A stretch of 64,000 bases of DNA, from assembly GCF_000011105.1 (NCBI RefSeq), contig NC_000961.1, positions 186,001 to 250,000 on the forward strand, in the 5' to 3' direction. This document shows positions 1 through 64,000 of the stretch, piece after piece (position 1 is the first letter of the stretch; each line of letters starts with the position of its first letter). A program made the position numbers and the translations under genes. Under the pieces are notes generated by a model that had not been told where the DNA came from, ran no database searches, and saw nothing but the letters and a program-made list of their open reading frames with translations. The stretch comes from Pyrococcus horikoshii OT3 (lineage in GTDB: Archaea > Methanobacteriota_B > Thermococci > Thermococcales > Thermococcaceae).

Positions 1-2
1 CA

Positions 3-497
3 CTTGCCGATAAGTATAAGGAGCTTTATGAAGAAGCAGTTATGGAAAATGAAGAAAGGAATAGGGCTATAGTTGAAAAGGCTATAGAATTAGCTAAGCA
101 GGGTCATAGGGTACTAATCGACGTTAAGAGGATAGATCATGGGGAGATACTCGTGAAGATGCTTAGAGATAGGGGAATTAATGCTGAATTTTTGAGCTCT
201 CAGAGTCCTAATAGATGGGAAATACTTGAAAAGTACAAGAAGGGGGAGATACCAGTTTTAGTTTCAACGCTTTTGAAGGAAGGTGTAGACATTCCAGAGA
301 TATCTGCAATAATTTTAGCGGGAGGAGGAAAAAGTGATGTAATGACAATTCAGACAATAGGTAGGGCCTTAAGGCCAAAGCCTGGAGGAGAGGCCGTAAT
401 AGTCGATGTTAGGGATACAGATCCTTTACTCTTTACGCATTTCATAGAAAGACAGAAAGCGCTCAAGCAATATTACGGGAAATACTATAACATTTGA
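3..497 (+). CDS. DEAD/DEAH-type helicase, C-terminal part (5' truncated by window)
   Basis: The reading frame is open from base 3 without a start codon, so the gene begins upstream of the window and only about the last 164 codons are seen. The visible part is a helicase superfamily 2 C-terminal RecA-like domain: a segment calling back single-strand motifs (VLIDV, then [13 protein letters not shown], motif V region) and the motif VI-like [10 protein letters not shown], with the arginine finger expected in GRALR. This layout resembles the XPB/Ssl2-like or COG1061 DNA repair helicases of archaea, which couple ATP hydrolysis to duplex unwinding. The stop codon lies inside the 3' end of the convergent spermidine synthase-like gene (13-base overlap). 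The helicase class is well supported; the exact family cannot be settled without the N-terminal domain. Confidence 0.8.
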
Positions 498-1318
498 ACT
501 ATATACCTTGGCATTTGAAATAGGGTTTCATGCTTGTCTGGATCGTAGTATTCGAGTCCTAACTTCTTACCCTTCTCTGCATCAACTTTCATAAAGTCAA
601 TACTTCCCTTGACCCCTACCAAAAATGCCCAGGGTGAAGCATAGCCTATTACTGGGAATGAGTAGTAGTAGACTTTATCAAATACCTTCCTCATTTTTCT
701 GTACGCCGTTAAAAATTCATCTGTGAATAAGTATACACTCCCCGCTTGGGTTACGTAAATTCCTGGATCGTTAAGGGCCCTGTATGCGTTTTTGTAGAAC
801 TCTTCGCTGAAGAGCATTTCTGCAGGCCCAACTGGATCTGTGGAATCAACTATTATCACGTCGAATCCAGAGTTTTCCTCTATGAACTTAACACCATCCC
901 CAATTATTAATTTACCTTTCTCATGCTTATCTGAGAGCATCTTTTCTAGGATCCCTCCATCGATCCCTATGTACTTTGCGGAGATCTCAATGACTTTCTT
1001 GTCAATTTCTACCATTATGACTTCTTCTACCTCTTCATGCTTCAGAACCTCTCGTATTGCCCCTCCATCTCCCCCACCAATAATTAAAACTCTCCTTGGG
1101 TTTGGATGAGCTAACATTGCGGGATGCACTAAAGGTTCATGATAGCTTTTTTCTCCCTCAGTAACTAACTGAACGGTTCCATCGATGGCGAGTAGCTTTC
1201 CAAAGCCTTCGGTCTCGTAAACTTCAATTTTTTGATATTCAGATTGCTCTTCCAAGATCTTTCTTTTAACCTTAAACGCAACACCATATCCCCTAGGATA
1301 CCACTCGATAAACTCCAT
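485..1318 (-). CDS. speE: Spermidine/aminopropyltransferase (SpeE family)
   Basis: Polyamine propylamine transferase of about 277 residues, the usual family length. It transfers an aminopropyl group from decarboxylated S-adenosylmethionine to an amine acceptor; in Thermococcales the acceptor is often agmatine, giving N1-aminopropylagmatine (family knowledge, not visible here). The sequence shows the SAM-binding GGGDGG motif near residues 81-86, the substrate-binding YHE around 59-61, and the catalytic D-S-T-D-P loop near 158-162. I place the start at the ATG at 1318, because AGGTGA lies five bases upstream; the in-frame GTG at 1327 has no such site. It is transcribed divergently from the AAA+ gene and its 3' end overlaps the upstream helicase. 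Substrate preference is not determinable from sequence. Confidence 0.92.
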
Positions 1319-1349
1319 ATCTCTCACCTAATTCAATACCATAATTAAA

Positions 1350-1362
1350 AGTTTTATAAGAA
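1350..1362 (+). promoter_or_regulatory. Probable TATA box for the AAA+ ATPase gene
   Basis: An A-rich stretch followed by TTTATAAG (1353-1360) sits about 25 bases upstream of the GAGGGG site preceding the ATG at 1392, the spacing expected of an archaeal BRE/TATA element. The intergenic region is short and shared with the divergent speE gene. Confidence 0.45.
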
Positions 1363-1391
1363 TGCCGTAATATAAAAGTGGAGGGGCACCG

Positions 1392-2579
1392 ATGGAAAGT
1401 ACTCGGAGAATCTACGCTTCTCCTTCATATGAAGTTTATGGCCTATCCAGGAACCCATTCATAGAACTTGCGAGTGAGGGAATTGAAGATATAGAGTCGA
1501 TTCATGTTTATCAAGAGGTTGATATGAGGATTTCATCCCTAATATCTGATGTCATAGGAAATAGAAGTTCAATAACGCTTTCAATAGTAGGCCCTCTTGG
1601 AATGGGTAAGACTCAAAGGCTCAAGAGCATTGCGAGGGTGATAGAGGATAGAGGTGGAAAGGTTATCTACATAAAAGTTGATACCACCGATGTATTGAAA
1701 ATTACGAGGGATATATTCGCCTCTTTAAGACCACCTAAGAATAGAACGAACGTGTTCTTGGAAAACCTTTCGAGGAAGTTAGGATTTATAACAAGGTTAG
1801 AAAAGATGCTATCTTCAACGGATGAATATAAGAGCAGAGATATAGCGGAAATGCTGACTAGGGAACTTTCAAAATATCAGTATTCGGCGTTGCTTTTAGA
1901 TGAACTCGAGAACATGAGAGGTGCAACTGAAAAGGAGAAGATACTATTCTTTGAAATGCTGAGACACTTCATAAGTAATATGCCCCCTGGCTGTGTCTTC
2001 GCATTTGCTAGCATCCCAGAAGCTTATGAGGAATATTCAAGCCAGTTCCCTGCTTTCTTCATGAGGTTGCATTACGAATTCAAATTGAGGCCCATGAGCT
2101 ATCAGGAAATTATAGAGCTAGTAAAGAAGAGACTTGCAAAAGTTAGGATAAGGGATACAGCGGATCCCCTGTATCCATTTACCGAGGATGCTATAAAACT
2201 AATCCATGAATTAGGAAAGGGTAATCCGAGACAAATCCTTAGGTTATTAAATTACGTTTTAAGTGAGGCCGTGAAGCACAAATTCGATCCAATAAATGAA
2301 TACGTTGTTACAACGATCTTAGAAGAGCCTAAGAGTTTGGAAGAATATATAGCTAGAATACCCAGCGATTTCAAGGATCTCGTGAAGGTCATTGTTGAGA
2401 AGTTCGAAGGAGGCCCCGTGAGTTACATTCAGATAGCCAAAGAACTAAAGATCCCCGGAATGGAAGCTTATGAAAAATTAGAACACTTGGTAAGCCTGGG
2501 CTTTCTAGTGGGAGATCCCAGGGGGAACTATAAGGTTCCCGATTACGTTAGAAAGTTCCTGGAGGAGAAGGGGGAATGA
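1392..2579 (+). CDS. Orc1/Cdc6-like AAA+ ATPase
   Basis: A 395-residue AAA+ protein. Walker A is GPLGMGKT at residues 67-74 and Walker B LLLDELEN at about 167-174; an N-terminal segment contains the YGLSRNPF pattern and the C-terminal third (from about 320) looks like a winged helix ending in a short basic tail. This is the arrangement of Orc1/Cdc6-like archaeal ATPases, although it is divergent from the main replication initiators and may act on another DNA or chaperone-type process. GAGGGG precedes the ATG. Its TGA overlaps the ATG of the next gene (ATGA), so the membrane protein downstream is probably translationally coupled. The ATPase assignment is firm; the initiator role is inference only. 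Confidence 0.8.
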   Translation: MESTRRIYASPSYEVYGLSRNPFIELASEGIEDIESIHVYQEVDMRISSLISDVIGNRSSITLSIVGPLGMGKTQRLKSIARVIEDRGGKVIYIKVDTTDVLKITRDIFASLRPPKNRTNVFLENLSRKLGFITRLEKMLSSTDEYKSRDIAEMLTRELSKYQYSALLLDELENMRGATEKEKILFFEMLRHFISNMPPGCVFAFASIPEAYEEYSSQFPAFFMRLHYEFKLRPMSYQEIIELVKKRLAKVRIRDTADPLYPFTEDAIKLIHELGKGNPRQILRLLNYVLSEAVKHKFDPINEYVVTTILEEPKSLEEYIARIPSDFKDLVKVIVEKFEGGPVSYIQIAKELKIPGMEAYEKLEHLVSLGFLVGDPRGNYKVPDYVRKFLEEKGE

Positions 2580-3091
2580 ACTACGAGGAGCACGTCTTGC
2601 TAGGTTTGGGGACTTACCCTCTCTTTGTGCTTTTAGCTTATATCCTCTCAAATTATCTTCCATTAAAGCTGACATTCCCCTCCCTAATCCTTGGATATGC
2701 ATTTTATGTCCTAGGTAGCGATCTTCCAGATATTGATCATCCAGATTCCTTAATTCATAGAGGAATAAAGCCGATATTCTCAGTAATCCTTGGGAGCATA
2801 GTTGCCGTTAAGGTGTACCCTTATTTGAATGTAAAATACGCCCTAGTGGTCTCGTGGATCGTGGGGGGAGCGTTTGCATTGATTGGTTGGTTCCTATTTT
2901 CGGCCATGATGCCCAGGCACAGGGGAATAATTCATTCCGTATTGTTTGCAGTAATCTATGGAATCGTTGTATTTTTCGCTGTTAAGTATGGGACGTCGCT
3001 CTCAAATGGGGAAGCATATTTGGTAGGTTTTGCTTCATTTATGGGATATCTTTTGCATCTAATTGCCGATAAAAGCGTCAAGCTCCTTTAA
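2576..3091 (+). CDS. Membrane-bound metal-dependent hydrolase, YdjM/DUF457-like
   Basis: A 171-residue protein with about five hydrophobic segments. It carries the polar signature of the YdjM/DUF457 (LexA-binding, inner membrane-bound putative hydrolase) family: His6 near the N terminus, SDLPDIDHP at residues 48-56, a second His at 61, HRGIIHS at 115-121 and HLIAD at 161-165. These His/Asp residues probably form a metal site inside the membrane. The start codon overlaps the stop of the AAA+ gene (ATGA), indicating an operon. The substrate is unknown. It ends 14 bases inside the convergent MarC-family gene. Confidence 0.8.
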
Positions 3092-3686
3092 TAAGGTTTA
3101 ACACTATACCTCCAGCCCCTGTGATCATCATTTGAGCTCCTATGGCCATGATGAACAACCCTATAATTCTTATCGTAACGCTGAGTGCCGTTTTGCTTAT
3201 CCCCCTCATTAAGTATAGGGCTATCATCATTAGCGCGGCCGTTATTGCTATGGCAATTAGCGTCCCGACTATAGAGACTATTATCCCATGCTCGGCCGTT
3301 AGCGTTATTGCTGCAGTTATTGCCGCTGGCCCTGCAATTAATGGCGTGGCTACGGGAACTGCGGCCAGGGCTAGTATATTCTTCTCCCTCTTTATTGTTA
3401 CCATTCCTCCCCCTTCTAGGGCTTCCAATCCAATTTTAAATAACACAAATCCGCCAGCTACTCTAAGGGCATCTAACTCTATGTGAAATATATCCTGAAG
3501 TATTATCTTCCCAGCGACCGCAAAAAGGAGTAAAAGGATAAATCCGATTAAGTTTGCCCTTATAATTAGACTTTTTACGTCCTCTATATGGAAATCCTCT
3601 CTAAGCAGGCTTACAAGGAGGATCTTGTCACTCGGATCTATCATTATGAGCATCAATAGGGCCGAGCTAAGGATCTCTTTGAGCAT
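3078..3686 (-). CDS. MarC family (UPF0056) integral membrane protein
   Basis: A 202-residue protein with six predicted membrane spans and the MarC/UPF0056 hallmarks: an N-terminal MLIMIDPSD motif, a central GG.VLFKIG segment, and [15 protein letters not shown] (about residues 111-125), then three C-terminal hydrophobic helices. The function of the family is unresolved; early links to multiple antibiotic resistance were withdrawn. It is convergent with the YdjM-like gene and their ends overlap slightly. A weak purine-rich GGAATGC precedes the ATG. Confidence 0.9.
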
Positions 3687-3748
3687 GCATTCCTTCAGGG
3701 GCTAATGACTTATAAGCTTCACTCTACAATTTATTTTAAGGTGATATC

Positions 3749-4639
3749 ATGGGAAAGGTTGGGGCGATAATTACTATAATCTTCCTTTCCTGGATAGTAT
3801 ACTCAGCTTATTTTATCTTAAACTTTCATCCGGAAATCTCAGGTGAGTGGGGGGCTGTTAAAGGGGACAACATAGAGCTCTTGCTAAATGTTGACCTTAG
3901 CAATCCCTCTCCAGCTCCAATACTCTTGGAAACGATAAAAGTAAAGCTTGCGGGAGTTAAGATTGGGGAAACTAAAAGGGCTAACATAGCTATATTTTCG
4001 AGAAAGGTCACAATAGACTCTATAATAAACCTCGATAACCTGACTACAGCTTTAATAAATCACATTAAAGAGAAGGAAGAAAGCACCGTTAGCGTGTATG
4101 CAAAGTTGGAGTTGTTCGATGTAATCCCAGTTGAGTACTCTAGGGATGTAAACTTTCAAACGGATCTTCTAAGTTACCTGAAGAATTTGAGGGTTGAGCC
4201 AAAGATATACAGCATAGGTGGAATACCCCTTAAGACCCCAGGAATAGAGGGTATGGATGCAAAATGGGGTAGGGTCTCTAATGATAGCATTGAAATTATT
4301 GGGTGGTTGAAATTGTATAATCCGAATTCATTTCCAATACCCGTTACGGGTCTTAGTGCTGACCTTTACATGAATAGCGTGAACATTGGAAAGGGCGTTA
4401 TCCTGAAGGGAACAGTCCTTCAGCCGAATTCCAGGGGGGAAGTTAAGGTTAAGCTGGTGCTTGACGTAGATAACTTCAAGGAAGCCTTCAAAACCCACAT
4501 CACTAATGGAGAGAGAAGCACTATAAGGGCCGATATAAATCTAGTAGTGAAGGTTGGTGGGGTTGAATATGAGATTCCAATAAAGGATATTGAAACGACG
4601 TTTGAAACTGATATCCTTGGTAGCATTAAATTTGGTTAA
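3749..4639 (+). CDS. LEA_2/WHy-domain secreted or membrane-anchored protein
   Basis: A 296-residue protein beginning with a single hydrophobic helix (residues 5-27) that acts as a signal anchor, then two repeats that look like LEA type 2 / water-stress-hypersensitive (WHy) domains: each has a beta-rich pattern with the N-P (DLSNPSP; LYNPNSFPIP) turn typical of this fold. Such domains in archaea are extracytoplasmic and of unknown role. AAGGTGAT precedes the ATG by three bases. The gene stands alone, just upstream of the rRNA operon on the same strand. Domain identity is moderately sure; function unknown. Confidence 0.72.
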   Translation: MGKVGAIITIIFLSWIVYSAYFILNFHPEISGEWGAVKGDNIELLLNVDLSNPSPAPILLETIKVKLAGVKIGETKRANIAIFSRKVTIDSIINLDNLTTALINHIKEKEESTVSVYAKLELFDVIPVEYSRDVNFQTDLLSYLKNLRVEPKIYSIGGIPLKTPGIEGMDAKWGRVSNDSIEIIGWLKLYNPNSFPIPVTGLSADLYMNSVNIGKGVILKGTVLQPNSRGEVKVKLVLDVDNFKEAFKTHITNGERSTIRADINLVVKVGGVEYEIPIKDIETTFETDILGSIKFG

Positions 4640-4889
4640 TCTCAAACAATCTCGGGGGATATTTTAACAAATTTTTGGCAAATCATTAAGGTGTGCAAAA
4701 ATTTTTCATTATAGGGGATGATTGTCTATAGGGTGGAGCCCCCGAATAAGGGGGTAAAGCCCAGGGGTCAAGACGGCGGCGTCGGGGGGATTGGGGGCAA
4801 AGCCCCCGGAATGAACCCCGCCCTCCTCCCCTGGGTATAGGGAATGCGCTCCCGAGGAAAACCCCGAGTGGGGGACCCCTCGGGAGTAA
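4640..4889 (+). other. rRNA operon promoter/leader region, GC-rich and structured
   Basis: No protein gene. An AT block (4695-4713, A and T runs followed by CATTATA) is the only promoter-like element and is a weak match to a TATA box. From about 4722 the base composition jumps to that of rRNA. Visible hairpins include CCCCC/GGGGG around 4739-4755, GGGGGC-AAA-GCCCCC around 4793-4808, CCCAGGGG paired with CCCCTGGG (about 4759 and 4828), and CCCGAGG paired with CCTCGGG (about 4852-4884). It is probably the external transcribed spacer, but its elaborate folding is not otherwise explained. Confidence 0.5.
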
Positions 4890-4926
4890 GGCAGGCCCGG
4901 CACCCCGGTCAAACCCCCGGACGGGG
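4890..4926 (+). repeat. 16S processing stem, 5' strand
   Basis: Bases 4890-4906 are the exact reverse complement of 6502-6518 (17 bp), and 4914-4926 pairs with the segment 6483-6495. Between the helices, GGTC (4907-4910) can pair with GACT (6495-6498, one G-U) flanked by AAA on both strands, giving a near-canonical bulge-helix-bulge. This is the expected substrate of the archaeal splicing endonuclease for release of pre-16S. Confidence 0.85.
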
Positions 4927-4974
4927 AATTTGGTACTCCCCCGCGTGGGGAGTTCCACCGGCCGTACTCCCTTA

Positions 4975-6471
<1,497 letters not shown>

Positions 6472-6482
6472 ATCGCCGGAAA

Positions 6483-6518
6483 CCCCGTCCGGGGGACTAA
6501 AGGGGTGCCGGGCCTGCC
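6483..6518 (+). repeat. 16S processing stem, 3' strand
   Basis: Partner of 4890-4926: 6502-6518 is the perfect complement of 4890-4906 and 6483-6495 the inner helix. It starts 11 bases after the mature 16S end and ends 11 bases before tRNA-Ala, so cleavage here would separate 16S from the tRNA. Confidence 0.85.
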
Positions 6519-6529
6519 CTTTTGTTGGT

Positions 6530-6607
<78 letters not shown>

Positions 6608-6677
6608 CGAAGAGATGCACGTCCCGAGCCCAGCTCGGGACGGAAGGGCCCAAGGCCCCCGAATAGGGGGCGACGAT

Positions 6678-6723
6678 GAGGGCCGTGCATAGGCGGGTGG
6701 CCCAAGAAGTGCCTGGCCCCTCC
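6678..6723 (+). repeat. 23S processing stem, 5' strand with canonical bulge-helix-bulge
   Basis: 6678-6702 is the exact complement of 9804-9828 (25 bp) and 6710-6723 of 9783-9796 (14 bp). Between them, CAAG (6703-6706) pairs with CTTG (9797-9800), with 3-nt bulges AAG (6707-6709) and ACA (9801-9803) on opposite sides. That is precisely the 3-4-3 motif cut by archaeal tRNA splicing endonuclease. Confidence 0.95.
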
Positions 6724-6727
6724 GGTA

Positions 6728-9779
<3,052 letters not shown>

Positions 9780-9782
9780 GAA

Positions 9783-9828
9783 GGAGGGGCCAGGCACTTG
9801 ACAGGCCACCCGCCTATGCACGGCCCTC
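9783..9828 (+). repeat. 23S processing stem, 3' strand
   Basis: Partner of 6678-6723; see the bulge-helix-bulge described there. The stem ends 45 bases before the start of the next protein gene. The short spacer that remains (9829-9873) contains TTAAATATT, a possible TATA box for that gene. Confidence 0.95.
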
Positions 9829-9873
9829 GAAACCATTAAATATTCTGTTCTTGAGATTTTACCTGGTGGTAAC

Positions 9874-11343
9874 ATGGGAATTCTTGAGAAGCTTCATCGT
9901 TTTCCTCCAAGGTACGGTCCAGAATGGGGAAGTGGGGGAATTTTTGGTTTAAGGTACCACAACGAAACCCTATACTTTACCTTGGCATTTGAAGGTGAAG
10001 CCCATTTCATTACCAACGATTCTCATGATGTTTATGAGTTCCAACTCGTGGGACCGAGACCGACGTCTGGAGGGGACACCTACAATGCCGTAGAGGTTGT
10101 CGACGAGTTCATTTACTTTGGAGGTTGGGTTCATGCTCCAGCAAAATTCAGGGGAAAGGAAAGTGGCCAAGCTACAATTGATTTCTCAAACAAGTACTCT
10201 CACGTTCACGAATATGACACCTTAACCGGAAGGGTAAGGTTGGTTTGGAAAGAATCAATTCATCATCCTGAAAAGTGGTGTGGTGAGGTGAGCGAGATCC
10301 TTTATAATCCCTATACGGATGAGCTACTTCTCGCTAGAGAAGATGGCCATGAGAATCTTGGAGTTTACTCCCTGGATAGGAGGAGGGGAGGTATTAGAAG
10401 ATTAAGTGATAAACCTAGCCCTAAGGGTACTCAAGTTCATGACGTTGCCTTCTTTGGGGTTGGAAAGAATTATACCCAAGGGCTAAGAGAGATCCATGCT
10501 CTAGATATGGTGAGCGAGAAGTGGGATGCGTTTGGGCTTGGTGAAAGCCTTGATGGGGAAAGATATTTGGCTCCTCATTTGGGTGCAATGGCCTCTATAA
10601 ATAACAGGGCTTTTGCCTTCGTCAGAGGTGGAATCTTCGTGGGTAATCCCTACAATGGGGAAGAATTTAAGTTCGTTAGGCTTTTTGACTTTTACACGTT
10701 TTATGCTCCATTTAGGGTGAATGCACTACCCTTTGGAGGAGGTGTTTTGATAGGTTTCAACTCTCACCATGATGCCTATTATAAGCCCAGGAGCGAGGAG
10801 GAAATGATTTACCATAAATTCACGAACACAATAGTAGGTCCCAGCGTCCTGGTCTATATTACCCCTCCGAGCGTTAGAATAGTCGGTGTGTTCGGAGCTA
10901 GAATTACATCTCTGGAGCAGGTTAAGGATAAGATCCTTGTGGCAACGAGTAACACTCCAAATACTGGGGCCCTGGATGCTACACCTTTTGATACAGGTCA
11001 AAGAGGAATAGTAGTACTCTCCCAGGATGAAATTTTGAGGACCTCACCTCCAGTTAGATTTTCAGTTCCTTTAGGCCCTGTCTTTGAGGCCGGGGGAGAC
11101 ACTTTTGGAGGAATACCGCTTGAAGGTTATAGGGAACCGAGGCTTATCTTAAAGGCCTCTAAAGAAAATAAGCTAAGGGTTTATGAATATGACCTAGCCT
11201 TACCCTTAGAAAATGCTGATTACGATGAATTCGAAATAAGAAGGGGAAGAAACGTTATAGATCTCTCTTCATTCTCAGGGATCGTTTCATTTAAAGTTAA
11301 GGAAGAGGACAAATCAGGGAAGGCTATTATAGAGTTGAGGTGA
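9874..11343 (+). CDS. DUF2139 family protein, probable beta-propeller
   Basis: A 489-residue protein without signal peptide that I recognise as the archaeal DUF2139 family. The sequence is made of repeated beta-rich blocks with Gly-Gly and aromatic turns (for example YFGGWVHAP near residue 92, and repeated G-x-L-x-Y/V-D patterns), consistent with a multi-bladed propeller. Possible conserved polar residues include the HVHEYD and QVHDVAFFG segments. No enzymatic function is established. GGTGG precedes the ATG by four bases. The following gene overlaps its stop region and is likely in the same operon. Confidence 0.75.
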   Translation: MGILEKLHRFPPRYGPEWGSGGIFGLRYHNETLYFTLAFEGEAHFITNDSHDVYEFQLVGPRPTSGGDTYNAVEVVDEFIYFGGWVHAPAKFRGKESGQATIDFSNKYSHVHEYDTLTGRVRLVWKESIHHPEKWCGEVSEILYNPYTDELLLAREDGHENLGVYSLDRRRGGIRRLSDKPSPKGTQVHDVAFFGVGKNYTQGLREIHALDMVSEKWDAFGLGESLDGERYLAPHLGAMASINNRAFAFVRGGIFVGNPYNGEEFKFVRLFDFYTFYAPFRVNALPFGGGVLIGFNSHHDAYYKPRSEEEMIYHKFTNTIVGPSVLVYITPPSVRIVGVFGARITSLEQVKDKILVATSNTPNTGALDATPFDTGQRGIVVLSQDEILRTSPPVRFSVPLGPVFEAGGDTFGGIPLEGYREPRLILKASKENKLRVYEYDLALPLENADYDEFEIRRGRNVIDLSSFSGIVSFKVKEEDKSGKAIIELR

Positions 11344-11348
11344 ATTCA

Positions 11349-11912
11349 ATGGAGTTGCTCATTATCAAGGAGAGGAGAATTGACTATGATGGATCTGCAA
11401 TAAGAAGTCATTGGGCATATAGGAACTTTGGAATACTAGGTGATTCATTGGTCGTGTTTAGGGGCAAGTGCAACGTTAAGGTCGAGGAAATGGTTGACAT
11501 AGAAGATCTTAGGCTTAGGAAGGAGATAAAAGGGGATGATATGGTGCATTACATTCTTGAACTTTTTTGGCACCCAGATATATTGTTGGCTTCTTCCCTT
11601 CAGAAGCTCCTCATAGCTAGGCTCGTTGAATTGCTTTGGAATTATGGGATCGAGGCTAGTAGAAGGGGTGATGATATTTATGTAAACGGAAGAAAGTTGA
11701 GCATATCAATAGCCACTGTCTCGCCTGTTAGTATTAAGATCCACATAGGATTGAACGTGAAAACGGTTGGCGTTCCTCCTGGGGTTGATGCTATTGGGCT
11801 AGAGGAGTTAGGTATAGATCCCACTGAGTTTATGGAGAGGAGTGCAAAAGCCTTAGTGGAGGAAATTGAAAAGGTTAGGAAAGACTCCTTAAAGGTTAGA
11901 TGGGTAACGTAA
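11349..11912 (+). CDS. DUF366 family protein
   Basis: A 187-residue protein that matches my recollection of the archaeal DUF366 family (about 185-190 residues, found mainly in Euryarchaeota). It opens with a short beta segment followed by YDGSAIRSHWAY, and later has a GVPPGVDAIGLEELG loop; function unknown. I chose the ATG at 11349 because GAGGTGA (11337-11343) lies five bases upstream; the GTG at 11340 overlaps that site. The Shine-Dalgarno sits in the end of the DUF2139 gene, so the two are probably co-transcribed. Its 3' end meets a decayed minus-strand gene. Confidence 0.7.
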   Translation: MELLIIKERRIDYDGSAIRSHWAYRNFGILGDSLVVFRGKCNVKVEEMVDIEDLRLRKEIKGDDMVHYILELFWHPDILLASSLQKLLIARLVELLWNYGIEASRRGDDIYVNGRKLSISIATVSPVSIKIHIGLNVKTVGVPPGVDAIGLEELGIDPTEFMERSAKALVEEIEKVRKDSLKVRWVT

Positions 11913-12340
11913 TATTAAGGTTCCCACTACTGGAACGGCAATGTTATCCTCTATGGATTTTTGATACTCACTTAGGGTTAGTATCCTGCAATTATCGCAA
12001 AGTATGTTTTAAATCCTAAGAATCCGAGGATAAGGAGCGTTGTTATCGAGGCCGAAAAAGCAAAGAATACCTCACCATAATTATCTTTTATTTGGAACCA
12101 CCTTAACTCTTTCTCTTTTAGGTGTAATACTAGCTGTGCTCCTCCAAACAATGCTGCAAAGAATGAAAAATATTCTTTTGTCTATCAATCCTTCATAGAG
12201 CATTAAGATTGCTGGAACAATTGAAAAGTATAATCCCAGGCCAAATCCTCTCCAAGTACCTTGGTATTTATTATTGCGACTAAAATAAATGCCAACGCAA
12301 TTATTACATGCTGCAGTGGCGTAATAAATTACTTTTCCTA
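11890..12340 (-). pseudogene. Frameshifted remnant of a membrane protein gene
   Basis: No intact gene lies between 11913 and 12382, but the minus strand yields a chain of protein-like segments in different frames: FITPLQHVIIALAFILVAII (about 12330-12270), then GLGLYFSIVPAILMLYEGL (about 12245-12190), then EYFSFFAALFGGAQLVLHL continuing to TTLLILGFLGFK and a stop at 11978-11980, then LTLSEYQKSIEDNIAVPVVG (about 11980-11915). Each change of segment requires a frameshift; at least three are needed and the N terminus has no good start. The segments are hydrophobic with charged loops, as in a small four-helix membrane protein. I cannot name the family. The reading as a pseudogene is inference from this frame pattern. 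Confidence 0.65.
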
Positions 12341-12382
12341 AATACTTAAAAACATAATATCAATTCGAAATTTGGTGATTAT

Positions 12383-13954
12383 ATGGTTCATTGGGCCGAT
12401 TATATTGCTGATAAAATAATTAGAGAGAGGGGGGAGAAGGAGAAGTACGTTGTTGAGAGTGGAATAACGCCAAGTGGTTACGTTCACGTTGGGAACTTTA
12501 GGGAGCTTTTTACAGCTTATATTGTGGGCCATGCCCTAAGGGATAAGGGGTATGAGGTTAGGCACATCCACATGTGGGATGATTATGATAGATTTAGGAA
12601 GGTTCCAAGGAACGTTCCCCAGGAATGGAAAGATTACCTGGGAATGCCCATTAGTGAAGTTCCTGATCCCTGGGGATGCCATGAGAGTTATGCTGAACAC
12701 TTCATGAGAAAGTTCGAGGAGGAGGTAGAAAAATTAGGGATCGAAGTTGACTTTCTTTATGCGAGTGAACTCTACAAGAGAGGGGAATATTCTGAGGAGA
12801 TAAGGTTAGCCTTTGAGAAAAGGGATAAGATAATGGAGATACTAAACAAGTATAGGGAAATTGCGAAACAACCTCCCCTTCCAGAGAACTGGTGGCCCGC
12901 AATGGTTTACTGCCCTGAGCATAGGAGGGAAGCAGAGATCATTGAATGGGATGGGGGCTGGAAGGTTAAGTATAAGTGCCCCGAAGGTCACGAGGGATGG
13001 GTTGATATAAGGAGTGGGAACGTGAAACTGAGGTGGCGTGTTGATTGGCCCATGCGTTGGTCTCACTTTGGCGTTGACTTCGAACCTGCTGGAAAGGATC
13101 ATCTTGTGGCTGGTTCAAGCTACGATACGGGAAAGGAGATTATAAAGGAAGTTTATGGAAAGGAAGCTCCGTTATCTTTAATGTATGAGTTTGTTGGAAT
13201 TAAGGGGCAGAAGGGGAAGATGAGTGGTAGTAAGGGAAATGTTATTTTACTCAGCGATCTGTATGAGGTTCTTGAGCCAGGTCTCGTTAGATTTATCTAC
13301 GCTCGGCATAGGCCAAACAAGGAGATAAAGATAGATCTAGGTCTTGGCATTCTAAACCTCTACGATGAGTTCGATAAAGTTGAGAGAATATACTTCGGGG
13401 TTGAGGGTGGTAAAGGTGATGATGAAGAATTAAGGAGGACTTACGAGCTTTCAATGCCTAAGAAGCCTGAGAGATTAGTCGCTCAAGCTCCTTTTAGGTT
13501 CCTAGCGGTGTTGGTTCAGTTACCGCATTTAACCGAAGAAGACATAATAAATGTTCTAATCAAACAGGGACATATTCCCAGGGATCTATCCAAGGAGGAC
13601 GTTGAGAGGGTTAAACTTAGGATAAACCTTGCTAGGAATTGGGTTAAAAAGTATGCCCCTGAGGATGTTAAATTCTCAATACTTGAGAAACCTCCAGAAG
13701 TTGAGGTAAGTGAAGATGTTAGGGAGGCCATGAATGAGGTTGCTGAGTGGCTTGAGAATCATGAGGAATTTAGCGTTGAAGAGTTTAATAACATTCTATT
13801 CGAAGTTGCCAAGAGGAGGGGGATATCCAGTAGGGAGTGGTTTTCGACGCTCTACAGATTATTTATTGGAAAGGAAAGGGGACCGAGATTGGCCAGTTTC
13901 CTGGCATCTCTTGATAGGAGTTTCGTTATTAAACGACTTAGACTTGAGGGATAG
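12383..13954 (+). CDS. lysS: Lysyl-tRNA synthetase, class I
   Basis: A 523-residue class I LysRS, the archaeal type unrelated to the class II enzyme of most bacteria; it charges tRNA-Lys with lysine in the cytoplasm. The HIGH-like signature is HVGN at residues 35-38 and the KMSKS-like loop KMSGS at 279-283. A zinc-binding cluster of Cys and His is visible in the insertion around residues 170-210 (CPEHR, CPEGHEG). The C-terminal part is the helical anticodon-binding cage. GGTGAT precedes the ATG. The next gene begins three bases after the stop. Confidence 0.98.
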
Positions 13955-13957
13955 CTT

Positions 13958-14863
13958 ATGCTGAGTGCCGCGGGAGTTAACGTCTCGTTTAAGGGAGAGT
14001 TAGATGACGGTTTTGAAGATGCTTTTCTTACTGTATTCTCAAGGAGGTACCTTCCTGATGTCTCTTTTACCGAAGCGGAGCCTCATATTATAGTTGAGAG
14101 GTTTAAAGGTGATACCTTTAGAGTCTTCGCCGTCTCATACGATGAAGGTAACACTATTGATAAATACAAGATAGAATCCCCTGTTCCTTCAGCTTATGTT
14201 AATGAATCTCCAATATTTTTCCTACTTCAAGCAGTTGCAAGAGCTGGAGCTAAGATTGGGAAGTTGTTCATTACGGATTCTGTTTCAATATCTCTCGGAA
14301 ACTATGGGGTACTGTTCCTCGGTTATCCTCACAGTGGAAAGAGCACGATCTCAACCCTAGCCCTTACAGAGGGATTTACAATCCTAAGTACTGAAAATAC
14401 CGTGATTAAGCCCAGGAAAGATGGGCTCTACGTTGTTGGAGGTACTGATGTTTTAGTCTATGACCCCAAGATAGAGGAGATATATGGGGTTGAAGTTCCT
14501 TATGATGATGAAACTAAGAGCGGATACAGGATAAAGGTCATAGCTTCTAATAAAAGGAAGAAACTCATGAAAAATGGGGTAAAGATTAAGCTTATAGTTG
14601 TTCTTCATGCGGCGTTTAATTGCTTAGGGGCCGGTTTTTCACCGGTAACAGGAAGGAAGGTAAAGAAGATACTCTGGTATTTTGCAACTTCTCTTTTAAA
14701 GGGGGTTGACTACTATGAACCGAGGCCTTTAGATGTCCCGATAACGGAGACAATCTTGGAAAATATAAATAAGTTCCTAACCCTCGCTTCATCTATAAAG
14801 ATGGTTGAGGCTTTTGGAAATCATAAAGATATTTTATTTAGGATTATAAACGGTGAGATATGA
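13958..14863 (+). CDS. P-loop protein, HprK-like
   Basis: A 301-residue protein. A Walker A motif GYPHSGKST lies at about residues 126-134 within a domain resembling HPr kinase (HprK) or PEP carboxykinase-like nucleotide-binding folds: a preceding beta-rich N-terminal part, then LSTENTVIKPR where HprK proteins have the acidic metal site. Archaea of this group lack a PTS, so a role as HPr kinase is unlikely; a small-molecule or protein kinase is possible. It starts three bases after lysS with GAGGG upstream, suggesting an operon. The 3' end overlaps the convergent methyltransferase gene by 30 bases. Function is unassigned. Confidence 0.55.
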   Translation: MLSAAGVNVSFKGELDDGFEDAFLTVFSRRYLPDVSFTEAEPHIIVERFKGDTFRVFAVSYDEGNTIDKYKIESPVPSAYVNESPIFFLLQAVARAGAKIGKLFITDSVSISLGNYGVLFLGYPHSGKSTISTLALTEGFTILSTENTVIKPRKDGLYVVGGTDVLVYDPKIEEIYGVEVPYDDETKSGYRIKVIASNKRKKLMKNGVKIKLIVVLHAAFNCLGAGFSPVTGRKVKKILWYFATSLLKGVDYYEPRPLDVPITETILENINKFLTLASSIKMVEAFGNHKDILFRIINGEI

Positions 14864-15517
14864 ATAATTCCCAACTTTTTCCTCCGCTTCCTTAGTGAAA
14901 TATAGCTTTGCCAGTAACTCGACTCCTGTTTTTCCCCATACGTTAAATCTCACTCTAAAGCTGTCCTGCTCGCTCTTAAATTCTATAACAACTGTTCTTT
15001 CCTCTTGATCTGGAATTACCTTACTTATCCAGTATTTCTGACCAACTACTAAACTTTCTTTAAGCCTAGGAAGTAGTTCCCTGAGATCTGTAAAGTACAT
15101 TATAAATTTTCCACTGGGCTTTAATACCCTCCTAACTTCCTTAAATACTTGGTTAAGCTCTAGAGGTTCGAAGTGAACTATGCTGTCAATAAATATTACA
15201 TAATCAAAGGTCTTGTCCTCAAAGGATAACTTTCTAGCATCTCCAACGATGAACTCTACATTTGATTCTCTTGACTTTGCATATTCCCTTGCTTTTCTTA
15301 TCATATCTTCGCTTATATCCACTCCAACGACTTCGAATCCGTAATCCTCCAGGAGAAAAGAGAAACCTCCAACTCCACAGGCAAGGTCGAGCACTTTCCC
15401 CCTCTTTTTCATGTACTTCATTAGCAGGGGCTCTAGAGTTTCTATCCTACTCCTATACTCTTGGGAGTTTATATCTGTATATGTGGGAAATACCCTATAG
15501 TATTCTTTAAAACCCAT
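14834..15517 (-). CDS. Class I SAM-dependent methyltransferase
   Basis: A 227-residue protein with a Methyltransf_11-type fold: motif I LDLACGVGGFS (residues about 41-51), the acidic end of strand 2 VVGVDIS (65-71), motif II region GDARKLSF and motif IV/post-I FDYVIFIDSIVHF. A lid of helices precedes motif I and a beta meander closes the protein. The methyl acceptor is unknown. I recall that a P. horikoshii protein of this length has a solved structure, but I cannot confirm identity here. It is monocistronic and convergent with the HprK-like gene. Confidence 0.85.
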   Translation of the reverse strand: MGFKEYYRVFPTYTDINSQEYRSRIETLEPLLMKYMKKRGKVLDLACGVGGFSFLLEDYGFEVVGVDISEDMIRKAREYAKSRESNVEFIVGDARKLSFEDKTFDYVIFIDSIVHFEPLELNQVFKEVRRVLKPSGKFIMYFTDLRELLPRLKESLVVGQKYWISKVIPDQEERTVVIEFKSEQDSFRVRFNVWGKTGVELLAKLYFTKEAEEKVGNYSYLTVYNPK

Positions 15518-15578
15518 GTTTATAGCTTAATCCTGAACAATTTTAAATATTTAGAGGACACCTTAACACGGTGGTTGA

Positions 15579-16529
15579 ATGGTGAGGATAATCGCTCCAG
15601 CTCACCTCCATGCTGGAAACCCAGACTTAAGTGGGGATATGGGTAGGCTCTTTGGAACTTTGGGATTTGCCATTGAATATCCGTACTTGGAGGTTGAAAT
15701 CGAAACCTCGGAGAAAGATAAAGCTAACGATAAAGATGCATTAAGGTTCTTGGAGAGATTAAGGGAGAAGTATGAATTTCCTCCTGTTAAAATTGAAATT
15801 AAACATTACATCCCGAAATGGGTAGGGCTCGGCTTTCATACGACTTTAGCTTTAACCCTTGGTCTAGGGATTAATAGGATTTACAATCTAGGTTTAAGTC
15901 TTGAAGATATAGCGTTAACAGTGAGAAGAGGGTTAATAACGGCTTTGGGTTTTTATGCTGTTAAACTTGGCGGATTTATAGTTGAAGGAGGATTTCCTGT
16001 AAATAAAAGAGAAAAAGTTGTTCCTCCATTAATATTTAGAGAAAATATCCCTGAAAATTGGTTTTTCGTTGTGGCAATACCTGAAACCCCTAGAAAAGAT
16101 TTGGAAGAAGTTAGAAGGGTTGAAGATGAGATATTGACGAACTTAAAGAAAATGCCACCTGAACTGGCTGATAGATTATCGAGAATAGTCTTAATGAAAA
16201 TACTTCCAGCTTTTGTTGAAAGGGATATAAAGGCTTTTGGAGAGGGGCTTTATCAATTTAATAACCTGTTAGGTAAATTCTGGAGCGACTACCAGGAGAG
16301 TATATATTGCTGTGAGTTGGTTAGTGAGGGAATTAAAGTCATGTTGGAAGATGCATACTGTGCCTGTCAGAGCAGTTGGGGTCCCACATTTTACGGGCTC
16401 GTCGATGATAGGCACAAGGCCGAGATTGTAAGGGATAAGATAAAAAAGTTGTTTGAAGAAAATGGAGATAGTGGTGAAGTCTTCATAACTAAAGCTAATA
16501 ATACAGGGGCGGTGATTTTAGATGGTTAA
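15579..16529 (+). CDS. Beta-ribofuranosylaminobenzene 5'-phosphate synthase-like protein (GHMP superfamily)
   Basis: A 316-residue member of the RFAP synthase family (COG1907), which condenses p-hydroxy- or p-aminobenzoate with PRPP in the first committed step of tetrahydromethanopterin-type cofactor synthesis in methanogens. The start HLHAGNPDLSGDMGRLFGTLGFAI corresponds to the N-terminal family signature, and GLGFHTTLALTLG (about residues 88-100) corresponds to the GHMP glycine-rich loop; SSWGPTFYG near the C terminus is also family-like. In Pyrococcus the pterin would be a modified methanopterin-like C1 carrier; that role is inferred. GGTGG precedes the ATG. The next gene overlaps by eight bases. 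Confidence 0.8.
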   Translation: MVRIIAPAHLHAGNPDLSGDMGRLFGTLGFAIEYPYLEVEIETSEKDKANDKDALRFLERLREKYEFPPVKIEIKHYIPKWVGLGFHTTLALTLGLGINRIYNLGLSLEDIALTVRRGLITALGFYAVKLGGFIVEGGFPVNKREKVVPPLIFRENIPENWFFVVAIPETPRKDLEEVRRVEDEILTNLKKMPPELADRLSRIVLMKILPAFVERDIKAFGEGLYQFNNLLGKFWSDYQESIYCCELVSEGIKVMLEDAYCACQSSWGPTFYGLVDDRHKAEIVRDKIKKLFEENGDSGEVFITKANNTGAVILDG

Positions 16530-17673
16530 AGCGATTGGCATTGATTCCGGAACTAAAAGTATGGATATATTCGGTTTTGATGACGAGACGGGAGAAGTTA
16601 TAGTTGATGTAGCAGTCGACAGAAATGAGGTAACTAAGAATCCCAGGATAATAGTCGACATTTTGAGGGAAGTACAAAGGGAGCATGGAACTATAGATGC
16701 GATAGTTGGACCCTCGGGTTATGGGATTCCTTTAAAGCCAGCTAGAGAAGCAACCAATGAGGAAATAGCCCTTGCAACTTTTATAACTAAGGCCGATGTT
16801 GAGAGGAGGCTTAAGATCGTTGGTCTTAGGGAGCTCATGGTTCTCATGAGAGAGGCAAAGGATTTGAACATCTACTTCACTCCGGGCGTGATACACCTTC
16901 CAACTGTTCCAGAGTGGAGGAAGGCGAATAAAATAGATTTAGGTACATCAGACAAGGTATTTACGGTGGTTCTCTCAATTGTAAGGCATTCAGAGAGGGA
17001 GGGAATACCTTATGATAAGGTAAACCTCATAGCTGTTGAAATAGGGTTTGCATACACTTCAGCTATGGCCGTTAAAAACGGTCAAATAGTGGATGCAATG
17101 GCCGGAACAGCTGGCTTTACAGGTTATCTCGGCATGGGATTTATGGATTCTGAATTAGCCTATGCCCTAGCGAATGCCCTTGAGGACTTTAGCAAGCTCA
17201 AGCTTTTTGAGGGAGGAGCAGCTTATATAGGTGGAATAGATCCTTTTGAAGTCTCCCCTGAGGAGTTTGTAAAGCTTGCTAAGGAAGATGAAAATGTGGC
17301 CAAAGGATACAATGCAATGATAGAGGGAATAGTTAAGGATGTTTTCTCACTACTACCTTCGGTTATTCCTGATGCTATATATCTAAGCGGAAGATTTTCG
17401 AGGATACCAGAGTTCTTTAAGGATGTTAAGGAATCTTTGGAGGAAGCTTTCTCCATGTACGGTTTTAGTATTGAAGTTAGAAAGCTAGAAAGTAGGGCAA
17501 AGGCTAAAGAAGCTGCTGAAGGAGGAGCAATACTAGCTAATGCAATTGCTGGCGGTATTTATAGGGAACTTATAGAGGTCTTAAAGTTGAGGGAGAGCTC
17601 CGGTAAGATATTTGACTGGGTTCACCTGAGTGATAGGGATAGGCTTAAGGTTTTTGAAAAGCTTGAAATTTAG
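16522..17673 (+). CDS. DUF1464 family ASKHA-type protein (predicted kinase)
   Basis: A 383-residue protein with the acetate kinase/sugar kinase/Hsp70 (ASKHA) fold: phosphate-1 motif IGIDSGTKSMD at residues 5-15, a second GPSGYGIP block near 63, VEIGFAYTSAMAVKNGQIVDAMAG as phosphate-2 region and a C-terminal LSGRFSR adenosine motif near 293. It matches the archaeal DUF1464 family, sometimes annotated as predicted butyrate kinase. Substrate unproven. GGTGAT (16511-16516) lies upstream, within the previous gene, and the genes overlap by eight bases, so translation is coupled. It is followed six bases later by iorB-like, which would produce acyl-CoAs; an acyl-phosphate or pterin-related role is speculation. 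Confidence 0.72.
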   Translation: MVKAIGIDSGTKSMDIFGFDDETGEVIVDVAVDRNEVTKNPRIIVDILREVQREHGTIDAIVGPSGYGIPLKPAREATNEEIALATFITKADVERRLKIVGLRELMVLMREAKDLNIYFTPGVIHLPTVPEWRKANKIDLGTSDKVFTVVLSIVRHSEREGIPYDKVNLIAVEIGFAYTSAMAVKNGQIVDAMAGTAGFTGYLGMGFMDSELAYALANALEDFSKLKLFEGGAAYIGGIDPFEVSPEEFVKLAKEDENVAKGYNAMIEGIVKDVFSLLPSVIPDAIYLSGRFSRIPEFFKDVKESLEEAFSMYGFSIEVRKLESRAKAKEAAEGGAILANAIAGGIYRELIEVLKLRESSGKIFDWVHLSDRDRLKVFEKLEI

Positions 17674-17679
17674 GGGTGG

Positions 17680-18270
17680 GTGAAATTGGAGTTCAACTTA
17701 ATAATTGCTGGAGTTGGAGGACAGGGAGGATTAACACTTTCTAGGATAATTGGAAATGCCGCAATGATTGAAGGTTACAGGGTAAGGATCGGAGAAACTT
17801 TGGGTATGAGTCAGCGTTATGGTAGCGTTCTCAGCTATTTAAGGTTTGGAGAAGAAGTTTACTCTCCCCTAATTGAGGAAGGAAAAGCTGATTTAATGCT
17901 GGCCTTGGAGCCCGTAGAAGCTTTGAGAAATGCTAGATTTCTAAGCAGGAAGAGCTATGCGATAATAAACGCTTATCCAATCCATACAGCGACTACATTA
18001 GTTGGAAAGGAAAGGTACCCTGATCTAGAAGAGATAAAGGAGGCCATAGGAAAGATATGCAGGGTTGAAATGAGGAATTTCCAGGAGGAAGCTGACAAAA
18101 TAAATCCTAGAACACTAGGGGTTCTAATGACGGGATTTGCTTGGAGAAAGGGATTGTTACCATTGAAGAAGGAAAGCATTATTGAGGGTATAAAACTAAC
18201 ATTGAGAGAAAAGCTCTGGGATATTAACTTTAGGGCCTTTGAAAGGGGAGTTGAGCTCGCTTCCCTTTAA
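17680..18270 (+). CDS. iorB: Indolepyruvate:ferredoxin oxidoreductase beta subunit-like (gamma-domain)
   Basis: A 196-residue protein with the GVGGQGG motif (residues about 11-17) and following ETLGMSQRYGSVLSYLR segment that mark the gamma/beta-type subunit of 2-oxoacid:ferredoxin oxidoreductases; closest by pattern to IorB. With IorA it would convert arylpyruvates to aryl-acetyl-CoA, reducing ferredoxin. No IorA (TPP and ferredoxin subunit) is present in this window, so either the partner is elsewhere or this is a paralogue. Start is GTG at 17680, after GGGGTGGG. It overlaps the convergent MFS gene by four bases. Confidence 0.78.
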   Translation: MKLEFNLIIAGVGGQGGLTLSRIIGNAAMIEGYRVRIGETLGMSQRYGSVLSYLRFGEEVYSPLIEEGKADLMLALEPVEALRNARFLSRKSYAIINAYPIHTATTLVGKERYPDLEEIKEAIGKICRVEMRNFQEEADKINPRTLGVLMTGFAWRKGLLPLKKESIIEGIKLTLREKLWDINFRAFERGVELASL

Positions 18271-19424
18271 TGATTATATTTTATGAAGAATGCGTAGAAC
18301 ATGGTTGTTGCTATAATATAAAAGATGGCCGTTGTATAAAATGGATAGGCCAGGGAAATTGCAAAGAGCGCTCCGCCTATGTAGTTCCCAAGTCCTCGCA
18401 TAAAAGTGGAAAATGCCCTTCTAATTCCTGCAGCAGTTGCTTTTTCCTCCGTTGAGAAGAAGCCCATCATAAAGGAGTCATTAACGGGCCAGACTATGTT
18501 CATGAGGATCGATCTTATGATGTAAACGAATGAAGCTATAGCAAATGTTGGTAATGAGGGGAAGATTAGGAAGAGAAAGGCAGCACTCCCCTGGAAGTAC
18601 GTGATAACTTTAACGGGACCAAGCCTATTAATTAGAGCTGGTAGGATGAATGATCCGAGCCCCATAACGACTTCCTGACTGAAGAATACCCAACTTATCT
18701 CTCTTATATCCCGTCCAAATCTTAAATTGAAATATATACTCATGTAGGGAATAGTTATTCCCGCTCCGAGCCCTATCAAAGCACTTGGCAGGGAAAATTT
18801 TAGAATCTTAATGATTAACTCCTTTCTCCACTTAATTTTGGAAGTTGTAACGGGAACATCTTTAATTACAATGAGGGCTGGAAAGACTATTGCAAATTGT
18901 ATTAGTGCTAAAGCTATAACCAATTTATATGCTAATCTTTCCGAATACCCTAAACTAACCAAATGCCCAGGAAGATATCCTGCAACTAAAACTCCAAGAG
19001 CGTTCATTAGGGTTCCTAATCCAAAGGAATATGAGAATATTCTGTGCCTCTCCTCTTCATTTTTAACTTTCTCACTTAGGAGGGCCGAATAATTGGGATC
19101 CCTAAGGCCCATGTTTACCCCAACTAGGAAAAAGCCAAGGAGTAACATCTCAAAATTATAGGCTAATACTTGAAAGATCCTTCCAAGGGCTCCCATTCCC
19201 GCTGCTAGAATTAGTGTCTTCTTATATCCAAACTTTAGTGAAAGTTGACCAGCTAAAAGAAACGAAATACCCCCTATTAATGTTTGAGTGGAGAATAGGA
19301 TACCCATCTTGTTCATGTCATATCCCAACGCCTTTAAGTAGAAAGGCATTATGAACCATGAGAACTGGAGAAAAAGTTGACCGACAGCCGTGGCTATGAC
19401 GAGTACCTTTGCATCTTTTTCCAT
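18267..19424 (-). CDS. MFS transporter
   Basis: A 385-residue integral membrane protein with about 12 hydrophobic spans in two halves, consistent with the major facilitator superfamily. The loop between spans 2 and 3 contains the degenerate MFS motif A (GQLSLKFGYKK). Charged cytoplasmic linker follows span 6 (around residues 190-205). Substrate not predictable. It is monocistronic; the upstream region has GTTTATAAGATT (about 19447-19458), a possible TATA box on the minus strand. Convergent with iorB. Confidence 0.88.
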   Translation of the reverse strand: MEKDAKVLVIATAVGQLFLQFSWFIMPFYLKALGYDMNKMGILFSTQTLIGGISFLLAGQLSLKFGYKKTLILAAGMGALGRIFQVLAYNFEMLLLGFFLVGVNMGLRDPNYSALLSEKVKNEEERHRIFSYSFGLGTLMNALGVLVAGYLPGHLVSLGYSERLAYKLVIALALIQFAIVFPALIVIKDVPVTTSKIKWRKELIIKILKFSLPSALIGLGAGITIPYMSIYFNLRFGRDIREISWVFFSQEVVMGLGSFILPALINRLGPVKVITYFQGSAAFLFLIFPSLPTFAIASFVYIIRSILMNIVWPVNDSFMMGFFSTEEKATAAGIRRAFSTFMRGLGNYIGGALFAISLAYPFYTTAIFYIIATTMFYAFFIKYNH

Positions 19425-19519
19425 GTTTGATTATCGATATCATAGCGTTTATAAGATTATCTAATCGGACTTAAAAATTATTATTTACTGTTCTCCTCTA
19501 TATGATCTGGTGATTTAAT

Positions 19520-20431
19520 ATGGAGTTTAGGAAGATACAATTTACTGGAAGAAGTTCCTATATAGTTTCATTACCTAAAAAGTGGGTAAAAGAGCAGGGT
19601 TTAAAGCAGGGAGATATAATTTCTATGGTGATAAATCCAGACGGGAGTATAACTATCTTTCCTGGGAAGCACAAAGAACGCCCAAAAACCAAGATCTTAA
19701 AGATACAGAAGAAATACTCTCCAGAAATGGCAATAAGGCTTGTAATCTCAGCTTACATAAGGGGATATGATACCCTGGAGATAGTCCTTGAAGATGAGAT
19801 GCCTCTGTATAAGATTTCAATTAGGAAGATATTGCAGAGTCTTCCTGGGGTTGAAATTGTTTTGGATGAGCAACACAGGATCGTGGCAAAGAGTCTTTTG
19901 GATGAGGGAGAGATAAATTTGCTTGAGCTTTTGAGGAGGATGAAAGCCATCGTATTGTCGATGTTTGGGGATCTAGATTTCATAATTAGAGGTCAAGATG
20001 GGGAGGTTTTAAGGGATATAAATGATTTAGAAAATGAGCTGGATAGGTTCTACTTCCTAATAATAAGGGCCGTTAATAGACTACTTTCAAAGAAGGATGT
20101 GAGCGAGGAAAGTGGCCTTGTTAAGAGGCCATTTGATCTCATGGGAATCCTTTTAATCGCCAGGAATGTTGAGAGGATTGGAGATCACATAATTAGGATA
20201 GCTGAGAACCCGGACAAAATAAACGTTGAGTATTTGAAAACAAAGTTCTCTGAGATGCTTAATCAGGTAGATGTTAGGGATCTTGATAAGGTAGACAAGC
20301 TCATGCTTGAGCTCTCCAAAGAAGCCAAGGCTACCGATTATAAAAAGTCCATAGCCATGGACAGTTACAGGAGAATATTGGAATACCTTGAGAACATTGG
20401 TGAGGTAATAATAAATATGGCGATAGGCTAA
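19520..20431 (+). CDS. AbrB-like DNA-binding domain fused to PhoU-like domains
   Basis: A 303-residue protein. Residues 1-50 form a swapped-hairpin AbrB/SpoVT/MazE domain (TGRSSYIVSLPKKWVKEQGLKQGD), typical of archaeal transcription factors; the remainder is helical and resembles PhoU, with the ERIGDHIIRIAE segment (about 230-241) matching the PhoU metal-binding E/D-rich pattern. PhoU proteins modulate phosphate transport signalling, so this may be a phosphate-responsive regulator; target genes are unknown. GGTGAT precedes the ATG. Two other PhoU-domain proteins lie 3-4 kb downstream on the other strand. Confidence 0.82.
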   Translation: MEFRKIQFTGRSSYIVSLPKKWVKEQGLKQGDIISMVINPDGSITIFPGKHKERPKTKILKIQKKYSPEMAIRLVISAYIRGYDTLEIVLEDEMPLYKISIRKILQSLPGVEIVLDEQHRIVAKSLLDEGEINLLELLRRMKAIVLSMFGDLDFIIRGQDGEVLRDINDLENELDRFYFLIIRAVNRLLSKKDVSEESGLVKRPFDLMGILLIARNVERIGDHIIRIAENPDKINVEYLKTKFSEMLNQVDVRDLDKVDKLMLELSKEAKATDYKKSIAMDSYRRILEYLENIGEVIINMAIG

Positions 20432-20484
20432 CGTTTCCATAATTCTTTTAACCTTTCGATATCCTTTCAATTTTGGGATGGGCA

Positions 20485-21402
20485 ATGGTAGCTATCATCG
20501 TTCATGGGGGTGCTGGAACAATAAAAAAAGAAGAAAGGATACCAAAGGTTATTGAGGGAGTAAAAGAAGCCGTTATTGTTGGGTGGAAAGAACTTAGGAA
20601 GGGATCTGCTTTAGATGCTGTGGAGGAAGCCATTAAAGTTCTTGAGGATAACCCTATATTCAATGCCGGAACTGGGAGCGTTCTCACGATCGATGGAAAA
20701 GTTGAAATGGATGCTGCAATAATGAGAGGGAAGACGCTAGAAGCTGGAGCTGTGGCCGGGATATGGGGAGTTAAGAATCCGATAAGTGTTGCAAGAAAGG
20801 TAATGGAAAAGACTGATCATGTACTCCTTGTTGGGGAAGGTGCAGTAAAGTTTGCTAGACTCATGGGATTCCCTGAATACAATCCAATAACGGAAGAAAG
20901 GATTGAGCAGTGGAAAGAACTAAAGGAAAAGCTAATGAAAGGTGAGATCAAGTACTGGAAAAAGCTTGGTGAGCTTATAAAAGAGTATCCAGAAGTTTTG
21001 AGGAGTACCGTTGGGGCCGTAGCTTTTGACGGGGAAGAAATAGTTGCAGGAACTTCAACTGGGGGAGTTTTTTTGAAGATGTTTGGAAGGGTTGGTGATA
21101 CTCCCATAATAGGGGCTGGAACTTATGCAAATGAAGTTGCTGGAGCGTCTTGTACTGGACTAGGAGAGGTTGCAATAAGACTTGCATTGGCGAAAACCGC
21201 AACCGACTTCGTCAGACTTGGTATGGATGCTCAAGCAGCCAGCAATGCGGCAATCTCTCTTGCAACAAAGTACTTTGGGAAGGATACTATGGGGATAATA
21301 ATGGTAGATGCAGCCGGTAACGTTGGGTTCGCTAAGAATACGAAGCATATGAGCTATGCTTATATGAAAGATGGTATGGAGGAACCGGAGGCTGGTGTTT
21401 AG
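20485..21402 (+). CDS. Plant-type L-asparaginase / isoaspartyl peptidase (Ntn hydrolase)
   Basis: A 305-residue Ntn-hydrolase precursor. It hydrolyses L-asparagine and beta-aspartyl (isoaspartyl) peptides, important for repair of isoaspartate formed at high temperature. The N terminus IIVHGGAG, the mid-region NAGTGSVLT and the autocleavage/catalytic Thr in RSTVGAVAFD (about residue 174) are all family signatures; cleavage before this Thr would give alpha and beta subunits. STGG (oxyanion and substrate loop) follows. The ATG at 20485 follows GGGATGGG; an in-frame TTG at 20473 is less likely. The next gene starts on the last base of the stop codon. Confidence 0.93.
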   Translation: MVAIIVHGGAGTIKKEERIPKVIEGVKEAVIVGWKELRKGSALDAVEEAIKVLEDNPIFNAGTGSVLTIDGKVEMDAAIMRGKTLEAGAVAGIWGVKNPISVARKVMEKTDHVLLVGEGAVKFARLMGFPEYNPITEERIEQWKELKEKLMKGEIKYWKKLGELIKEYPEVLRSTVGAVAFDGEEIVAGTSTGGVFLKMFGRVGDTPIIGAGTYANEVAGASCTGLGEVAIRLALAKTATDFVRLGMDAQAASNAAISLATKYFGKDTMGIIMVDAAGNVGFAKNTKHMSYAYMKDGMEEPEAGV

Positions 21403-22565
21403 TGCTAAGGGACTTGTGGTTCCTTAACTTTTCAACGCTCTTCTTCTTTCTTGGTATAAGTGTACTTAACCCTCTCATCTCACCGTATGCTATAACCCTT
21501 GGAGCGGAGCCGTTCTTAGTTGGACTCGTTGCTGGTGTTACAAGCGGTGTATCCCTCGTCTCGAAGCTCTTCGGGGGTTATATAGGGGATAGGGGATATA
21601 GATTTCATGCGATGTTCCTGGGAAATATCCTTGGAATTATATCTGGTGTATTCTATATAATTTCGGCAATGTTTCATAGTATCTTTATCTTTGCTATAGG
21701 TAGGGCGATTCATGGGGTTGGAATGGGAATATTTTTCCCATCCTCCCTTTCTTCTGCTGTAGACTTAGCTCCAAAGGGTAGGGTTGGAGAGGCCCTAGGT
21801 TGGAGGGGAATGATGTTTTCCCTGGGAAATATAATAGGACCAGGGATAGGTGGGTTCGTCTCGGATAGATTTGGTTTCGTTTCAGCTTTTCTATTGGCTA
21901 TCCTATTCTCTATTATCGGAGCAATTTTCGTTCTTGCCGTTTGGAGAGAAGTTGGTGAAATTAAGTTTGAGAAACGTGAGGAACGTTCGGGCTATAGAGA
22001 ACTAATAAGGGTATTCTTTATAACTGCATGCTTAAGTTTGTTCTTCATATCTGTAGCGTATTCTGGCGTTGTAACGTTTTTGCCTGCTTTGTATAAGGTT
22101 TCCGGTCTAGGACAAGGAATATTCGGCCTTTATATGATGATTATGGGAGTTTCAAGTTTCCTGACTAGGGTGGTTGGGGGGAGAAGTGCTGATAGGTTTG
22201 GTCCAATTCCAGTTGCTAGAATAGGTGTGGGGATGATCCTTATCTCATACGCATTACTCGTGAAGTTTAAGTTTCCTCCTCACTCCTACTTAGTTGCCTT
22301 CATATCGGGAGCTGGCTTCGGATTAACGTATCCAGCGTTGCAGTACATGGCCTTAGCTAAATTACCTGGAAGGATAAGAACGATGGGTTCAAGTATTTAT
22401 ACGATGTTTTTTGACTTAGGGATGCTAAGCGGTCAAGTGGGACTTGGATACGTGGCCCAGCTTTCAGGTTATGAAGGTGTCTTTCCAGTGGTTGCATTAC
22501 TACCCCTACTTTCCCTACTAATCGTTAATATCCCGGTAATTTGGAGGGATAAGAATGAAAATTAG
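21402..22565 (+). CDS. MFS transporter
   Basis: A 387-residue 12-span transporter. The loop 2-3 motif is GGYIGDRGYR and the matching loop 8-9 motif GGRSADRFG, both good MFS motif A matches; the span 5 region GNIIGPGIGGFVSDRFG resembles drug:proton antiporters. Substrate unknown. The start codon is GTG overlapping the TAG stop of the asparaginase gene by one base, so the two are in one operon. It shares an 11-base overlap with the radical SAM gene downstream. Confidence 0.88.
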   Translation: MLRDLWFLNFSTLFFFLGISVLNPLISPYAITLGAEPFLVGLVAGVTSGVSLVSKLFGGYIGDRGYRFHAMFLGNILGIISGVFYIISAMFHSIFIFAIGRAIHGVGMGIFFPSSLSSAVDLAPKGRVGEALGWRGMMFSLGNIIGPGIGGFVSDRFGFVSAFLLAILFSIIGAIFVLAVWREVGEIKFEKREERSGYRELIRVFFITACLSLFFISVAYSGVVTFLPALYKVSGLGQGIFGLYMMIMGVSSFLTRVVGGRSADRFGPIPVARIGVGMILISYALLVKFKFPPHSYLVAFISGAGFGLTYPALQYMALAKLPGRIRTMGSSIYTMFFDLGMLSGQVGLGYVAQLSGYEGVFPVVALLPLLSLLIVNIPVIWRDKNEN

Positions 22566-23490
22566 GGTTTCATATGGAACGGCCGTAGCTATGGGCCTTA
22601 TCAGAGCTAAGATAGTAGTCAAACCCACGACCGCTTACCTAATGACTTATCATGATGGAAAATGCATAAATGATTGTAAGTTCTGTGCTCAGGCTAGATC
22701 TAGCAAGGCCAATTTGAAGATGCTTTCTAGGATAAGTTGGCCAGCTTTTAACATCGAAGATGTAATCAAGAATTTTCACAATGGGTCATTTAAAAGGGTA
22801 TGTTTACAAACAATAGATTATCCAGGACTAATAGATGACATCTGGGGAATTCTAGAGAGGCTCAGCGTTCTTAAGACTCCAATATCTATTTCAATAACGC
22901 CTGTTTCTAAAGATATCCTCATGGAGTTCAAGAAATTTGGTGTTGATTACATTGGAATTGGGTTAGATGCTGCTAGCGAGGAAATTTATAGGAATGTGAA
23001 GATATCGAGGCATTCCTGGGATGATATGTGGATGTTCCTTGAAGATGTAGTGTCCGTGTTTGGCAGGGGGAGGGGTGTTGTTCATATAATTGTTGGGCTG
23101 GGTGAAAAAGATAGGGATTTAATTGAAACGATATTCAGAGTGTATAAAAAAGGTGGTATAGTTTCCCTCTTTGCCTTTACACCACTGAAAGGGACACAGA
23201 TGGAAAATTATCCCCCACCATCAATTGAGAGGTATAGGAAGATTCAGGCAGCTCACTACCTTATAAGAACTGGCAAGGTAGAATTTTCAGATTTTGAATT
23301 TGATGAGAGGGGAAATCTTATACATCTTCCAAGCTATGATATTCCTCCATCCGCTTTCATAACCTACGGATGTCCCTGGTGTAATAGGCCTTATTATAAC
23401 GAAAGGCCAGGTAGGGAACCTTATAACTACCCTTCCCTTGAGATGGCCAGAAATGATTTTGAAAAGATAAAGAGAGAATTATTCCTCTGA
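22555..23490 (+). CDS. Radical SAM protein, BioB-like
   Basis: A 311-residue radical SAM enzyme. The [4Fe-4S] cluster motif is C-x3-C-x2-C at Cys37, Cys41 and Cys44 (GKCINDCKFCAQ), followed by the SAM-binding beta barrel; a C-terminal CPWC pair may hold an auxiliary cluster or zinc. The pattern is closest to BioB/lipoyl-synthase-like proteins of archaea; archaeal lipoyl synthases LipS1 and LipS2 are of this general type, so a sulphur-insertion role is possible but unproven. Its ATG follows GGAGGG, inside the end of the MFS gene. The 3' end overlaps the convergent PhoU-TrkA_C gene by 12 bases. Confidence 0.82.
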   Translation: MKIRVSYGTAVAMGLIRAKIVVKPTTAYLMTYHDGKCINDCKFCAQARSSKANLKMLSRISWPAFNIEDVIKNFHNGSFKRVCLQTIDYPGLIDDIWGILERLSVLKTPISISITPVSKDILMEFKKFGVDYIGIGLDAASEEIYRNVKISRHSWDDMWMFLEDVVSVFGRGRGVVHIIVGLGEKDRDLIETIFRVYKKGGIVSLFAFTPLKGTQMENYPPPSIERYRKIQAAHYLIRTGKVEFSDFEFDERGNLIHLPSYDIPPSAFITYGCPWCNRPYYNERPGREPYNYPSLEMARNDFEKIKRELFL

Positions 23491-24051
23491 CTCCTCTTTG
23501 GCCAATTCTCTTAATTTGTCAATTCCTGCTCCTACAGCTATTAATGTATCTCCCTCCCGAATTATCTCATTACTAGGGGGATTGTATATATACCTATTTC
23601 CCCTTTTAATAGCTATAATTCTCACTCCTATTTTTGAAGGTAGCTTAAGTTGCCTTAGACTCTTCCCCACTAAAATGGAGCCTTTGTTCACCCTTACCCT
23701 TCCTATTTCCTCTTCAACATCGTGCATTATCTTCCTAATTATGGGATGGGGTTCCACATCTCTCAGCACTAAATCAGCTATTTCATAGGCTGAGTCACTT
23801 ATCTGCTCGTTTATATTGGCCATCTCTATTACGCTAAGCATGCTCTCCGGGTCATCGATCTTTTTTGCAGCTTCAAGGGCGAGTTTCTTGACCTTTAGTG
23901 TGAGTTCATCCATTTTTTCTTCAAGTAAGTAAACTTCCTCAGCTATCTCCTCGCTGTTGTACATTACAGAGGATAGGGCTAAATCTATCATCAATGAAGA
24001 TAGATTTCTCATCTCAATTAGGCAACTCCTTATCTCCTCAAGCTCTTTCAT
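23479..24051 (-). CDS. PhoU-TrkA_C domain protein (potassium channel-related), second copy
   Basis: A 190-residue protein: residues 1-95 form a three-helix PhoU-like unit (acidic heptads, repeated E/D), and residues 105-185 a TrkA-C (RCK_C) domain with the ILVGKSLRQLKLPSKIGVRIIAIKRG pattern split over two strands and the REGDTLIAVG ending. Such proteins bind ligands that regulate cation transport. It lies 3' of and overlaps the 205-residue paralogue by 14 bases, so the two are co-translated and may form a heteromer. No channel gene lies next to them. Confidence 0.85.
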   Translation of the reverse strand: MKELEEIRSCLIEMRNLSSLMIDLALSSVMYNSEEIAEEVYLLEEKMDELTLKVKKLALEAAKKIDDPESMLSVIEMANINEQISDSAYEIADLVLRDVEPHPIIRKIMHDVEEEIGRVRVNKGSILVGKSLRQLKLPSKIGVRIIAIKRGNRYIYNPPSNEIIREGDTLIAVGAGIDKLRELAKEESEE

Positions 24052-24655
24052 TTCCGATCACCCTTATCGCTCCCCTAGCAATTTCTTTAAGGTGATCTAT
24101 AGAAGTTCTAGTTCCCCTTCCAATTAGCACATCTCCGGCCCTTATTTTGAAGTTCTCATTTGGCCCAAATATCCATCTTTTTCCTCTTCTAACAGCTATT
24201 ATCCATACACCTGTGTTAGTTGCTAGATCTAGTTCTCCTAGGGTTTTACCAACTATAACTGACTCGGGATACACTTGTATCTTCCCAATTATCTCTTCTC
24301 CTTCTAGTATTGTCTCTTTAATTACTGGGTGAAGTTCCACACCTTCGAGTACCATTTTTGCTAGATCTCCAGCGGCGTTTGATATATCCTCTATGGCATT
24401 GGCTATTTGAAGTATTGTTATTACCTGCTCTGCTTCTTTGACATTTCTAGCAGCTAGAACGCTATGCATCATGAGTTGATAATTTAGGAGGTCTATCCTT
24501 TCTTCTAGCTCTAAAACTTCCTCAGCAATTTCCTTATCTCCAAAAAGCAGCGACGCATAAGCGAGATCAACCATTAATTCTACGGTATCTTTCATTTCAA
24601 TGAAAATTTCTTTAACGCTCTTTGGCTCATATTTAAACTCCTCAACCTCCTCCAT
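24038..24655 (-). CDS. PhoU-TrkA_C domain protein (potassium channel-related), first copy
   Basis: A 205-residue paralogue of the downstream gene with the same layout: PhoU-like helices at 15-105, then a TrkA-C domain (SVIVGKTLGELDL, then WIIAVRRG, ending IRAGDVLIGRGT). I recall a P. horikoshii protein of exactly this size solved as a putative potassium-channel-related protein. The domain pair suggests a soluble regulatory module for cation or phosphate transport. GGGAGGG precedes the ATG. Probably the first gene of a two-gene operon. Confidence 0.87.
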   Translation of the reverse strand: MEEVEEFKYEPKSVKEIFIEMKDTVELMVDLAYASLLFGDKEIAEEVLELEERIDLLNYQLMMHSVLAARNVKEAEQVITILQIANAIEDISNAAGDLAKMVLEGVELHPVIKETILEGEEIIGKIQVYPESVIVGKTLGELDLATNTGVWIIAVRRGKRWIFGPNENFKIRAGDVLIGRGTRTSIDHLKEIARGAIRVIGNERA

Positions 24656-24740
24656 CTTTTCTGGCTCCCTCCCGGTGTTGTTATTCCTAGTTTCTATAAA
24701 AAGTTTTCATCAATGTTTTTAACTTGTTAACATAAAACAA

Positions 24741-25433
24741 ATGTTAGGTACCATGACTAGCGAGAATATCTTAAAGGCTATCGATTTGGAGATAAAGAAA
24801 TTTGAAGAGAGGGCAAATGTATTAGAAGAAGTTGCGTTGCAAGGAGAGTCTTCTCTTTCCTCAAAATATGAGGATATGTTAAAAAAGAAGAGTAGATATT
24901 CAATCTACTATCTTATAGCTACCGCTGTTTTCCTATTTTTTGAAATCCTTCTTTTAATTGTCATCAGGTACAAATATGGGCTTGGAACGCTTAACTATTC
25001 TATCCTGATTGTCGTCACGGTTATCCTTGTGTTCTTTTTATTCATGTTGACATCCAGTCCTAAAGTTGAGGAAGATTCTATCCAAGAAAAAATAGTGTTC
25101 TACAGGTTAATAGCCAATAAGTTTTATAAAAGAATCAAGGGAGGACTTGAAAAGGGAGATGAGGAACTAATTCGGGCCGTGGCGGATGATATACTCAAAG
25201 ATCCACTTTTTTCTCGGGCATTAGAGCATGCTAACGTGGGAGATCCTAAAGTTGTTGCATATGCTCTTTACCTATATTTACATAGGGATAAGGTGGATAA
25301 CCTAGAGGTGCAAAATACTATAAACTTAGTTAGAGGGCCAATAAGAATGTTACTTGAAAGTATCCTAGGTGAGGATCATGAGAATAGAGGTTCCGTCAAA
25401 GGAGTATCTGAGCGAATTATCGAAGAGGCTTAG
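24741..25433 (+). CDS. Hypothetical protein with two transmembrane helices
   Basis: A protein of up to 230 residues that I do not recognise. An N-terminal amphipathic helical region (1-50), two hydrophobic spans (about 53-73 and 81-100) and a soluble helical C-terminal domain. ATG codons at 24741 and 24753 are both possible; the second has AGGT just upstream. The 3' end overlaps the next gene by about 55 bases in another frame, so the pair is presumably co-expressed. Codon use and composition are like the neighbours, so this looks like a native Thermococcales gene rather than a transfer. Confidence 0.7.
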   Translation: MLGTMTSENILKAIDLEIKKFEERANVLEEVALQGESSLSSKYEDMLKKKSRYSIYYLIATAVFLFFEILLLIVIRYKYGLGTLNYSILIVVTVILVFFLFMLTSSPKVEEDSIQEKIVFYRLIANKFYKRIKGGLEKGDEELIRAVADDILKDPLFSRALEHANVGDPKVVAYALYLYLHRDKVDNLEVQNTINLVRGPIRMLLESILGEDHENRGSVKGVSERIIEEA

Positions 25434-26178
25434 CAAAGCGGGTATAATGAATAAACCGAAGGAAGAACTTGATTGGGAAATTAACCATATGATTAGTCTA
25501 AGGAAGAAGTTTAATGAGCTTAAAAACTTGAAAATTGAGTCGATCTTGGAGAGGTTGTCTCAATTTGAAAATGTATATTCAGAGATAATGGGTAAGTTAA
25601 GAACAAGAGAGTTAAACCTTGAGGAAATAAGTGATGAGCCCTTAGTTATTGAAGTTCTAGAAGCCCTAGTAGAAAATAATTGTGTTGAATTTTCCGATGA
25701 TGGAAAAATAAAGCTCCTAAGAGATGTTCCGCTTGAGGAGTTAGAAATTGAACTTTCGGTACCTGCAGATGAGGTGCTTGAAGACCTTGAAAATCTGGAA
25801 AGGGTTGGAGGAAAGTTAGTTACAGAGGTAAAACTTCTAAAGCGGTATTATGTTGAGATTATGGAAGTTGAACTAGAAGCTATTCAGAGGGCCCTTGACA
25901 TTGCTGAGGAATACGTTGATGAGGAAGCTCTTCTTGAATCAGCAATTGCTGGAATAGCTAAAAGTGCATTATCTCAGTTGATCTTATCCCTTGTAAAGGA
26001 TATTAGGAAGAAGGATGAGCTCATAGACCTTCTCTTATCAAGTGAACCGATAGAGATCGGAGGGGAACATGGAGATCTAAGGATCTACTTTGAAGAGGAG
26101 GCCCTGGAAGATCTTTTAAAAGAGCTTCAAACGCTTGGCTACCTAAAAGTGAAAGGAAATAGAATATGGTTTTACTAA
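25378..26178 (+). CDS. Hypothetical helical protein coupled to the upstream membrane protein
   Basis: A 266-residue acidic, mostly helical soluble protein, not recognised. Two short segments that could be winged-helix-like are visible (about 80-115 with LVENNCVEFSDDGKIKL, and the last 35 residues ending YLKVKGNRIWFY), each with an alpha-alpha-beta-wing feel; a DNA- or protein-binding role is a guess. The ATG at 25378 follows AGGTGAGG; the GTG at 25369 lies within that site. The start is inside the upstream coding region, so expression is probably coupled. Its end is six bases from the convergent purC. Confidence 0.68.
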   Translation: MRIEVPSKEYLSELSKRLSKAGIMNKPKEELDWEINHMISLRKKFNELKNLKIESILERLSQFENVYSEIMGKLRTRELNLEEISDEPLVIEVLEALVENNCVEFSDDGKIKLLRDVPLEELEIELSVPADEVLEDLENLERVGGKLVTEVKLLKRYYVEIMEVELEAIQRALDIAEEYVDEEALLESAIAGIAKSALSQLILSLVKDIRKKDELIDLLLSSEPIEIGGEHGDLRIYFEEEALEDLLKELQTLGYLKVKGNRIWFY

Positions 26179-26184
26179 ATAAAG

Positions 26185-26889
26185 CTAAAATTCGGGCTTT
26201 TCTCCAGTTATTCTCTCGTAAATTTCTTTATAGGCCTCGATTAGATCTCCCTTATCAAACCTGAAAACATCCTTATCTAGGCTTCTCTTAGTTTTTGCAT
26301 CCCAGAATCTACATGTATCGGGGCTTATTTCATCGGCCAGTACTATATCCCCGTTCTTATCCTTCCCAAATTCGAGCTTGAAGTCAACCAGGATAATCCC
26401 CTTTTTTGCAAGGTAATCCTTTAAGATCTCATTGACCTTTAGAGCAATCTCCTCAATCTTCTTTATCTCATCCAAACTTATTCCAAGGACCTTAGCATGG
26501 TAGTAGTTAATCATAGGATCATGCAATTCATCGTTTTTGTAATAGAGCTCAACTATTGGCTCGGGGAGTTCATAACCCTCTGGTAGTGGTAGCCTCTTCT
26601 TCAAGCTCCCGGCAACGACGTTCCTTACCACTACTTCAAGCGGATACATATCAAGTTTCTCAACTATGAGCCTATTTCCTCCTGCTACACCTATAAAGTG
26701 GGTCTTTATTCCGTGCTCTTCCAGGAGTTTAAAGAATATAACTGAAAGTTGAGCGTTTAGCCATCCTTTTCCTTTAAACCTTGCTTTCTTAGTTCCATCA
26801 AATGCTGTTGCATCATCTTTAAACTCCATTATAAGTTTATCATCGTCAATTGGGATCATCTTCTTTGCTTTTCCCTCATAAACTTCCAT
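26185..26889 (-). CDS. purC: Phosphoribosylaminoimidazole-succinocarboxamide synthase
   Basis: SAICAR synthetase of 234 residues, de novo purine pathway: CAIR + L-aspartate + ATP to SAICAR. Signatures: N-terminal YEGKAK(K), the GGNRLIVEKLDMYPLEVVVRN region split over the nucleotide site, and DEISPDTCRFWD near residue 175, which is the PurC hallmark. Start chosen at the ATG at 26889: GGTGA sits six bases upstream, inside the longer frame that begins at 26901 and has no site. It is divergent from purF, giving a shared purine control region at 26890-26972. Confidence 0.97.
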   Translation of the reverse strand: MEVYEGKAKKMIPIDDDKLIMEFKDDATAFDGTKKARFKGKGWLNAQLSVIFFKLLEEHGIKTHFIGVAGGNRLIVEKLDMYPLEVVVRNVVAGSLKKRLPLPEGYELPEPIVELYYKNDELHDPMINYYHAKVLGISLDEIKKIEEIALKVNEILKDYLAKKGIILVDFKLEFGKDKNGDIVLADEISPDTCRFWDAKTKRSLDKDVFRFDKGDLIEAYKEIYERITGEKPEF

Positions 26890-26972
26890 TAATTTCACCA
26901 TGTTTATGTAAAAATCATAATACTTTTAAGATTTTTTAGACATATATCTGGCAAAAGATGAGAGGTGAAATC

Positions 26973-28307
26973 ATGAAAGAGAAGTGTGGGATCTTTGGGG
27001 CTTATTCCCAGGATGCAACTAAAAAGACTTATTATGGCCTAATGGCCCTCCAACACAGGGGGCAAGAAGGGGCTGGAATTAGTGTCTGGGATGGGGATAT
27101 AAGAACGGTTAAAGGTCATGGGCTTGTTTCCGAAGTCTTTAAGGGGGGCAGTATTCGGAGGTTAAATGGTAATCCCGTGATAGGGCACGTTAGGTACTCA
27201 ACATCGGGTTCCCTTTCAGAAGTCCAACCGCTGGAGGTTGAATGTTGTGGGTATAAGGTATCTATAGCTCATAACGGCACGCTTACAAATTTTCTTCCCC
27301 TAAGGAGGTTTTATGAAAGTAGAGGATTTAAATTTCGCTCTTCCATCGATACGGAAGTTATAGCGGTCTCTTTTTTAAATCATTACTCTGAGCTGAAGGA
27401 TGAATTTGAAGCCATGAGTAGAGTTTTTGAAGAAGTTAAAGGGGCTTATTCAGTTTTAATGTTGTTCAATGGAAAGCTTATAGCCGTTAGGGATCCTGTG
27501 GGTTTTAGGCCTCTGAGTTTTGGAGCTGGGGATGGATATTACTTCTCTTCCGAGGATTCTGCTCTCAGGATGTTCTGTACTAACATAAGGGATGTATCTC
27601 CCGGTGAGGTTATTGTAGTTAAGGATGGGGAAGCAGAGAGTAAGATAGTTGGAAGATCCGAGCATGCATATTGCGTCTTCGAGTATATATACTTTGCAAG
27701 ACCTGATAGCATTATAAACGGAATAAGCGTTTACTGGGCTCGCTATAGAATGGGAGTTGAATTGGCTAGGGAAAGTCCAGCTGAGGGAGATGTGGTAATA
27801 GCTGTTCCCGATTCAGGGAGAACTGCAGCTTTGGGTTTTGCTCACGAGAGTGGGATCCCCTACATGGAGGGGCTTATAAAGAATCGCTATATCGGGAGAA
27901 CCTTCATAATGCCAAGTGGGCGAGAAATCAAGGTTAGGTTAAAGCTCTCCCCAGTTAAAGAAGTCATTAAGGGAAGGAGGATAGTTCTTGTTGATGATTC
28001 AATAGTAAGGGGAACAACGATGAAGAACATTGTGAAGATGCTTAGAGATGCGGGGGCTAGGGAAGTGCACGTGAGAATAGCATCTCCCCCGATAAGGTAT
28101 CCATGCTATATGGGGATAGACATTCCGACAAGACATGAGCTTATAGCAGCTTGGAAGAGTATTGAGGAGATAAAGAAAGAGATTGGAGCTGATTCTCTAG
28201 CCTACCTAAGTGTAGAGGGGCTTAAGAGGGCTATAGGGACTGATAAGCTTTGCATGGCATGTTTAACTGGAAACTATCCAGAGTGGGCTTTTGACTTTAA
28301 GGTTTAG
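26973..28307 (+). CDS. purF: Amidophosphoribosyltransferase
   Basis: Glutamine PRPP amidotransferase, first step of purine synthesis, 444 residues. The N-terminal nucleophile is Cys5 of MKEKCGIFG, exposed after removal of four residues; the class II glutaminase domain follows (HVRYSTSG, then AHNGTLTN), and the PRPP-binding loop [12 protein letters not shown] lies near residue 345. C-terminal CMACLTG resembles the iron-sulphur ligands of Bacillus-type PurF. The ATG at 26973 is preferred over 26958, because GAGGTGA (26961-26967) is ideally spaced for it. Confidence 0.97.
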
Positions 28308-28314
28308 CTCAGTT

Positions 28315-29619
28315 TTATGGATACAGCCTAGCTGGAGTCCTCGGGAAGAGTGCTGCCCACCTAATGTGATCAAGCTTTAGAACCCAGGCTACCAGTCTCT
28401 CAACTCCTAGCCCAAATCCGCTGTGGGGAACGCTTCCGTACCTCCTAAGGTCAAGGTACCATTCGTAATCCTTTGGGTCCATTCCCTCTTCTAGTATTCT
28501 GTTGAGTAACTTATCATAATCGTCTTCTCTCTGACTTCCCCCAATGATCTCTCCATACCCCTCTGGGGCGAGCATGTCAGAGGCTAAAACCTTTCTTGGA
28601 TCGTTAGGATCTTCTTTCATGTAAAATGCCTTTATGTGCTTGGGGTAACCGTAGACGAAGAATGGCCTATCAAACTCTTCTGTTAGTACCCTCTCTTCAT
28701 CAGCCCCAAGATCATCTCCCCACTCAACGTTAACTCCCTTAGACTGGAGAATATCTATAGCTTCATCGTAGCTAATCCTTGGGAAGGGAGGTTCCGTATT
28801 CTTTAAAGTTGTTAGGTCATCTCTAAACATCTCTATCTCCTTCTTTCTTAACTCTAGGGTTCTTTGAACCATGTAGCTAACCAACTCCTCTTCAACTTTC
28901 ATTATATCCCAGAGATCCATCCACGCGGCTTCGAGCTCGAGGTGCCAGAACTCTGTAAGGTGTCTCCTCGTTCTGCTCTTCTCTGCTCTAAAACTTGGTG
29001 TTAATGACCAGACCTTTTCTAGTCCGAATATGGCCGCTTCCAAATAAAGCTGAGCAGATTGACTTAGGTAGGCATATTTATCGAAGTACTTAAGCTTGAA
29101 TAGTGTTGCTCCACCTTCTACAGCTCCAGTAACTAAGATTGGGGGAAATACTTCATGCCATCCGTCTTTTAATAGCCATTCCCTTGCGGCCATGATCAAT
29201 GTTTCCTTTACCTTCATTATAGCTGAAGCCTTTGGGGTTCTTATGTGAAGGTGCCTGTAATCCAATAAAAGTTCAGGACTCGCCTGTTCTGGGTTTTCGG
29301 GGATTGGAAATTCGCTTACAGCTTGAATTACTTCCAGTTTTTCTACATGAACCTCGGCCCCTCCTGGGGCCCTTTCATCGGCTTTTACTATTCCTTCAAC
29401 AATTACACTTGATTCTCTTCCCAATTTCTTGGCTTTCTCAAATGTCTCCTCTCCAACAACGTTCTTTGCAACCACGGCTTGAACTATTCCCGTGGAATCT
29501 CTAATCCACAGGAATATCTTCTTTCCAACTCTCATGTTAGTATAAACCCACCCGGCTAATCTGACCTTTTTACCATCTAGCTCAGGCTTTACCTCTTGAC
29601 AGTAAACTTTCTCTATCAT
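28315..29619 (-). CDS. asnS: Asparaginyl-tRNA synthetase
   Basis: A 434-residue class IIb aminoacyl-tRNA synthetase: N-terminal OB-fold anticodon-binding domain (VRLAGWVYTNMRVGKK, residues 17-32), class II motif 2 (FRAEKSRTRRHLTEFW, about 215-230) and motif 3 (GFGLGVERLVAW, near 407). AsnRS rather than AspRS is indicated by GAVEGGATLF, SHSGFGLG-type ending and the C-terminal FPRTPARLYP, together with the length known for the P. horikoshii enzyme. It ends seven bases from convergent purF. Three guide RNAs lie upstream, between it and aglB. Confidence 0.93.
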   Translation of the reverse strand: MIEKVYCQEVKPELDGKKVRLAGWVYTNMRVGKKIFLWIRDSTGIVQAVVAKNVVGEETFEKAKKLGRESSVIVEGIVKADERAPGGAEVHVEKLEVIQAVSEFPIPENPEQASPELLLDYRHLHIRTPKASAIMKVKETLIMAAREWLLKDGWHEVFPPILVTGAVEGGATLFKLKYFDKYAYLSQSAQLYLEAAIFGLEKVWSLTPSFRAEKSRTRRHLTEFWHLELEAAWMDLWDIMKVEEELVSYMVQRTLELRKKEIEMFRDDLTTLKNTEPPFPRISYDEAIDILQSKGVNVEWGDDLGADEERVLTEEFDRPFFVYGYPKHIKAFYMKEDPNDPRKVLASDMLAPEGYGEIIGGSQREDDYDKLLNRILEEGMDPKDYEWYLDLRRYGSVPHSGFGLGVERLVAWVLKLDHIRWAALFPRTPARLYP

Positions 29620-29719
29620 AATCCATCACTGAGCCAAATTTCCATATGCATTCTATATAAGTTCTTCGGTTATTTGTGATACTTTGTTCAAAATTTCTTG
29701 GAAAAATTGTCAAATAGCA

Positions 29720-29775
29720 GGTCAGCGAAGGGCGTGGTCATCATCTGCTCAGCAAAGCAAAAGCTCTTCATCCCC
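29720..29775 (-). ncRNA. C/D box guide RNA (2'-O-methylation), both guides match 23S
   Basis: On the minus strand the boxes read C GGGATGA (29768-29774), D' CTGA (29749-29752), 4-nt spacer, C' ATGATGA (29738-29744), D CTGA (29722-29725). The 12-nt D guide (29726-29737) is perfectly complementary to 23S 6779-6790; the fifth-nucleotide rule predicts methylation of G6783. The D' guide (29753 onward) has an 11-nt perfect match to 23S 6939-6949, predicting G6942. The C box has one mismatch from RTGATGA. Dual targeting of the same rRNA domain makes chance very unlikely. Confidence 0.9.
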
Positions 29776-29837
29776 TGTCGGCCCGGTCGGAACCCCCGGT
29801 TCACGATTCCCCGGAGAGGGCGGGAACCGGGCCGGTT
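29776..29837 (-). ncRNA. Probable H/ACA-type guide RNA
   Basis: A GC island in an AT-rich gap. On the minus strand a 9-bp stem (CGGCCCGGT, 29826-29834 with ACCGGGCCG, 29779-29787) is followed immediately by ACA (29776-29778). Above it lies an internal loop, an upper stem (CTCCGG/CCGGGG) and a terminal loop with GGAA and GTGA elements that could form a K-loop. The top of the 3' pocket is 15 nt from ACA, as in pseudouridylation guides. I could not find a convincing rRNA target by eye. It ends one base from the C box of the adjacent C/D RNA. Confidence 0.55.
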
Positions 29838-29885
29838 AAAAATTATAGAGAATTATTTATTAATCTTAGCGAAAAATAAAAAGAG

Positions 29886-29940
29886 GGATGATGAGTTTTT
29901 CCCTCACTCTGAGGAGTGATGAGGAGCCGATGCACTGACC
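29886..29940 (+). ncRNA. C/D box guide RNA, both guides match 23S
   Basis: Boxes: C ATGATGA (29888-29894), D' CTGA (29909-29912), 3-nt spacer, C' GTGATGA (29916-29922), D CTGA (29935-29938). The D guide (29923-29934) has an 11-nt perfect match to 23S 7179-7189, predicting methylation at U7182. The D' guide has a 10-nt match to 7231-7240, predicting A7234. The RNA overlaps the last codons of the oppositely oriented aglB gene. Confidence 0.9.
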
Positions 29941-32834
29941 TCGATCATTGTATACTCCTTTTCTACTATGAACACAGGTTCCACTCTTATTCCCCTTATG
30001 ATAAGCTTATCTCCATGCTCTTTCTCCAGCTTCTCCTTGTAGGAGGATATAGCGTTCTTTGGCATTTCAGCGTTAACCACTATCTCGTTTTCTCCTGGAC
30101 GTAGCTTTATTCCCTCTTTGAGTTTTGTTATGAAGAACGTATCCATGTGGGGCTCGAAGGATGCATCATAATCTTCATTGCTCTTTCCTCCCTTCCTAAC
30201 TAAGTATATGAAGGTTGCCCTTAGGTACAAGTCTGCGGTGTATTCCTTGTCAACTCCCACTTTGAGCTCTAACCTTCCCGATTCTCCCTCCCTCATAATG
30301 TAGGCTGGATTTGTAATCTTACCATTTACCCTTACCGGACCAGTTAAAACTCCCACTGGGCCTTTTTGGGCGAGGATGAACCTGTACTTTTGAGCGGTAG
30401 GTAAAGTCACGTTGACGATTATTGGGTACTCCTCTAGATGGTTCATGTACTTTATTTCGCCTACCTTTATCCTCTTGATGATTTTCGTTCCATTTAATGC
30501 ATAGACGTAAAGCGTTGCATTCTTTATATCCCTCCCAAACGCTGAAATGTACAGCCTTAAGGTGTGCTTTCCTGGGCTTAATTTTCCTACCTCCCTCCAT
30601 GTTCCGTTTATGAAGTCCTCTATTTTATATATGGCAAACGGTCTGAATTCATAAACTATAACGCTACCGTACTGATAAACTGGTATAAAGTTTGAGAAGA
30701 GCTTTTCTGCAAATTCTGAATAGCTTGATGTTGGAATTCCAAAAGCTAGCTTGACGAAGTTGCTAGTTGCGACCTTGTAATAGGCCAAAACTCCAAGGCT
30801 AGGCGTTAGGTATACGACATATGGGAAGGGGCTACCATCGCTACATCTTCCACTTCCTTTAATTTTAATGTTCCCAGGGAATGCTACAGAAAGTATCGGG
30901 CTGCACTCTAGTTGCCCTATATTTACGGCTATTCTTCTCGTCTTATTTTGCTGGATAACTTTTATTACTATCCTAGCGTACGGGTTAACATAAACGTTTC
31001 CTGCTGCCTGGGTTAGTAGTATTGTCGTAACCCTTCCTCTTCCGTTTTCATCTCCATTGTATTCTTTCCTGGTTATAGCCCCTCCAAGGTAACTTATTGC
31101 ATTGAATTTAGCCCAGTCGTTGAGGTATATTATGAAGTAGTTTAACTCCCAGCTTTCGAAGTCAACTTCACTGATATTCCCATCCCTAGCTAAAAATAAG
31201 GCCAGTATATGATCCCTATCTCTGGCGTGTCCACCGTCAGCGCTCGCCCTTCTGTTACCCAGCAAGCTCGACTCTATCCAGTATCCATAATCCCACCAGG
31301 ATGTTGCGGTTGCATACTTTGACGTGTTACTCCTTAACCACTTCAGGGCTTGCTCCCATCCTGTGACCTCTATCTCGGTATTCTTTAAGGCCCTAGCACT
31401 TCTAGCTAGTACTGGAGCATGGACGAATGGGATAACGAGTATCATTAGGGAGAGCACGATCCCAAGTGCGGCCTTTATTCCGATGTTCTCCTTCATCTTC
31501 TCTATAACATCCATTGAGAATCCTATGAATATGCCAAAGAAAAGTGCTACTGCGTAACTTGCCAGGAAGAGGAACCTAACGGCCAGGTACAGCAGGTAGA
31601 GGGACATTGTATAGAATACCAGAGCGAATAGGGTTTCATTGTCACTCTTCGCTTTCTTAAACAGATCATATAAGTACTTTGTTAAGAGTATCAAAAGCCC
31701 AGGGATGCTGAGGAAGAATATTAGTCCATTCCCACTTTCAACTCCATAGTAGGCCTTTACATCACCTATCGTTGTCTTTGCAAGCTCTTGAACTGTCTCA
31801 TAGACTTGAGTCGACTGATAAGCCCCTCCCATTAATCTAAAGAGCTTTGGTCCCACGTACGCGTAGGCCCCTCCAAATCCGAGTAAAACTATGATAGTAA
31901 CCACGAGAAATCTATGCTTTTTGTCAGAGTAGTTTAGGTACCTCCCTCCGTAGAGCATTATCACAAGGAGGAATATTAGCCCTAGGAACACCTCAAAGGC
32001 GAATCTGATGAATCCTCCAATCTTTACTATTCCGGGGAATGTTAGGGCGTAGCCAAAGGCTAAAATTGCCAGATATGCTGGATAGAATTCTTTTACGAAC
32101 TTTTTGAGTTCTTCTAGTTTTCCAAAGATAAATAAGATTATCGTCTGTAGCGATGCAAAGCCCAGGAGAACCATCAAGCCGAAGGGGGATCCGTTCCATG
32201 CGCCCAATGAGATTACAGTTAATAAGACGAAGAGAGTTCCGTATATAATTTTTCTAGTTTTATTGCTTTCTTTTAGGTAATAGAGCATTGCAACTGAAGC
32301 GAATATGAACAAAGCCATAAATGGCCCGTCACCTCTTGCATTCCCTGAAAAAGTCCTTGAGAAGTTTGCTGTAGATACCGTTAGTACTACTGCTCCCCAC
32401 AGCCCAGTCCACTCGTTTAGGACTTTCCTTCCCAACAGATAAACTGCTATAACACCAAGGAACCCAACGAAGGGAGGCCATAGTAAGAATGCTTGAAGCT
32501 CATTATAACCGAATAATGAAACCACTTTATAGAAGGCTGCTGGGAGAAGGTATAGACCAAGAGGCTCCCCAATTAAGCTTCCAAATGGTGCATCTGACAT
32601 AGGATAATACCTGGGTAATCCTTCTTTTAGGACTAGCTTGTAGATCTCAAAATGGTAGAATGTATCTGGGTCTGGAAAATATTTTCCAGCCGTCAAGTGG
32701 CGAAGGTAAAATGCATAGATTGCGAACCCAAATACTAAAATTGGTATCAGCACCTTTTTGAGCAGAACGTAAGTACTTCTCTTCTCTTCACCTTCTTTAC
32801 CTTTCTCAACCTTCTTAACTTTGCTTTTCACCAT
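29904..32834 (-). CDS. aglB: Oligosaccharyltransferase AglB/STT3
   Basis: A 976-residue AglB of the long archaeal type, which transfers oligosaccharide from a dolichol carrier to Asn in N-x-S/T sequons on the outer membrane face. A short basic cytosolic N terminus is followed by about 13 membrane spans (to about residue 480), with DPDTFYHFE in the first external loop (catalytic metal site, Asp near residue 56), then the soluble domain with the sequon-binding WWDYG at residues 513-517 and beta-rich C-terminal domains. Glycosylation marks the surface layer and secreted proteins. Its 3' end overlaps a plus-strand guide RNA. It lies 14 bases downstream of glmS, whose product feeds amino-sugar synthesis, so the pair may form a glycosylation operon. 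Confidence 0.96.
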   Translation of the reverse strand: MVKSKVKKVEKGKEGEEKRSTYVLLKKVLIPILVFGFAIYAFYLRHLTAGKYFPDPDTFYHFEIYKLVLKEGLPRYYPMSDAPFGSLIGEPLGLYLLPAAFYKVVSLFGYNELQAFLLWPPFVGFLGVIAVYLLGRKVLNEWTGLWGAVVLTVSTANFSRTFSGNARGDGPFMALFIFASVAMLYYLKESNKTRKIIYGTLFVLLTVISLGAWNGSPFGLMVLLGFASLQTIILFIFGKLEELKKFVKEFYPAYLAILAFGYALTFPGIVKIGGFIRFAFEVFLGLIFLLVIMLYGGRYLNYSDKKHRFLVVTIIVLLGFGGAYAYVGPKLFRLMGGAYQSTQVYETVQELAKTTIGDVKAYYGVESGNGLIFFLSIPGLLILLTKYLYDLFKKAKSDNETLFALVFYTMSLYLLYLAVRFLFLASYAVALFFGIFIGFSMDVIEKMKENIGIKAALGIVLSLMILVIPFVHAPVLARSARALKNTEIEVTGWEQALKWLRSNTSKYATATSWWDYGYWIESSLLGNRRASADGGHARDRDHILALFLARDGNISEVDFESWELNYFIIYLNDWAKFNAISYLGGAITRKEYNGDENGRGRVTTILLTQAAGNVYVNPYARIVIKVIQQNKTRRIAVNIGQLECSPILSVAFPGNIKIKGSGRCSDGSPFPYVVYLTPSLGVLAYYKVATSNFVKLAFGIPTSSYSEFAEKLFSNFIPVYQYGSVIVYEFRPFAIYKIEDFINGTWREVGKLSPGKHTLRLYISAFGRDIKNATLYVYALNGTKIIKRIKVGEIKYMNHLEEYPIIVNVTLPTAQKYRFILAQKGPVGVLTGPVRVNGKITNPAYIMREGESGRLELKVGVDKEYTADLYLRATFIYLVRKGGKSNEDYDASFEPHMDTFFITKLKEGIKLRPGENEIVVNAEMPKNAISSYKEKLEKEHGDKLIIRGIRVEPVFIVEKEYTMIEVSASAPHHSSE

Positions 32835-32848
32835 TTCCTAAACACCCC

Positions 32849-34645
32849 CTACTCCACAGTTACAGACTTTGCAAGGTTCCTGGGTCTGTCGGGGTTATGA
32901 CCCTTAAGGACGGCTAAATGATACGCTAATAGCTGAAGCGGTACTATATAAGTTATGGGAGCTAATTCTTCGGGAACTTTAGGTAATCTAATGAAGATAT
33001 CACTAACCTGATGCAACCTTACATCATCCCCTAGGGAGATTATAAATCCTCCCCTGGCTTTGGCTTCTTCAATGTTTGATAGCATCTTTTCGAATGTCTT
33101 ACCTGTCGGTGCTATCCCGACGACTGGGATCCCATCTTCAATTAGGGCTAGTGGCCCATGTTTTAACTCTCCTGCTGATAACCCCTCCGCATGAACGTAC
33201 GCTATCTCCTTTATTTTTAAGGCTCCCTCCAGGGCCGTTGGATAATTTATTCCCCTTCCAATGTAGAAGAAATCCCTCTTATCATTTAGTTTGACCGCAA
33301 TTTCCCTTATCTTGTCGTTAATCTTAAGGGATGAATCCACTAGTTCTGGTAGCCTCGGGATTGTTCCTTCAATTTGAGAAACATCTATTCCAACTAGCTT
33401 CCCGAGCTCCTTAGCTAGTAATGTAAGAACCACTAGTTGGGTCGTATAAGTTTTCGTTGCTGCAACTCCTATCTCTGGTCCAGCATGAGTATAGAGGGTT
33501 TCATCTGCAATTCTAGTTGCTAAACTACCAACGACGTTAACGATCCCTACGACTTCTACTCCCTTTGATTTAGCAAGCTTCATAGCCGCTACGGTATCTG
33601 CAGTTTCCCCACTCTGGGTTATTGCTATCAGAAGGGATCTGTTATCTAGGATATCCTCATATTCATACCTTAACTCGCTAGCTTCCTCCACAATTACGGG
33701 AACCTTCCCAAATCTTTGAATTAGATACTTTCCAACGAGGGCCGCGTGGTACGATGTTCCCATTCCTGTAATGATTATTCTGTCATATTTCATTAGCAAT
33801 TCTGCAACTTTTGGAGCTTCCTTAACGTTACCATAAATTGCATCTTTTATAGCCTTTGGTTGTTCAAAGATTTCCTTTAACATGAAGTGCTCATATCCAC
33901 CTTTTTCGGCCATCTCTAGGGTCCATTGGATCTCGTGAATTTCCTTTGTTTTGACAGCTCCCGTTATAATGTCTTTTATCGTAAACCAATCCTTGGAAAC
34001 TATACCGTATTCTCCATCATCTAAGAACACGGCCCTGCGAGTATAAGCTAGAAATGCCGGGATATCACTAGCCATGAACATCTCTCCCTTCCCAATGCCT
34101 ATTATAAGGGGGCTGTCCTTTCTAGCTATGTACAATCTTTCAGGGTCATCTGCGAAGAGAACTACGAGAGCGTAAGATCCCCTAAGCCTAAGAAGTGACA
34201 TTCTAAAAGCATCTTCAAAATTTCCAGTTATCCTGAGGTTTTCCTCAATAAGGTGAGCAATTACCTCAGTGTCCGTATCGCTCCTAAATACATGCCCTCT
34301 TTTTAGCAGTTCTCTCTTGAGTTCTTGGAAGTTCTCTATTATTCCATTGTGAACGACGACTATCTTTCCCGTGCAATCGGTATGGGGATGAGCGTTAGTG
34401 TCATTTGGAATTCCATGAGTCGCCCACCTTGTATGTCCTATTCCTATATTCCCGGGTAATTCCAAGAAGTTTAACTTCTTTACAAGTTCATCAATTTTTC
34501 CAGCTCCTTTCTTTATGAATATTTTACCTTCATAACAGGTTGCTATCCCCGCTGAGTCATATCCTCTGTATTCAAGTCTTTTGAGACCTTCAACGATGAC
34601 ATCAGAGGCCTTCCTAGGCCCTATGTATCCTATTATACCGCACAC
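32849..34645 (-). CDS. glmS: Glucosamine-6-phosphate synthase (isomerizing)
   Basis: A 598-residue glutamine:fructose-6-phosphate aminotransferase. The N-terminal class II glutaminase domain (to about residue 240) starts with Cys2 as nucleophile (CGIIGYIG), with GHTRWATHG and HNGIIEN motifs; two SIS domains follow (GTSYHA near 300; [17 protein letters not shown] near 495). The start is the GTG at 34645, directly before the Cys codon with AGGTGG five bases upstream; a longer frame from GTG 34654 would bury the catalytic Cys. The product supplies UDP-GlcNAc-type sugars, fitting the adjacent aglB. Confidence 0.97.
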
Positions 34646-34693
34646 ATTTTCCACCTGAAGACTTAATATTGGGGCATATTAAAAAAATTTCCT

Positions 34694-34750
34694 GGGCGAT
34701 GAAGAACTGGATCCGAGCTGATCTCATGATGAAGGAGGTTTAACCTGAGC
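34694..34750 (+). ncRNA. C/D box guide RNA, target unassigned
   Basis: Boxes: C GCGATGA (34696-34702, one mismatch), D' CTGA (34718-34721), 4-nt spacer, C' ATGATGA (34726-34732), D CTGA (34745-34748). The D guide is 34733-34744 and the D' guide ends at 34717. The best rRNA complement seen for the D' guide is a weak 8-bp match near 16S 6237-6244. The 3' half overlaps the end of the oppositely oriented metallopeptidase gene, whose stop codon falls at the C' box. Confidence 0.75.
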
Positions 34751-35776
34751 CTCCATGATTACAGCATTTCCCTCCCTAGTTATTCTGTATTTTGCAAAGC
34801 TCGATGTTTGAGAGAGGTGCTTAAGTATACTCTCAAATTTTTCTGCACAATCCCTTGATGAGAACTCTATCTTCCAAATTACGTAAGTTTCGTTGACGAG
34901 AACTATCCTATCCCCCTCCCAATTCCTTGCTATTTTCATAGCTTCATTCCATCCGTAGACTTTTAACGATATTAGGAATATGTAGTACGCTCCTAAAGTA
35001 TCTTCAAGTTCTCCATTAACTTGAAGAGTTACATTCTTTGGTTTCCATCTCCTAAGGTAGAGTTCTGGAAACATAACTACTTTCGTTGAGGTTGGCGGAT
35101 CCTTGTAGGCTGAGTTTACTAACTCCCATCCCCCCTTGTTGTAAAGGTAATAGACGAACTTATCTCCAAAAACGTAGGGGAAGACGTTTAAACTCCAGAA
35201 GAGGTTTCTCTTGGATATATTGGTTATCTTGATTATCCTTATTCCATGTTCCCTGCAGAATATATCAGCTACGAGATCTGCGTCTCCCTCAATCAATGCG
35301 CTAAAGGCTAATTTTTCATCAAAGGTCTTTTCATTTCTTTCTCTCACTAATTTCCTTTGAAGGATATGAGTTAACTCATGAGCAGTAGCCCTTAAAGCTA
35401 TATCTCCGGATGATAAAAAATTCTCCCTTATGATGTATATTTTATTCCCTACAGTAGCCGCTATCCAGTTTGCGGTGCTCTCTTTTTTCTCTTTGAATAA
35501 TGTTTTATTTGGAGGAAGTATGAACGTTACCTTATAAACAATCTCCCTTAGTTTCATCTCTTTAGTTGGGACTGGGGGTGTAAAAAGTACCTTAGCTTCC
35601 TCCCTAGTTATTATAATAAACTTTGGTCTCTCTTCTGGTGTTATTTCCCTTATTCTCTCAACATCCCTTTCTATTAGGTAAACCTTTTTCAGCACTTCAT
35701 CTGGGGGAGAAATAGTCGATAGTGCTTGAAAGATTAAAATAAATATTATAACAGTAAGAAGGGCGAGCTTCTTCAT
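34724..35776 (-). CDS. Secreted zinc metallopeptidase (HEXXH)
   Basis: A 350-residue protein with an N-terminal signal peptide (basic start, hydrophobic residues 4-20). The zinc motif HELTH is at residues 133-137 and the likely third ligand is Glu163 in LIEGDADLVAD, giving an HEXXH...E (gluzincin-like) arrangement. Between the signal and the motif is a beta-rich domain. It acts outside the cell or on the membrane surface; the substrate is unknown. Located directly after psmB on the minus strand with a 14-base gap, so it may be co-transcribed with the proteasome subunit. I do not recognise a named family. Confidence 0.78.
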   Translation of the reverse strand: MKKLALLTVIIFILIFQALSTISPPDEVLKKVYLIERDVERIREITPEERPKFIIITREEAKVLFTPPVPTKEMKLREIVYKVTFILPPNKTLFKEKKESTANWIAATVGNKIYIIRENFLSSGDIALRATAHELTHILQRKLVRERNEKTFDEKLAFSALIEGDADLVADIFCREHGIRIIKITNISKRNLFWSLNVFPYVFGDKFVYYLYNKGGWELVNSAYKDPPTSTKVVMFPELYLRRWKPKNVTLQVNGELEDTLGAYYIFLISLKVYGWNEAMKIARNWEGDRIVLVNETYVIWKIEFSSRDCAEKFESILKHLSQTSSFAKYRITREGNAVIMEAQVKPPSS

Positions 35777-35790
35777 ATTTCATTCTCTCT

Positions 35791-36384
35791 TTAGAGCTTT
35801 ATAAACTCTTCTTGCATGCCCTCCTTCGTTATCGTGACTACCTGAACCTTCTTGCTTCCCGTGTAGACATCCCTGGAGCCGGCCGCTTTTATTGCTTTTA
35901 TGGCTAACTCTTTAGCTTCCTCTATTCCCAAGTTTTCCTTATAACCTTCCTCCAATATGGCAATAGCAAAGGGTGTTCCGGAGCCTGTCGCTGTATAATT
36001 GTCAAATATCAACCCTCCATATGGATCCAAATTTGCTATCGTTGGTTCATCAACGTATCCTCCGATAATTATCTGAACTAAATATGGGAACCATTTGTTC
36101 TCGTTCAGTATATTACTCAAGAGGTTTGCCATGGCCTTCGTAGTCATTGGTCTACCCCAGGCGAAATAGTAGTATCTTGCTTCCGCTTCCAAGATTCTGG
36201 CTATCATTTGGACATCTCCAACGCTTCCAGCAGTTGTTATCGCTATTCTATCAGTTATTGGGATTATCTTTCTTATGTTCAGTGTTTCCACCATGTGATC
36301 AAGAGACGCCTGAGTATCAGCGGCGAGGATAACTCCATCCTTGACTTTAATCCCTACTGTTGTTGTTCCTGTTTTTCTGTTCAT
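35791..36384 (-). CDS. psmB: Proteasome beta subunit
   Basis: A 197-residue Ntn-hydrolase: propeptide of six residues, autocleavage between Gly6 and Thr7 (KTG/TTTVGI) and catalytic Thr7, with Lys and Asp of the D-T-Q-A-S block and GS-G-D/S-R-D-V C-terminal residues. It forms the inner rings of the 20S proteasome. Pyrococcus has two beta subunits; this is the one of about 197 residues. GGTGAG precedes the ATG. It is divergent from tldD. Confidence 0.96.
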
Positions 36385-36444
36385 GCTCTCACCACGAAAA
36401 CTTTAACGTTACTATTTTTAATACCTTTACCTCGGGATCTTATC

Positions 36445-37809
36445 ATGATCGATGAGATCCTAAAGGTTCTTGAAAAGTATTCAAGTTCTAGTGAAATAAA
36501 ATTCATGGATATAAGGATGGAATCTATTGAATACACAGAATTAACGATTGAAAACGGTAAGGTAGAGAACTTAGAGAACAATGGAGAGAGAGGCGTTGGA
36601 GTTAGGGTGCTTATAAATGGGTGGGGATTTGCATCTACAAATGATCTTACTAAAATTGAGGAAATCGTTAAAACCGCAATAAAAATGGCCAAGGTCTCCA
36701 GGATTTCTACCTCCGTGTATACTCGAGATCCGATTGAGGATAATGTAGAGGTTAAGCAAGGAATCAAACTTAAAGATATCGACCTCGAGGAAAAGGTTAA
36801 ACTTGGTGTTGAAGTTAACAACATGCTGAAAAGAGAAAACATAAAGACAAGAAAGTTTTCTTATTCAGATATCATCGTTAAAAAGCTGTACTTGAGCTCA
36901 GAGGGTAGCATAATAGAGAGCACTGTTCCGAGGGTGTACTTATCGATATCATCTGTTGCTAAGTTTTCAGGTAAGATGCAGACCTATTGGAAATCCTTCG
37001 GCGGGACGGGAGGTTGGGAGATAGTTGAAAAAATAGACTTTGAACACTGGGCTAATTTTGTCTCCAAAAAGGCCGTCTCTTTACTTTCGGCAAGATCTCC
37101 TCCTTCTGGTGAGATGCAAGTTATAATGGATCCTGAATTGGCCGGGGTTTTCATCCACGAGGCCCTGGGGCATGCAAGTGAAGCTGATGCCGTAAAGCAG
37201 GAGGAAAGCATTTTAGCTGGAATGCTTGGGAAGAGGATTGCAGTTGAAGAACTTACCGTGGTAGACGATCCAACGTTACCCGGAAAGTTTGGATCGTACA
37301 TATATGATGACGAAGGGATCCCAGGGAAGAGGGTTGAAATAATAAGGGATGGTGTGCTGGTTAATTACCTCAATGATAGGGAAACATCGAGCCTACTTAA
37401 CCTGGAACCTAATGGGCATGGAAGGGCCCAAAGTTACTCTCATGTTCCGTTAGTTAGAATGTCGAACACTTATATAGAGCCGGGAGATTGGAGATTTGAG
37501 GAGATTCTAGATGAAGTTAAATTTGGTGTGTACATGATAGGAGATAAAGGTGGACAAGTCGACGTTGCAAGCGGTAATTTCATGTTCGCTGCAAAGGAAG
37601 GATATTTAGTTGAGAATGGTGAAATAAAAGGGCATTTAAGGGATGTAGCCCTTAGTGGGAACATACTTAGTGCTTTAAGGGAAATAAAGGCTATTGGTAA
37701 TGATCTAAAAATAGAATTTCCCGGTTTCTGTGGAAAGGGACAATGGGTTCCTGTAGATGACGGGGGGCCTCATGTTTTAACGAAAGCCATAGTGGGGGGA
37801 CTTGAATGA
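36445..37809 (+). CDS. tldD: TldD family metalloprotease
   Basis: A 454-residue TldD protease, active half of the TldD/TldE pair that degrades unfolded peptides and in bacteria matures microcin B17. The HEXXXH zinc motif is HEALGH (about residue 238), followed by ASEAD, with a third ligand expected in the C-terminal beta domain. The open frame extends 79 codons upstream to 36208, across psmB in antisense, but that portion is Cys- and Ser-rich shadow sequence; the ATG at 36445 begins family-like sequence. Translational coupling to the next gene is by ATGA. Confidence 0.92.
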   Translation: MIDEILKVLEKYSSSSEIKFMDIRMESIEYTELTIENGKVENLENNGERGVGVRVLINGWGFASTNDLTKIEEIVKTAIKMAKVSRISTSVYTRDPIEDNVEVKQGIKLKDIDLEEKVKLGVEVNNMLKRENIKTRKFSYSDIIVKKLYLSSEGSIIESTVPRVYLSISSVAKFSGKMQTYWKSFGGTGGWEIVEKIDFEHWANFVSKKAVSLLSARSPPSGEMQVIMDPELAGVFIHEALGHASEADAVKQEESILAGMLGKRIAVEELTVVDDPTLPGKFGSYIYDDEGIPGKRVEIIRDGVLVNYLNDRETSSLLNLEPNGHGRAQSYSHVPLVRMSNTYIEPGDWRFEEILDEVKFGVYMIGDKGGQVDVASGNFMFAAKEGYLVENGEIKGHLRDVALSGNILSALREIKAIGNDLKIEFPGFCGKGQWVPVDDGGPHVLTKAIVGGLE

Positions 37810-39086
37810 TTGTAGATGATGTTGAGAAGTTAGTTAAGATACTAAAAAGTTTCGACGTTGAGTGGGAGATTTATTGGGAATCAGCTTCTTCACTCTCGTT
37901 AAAGTTTAGAAAAATTAGGAGGGCTGAAATTGAGAGAAGTACTTATAGAGTTTCAAGTGGAATTGGGCTCAGGATTTTAGTTGGAGGTAAGATAGGGTTT
38001 TCTTACCTTTCAGGTTCAGACTTCTCAAAGGATGAGCTTGAACTCCTAGTTAAGAGAGCATTGAAAATAGCTAAAATCTCAGGCACTGAATATCCAGCTT
38101 TTCCAGTCCCCGGGAAGTATCCATCTATTAGGGGACTATATGATAAAAGAATAGTCGACCTTTCCATTGAGGATCTCTCTTATTATGGAACTGAATTAGT
38201 GAATATCGAAGTCTTTGGAGAAGCTTCCATAGGGACGTCTACTGGGATTAGGGGGATAATGAACTCAAATGGAGTTGAGGGCTCAGAGAATAGGTCGCTC
38301 TTAACGCTCGGTCTTTATGCCTATGAAAAGGGTAAGGGAAGCGGTAGTTATGGTAAATCATTTAGAGTTCTTCCAGACATGGAAAAAGTAGTAGAGGAAA
38401 TTAAGGAGACTGCAATGTTTGAGTTCAAGCTTAGTAGAGAGGCTAAGAAAATTGAGAAATATGAAGGAGAGATTATAATTGAGCCGAAGGCTTTGATATC
38501 TTTTCTCTCAATATTTGTCCCAAACGTTTCGGCAAAAAGTGTTTACATGAAGAGAAGTAGATTTGAAAGACTTGGAGTTGAAGTGTCCTCTGAAAGTTTC
38601 AGCATTATTGATGATCCTACGATCGACGAAGGTTTAGGAAGTTATAGTTTTGATGGAGAAGGAAATCCTGGGATGAGGAAATTCATAATTAAAGATGGTG
38701 TTTTGACATCTTTCCTCTCTGACCAAAAATACGGCTCTCTACTTGGAATAGGGAGCACAGGAAACGCCATTAGGAGTTACTCATCTCAGCCTATTATAGA
38801 CTCAAGTAATTTGCTAATTCCTTCGGGAAATGAAACTCTTGACGAAGGAATTTTTATAAGGAGCGTTTATGGGGAGCATACGGCAAATCCTATAACGGGA
38901 GATTTTTCTTTGAACATCGAACTAGGATATATCGTCAATAATAGGGGAGTTAAACCCTTTAAAGGAAACATGATAGTAGGCAATATTTTTGAAATGTTAA
39001 AAAATGTTACAAGTATTGATAAAAATGTTGAAATTTTAGATGACTTTATTGCGCCAAAAATAACTACCTGGGGGAGGATAGTTTAA
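37806..39086 (+). CDS. PmbA/TldE family protein
   Basis: A 426-residue partner of TldD with the same fold but without HEXXXH, so catalytically inactive by itself, like TldE/PmbA. Visible family features are the N-terminal RAEIERSTYRVSSGIGLRILVGGKIGF and the C-terminal AHTANPITGDFSLNIELGY-type blocks, each split by variable segments. It starts within the stop of tldD (ATGA), so expected to be made in equal amounts. GGAAATCCTGG-type variations around residue 290 show no truncation. Confidence 0.9.
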   Translation: MIVDDVEKLVKILKSFDVEWEIYWESASSLSLKFRKIRRAEIERSTYRVSSGIGLRILVGGKIGFSYLSGSDFSKDELELLVKRALKIAKISGTEYPAFPVPGKYPSIRGLYDKRIVDLSIEDLSYYGTELVNIEVFGEASIGTSTGIRGIMNSNGVEGSENRSLLTLGLYAYEKGKGSGSYGKSFRVLPDMEKVVEEIKETAMFEFKLSREAKKIEKYEGEIIIEPKALISFLSIFVPNVSAKSVYMKRSRFERLGVEVSSESFSIIDDPTIDEGLGSYSFDGEGNPGMRKFIIKDGVLTSFLSDQKYGSLLGIGSTGNAIRSYSSQPIIDSSNLLIPSGNETLDEGIFIRSVYGEHTANPITGDFSLNIELGYIVNNRGVKPFKGNMIVGNIFEMLKNVTSIDKNVEILDDFIAPKITTWGRIV

Positions 39087-39142
39087 TATAAACCTTTACT
39101 AAGGTTTAAAAATAGTTTAAAGAATAATATCAGGGGATGCAA

Positions 39143-39760
39143 ATGAATAGCGAGAAATTCTTTAAGTTATTCAGAGTTGGTGAGACTGTATTGGTGGAAT
39201 ACTCTGGAACATCTAGGGCCGAGCTGTTACTATATTATATAGTCAATAATTCAAAACTTCCCATTGTTGTAGATGACATACTTGATACCTACTATGAATT
39301 TTACACGAGGTTGAAGGTTGCGGGGTTTGACGTTGCTCCATTAGAGAACGTCCAAGTAATAAAAATGGGTGGAACAAAGGATATAGGAAGGGTAATCGGG
39401 AGGTTGAATATTAGTAAATATGTAATAAGTGAGCAGGAGTATATGGAGATAGTAAGCCAGTTAAAGGATTACCCGGTAATAAATCCTGTTTTAGGACTTC
39501 ATAAGTTAATCTTACTTGGAAATACCTTTGAGAACATAAATGTCGTCAAAATGGTTTCTAACTATGTGGGAAGAGAGGAAAGGATAGCGTTCTATTTCGT
39601 TAATAGGAATGTAATAGAGAAGCATTCTTCCCCAATCTTGGATCTTCTTGAGGAGGTCGTTACTTCGATTCTAGAAATAACGGATTCGGGAATCATTATC
39701 AAAAAATCGATAAAAGATGAGATAGCTGGGAAAATAGTATCACCGCTCCTCAACTTTTAG
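39143..39760 (+). CDS. DUF257 family protein
   Basis: A 205-residue protein of the DUF257 family, which is essentially confined to Pyrococcus and Thermococcus. The sequence has alternating strands and helices (VLVEYSG near residue 15, LPIVVDDILDTYYEF around 36-51, ENVQVIKMGG), reminiscent of RecA-like or KaiC-derived cores that have lost the Walker motifs. Function unknown; several paralogues occur per genome (knowledge). The ATG at 39143 has AGGGG six bases upstream, better than the ATG at 39137. It overlaps convergent ECF-S by 21 bases. Confidence 0.75.
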   Translation: MNSEKFFKLFRVGETVLVEYSGTSRAELLLYYIVNNSKLPIVVDDILDTYYEFYTRLKVAGFDVAPLENVQVIKMGGTKDIGRVIGRLNISKYVISEQEYMEIVSQLKDYPVINPVLGLHKLILLGNTFENINVVKMVSNYVGREERIAFYFVNRNVIEKHSSPILDLLEEVVTSILEITDSGIIIKKSIKDEIAGKIVSPLLNF

Positions 39761-40315
39761 CCTTTTAATAACTGGTGAAGCAACAAAGATATCAACTCCA
39801 GTTTGGATTGTATTTGGTAGTGCTATCGCTAGCCAGAAGGGCGTCTTTGTCATTTCCTCGACTATTCTAATTACATCGCTCCTCGAGCTTATGCTGTACC
39901 CGAGCATCTTGAGGAAGAGGGGAAGGGCAAAGTAATAATTGAGGAGTATCATTAGAACATCCCTAATTATGCTTCCCAGGATAAATGCGATTATAAGGTA
40001 TCCCACTCCAAATTTATTCGTTATCCTTCCAGAAATTTCTAAACCTATGAGTACTGAGAGGGTTGCAAAGAATTTCATTATAGGCCCGATTCCCATAGTA
40101 TTTGGCCCTGATATTATGAAAAGAGCAATTGTCATGGTTATCAAGCCGAAAAATCCCGCCCTAAATCCCAGGAGGAGGTACAGTGCGATTATTGGCACAG
40201 CAACTAAATCTATGTTCATCCCCCAGGGTGTTCTGACCTTTAAGGGAAGTATCTCGAAAATAATACTTAGTGCAACCATAATTGATGTAAACGCTACTAG
40301 CTTTGCTTTGCTCAT
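39740..40315 (-). CDS. ECF transporter S component-like membrane protein
   Basis: A 191-residue protein with five or six hydrophobic spans and the layout of energy-coupling-factor substrate-binding (S) components: an N-terminal short helix KLVAFTSIMVALSIIFEILPLK, then PIIALYLLLGFRAGFFGLI and a conserved GPNTMGIGP loop. S components capture vitamins or cations and dock onto shared ECF modules. No ECF ATPase or T component is adjacent. The substrate cannot be told. GGGATGT lies upstream of the ATG. Alternative: an unrelated DUF membrane protein. Confidence 0.65.
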   Translation of the reverse strand: MSKAKLVAFTSIMVALSIIFEILPLKVRTPWGMNIDLVAVPIIALYLLLGFRAGFFGLITMTIALFIISGPNTMGIGPIMKFFATLSVLIGLEISGRITNKFGVGYLIIAFILGSIIRDVLMILLNYYFALPLFLKMLGYSISSRSDVIRIVEEMTKTPFWLAIALPNTIQTGVDIFVASPVIKRLKVEER

Positions 40316-40411
40316 TTTTACATCCCGTTTTAACTTTGAGACAATATTTTTAAATATATGTTCTATAATTGGAACAAGCGAGAAGTAATGAATACTAAAA
40401 AAGGCTCGGAG

Positions 40412-41110
40412 TTAAGTTTTTGAGATCAATTCAATAACATCCTTCAGGTTAGCTATGCTTGGAATCTCAAATCCCCTTTCCTCTAACTTTCTGACTTTAT
40501 CTCCTTCCTGGTTTATCCACACGGCCCACATCCCGACTTTTCTTGCCCCCTGATAGTCTTCGGCGTACGTATCCCCTATGTGTAGGGACTCTTCTGGTTT
40601 CACTTCAAAGGAGTTAAGTACCTTTTCAAACATCTCCTTCCTCGGCTTATAACTGAGAACTTCATCAGCAAAGAATGTTTTGTCTATGAACTCCATTAAC
40701 CCAAATCTCTCAAGAAGTAACCTTGTGTATGAGCCAGGCCAGAACATAACGTTTCCTATAACAGCTGTCTTTAATCCTCTCTCTTTTACGAATTGCAAAG
40801 CCTCTTTGGTTCCTTCCAGAACTAAGCTTTCATCGACATTTAAAATGGCCCTCGCGGTAGCTCTTTTTACGAGTTCAACGTCTACCTTCAGCTTTCCTGC
40901 GAGGGCTTCTTGGCTACCGGTAAGAACTTTCCTGGGATCTTCAGACGCTTGGGCTCTCATCTTTTTTATCTCGTTTCTAACTTCTATAACAGCATTTGCA
41001 ACATCCTTTATATGAAGTCCACTAATTTTTGCAAGCTGATGGGAGAATTCATCCAGCATAATGTTTAGATCAAGTAGGGTATTCCAGACATCAAATGTCA
41101 CGAGCTTCAC
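40412..41110 (-). CDS. HAD superfamily hydrolase
   Basis: A 232-residue HAD phosphatase: motif [11 protein letters not shown] with Asp nucleophile at about residue 6, a helical cap (residues 20-80), motif II-like IGNV and motif III/IV region [11 protein letters not shown] then [18 protein letters not shown]. The motif I second Asp is replaced by W-N (DVWNT), as in several archaeal and human HDHD-like enzymes. Start chosen at GTG 41110 because GGTGAG lies six bases upstream; TTG 41125 and GTG 41119 are less well placed. It overlaps the upstream gene by 20 bases, so it is in the same operon. Confidence 0.88.
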
Positions 41111-41618
41111 TTCTCTCACCCCCAATTTTGAGGGCTAATTTAGCGGCTTCTTTAGGATCATCAGTAAATATAACCTTCACAATCCTCTTGTGATCGAAGT
41201 ATCCTTCCTTTGCAAGTTCCATTAACCTGTCACTCGCGTACCCTGTTCCTGTGATTACTATTACTGGGATCCCTAGATTGTAGGCCATTAAAGCCTCTAT
41301 CATCGTTCCAACTCCCCCTCCTAGGACGACCAGAACATCGGCAGATTCAATCAAAACCCCGCTTCTCTCTACAGGGTTTAATCCTGTTTTTACCCTGACC
41401 GTGTTAAATCTGTTTCCATTATCTGAATACGGTAAGATCCCAACCACAATTCCTCCCTTTTTCCTAAATTCCTCGCTTGCTACCTCCATTATTCCTCCTC
41501 TACCACCGGTCATAAGTATTACATCAGATGGTAGGGCTTTGATGAATTCTTTGGTCTTTCTAACTGCGACTTCCAGTGGTTTTTCATCGCTTGAGCCTGC
41601 TATCGCTATCTGTATCAT
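41091..41618 (-). CDS. TIGR00725 / SLOG-fold protein (LOG-like)
   Basis: A 175-residue Rossmann-like protein of the TIGR00725 or 'possible lysine decarboxylase'/DprA-like SLOG superfamily. It shows the [10 protein letters not shown] motif (residues about 39-48) and the [10 protein letters not shown] motif (about 99-108), which correspond to nucleotide binding in LOG (cytokinin-activating phosphoribohydrolase) proteins. A nucleotide N-glycosidase or nucleotide-sensing role is possible. It begins four bases inside the stop of the site-2 protease gene and overlaps the HAD gene, forming a three-gene operon. Confidence 0.8.
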
Positions 41619-42748
41619 CCTACAAACCCCCTAATAGCGGGTATTAGATTTATTCCAAGAAGAAGGAGGGAGATAAGCATGATTGAATACCCTATGGCTT
41701 TTCCAAACTTTGGAGAGAGCTCCGTTAGAGTGTCAATTAGCATTCTTCCTCCATCGAGTGGGATAACGGGGAGGAGATTCATTAATCCGACTCCAAAATT
41801 CAGAACATATATCCAGTAGAATGTTGTTAGAACAATGGTGAGGGGTTTATCAAATCCAATCTTAGAGATCCAGTGTTGGGTTGGGTAAATTCCTATAAAC
41901 CCCTTCCCTGCCCTTTCTGGATGCTCTCCCAGGATTATTGAAATGTTAATTATCTTTTTATTCCTTATTACTGTGAGAGTTATCTCTTCATTGGGCCTAG
42001 TTTTGTTCATAAATTCCATGAATTCTTCCAGGGTTTCTATTTTCATACCATTTATCCCGATTATTACGTCTCCTTTCTGTAGTACATTGTACGCTGGGCT
42101 ATCCTTTATCGTACCTGCTATCTCAACTCCATGGGGTTCGAATGCCAGTGCAATTCCGTTAACAAGAAGTAAAGATATTAGGGCGACCACAAAGTTTGCA
42201 AAGCTTCCGGCTCCAAAGACCCTTAGCCTACTTCTAAGAGGGGCTTTTTTGAGTTGATCTTCATCCGGCTCAACGAATGCCCCAGGGATTATTATAAAGA
42301 GTAGTAAACCCACAGATTTGAGGGGAATATCCTCAGATCTTGCAACGAAGCCATGACTTAGCTCGTGAACAATTACCAAAATGGCTAGTGCTATTAAACC
42401 GTAGACTAAGGGAATTGTAACACCAGGAATTACCAATTGAACGGATGGCATGGTTACAGGTTTTATCGGCCTTATTATATTGTAAGCTTGCTTTGCAAAA
42501 TAATAAAGCACGAAAATCATTCCTCCAAATCCCGTTATAATCCCTAGATCTCCGTAAATCTTCCAGAATCTTTGATACTTTCTTCCTATCCTATCGATGA
42601 AATTAATAAATTTTTTAGTTCGCCATATTATCTGGAAGGGAGCTATCTCTAAACTTTCACTTCTCATACTTGTTCCGAGTATCGATATTAAAGCCCAAAA
42701 TATTAAGATACCCAGGATTGCATATGTGAGCGTTCCCAACAGTCCCAC
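41615..42748 (-). CDS. Site-2 protease (M50) with PDZ domain
   Basis: A 377-residue intramembrane zinc metalloprotease. HELSH is at residues 128-132 within a transmembrane span; the second metal motif, LLPVIPLDGGRML, lies near residue 335-347. A PDZ domain (about 190-260, including YNVLQKGDVIIGINGMKI) sits between them. It cleaves transmembrane segments, commonly releasing transcription factors. Start is GTG at 42748 without a clear Shine-Dalgarno, perhaps leaderless. First gene of an operon with the SLOG and HAD genes. Confidence 0.92.
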   Translation of the reverse strand: MGLLGTLTYAILGILIFWALISILGTSMRSESLEIAPFQIIWRTKKFINFIDRIGRKYQRFWKIYGDLGIITGFGGMIFVLYYFAKQAYNIIRPIKPVTMPSVQLVIPGVTIPLVYGLIALAILVIVHELSHGFVARSEDIPLKSVGLLLFIIIPGAFVEPDEDQLKKAPLRSRLRVFGAGSFANFVVALISLLLVNGIALAFEPHGVEIAGTIKDSPAYNVLQKGDVIIGINGMKIETLEEFMEFMNKTRPNEEITLTVIRNKKIINISIILGEHPERAGKGFIGIYPTQHWISKIGFDKPLTIVLTTFYWIYVLNFGVGLMNLLPVIPLDGGRMLIDTLTELSPKFGKAIGYSIMLISLLLLGINLIPAIRGFVG

Positions 42749-42767
42749 CAGTTGGGTGATAATTAAA

Positions 42768-42782
42768 AACCTTTTTAAGGTT
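42768..42782. promoter_or_regulatory. Palindrome in the divergent promoter region
   Basis: AACCTT-TTT-AAGGTT forms a perfect 6-bp inverted repeat with a T-rich centre, in the 54-base gap between the M50 protease gene and the plus-strand gene at 42803. It could be an operator covering one or both TATA elements; the TTTTTAA may itself be a TATA box. Confidence 0.35.
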
Positions 42783-42802
42783 CACCTAGAGGGGGAAGTC
42801 CT

Positions 42803-43309
42803 ATGGATATTAGGGAGATCCATAATTTTCTAAATAAAATGTGGGAGGAGACATTTAAACTAAGGGAAGAGCTAAGAGAAGAGCTTAAAGATTTTGAGGT
42901 GGAGGAGGTAGGTGAAGTGTTTAATGCTTATCTCTACGTTGATGGGAGATGGGAAGAGATGAAGTATCCCCACCCTGCATTTACGATAAGACCGGGAGGT
43001 GAAGTGGGGGCTACACCTCAGGGATTTTATTTCGTCTTTGCATTTTCGAAGGATGAATTAACGAAAGAGTTCATAGGTAGATTTCTAAGGAAGTTTAAGA
43101 AGCAATCGTTTATCTATGGTATGAAAAATTTTCTGGAGGACTTTTACAATCCGAACAATCCGAGGGGATATGAAGAAGTTTTTGAAAAGATAAAAAATAG
43201 TGATGAAGAGTTTATAAACTTCGAAGTTGATACGAGCTTTAACAGGGAAGAGCTAAAAAGAAAACTAAGGGAGTTTATTGAGCTCGCTAGAGAATTTGAC
43301 CTCCTCTAG
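42803..43309 (+). CDS. Hypothetical soluble protein
   Basis: A 168-residue protein I cannot assign. It is rich in charged residues, with an N-terminal helix pair, then a central beta portion (EEVGEVFNAYLYVDGRWEEMKYPHPAF, broken by turns) followed by helical YGMKNFLEDFYNP and C-terminal helices. GGGGGA precedes the ATG. Its expected partner is DUF92 21 bases downstream, though a separate TATA box may serve that gene. No sign of transfer. Confidence 0.7.
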   Translation: MDIREIHNFLNKMWEETFKLREELREELKDFEVEEVGEVFNAYLYVDGRWEEMKYPHPAFTIRPGGEVGATPQGFYFVFAFSKDELTKEFIGRFLRKFKKQSFIYGMKNFLEDFYNPNNPRGYEEVFEKIKNSDEEFINFEVDTSFNREELKRKLREFIELAREFDLL

Positions 43310-43339
43310 TATATAAAGCTTAAATATAGGGTGCTGGTT

Positions 43340-44062
43340 ATGGTCTCTCAAGGGATAGGTATGGAGGGACTCCTTGCAATAATTGTGATTCCGTTCCTGG
43401 GATACCTGGCCTATAAGGTTAAGGCCTTGGATAAAAAGGGGTCATTAATTGCTATCCTTCTTGGGTATGCTATAATAATACTTGGCGGTTATCTTCCATT
43501 TCTCGCACTCTTAACTTTCTTAATAGCTGGAACGTTAGCTACTAGGATTAAATGGAATGAGAAGAATGCTCTGGGTTTAAATGAAGATGTCTATAGGAGT
43601 GTTGGTAACGTCCTAGGTAATGGTTTGGCTCCTCTTCTCTTCCTAATACTTGAAGTCCTTGCTGAGAAGGATTGGGGATGGGCCGGGGTTTTCTCTGCGA
43701 TAGCTACTGCAAACGCTGATACATTAGCGAGTGAAATCGGTAAGGCCTTCGGTAAAAACCCCATTATGATAACGACGTTTAGAAGGGCCAAAGTTGGAGA
43801 GAGCGGTGCGGTATCCTTAGTTGGTGAAATTGTGGCCCTCCTCGGAGCTCTTATGATAGGGATATTTGCAATGTTCTCATCCTATAATAAATTTGAGATG
43901 CTGCTCTCTGTAACTATTGCTGGATTTTTAGGATCTAACATAGATAGCCTTGTGGGGGCAACGCTTGAAAGGAGGGGATATCTAGATAACAATGGAACGA
44001 ACTTCGTGGCAACCTTACTTGGAGGTGTAATTGGCATTTTAATGTTCCTCATTGTTGGGTGA
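43340..44062 (+). CDS. DUF92 family integral membrane protein
   Basis: About 240 residues with seven hydrophobic spans and the DUF92 (TIGR00297) signature: RIKWNEKNALG, GNVLGNGLAPL and a central ANADTLASEIGKAFG motif (split over the loop after span 4) with conserved Asp and Glu residues. The family includes plant phytyl-phosphate kinase VTE6, so a CTP-dependent polyprenyl phosphate kinase role is plausible. Starts at GTG 43331, ATG 43340 or ATG 43361 are all possible. The stop TGA (44060-44062) is also part of the C box of the downstream guide RNA. Confidence 0.82.
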   Translation: MVSQGIGMEGLLAIIVIPFLGYLAYKVKALDKKGSLIAILLGYAIIILGGYLPFLALLTFLIAGTLATRIKWNEKNALGLNEDVYRSVGNVLGNGLAPLLFLILEVLAEKDWGWAGVFSAIATANADTLASEIGKAFGKNPIMITTFRRAKVGESGAVSLVGEIVALLGALMIGIFAMFSSYNKFEMLLSVTIAGFLGSNIDSLVGATLERRGYLDNNGTNFVATLLGGVIGILMFLIVG

Positions 44063-44109
44063 TGAGATGGCGGATTGCTGAGAGATGATGAGGACCTTAG
44101 GGGCTGATT
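44057..44109 (+). ncRNA. C/D box guide RNA, both guides match 23S
   Basis: Boxes: C GTGATGA (44059-44065), D' CTGA (44078-44081), 3-nt spacer, C' ATGATGA (44085-44091), D CTGA (44104-44107). The D guide (44092-44103) has a 10-nt perfect match to 23S 9125-9134, predicting methylation of U9128. The D' guide pairs with 23S 9152-9161 (one G-U), predicting C9155. It fits exactly between the convergent DUF92 and MBL-fold genes, using the DUF92 stop within its C box. Confidence 0.9.
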
Positions 44110-44881
44110 AAATTTCGATTATCGTAAAATCCCTGGCGACAATTCCACTTATTTTCGCTTCTCTGACTTTTTTCTCAAGTATCTCCTGTGGATAGTTACT
44201 GTGACTTATGTGGGCAAATACCGTTTGTTCAGCTTTAACAATCTTTGCAAGTTCTATTGCATCATTAACCCCTAGGTGCGTCTTGGGGATAGACTCTTTA
44301 TGTGTCATCTCCGATATAAGTAGGTCACTTCCCTTAATTAGATCTATAACCTCGCTATCCCTTATTATCTCTGGTCCAGTATCCCCGGTTATTGCAACTG
44401 TCTTATTCTTTCTTTCTATGAGAAATCCCCCAGCCATCTCTATTGAGTGAACCACTGGAAAATGGATGACCTTAACTCCGTTCACCTTATACTCGTTCCA
44501 GAATTTAAGTTCGACATAATCCCAGTCATTTCCCAATGGGGCCTCAGAGTTGAATGCTAACATTGCCAAGCTTCTGGCAACCTTTATTCCTAGAGGATTC
44601 GAGGCGATCGTTAGCTTTTTGAATACTTGAGCGTCTGGTAATCCGAAAATATGATCGAAATGGGCATGTGTGATTAAAATTGTCTCAACCTCTTTATTTA
44701 GCTTCTCGAGGTGGTAGTGTAAGTCTGGTCCTGGATCTATCAGGATTCCGCCTTCAATATATACCGAGAACCTTGTTCTCCTGAACGCTGGATTTATTCT
44801 AGCTCTCGTACAGTTCTCACAAGTGCAGAGAGGTTTTGGAGTTCCGCTGTAAGATCCTGATCCCAGAATTATTACCTTCAT
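44108..44881 (-). CDS. Metallo-beta-lactamase fold hydrolase, PhnP-like
   Basis: A 257-residue MBL-fold phosphodiesterase. Zinc ligands: HAHFDH near residue 77, further His in the VVHS segment and TGDTG; a Cys cluster CTCENC near the N terminus is the structural zinc site of PhnP-type cyclic phosphodiesterases and related enzymes. ISHSNYP near the C terminus provides the last His. Start at ATG 44881, six bases after GGGAGGA; the TTG at 44896 is not supported. Monocistronic. Substrate uncertain: cyclic nucleotide/phosphonate or RNA-type phosphodiesters. Confidence 0.85.
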   Translation of the reverse strand: MKVIILGSGSYSGTPKPLCTCENCTRARINPAFRRTRFSVYIEGGILIDPGPDLHYHLEKLNKEVETILITHAHFDHIFGLPDAQVFKKLTIASNPLGIKVARSLAMLAFNSEAPLGNDWDYVELKFWNEYKVNGVKVIHFPVVHSIEMAGGFLIERKNKTVAITGDTGPEIIRDSEVIDLIKGSDLLISEMTHKESIPKTHLGVNDAIELAKIVKAEQTVFAHISHSNYPQEILEKKVREAKISGIVARDFTIIEI

Positions 44882-44938
44882 CTTTAATCCTCCCAAAAGT
44901 TCTTAACTTAGCCCTTACGTTTAAAGTTTGGTGAGAAT

Positions 44939-45559
44939 ATGGAGGAGTATTACATTTGCCCCCAGTGTGGGAGTGAGGATGTTGAAGTAATAAAGGAGAG
45001 AGGGAGGGAAATAACCCTAAAGTGTAACGAGTGCGGTTACGTTTGGATTATTACTCTCCCAAAGGTAGTAAGAGTTCCGATCATAGTTAGCAAGCATGAG
45101 AGGAGCTTTAAAAAATTTGCCGAGCTACCTAAGGGGGAAACAATTAAAGTGGGTGACATAATAGAGCTTGAAGATGATGAGGTTAGGATCCTTAGCATAG
45201 AGCTTCCTGGAGGAAAGAGAGTTAAAAAGGCAAAGGTTGAAGAGATACAAACCCTTTGGGGTGAAAGCCTAACATATCCCAAGGTTTTCGGAGTTTCCAT
45301 ATACCTTCCTGGTGGTATAACTCAGTCATTCAAGGTTGTGGTAGATAGGGATGAGGAATTTGTCGTTGGCGAGGTCATCGAGGTCGGAGGTTATACTTTC
45401 AAAGTCGAGATGATAAAGACGGATAAAAAGCTCATGAGAAGTGGAAAAGCTAAGGCCGATAAAATAGTTAGGCTTATGGGACATGCTGTAAGAGGGAGGG
45501 CCAGAAGAAAACTTAAGGTGTATGAGGGGTATGAAGCTCTTGAATCTGAAAAGTTTTAA
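44939..45559 (+). CDS. HVO_0476 family zinc finger protein
   Basis: A 206-residue archaeal protein with an N-terminal zinc ribbon (CPQC at residues 8-11 and CNEC at about 29-32), then two beta domains and a highly basic C-terminal region (HAVRGRARRKLKVY). I recognise the HVO_0476 family, conserved across Euryarchaeota with unknown function; nucleic acid binding is likely from the composition. GGTGAG precedes the ATG. Followed closely by a DUF998 gene. Confidence 0.78.
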   Translation: MEEYYICPQCGSEDVEVIKERGREITLKCNECGYVWIITLPKVVRVPIIVSKHERSFKKFAELPKGETIKVGDIIELEDDEVRILSIELPGGKRVKKAKVEEIQTLWGESLTYPKVFGVSIYLPGGITQSFKVVVDRDEEFVVGEVIEVGGYTFKVEMIKTDKKLMRSGKAKADKIVRLMGHAVRGRARRKLKVYEGYEALESEKF

Positions 45560-45575
45560 GCCTTGTCTGTTTGAG

Positions 45576-46100
45576 ATGAAAATCCTTGGTATCATTGGCC
45601 CTGGGATAAGCGTAGGTGGTATCCTAATCTCTTATCTTATCCATAGAGATTGGTGGGGAATCACCGAAAACGCAATAAGTGACCTTGGGAGGATCGGGCT
45701 TCCTTATAACTGGGTTATGAATATTTCCCTTATCCTCGGGAGTGTATGCCTGATAATCTATGGAGCTTGGAGGTTCAAGAAATCCAAAGATATTGGATGG
45801 CTTTTGTATATGTTGGGATCAGTATTCCTCGGATTGATAGGAATATTTCCTGAGGGAACGAATCTCCATTATGAAGTAAGCTGGGGATTTTTTGTTTCAA
45901 TGTTCTTGGCTATCCTCCTTCTCTCGATTTCATTCCTAATTAGAGGGAATAAGCTTGGAATCGTAGGATTAATGCTTTTTCTTCTTGGGGTACCGCTCGC
46001 CTTATGGTCATTAAAGAAGTTTGAGGGAGTTGCTGTTGCTGAAACAATTTCAATTGTAGTATTCCTTATTTGGCACTACTTAATGCTAGGAGATGCCTAG
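45576..46100 (+). CDS. DUF998 family membrane protein
   Basis: A 174-residue protein with five to six membrane spans, of the DUF998 family: NAISDLGR after span 1 (about residues 33-40), the GIFPEG loop (about 86-91) and HYEVSW after it are family features. Function unknown. The ATG at 45576 begins directly before the first span; the longer frame from 45522 runs into the previous gene and adds a polar tail, so I reject it. Shine-Dalgarno is weak. Confidence 0.78.
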   Translation: MKILGIIGPGISVGGILISYLIHRDWWGITENAISDLGRIGLPYNWVMNISLILGSVCLIIYGAWRFKKSKDIGWLLYMLGSVFLGLIGIFPEGTNLHYEVSWGFFVSMFLAILLLSISFLIRGNKLGIVGLMLFLLGVPLALWSLKKFEGVAVAETISIVVFLIWHYLMLGDA

Positions 46101-46353
46101 AAGATTTCCAGCTATGCCAATGATTTAAAAGAAGTTGAGGAGAGATGTAAAGGTTCATGCTCTCAGTGGTGTGATCATGATTGTATCAAAAGGTTAAATA
46201 GTGAATTTCATTTCTTTAGTTATTTTTCAGGGAGAAAAGTTAGATATTTGAATATTCTAAGATTTTCGCCTTATTTCCGCCTGGTATTTAAATATTGAGA
46301 AAAGTATATAACCCTGCTAATGTTACCCACCTTGAAGCCTCACGGTCATTAGG
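46101..46353 (+). promoter_or_regulatory. radA upstream region
   Basis: A 250-base gap. A good TATA-type element, GAAAAGTATATAA, lies at 46299-46311, about 25 bases before a probable start near 46335, with the radA ATG at 46363. The first 200 bases hold an open frame of about 65 codons (to 46299) without any ATG, GTG or TTG in its first half; it has a Cys-x3 repeat (CKGSCSQWCDHDC). I treat it as a possible gene relic, not a gene. Confidence 0.5.
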
Positions 46354-46362
46354 GTGATGATC

Positions 46363-47943
46363 ATGGTTAAGAAAGGGAGCGATCCTGAGGTTGTTGAGAT
46401 AGATGAGATTGAGGGACTTGGATTGGAACTTGAAGAGGAGTCAACTACCTCTAAAAAGAAAAAGAAGGAGAAAGAGATAAAGAGTATTGAGGATCTTCCA
46501 GGAGTGGGTCCTGCTACTGCTGAAAAGCTTAGGGAGGCGGGATTTGATACTCTAGAGGCTATAGCGGTTGCATCCCCTATAGAACTTAAAGAGGTTGCGG
46601 GAATCAGTGAAGGGGCAGCCCTTAAGATAATTCAAGCGGCGAGGAAGGCTGCTAATCTCGGGACGTTCATGAGAGCTGACGAGTACCTAAAGAAGAGGGA
46701 AAGCATTGGAAGGATCTCAACTGGAAGCAAAAGTTTAGATAAATTACTTGGTGGAGGTATAGAGACCCAGGCGATAACGGAAGTCTTTGGGGAGTTCGGT
46801 AGTGGGAAGTGCTTTGCTAGGGATACCGAAGTTTATTATGAAAACGATACGGTACCACACATGGAATCAATTGAGGAGATGTATAGTAAATACGCCTCGA
46901 TGAATGGGGAATTACCATTCGATAATGGTTACGCAGTTCCATTAGATAATGTCTTTGTGTACACGTTGGACATCGCTAGTGGTGAAATTAAGAAAACGAG
47001 GGCTTCATACATCTATCGCGAGAAGGTTGAGAAGCTCATTGAGATAAAACTATCCAGTGGATACTCCCTTAAGGTTACTCCCTCTCACCCAGTTCTCCTC
47101 TTTAGAGATGGCCTGCAATGGGTCCCCGCTGCTGAAGTTAAACCTGGAGATGTTGTTGTTGGTGTTAGGGAAGAGGTACTGAGAAGAAGAATAATATCCA
47201 AAGGAGAACTTGAATTCCATGAGGTTTCCTCGGTAAGGATAATAGATTACAATAACTGGGTCTACGACCTTGTAATTCCGGAAACCCACAACTTCATAGC
47301 TCCCAATGGACTTGTTCTCCATAATACTCAGCTAGCCCATACCCTTGCGGTAATGGTCCAATTACCCCCAGAAGAAGGAGGATTAAATGGCTCGGTAATT
47401 TGGATTGACACTGAAAACACCTTCAGACCTGAGAGGATTAGAGAGATTGCGAAGAATAGGGGATTAGATCCTGACGAAGTATTAAAGCACATCTACGTTG
47501 CTAGGGCATTTAATAGCAATCATCAAATGCTGCTAGTTCAGCAGGCCGAGGATAAGATAAAAGAGTTACTGAACACGGATAAGCCCGTCAAGTTGCTAAT
47601 AGTGGATTCCCTCACGAGCCACTTTAGAAGTGAATATATAGGTAGAGGGGCATTAGCTGAGAGACAGCAGAAGTTGGCTAAGCATTTAGCCGATCTACAT
47701 AGGTTGGCGAACCTTTATGAGATAGCTGTCTTTGTAACGAACCAAGTTCAGGCCAGGCCTGATGCTTTCTTTGGAGATCCAACGAGACCCATAGGTGGGC
47801 ATATCTTGGCGCATAGTGCAACCTTGAGGGTCTACTTAAGGAAGGGTAAGGGAGGAAAGAGGGTAGCTAGGTTAATAGATGCACCACACCTTCCTGAGGG
47901 AGAGGCCGTTTTCAGGATAACGGAGAAGGGAATTGAAGATTAG
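46363..47943 (+). CDS. radA: RadA recombinase precursor with in-frame intein
   Basis: Archaeal RadA/Rad51 recombinase; forms filaments on single-stranded DNA and promotes strand exchange. The 526-residue precursor contains a helix-hairpin-helix N-terminal domain ([20 protein letters not shown], about residues 40-60), and the ATPase core split by an intein exactly in the Walker A P-loop: N-extein ends GEFGSGK at residue 149 and C-extein resumes with T-Q-L-A. After splicing the protein is about 354 residues, normal for RadA. Walker B is [11 protein letters not shown]. The acidic N-terminal extension is typical of Pyrococcus. The ATG at 46363 is chosen because GGTGATGATC precedes it at correct spacing. 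Confidence 0.98.
46810..47325 (+). other. RadA intein (172 residues, no endonuclease)
   Basis: Encodes the splicing domain only. It starts with Cys1 ([11 protein letters not shown], block A), has block B TPSHPVLL with the TxxH residues, and ends with block [24 protein letters not shown], His-Asn at the end and Thr as +1 extein residue. No LAGLIDADG motifs are present between block B and block F, so it is a mini-intein that has lost, or never had, a homing endonuclease. Length 172 matches the known P. horikoshii RadA intein. The insertion divides the GxxxxGK/T P-loop, a typical target because it is invariant. Confidence 0.97.
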
Positions 47944-48014
47944 CCTTCTCTTCTTCCTTTTTTATATGGAAAATACCTTTAAACGTATAGGGAAAGTTAT
48001 CTTTGGTGGTAAGC

Positions 48015-49241
48015 ATGGAAGTTCTTGACAAGGTAGCTAGGGAAATAGACTCCCTAAGAGATGAAATGGTCTCTACTTTAATTGAATTAATCAAGATCCC
48101 TGCAATTTCACCAGATTTTGGCGGAACTGGAGAATATGATAAGGCCGAAAAGTTGCTGGAGATTTTAAGAAGCTTGCCTTTTGACAAGGTTGAGACCTTT
48201 AATGCTCCAGATCCCAGGGCTAAAAATGGCGTTAGGCCAAACATAGTAGCCTATTACTATGGGGAAAGTGATGAAAGGTTGTGGATTCTGAGCCACCTTG
48301 ATGTAGTTCCTCCTGGGGAAGGTTGGACTGTTACTGAACCCTTTAAGCCGATTGTTAAAGATGGAAAAGTTTATGGTAGGGGCTCTGAAGACAACGGACA
48401 GGCTATAGTTTCATCACTCTACGCTGTCAAAGCCCTAATGGATCTTGGCATTAGACCCAAGAGAACGGTAGTTCTTGCTTTTGTTAGTGACGAAGAAACA
48501 GGAAGCAAATATGGAATTGAATGGCTGATAAAAAACCATCCAGAATTATTTAAGAAAGATGACCTTGTCCTCGTTCCAGATGGTGGGAATTCGGAAGGAA
48601 CGTTCATTGAGGTTGCGGAGAAGAGTATATTATGGATGAAGATCAAGGTAAAAGGTAAGCAAGCTCATGCAAGCATGCCTCACAAGGGTATAAATGCTCA
48701 CAGAATAGCTTCCGAGCTTTTAGTATCCCTGGATAAATTCCTACATGAGAAGTACTCTAAGAGGGATCAACTCTACGATCCTCCTGAGAGCACCTTTGAA
48801 CCTACGATGGTCAATAATCCAGCCGGATCGCCAAACGTGATCCCAGGAGAGCATGAGTTCGTCTTCGATTGTAGGGTTCTTCCAGATTATAGTCTAGATG
48901 AGATAATAGGGGATGTTAGGAAGATCTGTACTGAAATAACTGAAAAGTACAAAGCTAGCTATGATCTCGAGATTCTTCAAAGATTAGATGCTCCAAAGCC
49001 AACGGATCCAAACAGTAAGATAGTGAATTTGCTTAAGGAAGCCTTAAAGTTGCTTAGAAATAAGGAACCTATAGTGGGTGGGATAGGCGGGGGAACCTTT
49101 GCTGCATTCTTCAGGAAGATCGGTATACCTGCGGTAGTGTGGGCTACCTTGGATGAGACAGCTCACCAGCCAAATGAGTACGCTAAGATAGAGAACATAG
49201 TTGAGGATGCAAAGGTAATGGCAGCTCTCTCCCTTCTTTGA
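48015..49241 (+). CDS. M20 family metallopeptidase / deacylase (ArgE-DapE type)
   Basis: A 408-residue co-catalytic zinc hydrolase of the M20 family. Metal-binding motifs: SHLDVVPPGEGW (His near residue 93), GRGSEDNGQ (bridging Asp near 126), DEETGS (catalytic Glu and ligand near 157) and DGGN. The central dimerisation domain is intact and the C-terminal GGGTFAAFFR... DETAH block holds the last His. Candidates are carboxypeptidase, succinyl-diaminopimelate desuccinylase-like or amidohydrolase; substrate not determinable. The ATG at 48015 follows GGTGG by five bases; the upstream TTG/GTG codons at 48003-48006 form the Shine-Dalgarno area. Confidence 0.9.
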   Translation: MEVLDKVAREIDSLRDEMVSTLIELIKIPAISPDFGGTGEYDKAEKLLEILRSLPFDKVETFNAPDPRAKNGVRPNIVAYYYGESDERLWILSHLDVVPPGEGWTVTEPFKPIVKDGKVYGRGSEDNGQAIVSSLYAVKALMDLGIRPKRTVVLAFVSDEETGSKYGIEWLIKNHPELFKKDDLVLVPDGGNSEGTFIEVAEKSILWMKIKVKGKQAHASMPHKGINAHRIASELLVSLDKFLHEKYSKRDQLYDPPESTFEPTMVNNPAGSPNVIPGEHEFVFDCRVLPDYSLDEIIGDVRKICTEITEKYKASYDLEILQRLDAPKPTDPNSKIVNLLKEALKLLRNKEPIVGGIGGGTFAAFFRKIGIPAVVWATLDETAHQPNEYAKIENIVEDAKVMAALSLL

Positions 49242-49269
49242 GCTCTTTATTTTGTTTGGTGATCGCTAA

Positions 49270-50013
49270 ATGATCAAATGGAGAGATGGTAAGCTTGGCC
49301 TTCCAATTAAGGAAGCTGTTGAGCTTTTTCCAGAACTTAAGAACTTCTTAGATGAAAAGGGGAGGCTTGATTTCTCGAATAGGGAAGCACGAATACTTTA
49401 CAACAAGGCCGTTGCGAAAGTACTATTTGATCTTGATATTGAATATCATCCAAAAGGTCTTGTAACACCTCCAATATCGAGGTATATATTCTTAAAAACG
49501 TTTTTGAGAGGTGGAGAAAAGGTTCTCGAGATAGGCACAGGGCATACGGCCTTAATGTCCCTAATTGCCGAGAAGGTATTCAAGTGCGATGTTACGGCCA
49601 CAGAATTAGATAATGAATTCTACAGTTATGCTAAGCTGAACATAGCCAGGAATAACTCCAGGATTAAGTTGCTAAAGAGTTCGGGCGGTATAATTAGGGG
49701 CGTCGTTCCTCGAGGTGAGAGGTTCGACGTAATATTTTCGGCCCCTCCCTATTATGAAAAACATAGTGGGGGAGTATTGACTGAGAGGGAAGCATTAGGT
49801 GGAGGTAAATTTGGGGAGGAGTTCTCCATAAAATTGCTTAATGAGGCCCTAGATTATTTAAATGCTGGTGGAAAAGTTGCACTATTCCTGCCGCACAAAA
49901 GGGATTTATTAAATGCAATTAAGATGAAGGGAATAAGGTTGGGTTATGAAGTAAGGGATATTTTATTCAAAGTTGGAACGAGAAAGAGACATAGCCTAAT
50001 CCTAACAGTTTGA
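49270..50013 (+). CDS. RlmF/METTL16-like SAM methyltransferase
   Basis: A 247-residue class I methyltransferase with motif I VLEIGTGHTAL (about residues 78-88), ATELD at the second strand, and the N6-adenine-type catalytic motif SAPPYYE (about 157-163; N/D/S-P-P-Y class). The N-terminal segment with LDFSNREARILYNKAVAKVLFD resembles RlmF (23S A1618) and human METTL16. An RNA m6A activity is inferred. Its stop TGA falls at the edge of a minus-strand C/D guide RNA. GGTGATCGCTA precedes the ATG. Confidence 0.82.
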   Translation: MIKWRDGKLGLPIKEAVELFPELKNFLDEKGRLDFSNREARILYNKAVAKVLFDLDIEYHPKGLVTPPISRYIFLKTFLRGGEKVLEIGTGHTALMSLIAEKVFKCDVTATELDNEFYSYAKLNIARNNSRIKLLKSSGGIIRGVVPRGERFDVIFSAPPYYEKHSGGVLTEREALGGGKFGEEFSIKLLNEALDYLNAGGKVALFLPHKRDLLNAIKMKGIRLGYEVRDILFKVGTRKRHSLILTV

Positions 50014-50068
50014 TCAGACCGTGGGCGTGTCATCATCACTCAGTGGAGGTGCTTTTTCTTCATCTCAA
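50012..50068 (-). ncRNA. C/D box guide RNA, D' guide matches 23S
   Basis: On the minus strand: C GAGATGA (50060-50066, one mismatch), D' CTGA (50040-50043), 3-nt spacer, C' ATGATGA (50030-50036), D CTGA (50014-50017). The D' guide (50044-50059) has a 9-nt match to 23S 7737-7745, predicting methylation at G7741. The D guide (50018-50029) has only an 8-nt best match, to 16S 5550-5557, and a similar weak one in 23S. It occupies the 55-base gap between convergent genes and begins three bases after the CBS gene stop. Confidence 0.82.
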
Positions 50069-50605
50069 TTACTTACCTTCTATTAAATCCTTGCAGTTCT
50101 CACAGACCCATATTTCATGGCCTTCGTAGTATACCTTGTATAGGGGACCATATTGACCGCATAGCTCACATATTCCGTAAACTTGGGGTTCTTCTTCCTC
50201 TTTTTCCTCCTCTTCATTATTCTGAGAGGCTAAGGCCGCCAAGAGATCCGTTGCGGTGACAAATCCTATTGGCTTCCCAAACTTCGTCACAAGAATCCTT
50301 CTAACGCCTTTTTCCGTCATTAATTCAATTGCATCCTGAACATCATAGTCGTACTCTATTTTAACTGGATTCTTTGTCATAATCTCCTCTACTTTAACCT
50401 CTTTTGGATCTTTTCCCTTAGCGACTACCTTGTCTAAGATATCTCTCTCAGTTACCACTCCCAAAACTTCACCCTTATCCATTACGACAGCGCTTCCGAC
50501 TTTATTCTTTGATAAGACCTTGGCAACTTTATGAACGCTATCTGTCGGTTTGACAACTACAGCTTTCCTTTTGACGATCTGCTCCACTAGTATCTTTGGT
50601 GCCAT
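50069..50605 (-). CDS. Tandem CBS domain protein with C-terminal zinc ribbon
   Basis: A 178-residue protein. Two CBS domains (about residues 8-60 and 73-125) form a Bateman module that usually binds adenine nucleotides or SAM; each has the G-x-x-x-D (TERDILD; TATDLLA) ending. After an acidic linker (EEEEKEEEE) there is a treble-clef/zinc ribbon with CELC (about 146) and CENC (about 168). The module may sense energy state and act on RNA or protein. Start at ATG 50605 after GGGAGGGG; the TTG at 50623 is unlikely. Its transcript probably runs directly into the guide RNA downstream. Confidence 0.87.
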   Translation of the reverse strand: MAPKILVEQIVKRKAVVVKPTDSVHKVAKVLSKNKVGSAVVMDKGEVLGVVTERDILDKVVAKGKDPKEVKVEEIMTKNPVKIEYDYDVQDAIELMTEKGVRRILVTKFGKPIGFVTATDLLAALASQNNEEEEKEEEEPQVYGICELCGQYGPLYKVYYEGHEIWVCENCKDLIEGK

Positions 50606-50678
50606 GCTTACCCCTCCCTTCAACTTCAGTTACCCAAAGGCACTTAAAAATATTATGTGAGGGAGTGATGGTGAGAAT

Positions 50679-52571
50679 GTGAGGAAGAAGGGACCTGTAG
50701 TCTTAGGTAAATTTTGGATATATTGGTGCGAGAAATGTAACGTTCCCTTAATAGGAGATACGTGTAGCATACACGGAAAAGATAGTGTGTTCAAAATCAC
50801 TCTAACACCCCCAGGAGACGTTAGGTTCGCTTTCCCTAAGGATATAGAACTAATCAGAGAAGTCTTTAGGGAGCACTATGGAGTTGACTTGGGAGAGCTA
50901 CTTGAAGGGAAAATAGTTTTACTCAACAAAATTCCTGGAGAAGATGACAGCTACGAGATAATATTTGATGGCTTTATATTTGGGATAATCTCCTTTAATC
51001 CCAGGAAATTAAAATGGAAGCCAGGATTAAAAGAGGAAGGGGCAAAACTTTTGTGGGAAAAATTTGGTAAATCCCTTAAGAAGTGGGTAATTATAGATAG
51101 AGGGGCCGTAGAACCTGTGAAAAATGGTGCTAATGTCCTTCCCGTTGGAGTGATAGAAGCGGAAGAGAGCATAAGGAGAGGGGATGAGGTTATAGTAGTT
51201 TCTGAGGATGGGGAAGTTGTTGGAGTTGGAATAGCAAAAAAGGATTATAATGAGTTAATTAATCCCCAAGCGAGAGGAACTGGCGTTAAGATGAAAAGAA
51301 AGAGTAAGGGAAGTGGAAAACGATTAAATGGGAGAAAAGCAACCATTAAAGATGTTATCAAAGCAAATTCAGCCGAATTAGAAAAGAAAGTTAGAGAAGC
51401 AAGGAATTTTATGAGAAGCGTTGCTGAGAAGTTTAAGCTCCCAGTGGCAGTAGCATTTTCTGGGGGAAAGGATAGCTTAGCTGTTTTAGGTCTAGCAATG
51501 GAAGAATTTAACAATTTTACAGTCTTTTTTAACAATACTGGAATAGAGTTTCCAGAGACCGTGGAATACGTGATGAAGCTGAGGGAGAAGTATAAAAACT
51601 TAAACTTCATAATAGCAGATGCTGGTGACGCATTTTGGAGGGCTATTAATATCTTTTCTCCTCCCGGAATGGATTACAGATGGTGTTGCAAAGTAACCAA
51701 GCTCGGGCCAATAACTTTAGCAATAAGGAAGCACTTTCCTAATGGAGTTTTGATGTTCGTTGGTCAAAGAAAGTTTGAAAGCTTCAAGCGATATAAGCAA
51801 GGTAGGGTCTGGAAGAATAAGTGGGTTCCGAATGAAATAGGGGCTGCTCCGATCTTCCATTGGACGGCCTTAGAGGTATGGCTTTATATCTTTTCGAGAG
51901 GCTTAGAGTACAATCCCCTTTATGAGAAGGGAATAGATAGAATAGGCTGTTTTCTATGTCCGAGCCAATCGCTAGCTGAAATCCAAAGGTTAAAAGAAGA
52001 GAAACCAGAACTCTGGGAAAAATGGTATAGAGAACTAGAAAAATGGAGGAAAAGACTTGGCCTACCAAGGGAGTGGATAGAGTATGGCTTTTGGCGGTGG
52101 AGAAGGGTAGGGAGAAGGGAGAAGGTCTTAGCTAAAGAGCTAGGAGTTGAAATCCCAGAAGAGCGGAGCTGGGAAGTGATCAAGTTTGATATTAAAGAAG
52201 AGGAAGGTAAGTACATAGTAAGACCTTCAACGAAGTTAAATCTTACTAGGATCCGTGAAGTTGCTCCAATTCTTGGTAATGTGGAGGAGGGGGATAATTA
52301 TCTAAAGGCTGGAGAGAATATCTTTGATAAAGATAAGAACGTAATTATCTCTCCTTCCCTTGAGGAGGCATATTCATCGGTGTTGTTATTAAAAAGGGCT
52401 TATGAGTGTGTTGGGTGTGGGGTGTGCATCACAAGCTGTCCGGAAGAAGCTATAGAGCTTGATGAAAAGAGAAAAAAGATCGTTGTTTCATTAGAGAAGT
52501 GTACACACTGTAGGGAATGCATGAATGTTTGTCCATTGGTTGTGATCAAAGGTGTTGACAATATCCTTTGA
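50679..52571 (+). CDS. Multi-domain PP-loop (PAPS reductase-like)/PUA/ferredoxin fusion
   Basis: A 630-residue fusion. Order: N-terminal zinc-ribbon-like Cys pairs (CEKC... DTC, residues 17-29), a PUA domain (about 130-205, WVIIDRGAVEPV... GDEVIVVSEDGEVVGVGIA), a PP-loop ATP pyrophosphatase domain with SGGKDS at 261-266 and Cys-rich loop WCCK and CFLC (as in PAPS reductase/TtcA-like enzymes), a basic helical segment, and a two-[4Fe-4S] ferredoxin domain with CVGCGVCITSC and CTHCRECMNVC. PUA suggests an RNA substrate, so this may be a tRNA sulphur-transfer or modification enzyme rather than a sulphate reductase. Start is GTG 50679 after GGTGA. Confidence 0.82.
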   Translation: MRKKGPVVLGKFWIYWCEKCNVPLIGDTCSIHGKDSVFKITLTPPGDVRFAFPKDIELIREVFREHYGVDLGELLEGKIVLLNKIPGEDDSYEIIFDGFIFGIISFNPRKLKWKPGLKEEGAKLLWEKFGKSLKKWVIIDRGAVEPVKNGANVLPVGVIEAEESIRRGDEVIVVSEDGEVVGVGIAKKDYNELINPQARGTGVKMKRKSKGSGKRLNGRKATIKDVIKANSAELEKKVREARNFMRSVAEKFKLPVAVAFSGGKDSLAVLGLAMEEFNNFTVFFNNTGIEFPETVEYVMKLREKYKNLNFIIADAGDAFWRAINIFSPPGMDYRWCCKVTKLGPITLAIRKHFPNGVLMFVGQRKFESFKRYKQGRVWKNKWVPNEIGAAPIFHWTALEVWLYIFSRGLEYNPLYEKGIDRIGCFLCPSQSLAEIQRLKEEKPELWEKWYRELEKWRKRLGLPREWIEYGFWRWRRVGRREKVLAKELGVEIPEERSWEVIKFDIKEEEGKYIVRPSTKLNLTRIREVAPILGNVEEGDNYLKAGENIFDKDKNVIISPSLEEAYSSVLLLKRAYECVGCGVCITSCPEEAIELDEKRKKIVVSLEKCTHCRECMNVCPLVVIKGVDNIL

Positions 52572-52584
52572 GATTATATAGGCA

Positions 52585-52617
52585 AATTTTTATTAATTTT
52601 TTTGTCTATTTTTTAAT
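52585..52617 (+). terminator. Oligo-T terminator after the PP-loop fusion gene
   Basis: Three T-runs (5, 7 and 6 T) within 33 bases, starting 14 bases after the stop, as is typical of archaeal intrinsic termination. The AT-rich block continues to 52680 without a gene; a TATA-like CATAAATAT or TTTATACT (52676-52697) then serves the next gene. Confidence 0.6.
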
Positions 52618-52714
52618 ATAACAAATTTTAATTGTTTATCTTTTGAATATTCTACAAATATTTTGGCATAATCGTCATAAATATGGCGCTTTATACTGTC
52701 AATTAGGTGAAAAA

Positions 52715-53599
52715 ATGAGTGTTATTAAAATAATATCTAGGGATATATATAAAGTAATTGACATTCAGACAAGAATATTGGACTATATGACAAAGTACTT
52801 TCTAGGGAAAGGTTTCAAGTGGTTGCTCCCAGTAATGCTAAGTCCCATAACTGATCCTTTATGGCCAGATCCAGCAGAGGAGGGGGTAAAGCCACTAGAG
52901 GTAGAGGTATACGGGAAAAAGATGAGGCTTACACATAGCATGATCCTCCACAAGCAGCTTGCAATAGCGATGGGACTTAAGAAAATCTTTGTTCTTTCTC
53001 CAAACATAAGGATAGAGACTCGTGAAAGAGATGACGGAAAGCACGCTTACGAATTTACTCAATTCGACTTTGAGGTTGAAGGGGCCAAGATGAAGGACAT
53101 AATATCCCTAGTTGAGGAGTTGATGCATGGATTGTTTAGGAAAGCGGAAGAGTGGACTGGGCGAGACTTTCCAAAAGCTAGGCATTTCAAAGTGTATGAG
53201 TATAAGGATATCTTGGATGAATTTGGAAGTGATGAGAAGGCGAGTCAAGTAATGGAGGAACCGTTTTGGGTAATCAACATTCCTAGGGAATTCTATGACA
53301 GGGAGGAGGATGGAGTTTGGAGAAACTATGACTTAATTCTCCCTTATGGATATGGAGAAGTTCTAAGTGGTGGAGAACGTGAGTGGGAGTACCAGAAGAT
53401 AATCGAGAAGATAAGGGCTTCAGGCTTAAGCGAAGAATCCTTCAAACCTTACTTAGAAATAGCAAGGGCCGGCAAGTTAAAACCAAGTGCTGGGGCCGGA
53501 ATCGGAGTGGAGAGACTTGTTAGATTTATTGTAAGTGCTCATCACGTTTCAGAAGTACAACTCTTTCCAAGGATTCCGGGAATTCCGGCGATGATATGA
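52715..53599 (+). CDS. Asparagine synthetase related to AsnRS (AS-AR)
   Basis: A 294-residue class II aaRS-like catalytic core without any anticodon-binding domain. Class II motif 2 (FTQFDFEVEGA) and motif 3 (GAGIGVERLVRF, near residue 273) are present; the GGEREWEY block resembles AsnRS and AspRS. This matches the Pyrococcus archaeal asparagine synthetase (AsnA-like) derived from AsnRS, which makes asparagine from aspartate, ammonia and ATP and does not act on tRNA. Start at ATG 52715 after AGGTGA; the longer frame from TTG 52643 runs into promoter sequence and is rejected. A full AsnRS is at 28315-29619. Confidence 0.88.
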   Translation: MSVIKIISRDIYKVIDIQTRILDYMTKYFLGKGFKWLLPVMLSPITDPLWPDPAEEGVKPLEVEVYGKKMRLTHSMILHKQLAIAMGLKKIFVLSPNIRIETRERDDGKHAYEFTQFDFEVEGAKMKDIISLVEELMHGLFRKAEEWTGRDFPKARHFKVYEYKDILDEFGSDEKASQVMEEPFWVINIPREFYDREEDGVWRNYDLILPYGYGEVLSGGEREWEYQKIIEKIRASGLSEESFKPYLEIARAGKLKPSAGAGIGVERLVRFIVSAHHVSEVQLFPRIPGIPAMI

Positions 53600-53642
53600 A
53601 AAACTTTAAATTATTATCCTCCCTTCTTTTGGGAGGGAGCTC

Positions 53643-54290
53643 ATGAAGGCGTTTCCAGCTTACCTTGCCTCCTGGGAAGATATCGAAGAATGGGCAAAGA
53701 CAGGAGCATGGAAAGTACTAGAAAGTGGATGGATGCCAGATGTTATAGTCGGACTTGCTAGAGGTGGGTGGATAGCTGCTAGGCTTTACTGTGACTACTT
53801 AGGAGTTAAAGACTTAGTAAGCGTGAAAGTCGAACATTGGGGAATTACAGCAACACCTGATGGGAGAGCTAGGCTTAAGTATGGAACCCAGTATGATTTC
53901 GAAGGTAAGAAGGTCCTCATAGTTGATGACATAACTGATACTGGAGAAAGTATGAGCTTAGCTTATGAATACATGAAATCAAGAAATCCTGCGGAGATAA
54001 AAACAGCTACTCTACTAAACATTAAGGGATCGAAGTTCATTCCCGATTACTATGCAAAAGATATCGACTGGGTATGGGTAGTATTCCCTTGGAACTTCGT
54101 GGAAGATATGATAAACTTAACGAGCAATCTCTTCGAGGAAAAGGAGAAATTAACGATTGAAGAAATAGTATCTCTATTTAAGGAGTTGCATGGAATTGAA
54201 GTTCCTAAAGAAAAACTTGAAGAAGCCCTAAGAATTGCTGAAAAGAGGAACATTTTTAAGTTTGAAAATGGCTTTTGGATGAAGGTGTGA
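53643..54290 (+). CDS. Purine-type phosphoribosyltransferase
   Basis: A 215-residue protein with a type I PRTase fold: the PRPP-binding signature VLIVDDITDTGES at about residues 97-109 and an N-terminal hood with VGLARGGWIAARL (36-48), as in Gpt/HGPRT-like enzymes. C-terminal helices (about 150-215) are an extra domain with an FKELHGI segment. The base may be xanthine, guanine or hypoxanthine; not determinable. GGGAGGG precedes the ATG. Followed three bases later by a small gene. Confidence 0.8.
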   Translation: MKAFPAYLASWEDIEEWAKTGAWKVLESGWMPDVIVGLARGGWIAARLYCDYLGVKDLVSVKVEHWGITATPDGRARLKYGTQYDFEGKKVLIVDDITDTGESMSLAYEYMKSRNPAEIKTATLLNIKGSKFIPDYYAKDIDWVWVVFPWNFVEDMINLTSNLFEEKEKLTIEEIVSLFKELHGIEVPKEKLEEALRIAEKRNIFKFENGFWMKV

Positions 54291-54293
54291 ATA

Positions 54294-54566
54294 TTGGACA
54301 AACGGAAGACGATAGAGAATATAAAGTCCCACAGTAACTACTCCAGGGAAATGTATGAAATGAACAAGGATGCTATCGAGAGTGCCTTAGATTCTTACGA
54401 AAGTTTGAAAGAAGAATACCTTGAAAATCACCCGAGAGCAAGGCTGATAAGGATCGTTGTTAACGAGGATAATGATTTACCGTTGGCTATGGAGTTTAAC
54501 AGAAGAGATGATTCATTCAAGGGATTTACGGTAGCAATAGGAAAGCCATATGTAAAAAAAGAATAA
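54294..54566 (+). CDS. Small hypothetical protein
   Basis: A 90-residue charged protein, not recognised: an N-terminal helix pair (residues 5-45, many Glu/Lys/Tyr) and a C-terminal beta hairpin (ARLIRIVVNEDNDLPLAMEF in two strands). The start is TTG at 54294 with AAGGTG six bases upstream at the end of the preceding PRTase gene, so it is probably co-translated. Length and composition suit a real gene. It ends four bases before convergent mce. Confidence 0.62.
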   Translation: MDKRKTIENIKSHSNYSREMYEMNKDAIESALDSYESLKEEYLENHPRARLIRIVVNEDNDLPLAMEFNRRDDSFKGFTVAIGKPYVKKE

Positions 54567-54569
54567 AAT

Positions 54570-54971
54570 TTACTCTTTCCTTTCACATAGCTCCAGGAGC
54601 ACTCCCGTTACACTCTTTGGATGGATAAATGCTATTTTTGCTCCTCCTGCCCCAACTCTTGGTTTTTCATCGATAAGTTTGTAACCTTTTTGTTTCAGCT
54701 CCTCCAGTTTACTTTCGATGTTTTCTACCCTAATTGCCAGGTGGTGTATCCCTTCTCCTCTTTTCTCGATGAACTTTGCTATTGGGGAGTCTTCAGTTGT
54801 GGCCTCCAGCAACTCAATTCTGTTTTCCCCAACCTTTATGACTGCTACCTTAACTTTTTGATCTGGGACTTCTTCAATCTCTTCAACCTTAAATCCAAGC
54901 CCTTCCCAGATTTTAATAGCTTCTTCCAAGTTCTTAACGGCAATTCCAACATGGTCTATCCTCTTAAACAT
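54570..54971 (-). CDS. mce: Methylmalonyl-CoA epimerase
   Basis: A 133-residue glyoxalase/dioxygenase-fold protein: His7 (RIDHVGIAV), a Glu in the IELLE segment, His in GIHHLAI and final Glu in LLELCE are the metal ligands of methylmalonyl-CoA epimerase. It interconverts (2S)- and (2R)-methylmalonyl-CoA between propionyl-CoA carboxylation and B12-dependent mutase. ATG 54971 follows GGAGGTGAT, inside the stop of the MeaB gene (they are nearly contiguous), so the order meaB-mce is one operon. Confidence 0.94.
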
Positions 54972-54976
54972 CCATA

Positions 54977-55930
54977 TCACCTCCCGACGATCTTTTCTAA
55001 GACGAGGTCAGCTGCAGAGTATGGATCTAAATCCTTATTTAAAACCATGGATATTATATCTTCAAACTCGCTAAGTGAAGCTTCAACTTTCTTAGCAACG
55101 ATTCCAGCTATTATAGTTTTGACTTCCTCTTCAATTCTAGTCCTTCTCTTTTCAGCTAACTTCCCACTCTCCTCTAGGAATTTTTTATGTTCCTTTATCT
55201 TTTCCCAAAGTTCTTTAACTCCTTTTCCGGTAGTCCCAACGGTTTCAATAATTGGTGGTTTCCAACCAATTTTTTCCCATTTTTCCTTTTCTAGATCCAA
55301 TGCTAGTGTTAGCTCAAAATAAGTTATATCGGCCCCTTCTCTATCGGCCTTATTTACAACGAAGATATCAGCGATCTCCATTAGCCCAGCTTTTATAGTT
55401 TGAACGTCATCTCCTAACCCTGGGATTGTTACCAATACAACGGTATCGGCCGTTTTGACGATATCTACCTCTATTTGCCCGACTCCCACAGTTTCAACAA
55501 ATATAACGTCACACCCATAAGCATCTAGAATTTTTATTGCATCATTTGTGGCTTTGGATAACCCTCCTAAAGATCCCCTTGTGGCCATGCTCCTTATGAA
55601 TACTCCAGGATCTGTTGAGTGTCTTTGCATTCTAATCCTATCTCCGAGCAATGCCCCTCCTGTAAAAGGTGATGTTGGGTCTACGGCTATTACTCCAACG
55701 ATTAATCCCTCTCTTCTCGCTTCTTTAATCAGCTTATCTAGCAAAGTTGACTTTCCTGCTCCTGGAGGTCCTGTAATTCCCACAATATGAGCGTTCCCCG
55801 TTAAGGGATAGATTTTCTTTATAATAACTTTTGCCTTGCTTTCATCATTTTCTACGAGAGTTATTAACTTAGCAACGGCCCTTCTATCCCCTTTTTTTAG
55901 CCTTTCTATAAGTTCATCTATAGGTTGCAT
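54977..55930 (-). CDS. meaB: Methylmalonyl-CoA mutase-associated GTPase MeaB (ArgK family)
   Basis: A 317-residue G3E-type GTPase: P-loop GPPGAGKST at residues 54-62, [15 protein letters not shown] as switch/base-A region, VETVGVGQ (switch II), and NKADREGAD (G4). MeaB proteins gate cofactor loading and protect B12-dependent mutases. Older annotations as arginine/ornithine kinase are obsolete. Between the B12-binding subunit gene upstream and mce downstream, all on the minus strand, indicating a methylmalonyl-CoA operon. GTPase intact. Confidence 0.95.
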
Positions 55931-55980
55931 TTTTCATCACTGGAGAAATTATCCAATGAAGGAAGTTAAAAAGATAAGGG

Positions 55981-56415
55981 TTATGAACTCTCTCGAAACT
56001 TCTTTAATTTTCCAACGTTCTTGTCTATAAATTCAATTATTTCCCTAAGAGGAGTTCCTGGGCCAAAGACTTCGGCTACACCCATCTTCTTTAGTTCTTC
56101 TGCATCGTCTGGAGGGATTATGCCCCCTGCAACAACAAGAACATCCTCATTTACTTTAATACCCTTCTCCTCCAGGAGTTTCAGTATCTTAGGTATCAGA
56201 ACCATGTGAGCTCCCGAAAGGATGCTTATCCCTAGAACATCTACATCTTCCTCTATAACAGCTTCAACGATCTGTTCAGGTGTCTGCCTTATACCTGTGT
56301 AAATCACTTCATAGCCAGCATCTCTTAATGCCCTAGCTACAACTTTAGCCCCTCTATCATGACCATCAAGCCCAGGTTTTGCCACGAGAACTCTAACCTT
56401 TGACCTTTCAACCAT
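55981..56415 (-). CDS. Methylmalonyl-CoA mutase B12-binding subunit
   Basis: A 144-residue cobalamin-binding domain. DGHDRG (residues 17-22) contains the His that ligates cobalt in base-off form, followed by the SILSGAH and GGIIPPDD motifs. In archaea the mutase is split: a large catalytic subunit and this small subunit. The catalytic subunit is not in this window. Start at ATG 56415 (GGTGA five bases upstream); the GTG at 56424 lies within that site. First gene of the meaB-mce operon, 50 bases from meaB. Confidence 0.94.
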
Positions 56416-56531
56416 TTTTCTCACCCCTGGGATTCTATTCTATGAAACAATATTTAAGAGTTGCTAGTATGGATATTTTATCCCGTAAGGAACTTAACAA
56501 ATTCATTGGAACTGGGAGTGGGGGTTGATAC

Positions 56532-57152
56532 ATGTTAGGGGATGTTTATCACCTCTTTAGTGGTGGAAAAGATTCCTCGTTAGCAGCTTGGATTTTGCGT
56601 AAATTGGGGTACGAGGTTAGGTTAGTCACAATAACATTTGGGGTTTTGGATAACTGGAAGTATGCCAAAGAAACGGCAGATATCTTAGGCTTTGAACATG
56701 AAGTGGTTAGACTTCCCAGAGAGTTACTTAACATGGCCGTGGAAATGTGCATAGAGGATGGAAAACCTGGAAGGGCTATTCAGTTTCTTCATGAAAAAGC
56801 TCTCGAGTACGTGGCCTCAAGGAGCTATGTAAAGCGAATTAGTGATGGAACCAGAAGGGATGATAAGGTTCCATTTTTAGATCTACGAAAGGCAAGATCC
56901 CTAGAGGATAGATTCAACGTTGCATACATAAGGCCCCTACTAGGGCTCGGATATAAGACGATTAGAGAACTCGCTAATAGTATATTTGTAATAGAAGAGA
57001 GGGAGAGTGAAAAACTAGAGAAAGGAGATTATGAAGCTGAATTAAGATATATGCTCAGGGAAAGGGGAATTAACCCAAAAACTATATTTCCTAGTAGACA
57101 TATGCAATCTAGGGTTGTAGGGATTAAAGATGATGAACTCGGCAGGTCCTGA
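56532..57152 (+). CDS. PP-loop ATP pyrophosphatase (N-type)
   Basis: A 206-residue protein with a SGGKDSS PP-loop at residues 10-16 and a Rossmann-like fold; TRRDDKVP (about 113-120) and RPLLGLG (about 138-144) are further conserved blocks. Such enzymes activate substrates with ATP through adenylation, in tRNA thiolation, GMP synthesis or diphthamide-type amidation. The actual substrate is unknown. Its stop TGA is inside the D' box of the overlapping guide RNA. GGGGGTTGATAC precedes the ATG. Confidence 0.82.
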   Translation: MLGDVYHLFSGGKDSSLAAWILRKLGYEVRLVTITFGVLDNWKYAKETADILGFEHEVVRLPRELLNMAVEMCIEDGKPGRAIQFLHEKALEYVASRSYVKRISDGTRRDDKVPFLDLRKARSLEDRFNVAYIRPLLGLGYKTIRELANSIFVIEERESEKLEKGDYEAELRYMLRERGINPKTIFPSRHMQSRVVGIKDDELGRS

Positions 57153-57180
57153 TTCGTGATGAGGATCTTGAGTGCTGATT
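57128..57180 (+). ncRNA. C/D box guide RNA, target unassigned
   Basis: Boxes: C ATGATGA (57130-57136), D' CTGA (57149-57152), 3-nt spacer, C' GTGATGA (57156-57162), D CTGA (57175-57178). Guides are 57137-57148 (D') and 57163-57174 (D), both 12 nt. The first half lies within the last six codons of the PP-loop gene, whose TGA stop is part of the D' CTGA. Only a weak 7-nt complement (23S 8811-8817) was seen for the D' guide; tRNA targets are possible. Box geometry is identical to the other five. Confidence 0.8.
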
Positions 57181-58850
57181 TACCTTACCGAAATATCTAA
57201 TCTCTTTAACTTTATTTGTATTTGGTTTTCTTCTTCTACTTCCCTTATTGTCCTAACTATAGTGTCTATGGCCTTTCTCTTTATTTCTTCCTCACTAAAT
57301 GTTGACAGTACCCCAAAGAGACCCTCACTCTCAACCTTTGCTAAGCTAGCTTTTACAGATATCTCAATGCTATTCTCATGAGGTTCATGGTTTACATTTA
57401 TCCATCTTAAATTTGCATTTGGTATTGACTTAAGGTTTTCCTGTAGTTTCTTCCTGAGGGTTTCCATCGCTGAATCGATTCTGGGTTTTATCACTGTCTT
57501 TTCTATCTCTCTCTTTTTGTCTTCTAATAGGTAGCTAAGCTCCTCTATTCCGGCCTCTTTAAGCATTTTCTCAACTTCCTTCTCTATTTCCTTCTTTTTC
57601 TTAAGGATTTCAGCGGCTTTAGCTGAAAGTTCAGCGGCCGTTGGCTGTTTTAGTTCTACAGTTACGTTATTTATCCAAATATATTTTCCGACGATCTTAC
57701 TTAACTCTGAAGCATGTCTCTTGGCGAGAGAACTTATAATAGCCCGTAACTTTGGCTCATCTAGCTCTTTTGATTTTCCTTCAAGCTTAATATTAATTTC
57801 AAATTCTTTGACTCCTCCCAAAATTTCTAAGTCTAGGTTGTCCACTATAATCCCTTCATCTTCAATTTCCTTAAGTAAAGTTCTGGCAAAGCCCGTGAAA
57901 TACTGCTTAAACTTGGGATCTATCGTAAGATGAAGGTTCGGAGCTAGTTCGTGGGTTGGTGGTTTAGTTAGTTTCCATAGGGAAGTATCTTCCCTCTCCC
58001 TCTCTTCCATGGAGGTAACAACTTCACCGACGACAACGTTAACCTTTAGATCCTTGATTATTGGCTTTAAGTTTGTGCTTTTCATGATCTTTGGTATATG
58101 TTTGTTAATTAGGAATAATGCTCTTCTCTTTAAAACTTCTGGATTTCCATCATTGGCCGTTATGTAAAATTCTCCAATAAGGGAGACCGTTCCTTTTCCA
58201 ATTTCTGCATTTATTCTAGTAGCCCTTAGTTGGGCTCCTTTGAGTTGTCTATTGATATCTCCTTTCAAAAGATTAATGTACCCCATTAGTGCCTCTTTTA
58301 CTTTTCCTTCACTATCACCTTTGACGTTTATCGTGATCTCTTCAGGGATTTTGATTTCTTTTTCTTCCTTTATCTTCTCTGTTTCTCTTTCTATTTCTTT
58401 TATCTCCTTCTCCCTTGCTTCCCTCGCTTCAGTTATTGCTCCTTCTATAGTTTTTTTCGCTTCCCTCTTGAAGATCTCTTGAAGTGGAATGGCCGGGGTT
58501 TTTGAGAAAACCTCAATATTTTTGGCTAGTACCATTTTAAATGACTCATTATCTAGTGGATATAAGGTCGCTACTAATGGTAAGTCAGAAAGCTCTACAA
58601 ATTTTTTAAGAGCTTCTTCTCCATGGATTATCTCCTTCTTATTAAGGATTGTACATTCTATTGCAAGTATCCTTTTTTTATCCATTATCATATCTATGAT
58701 GTATTGTCCACTCTCATCCTTTCCAAAGATCCTTACATATGCACCCCTGATATTCGGGTCTCTAATATTCTCATTAATCAAATTAAGGACTTCTTCTCCA
58801 GATAGACAGACCTCATTTTCTATCTTTGGTTGAAGTCCTTGGATTTCCAT
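57180..58850 (-). CDS. DUF2226-like archaeal protein
   Basis: A 556-residue soluble protein with charged coiled-coil segments (around 140-180 and 420-470) between beta-rich regions; it looks like the archaeal DUF2226 family, though I hold that with only moderate confidence. It shows several repeats of an amphipathic strand-strand-helix unit, possibly a BON-like or POTRA-like domain (for example VNVVVGEVVTSM; ISVKASLAKVES). No catalytic motif. Start at ATG 58850, with GGTGAT upstream; ATG 58862 is in the leader. It begins two bases past a guide RNA at its 3' end. Function unknown. Confidence 0.65.
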   Translation of the reverse strand: MEIQGLQPKIENEVCLSGEEVLNLINENIRDPNIRGAYVRIFGKDESGQYIIDMIMDKKRILAIECTILNKKEIIHGEEALKKFVELSDLPLVATLYPLDNESFKMVLAKNIEVFSKTPAIPLQEIFKREAKKTIEGAITEAREAREKEIKEIERETEKIKEEKEIKIPEEITINVKGDSEGKVKEALMGYINLLKGDINRQLKGAQLRATRINAEIGKGTVSLIGEFYITANDGNPEVLKRRALFLINKHIPKIMKSTNLKPIIKDLKVNVVVGEVVTSMEEREREDTSLWKLTKPPTHELAPNLHLTIDPKFKQYFTGFARTLLKEIEDEGIIVDNLDLEILGGVKEFEINIKLEGKSKELDEPKLRAIISSLAKRHASELSKIVGKYIWINNVTVELKQPTAAELSAKAAEILKKKKEIEKEVEKMLKEAGIEELSYLLEDKKREIEKTVIKPRIDSAMETLRKKLQENLKSIPNANLRWINVNHEPHENSIEISVKASLAKVESEGLFGVLSTFSEEEIKRKAIDTIVRTIREVEEENQIQIKLKRLDISVR

Positions 58851-58972
58851 CTTCATCACCATTAGATATATATACCCTTAGATTTTCAGGATGATAAGTA
58901 GGAAAGTTAGGATTATTAAAAGAATACTCCAATGCCTAATATTTAAACATTATTGGTTATAGGTGGAGCGTC

Positions 58973-60439
58973 ATGAGGGTGTTAGTCCTTGGGGGAGGGG
59001 TGTTAGGGAGAGCTATAGCTGAAGCTTTAATTGGAGAATTTGATGTGACTGTGATAGAGAAGGATAGCATAAGGGCACAAGCTTTAGCTGAGAGTGGCCT
59101 TCAGGTTGTTCAGGGGGATTTTTCCTACACAGCAACCCTACTAAAGGCTCATATTGAGAGGGCTGACTTGATAATAATTACAACGATGGATGTTCAGACC
59201 ATTGCTAAGACGCTCCATGTCGTTAAGTCAAATAATAAGAACGCATCTGTTTTGATAATACTCCCCGAGGATAGATCTGTCGAGGACATAGAATCCGTAT
59301 TAAAAGAGGAGTATGAAATGGATGTGAAGATAGACTATGTGATAAATCCAAGAACTGCAATTGTAAAGAATGTAGTTGAAACGATAGAAAAAATAGGAGA
59401 AAAGAAGAATGCTCTTAAGTTGCTGAACAAGTTAAACGAAATAAAGGAGAAGACGGATACTCTGCTGATAGTTATGCATGACAATCCAGATCCCGATTGT
59501 ATGGCAAGTGCATCTGCCCTTGCAGTAATAGCCCAGAGCATTGGATTAAAGACTCAGATAGTTTATGGTGGGGATATAACCCATCATCAAAATAGGGCCA
59601 TGGTTAACGTTCTTGGAATGGAGTTTAGGAAGGTCTCCAGGGGAAGTTATGAGATAAAGAGGCATAAGGCCATCGCGATAGTGGATGCCCAACCGAATGG
59701 AAATATAACAATTCTTGATGAAGAGGATTTGAATAAGATTGAAATTATAATCGATCATCATCAGATACTTCAAAATTTAAGAGAGAAGTTGCCTCCTAAT
59801 TGTTTCGTAGATATAAGGACCGATGTCAATGCAACTTCTTCCATAATGGCCGAGTACCTCAAGGCCCTCGAAATACCGATAACTGAAACCCTCGCAACGG
59901 CCCTCTTCTATGGGATGTATATTGATACAAAAAAGTTCTCCAAGTTGAGTAGAGTTGACATAAATGCTATAGAGTTCCTGACTGGGAAAGTTAACTATGA
60001 GTTGCTAGATAAGATAGAGTTTCCAGATATAAGCACGGAAACTGCTGAAATATTAGCAAGGGCTATTTTAAACAGAAAAATATACAAGAATGTGATAATA
60101 AGTAACGTGGGATTTATAGCAAATAGGGATGCTATAGCTGAGGCAGCAGACTTCTTATTAAGGCTGGAGGGAATAACAACTGTACTAGTATTTGGAATAG
60201 TTGATGATAGGATAGAAATTTCAGCGAGAACTAGGGATGTTAGGGTCAACATAGGAAACGTCATGAAGGAAGCATTTGGAGAAATCGGAAGTGGAGGAGG
60301 TCATCCTCAGGCCGGTGGAGCTAGAATTCCACTTGGAATATTCAAGCTAGCAAGGGATAAGACATCCTTACTAAGGCTCGTTGAGGAGGCCATTACTGAG
60401 AAGTTCTTAGAAGCCCTCGGAATGAAGGAGGTTTCATGA
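58973..60439 (+). CDS. TrkA-N domain fused to DHH/DHHA1 phosphoesterase
   Basis: A 488-residue fusion. Residues 1-130 form a Rossmann TrkA-N (RCK) domain with GGGVLGRAIAE (7-17) and an acidic strand end (VIEKD). From about 165 there is a DHH phosphoesterase: DNPDPD at 170-175, IIDHHQ at about 262, and a C-terminal DHHA1 domain with GGGHPQAGGAR near 443. DHH members hydrolyse short RNA (nanoRNase) or cyclic dinucleotides (c-di-AMP). Fusion to an NAD(H)-binding domain suggests redox or nucleotide sensing; known in Thermococcales, role unproven. GGTGGAG precedes the ATG. First of a run with the next gene. Confidence 0.88.
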   Translation: MRVLVLGGGVLGRAIAEALIGEFDVTVIEKDSIRAQALAESGLQVVQGDFSYTATLLKAHIERADLIIITTMDVQTIAKTLHVVKSNNKNASVLIILPEDRSVEDIESVLKEEYEMDVKIDYVINPRTAIVKNVVETIEKIGEKKNALKLLNKLNEIKEKTDTLLIVMHDNPDPDCMASASALAVIAQSIGLKTQIVYGGDITHHQNRAMVNVLGMEFRKVSRGSYEIKRHKAIAIVDAQPNGNITILDEEDLNKIEIIIDHHQILQNLREKLPPNCFVDIRTDVNATSSIMAEYLKALEIPITETLATALFYGMYIDTKKFSKLSRVDINAIEFLTGKVNYELLDKIEFPDISTETAEILARAILNRKIYKNVIISNVGFIANRDAIAEAADFLLRLEGITTVLVFGIVDDRIEISARTRDVRVNIGNVMKEAFGEIGSGGGHPQAGGARIPLGIFKLARDKTSLLRLVEEAITEKFLEALGMKEVS

Positions 60440-60440
60440 T

Positions 60441-61967
60441 GTGAAGATCCTACTCGTTACGGGAAAACTTGCTGAACCAATTGTAAGAAAATATGGGAAG
60501 GGATGTGATGTTTTTGTAACCCCTGTAACAGTTGCGGCATTTTTAACTCCCAGGATGATAGCTGATTTCTTGGAGAAGGCCGGTGTAAAGGGTTATGACA
60601 TAATTCTGATTCCGGGTCTCGTTAGGGGATCCACAGAAATAATTGAGGAGAAAACGGGCATTCCAACATTCAAAGGTCCGAAAAATGCCATTGACTTACC
60701 GATTGTTCTAAAGGCAATAAAACAGGGATTTAAACTCAGTAAAACGATACCGGCTGATGAGCTATTCTCTAGGGATGCCCTAAGGAAAGTGGAGGACATA
60801 AGGAACAAAACTAAAAACAAATCTTACATAAGAAAGGCACTAAAAAAACCTTGGAACATTCTAGTTGGTTCCCTTCCCGTAGGTTTTGACTTTCCAGCTA
60901 GAATAATTGCTGAGATCGTTGATGCACCTAAACTATCCCTCGAGGGACTAGTAAAAAAAGCAAATTATTACCTTAGTGAAGGGGCCGATATTGTTGACAT
61001 TGGTATGGTAGCAGGGGAAACAAATGTTAAATTCTTAGATGTGATACCAGAGTTTAGGGAAGTTTTAGGTAGGGAAGTTCCAATATCCCTTGATTCTTTA
61101 AATGCTAAGGAGCTTGAAGCTGGCCTTGACTTCGTTGACATGATCCTTAGCGTAGACTGGAGCAATGTGGAGGACCTAGTTACCGACAAACCAGTAGTCT
61201 TAATTCCAACTGATATGAAAAATGGCTATTTTCCATTAAATCCCAGAGATAGGGTTGAATCTCTTGAAAAATTAAAGGAAAAAGCATTATCTCTTGGATA
61301 TAAAAGGATTATAGCTGATCTAATACTCGAGCATTATCCGGGATTCTCTAGATCAATAGTGGCCTTCTCCCTTTACAGGGATAGAAACAGGGAAGATATA
61401 ATGCTAGCTGGTGTGGGAAACGTTACTGAGATGACGGATGCTGACAGTCCTGGGATAAATGCCCTTCTCGCTGGAATAGCCAGCGAATTAAGGATCTCAA
61501 TGCTCTTGACAACTGAAGTAAGTAGGAAATGCACTGGATCCATTAGAGAGCTTAGAAGGGCTATTGACATGACGCTCTTGGGCGGTGTAAAGGATGTTGG
61601 TCTTAACTTACTTCTCTTAAAGGAGAAGAAAGATAAAGGATTGAGATTTGAGATTTCAAAAAATATCGTTGAGGCGAAGCGTAAAGAGGTAAAGCTTGAG
61701 GATACCTACTTTAGGATATTCGTGGATAATGGGAAGATATATGTAAATGCCTATAAGGGGATGAATCTTGTCATAACTATAGTCGGAAATGAACCCAATG
61801 AGATAATGGACACGATCCTTGACTATTTTTCGCTTTCTCCGAGACATGCTTTTTATCTTGGTAGGGAGCTAGAAAAGGCATATACTGCGTTAAAGCTTAG
61901 AAGATCTTATGCCCAGGAAGAAGAGCTTTTCAGGGATTTTTATACTAAAAAGATTTATAACCCTTAA
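60441..61967 (+). CDS. Dihydropteroate synthase-like protein (TIGR00284 type)
   Basis: A 508-residue protein with an N-terminal Rossmann-like domain (1-130, KILLVTGKLAEPIVRKYG), and a TIM-barrel pterin-binding domain (about 180-420) with GADIVDIGMVAGET and PISLDSLNAKE segments resembling dihydropteroate synthase, followed by a C-terminal domain with MTLLGG. Archaeal proteins of this type are believed to act in tetrahydropterin biosynthesis, which would tie in with the RFAP-synthase-like gene at 15579. Start is GTG 60441, eight bases after GGAGGT. One base separates the stop of the previous gene, so they are coupled. Confidence 0.85.
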   Translation: MKILLVTGKLAEPIVRKYGKGCDVFVTPVTVAAFLTPRMIADFLEKAGVKGYDIILIPGLVRGSTEIIEEKTGIPTFKGPKNAIDLPIVLKAIKQGFKLSKTIPADELFSRDALRKVEDIRNKTKNKSYIRKALKKPWNILVGSLPVGFDFPARIIAEIVDAPKLSLEGLVKKANYYLSEGADIVDIGMVAGETNVKFLDVIPEFREVLGREVPISLDSLNAKELEAGLDFVDMILSVDWSNVEDLVTDKPVVLIPTDMKNGYFPLNPRDRVESLEKLKEKALSLGYKRIIADLILEHYPGFSRSIVAFSLYRDRNREDIMLAGVGNVTEMTDADSPGINALLAGIASELRISMLLTTEVSRKCTGSIRELRRAIDMTLLGGVKDVGLNLLLLKEKKDKGLRFEISKNIVEAKRKEVKLEDTYFRIFVDNGKIYVNAYKGMNLVITIVGNEPNEIMDTILDYFSLSPRHAFYLGRELEKAYTALKLRRSYAQEEELFRDFYTKKIYNP

Positions 61968-61994
61968 TCTAACCTAAAATTTGAGGGAGAGAGT

Positions 61995-62171
61995 ATGCAA
62001 CCAAAAAAGAAAGTTAAAAACGAATTTGAGGAGGAAGAGGAGCTTTTGGAGGAGATGGAAGAGGATTGGATAGAAGAGGAGGAGTGGGAAGAGTGGGAGG
62101 AGGAAGATTGGGAAGAGGAAGATTGGCTCGAAGAGGATGAGGATTGGGAAGAGGAGGAAGATGAGTGGTGA
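61995..62171 (+). CDS. Small acidic Glu/Trp-rich protein
   Basis: A 58-codon gene on the plus strand, absent from ordinary length-filtered ORF lists. ATG at 61995 with GAGGGAGAGAG directly upstream. After a basic start (QPKKKVKN) the sequence is almost entirely Glu/Asp with seven Trp residues spaced regularly ([15 protein letters not shown]...). The stop (62169-62171) overlaps the start region of the NIP7-like gene by 11 bases, so translation is likely coupled. Such acidic low-complexity proteins may chaperone basic RNA-binding partners; this is inference. I have no family name. Confidence 0.72.
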
Positions 62172-62661
62172 GCTAAGGGTTAGAAGAGTTTCTTCCTGGG
62201 AGTTCGATCTAATTTTAAGGGAAGCTGAGAAGTACGGGGAACTTTCCCATGAATTTTTTTCCATAGTTGAGGGTGAGTATAGGGATGTTTACGCAGTCAA
62301 TGAGAGCGTTTGGAAGCTCGTGGAAAAGCTTCCACTTAAGCCTTATTCTCTGGGAACTTTTGTTGGAACTATAAGAGTAGATGATAACCTCGTTGAAAAA
62401 TTCTATCCAAATATAGAGTTCTTCTCCCTAGTGAAGGTTACGAAAAACTATGCTGTTCTTGGCCCAAAGGCATCTTTCCTGTTCACAACTGGAAAAGACG
62501 TCCCGAAAAGGGCAGTCAAGAAGCTTAACTGGCAGGGAAGTAGAAAGATACTAATCTACAATGATCTTGGAGATATAATAGGAATTGGCATGATAAATCC
62601 CAGGAATGATGAAAAGTTCATAAAAAACTTAAAAGATGTGGGAGAATTTTTAAGGCGTTAA
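62161..62661 (+). CDS. NIP7-like ribosome biogenesis PUA protein
   Basis: A 166-residue protein with an N-terminal alpha-beta domain ([12 protein letters not shown]... [12 protein letters not shown]) and a C-terminal PUA domain (about residues 90-160; [22 protein letters not shown]). It matches archaeal NIP7 homologues, which bind AU-rich RNA and act in 60S-type ribosome assembly in eukaryotes. Start at ATG 62161, following AGGAGGAAG; the ATG at 62137 lies within the acidic gene and is rejected. Convergent with the protease gene, with a four-base overlap. Confidence 0.9.
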
Positions 62662-63500
62662 TGCTTACCTTCCTGTTTCATTGGATATGGGACAAACTCT
62701 ACCGTTCCTCTTTGTCTTATAGGTTGCTTATAGAGTTCCATAAGAGCGTAAACTTCCTCTGGAACGTCAGTTGAAACGTTTAATCCTAGTTTCTTGGCTT
62801 CCTCTACGGTAATTGGATAATCATGAGTCCATCTTCCCTCAGTTAACACCTGGGCTAATTCCTTTGCCTTCTCCTCACCGTACTTATCCTTAAGGAGATT
62901 AAATATGAAATCCCTAACCTGCCTTATAGCCTTCTCTGCAACATCAGCTAGTATTAGGGTTTGATCATCGACTTTATCAACTCCCTTCTTTTCTACTGCT
63001 CTCACTATGCTAGGTGCTGGGTACTGGCCGAGTTGAGGATCAACAGGGCCTAGAACAGCATGAGGATCCATTATTATCTTATCAGCGGCCAGCGCTATGA
63101 GGGTTCCACCACTCATTGCATAGTGAGGGACTATAACCCTAGTTTCGGCGGGATGATCTTTTAGAGCTTTAGCTATCTGGGTTGCGGCTAAGACCAAACC
63201 TCCAGGAGTGTGAATTATCAGATCTATCGGCTTATCCTTTGGGGCCATCCTTATTGCCCTTAAAACTTCTTCACTGTCTTCGATGCTTATAAACCTGTAA
63301 ACTGGAATTCCAAAGAGGCCTATGCTTTCCTGCCTATGGATTAACGTTATAACAGTGGAGTTCCTTTTCCTGGCAAGCCTCTCTAATAACTTCTCCCTGG
63401 CCAGTTGTAGTTGTCTATACTGCATTTGAGGCCACAGCAAAAGGTACAAAAAGAGAAACCACCAAATTAAGGAACCTAGGAAACCACTAAGAGGATCCAC
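62658..63500 (-). CDS. ClpP-class membrane serine protease (SDH family)
   Basis: A 280-residue member of the ClpP/SppA-like serine dehydrogenase-type proteinase family (SDH_sah/DUF114). One N-terminal membrane span (residues 7-26), then a crotonase-fold domain: HTPGG (about 97) and AMSGGT with catalytic Ser near residue 126, followed by a lysine-containing segment. It probably cleaves membrane-associated peptides. The gene four bases downstream of the coiled-coil gene on the same strand suggests an operon with it. Confidence 0.85.
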
Positions 63501-63504
63501 TCTA

Positions 63505-64000
63505 TCACCCCTCTTCGAGAAGTCTTTCTAGTGCCTCCTTTGCGCTTCTAATGCCATTCTTTAGATTTTCGATCCTATTTTCAAGGACATTTATCTTCTC
63601 CTCAAGTCCTTTCTTCTCCTCTTCAAGTTCTCTTATTTTCTCTTCATAATCTTTTATCCTACCTTCAATTTCTCTGCTCTTCTCCTCGTATTCTTTTAGC
63701 TTTTCCTCCAGTTCTTCGACTTTCTTTGCTTTGGCTTCATATTCCATTAGCTTCACTTTACTTTCCTTGAGCTCTTTCTCTAACTCTTTCTTTTCTTTCT
63801 CCAATGTTTCAATTCTTTCTTTTAGTTCTTCAATTTCCTTCTTGGCTTTCTCTAGATTTTCAAGCTCTGTAGCCTCAAGCTTGGCTTTTACCTCTTCGAA
63901 TTCCTTCTTTAGTTTTTCATACTCTTTGAGTAGCTTTTCATACTCTTCCTTTGCAACTACCTCTTTTAGTCCTCCTTTTTCTATCATCTCTATAGTCTTT
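63505..64000 (-). CDS. Coiled-coil protein, 5' end beyond window
   Basis: The frame is open to the right edge; at least 160 residues from the in-frame ATG at 63987, but that ATG has no Shine-Dalgarno and the frame continues upstream (codons for Lys-Thr-Ile-Glu), so the gene is probably truncated. The sequence is one long coiled coil with heptads of Leu/Ile and heavy Glu/Lys (residues 15-150), like SMC- or tropomyosin-type rods. It ends four bases before the membrane protease gene. No enzymatic motif seen. Confidence 0.7.
   Translation of the reverse strand, partial: KTIEMIEKGGLKEVVAKEEYEKLLKEYEKLKKEFEEVKAKLEATELENLEKAKKEIEELKERIETLEKEKKELEKELKESKVKLMEYEAKAKKVEELEEKLKEYEEKSREIEGRIKDYEEKIRELEEEKKGLEEKINVLENRIENLKNGIRSAKEALERLLEEG

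Follow-up and report, generated by a model that had tools for sequence, protein, structure and literature searches.

The 64,000-nucleotide stretch of the Pyrococcus horikoshii OT3 chromosome analyzed here (the window) carries an H/ACA-like hairpin adjoining a C/D guide on the same strand, raising the question of whether the two elements constitute one guide RNA or two, and which rRNA residues each of them would modify. Very probably, the locus encodes a composite guide RNA with one promoter, the H/ACA half directed to the 16S rRNA uridine at window position 5853 (U5853) and the C/D half to G214 and G55 of the 23S rRNA. The RNA itself is the already catalogued archaeal snoR9, which comprises Pab21 joined to sR9 (Table 1); new here are (i) candidate rRNA targets assigned to each of the P. 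horikoshii guides and (ii) the apparent loss of the H/ACA half on more than one occasion within the Thermococcaceae.

Table 1. Features of the snoR9 locus, its flanking genes and the predicted 16S target (window coordinates).
Feature	Position	Strand	Basis
Whole composite guide RNA, RF00065 snoR9 (Pab21 + sR9 ortholog)	29709..29834	-	cmscan
H/ACA half, ortholog of Pab21 (one hairpin plus 3' ACA)	29776..29834	-	sequence, fold, P1/P2 covariation, published Pab21 at snoR9 5' end
P1a, lower stem 5' strand CGGCCCGGU	29826..29834	-	sequence, covariation
5' pocket strand UCCCGCCC, 8 nt, pairs with 16S GGCGGG	29818..29825	-	target scan, conservation
P2 + K-loop UCUCCGG.GGAAUCGUGAA.CCGGGGG	29793..29817	-	sequence, conserved GA and UGA
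3' pocket strand UUCCG, 5 nt, pairs with 16S GGAA	29788..29792	-	target scan, conservation
P1b, lower stem 3' strand ACCGGGCCG	29779..29787	-	sequence, covariation
ACA box	29776..29778	-	ACA in 21/22 intact copies, ACG in 1
C/D half (sR9 ortholog), GGGG terminal stem to CC after D box	29720..29775	-	cmscan, conservation, sequence
C box AUGAAGA	29765..29771	-	sequence
D' guide GCUUUUGCUUUG	29753..29764	-	11 Watson-Crick pairs with 23S rRNA; N+5 rule, G214
D' box CUGA	29749..29752	-	sequence
C' box AUGAUGA	29738..29744	-	sequence
D guide CCACGCCCUUCG	29726..29737	-	12 Watson-Crick pairs with 23S rRNA; N+5 rule, G55
D box CUGA	29722..29725	-	sequence
TATA-like element, ~23-32 bases 5' of P1 (location approximate)	29857..29866	-	AT profile, upstream sequences
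STT3-like membrane protein gene, 976 aa (putative)	29904-32834	-	translation
Aspartyl-tRNA synthetase gene (putative)	28315-29619	-	translation
Predicted pseudouridylation target, 16S U	5853	+	top pocket score in 16S + 23S

The identity of the RNA relies on the Rfam family RF00065 (snoR9), which cmscan matches to 29834-29709 of the minus strand over the full length of the model (1-128 of 128) with 149 bits (E = 2.2e-35), above the gathering cut-off of 90 bits. The P. abyssi H/ACA guide, Pab21 (230,517-575), represents the 5' part of the snoR9 RNA-seq transcript 230,449-575(-) (PMC4652768), and the RF00065 match in genome G001 has coordinates identical to those of this transcript; the LeARN paper also describes both guide kinds within sR9 (PMC2241582). 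Pab21 binds L7Ae, aCBF5 and aNOP10 and, when reconstituted with these proteins and aGAR1, is active in pseudouridylation in vitro, with less than 50% of the substrate modified (PMC3726423). Association with L7Ae and Cbf5, the lack of which the preliminary description had named as grounds for discarding the H/ACA assignment, is therefore established in vitro for the P. abyssi ortholog.

Archaeal H/ACA guides comprise a lower stem of ~9 bp with ANA after it, a distance of 14-15 nt between the ACA and the upper stem, a 10-pair GA stem and a K-loop. The P. horikoshii hairpin displays a 9-bp P1 with ACA directly 3' to it, an ACA-to-P2 distance of 5 + 9 = 14 nt, and an upper stem of seven standard and three purine-purine positions, with the GA/UGA K-loop containing sheared G.A pairs as a predicted binding site for L7Ae. 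The C/D half shows the archaeal arrangement of AUGAAGA, CUGA, AUGAUGA and CUGA boxes with two guides and 12-nt spacers; the C box of P. horikoshii is one base off RUGAUGA, which counts against the composite reading. The preliminary description had recognized an H/ACA-like RNA adjoining a C/D guide on the same strand and a 9-bp stem running directly into ACA, and both points hold on the minus strand, in agreement with the RF00065 match, the covariation and the descriptor search given below. Its coordinates and anatomy need a single correction, the distance from the ACA to the C box, which is not one base but four (GGGG, part of the C/D terminal stem), the C box beginning at 29771.

The region upstream of P1 displays a peak in AT content of 0.82 at positions -32..-25, versus ~0.55 around it (22 loci), a profile that provides the unbiased measure, the TATA-like words having been picked after viewing the sequences. 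The H/ACA half is 24% AT, no TATA-like word occurs within it or between the halves at the 22 loci, and the four bases that separate the halves leave no place for a second promoter. The shared upstream TATA-like element agrees with the single transcript of P. abyssi (PMC4652768), and a single transcript of both halves is predicted for P. horikoshii. The possible bicistronic transcript of the preliminary description therefore stands as far as the single transcript is concerned, whereas the term 'composite guide RNA' is more apt, since the literature searched contains no report that the transcript is processed to two separate RNAs. A truly bicistronic arrangement, in which cleavage of a common precursor within the ACA-to-C box interval would release two guide RNAs, would accommodate the activity of Pab21 alone in vitro (PMC3726423), the existence of the C/D half without the hairpin in G010 (g3), in G011 and G015 (g4) and in all g6 genomes examined, and the short ACA-to-C box distance, which would place two bulky RNPs back to back; nevertheless, it is unlikely, given that the P. 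abyssi RNA-seq discloses one transcript, 230,449-575 (PMC4652768), and that neither a cleavage site nor separate ends are reported in the literature searched.

The composite RNA is also preserved as a structure. Across 22 intact Thermococcaceae copies, from genomes of Pyrococcus (g1), g2 and g5, P1, P2 and the C/D terminal stem comprise 20 pairs, which are formed in 95.2% of cases, and two-sided changes affect 11 of them, including 9 of the 16 that belong to P1 and P2; neither value is reached in 500 shuffles (0/500), and shifting the partner by one column of the same alignment lowers the pairing to 62%. While the stems vary, the pocket core is near-invariant (CCGCC, with one exception, and UUCC), and the guide cores of the C/D half are invariant or almost so. 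Conservation of the ACA (21/22) and of the stem, the other point on which the preliminary description had let its reading depend, is thus observed, with compensatory changes in P1 and P2. Furthermore, a descriptor comprising a 9-bp P1, a 5-6-nt 3' pocket strand, a P2 of at least 6 bp and ACA finds this site as its sole match in the 64 kb, both strands included, compared with a mean of 0.03 matches in 60 dinucleotide shuffles. Folding energies are unremarkable, with z-scores of -1.83 for the whole RNA and -0.63 for the hairpin, and were rejected as sole evidence. The alternative of a fortuitous GC-rich hairpin next to a C/D guide, devoid of H/ACA function, finds a point in its favor in the latter z-score but is already refuted, its probability being negligible, by the Rfam match, the covariation around an invariant pocket, the ACA conservation and the biochemical activity of the ortholog.

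Besides the genomes in which the C/D half stands alone, two g5 genomes display hairpin remnants, with sister genomes holding intact copies: G012 retains the 5' strand of the hairpin and has lost the 3' strand and the ACA, and in G032 the hairpin is partly deleted. These remnants are relics. At both loci, L024 (G032, 1501-1619) and L025 (G012, 1501-1611), the 5' strand and the C/D half are intact, and much of the 3' strand of the hairpin is replaced by AT-rich sequence. On the aspartyl-tRNA synthetase tree, a single-gene tree of limited support, the C/D-only state requires at least three changes on well-supported branches, which makes repeated losses more probable than one event. In the Thermococcaceae, the H/ACA half therefore apparently disappeared repeatedly, leaving relics in one genus, with the C/D half kept; its loss in several relatives, a point against the composite reading, indicates that it is dispensable. 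A covariance model of the hairpin reveals no relocated H/ACA half above noise in g4 or g6, and a pocket-pattern search in the genomes that lack the H/ACA half returns no more matches than the reversed control. A hairpin-model match in G010 (E 2e-6) was rejected as a relocated H/ACA half, as it proved to be HgcE/Pab105, a double hairpin at 507-656 of locus L064, the first part of which is similar to the snoR9 hairpin.

Where the preliminary description had found no target for the H/ACA pocket, a scan of the 16S and 23S rRNAs returns as its best match 16S U5853, position 879 of the Rfam-bounded gene. The site, AAAGGAA-U-U-GGCGGGGGAGCA, would form four pairs with the pocket on its 5' side and seven on its 3' side, leaving the UN dinucleotide unpaired. 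Counting by hand along the universally conserved 907-926 segment, we take U5853 to be the equivalent of E. coli U920. The Pab21 target was reportedly assigned by Muller in 2008, among the H/ACA targets of P. abyssi. The pocket-target score is not decisive by itself and exceeds shuffles only modestly, 30 of the 300 shuffled rRNA sets equalling it; the assignment consequently rests also, with conservation weighing most, on (i) the conserved pocket, (ii) the conserved target, with the 22 surrounding bases unchanged in most of the Thermococcaceae searched, and (iii) the published base following the Pab21 target, a U (PMC3726423), which fits the site GGAA-U-U. In the C/D half, 12 consecutive Watson-Crick pairs join the D guide to 23S CGAAGGGCGUGG and 11 join the D' guide to 23S AAAGCAAAAGC, matches attained in 1/200 and 0/200 shuffled rRNA sets, respectively; the bases opposite the fifth nucleotide upstream of the D and D' boxes are G55 and G214, the predicted sites of modification. 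We infer 16S U5853, 23S G55 and 23S G214 as the exact target residues in P. horikoshii; the studies of archaeal 2'-O-methylation (PMC4644070) and of T. kodakarensis pseudouridine mapping (PMC6138745) contain no data on these sites.

According to the composite reading, snoR9 would be made from one promoter, with its 5' H/ACA hairpin associating with L7Ae, Cbf5, Nop10 and Gar1 for the pseudouridylation of 16S U5853 (GGAA-U-U-GGCGGG), and its 3' C/D part associating with L7Ae, Nop5 and fibrillarin for the 2'-O-methylation of 23S G214, through the D' guide, and G55, through the D guide. A further step, decidedly improbable in our estimation, would have both RNPs assembled at once, back to back on one RNA, modifying 16S and 23S rRNAs and thereby coupling subunit maturation, a coupling that the lineages devoid of the H/ACA half would have lost. 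SnoR9 brings two naturally occurring RNA-guided modification systems together in one short RNA, which makes it a suitable subject for the question of whether the two particles assemble jointly.

The RNA sits between the STT3-like and aspartyl-tRNA synthetase genes, all three on the minus strand. A second C/D guide (RF00095), at 29884-29941 of the plus strand, overlaps the STT3-like gene at its 3' end and is transcribed away from snoR9, the two RNAs being separated by ~50 bp of AT-rich DNA; the 23S rRNA sites complementary to its guides lie around positions 454 (11 pairs) and 506 (10 pairs). G001 and G002 likewise have the two RNAs in a close divergent arrangement, and in other Pyrococcus genomes the RF00095 match lies ~1.2 kb away. 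Elsewhere in the window, the Pab19 H/ACA RNA (RF02794) occupies 4738-4839 of the plus strand, just upstream of the 16S gene and probably within the rRNA leader, a placement similar to that reported in T. kodakarensis (PMC4247193).

Among known systems, the stand-alone archaeal H/ACA sRNAs Pab91, Pab19 and Pab105/HgcE share with snoR9 the K-loop hairpin followed by ACA and the pocket geometry (10/5/9 fold, PMC4652768), but no C/D fusion is described for them in the literature searched. The closest likeness is to the Pab21-sR9 RNA of P. abyssi, which the P. horikoshii copy matches over its full length, with the same order of H/ACA followed by C/D and the aspartyl-tRNA synthetase gene located downstream in Pyrococcus too; a few compensatory changes in P1 distinguish the two copies, with otherwise no substantive difference. 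Animal composite C/D-H/ACA scaRNAs, such as U85, also unite both guide elements in one RNA, but comprise an H/ACA element nested inside the C/D RNA, act on snRNA targets and reside in Cajal bodies, whereas in snoR9 the two elements are arranged in tandem and the targets are rRNAs.
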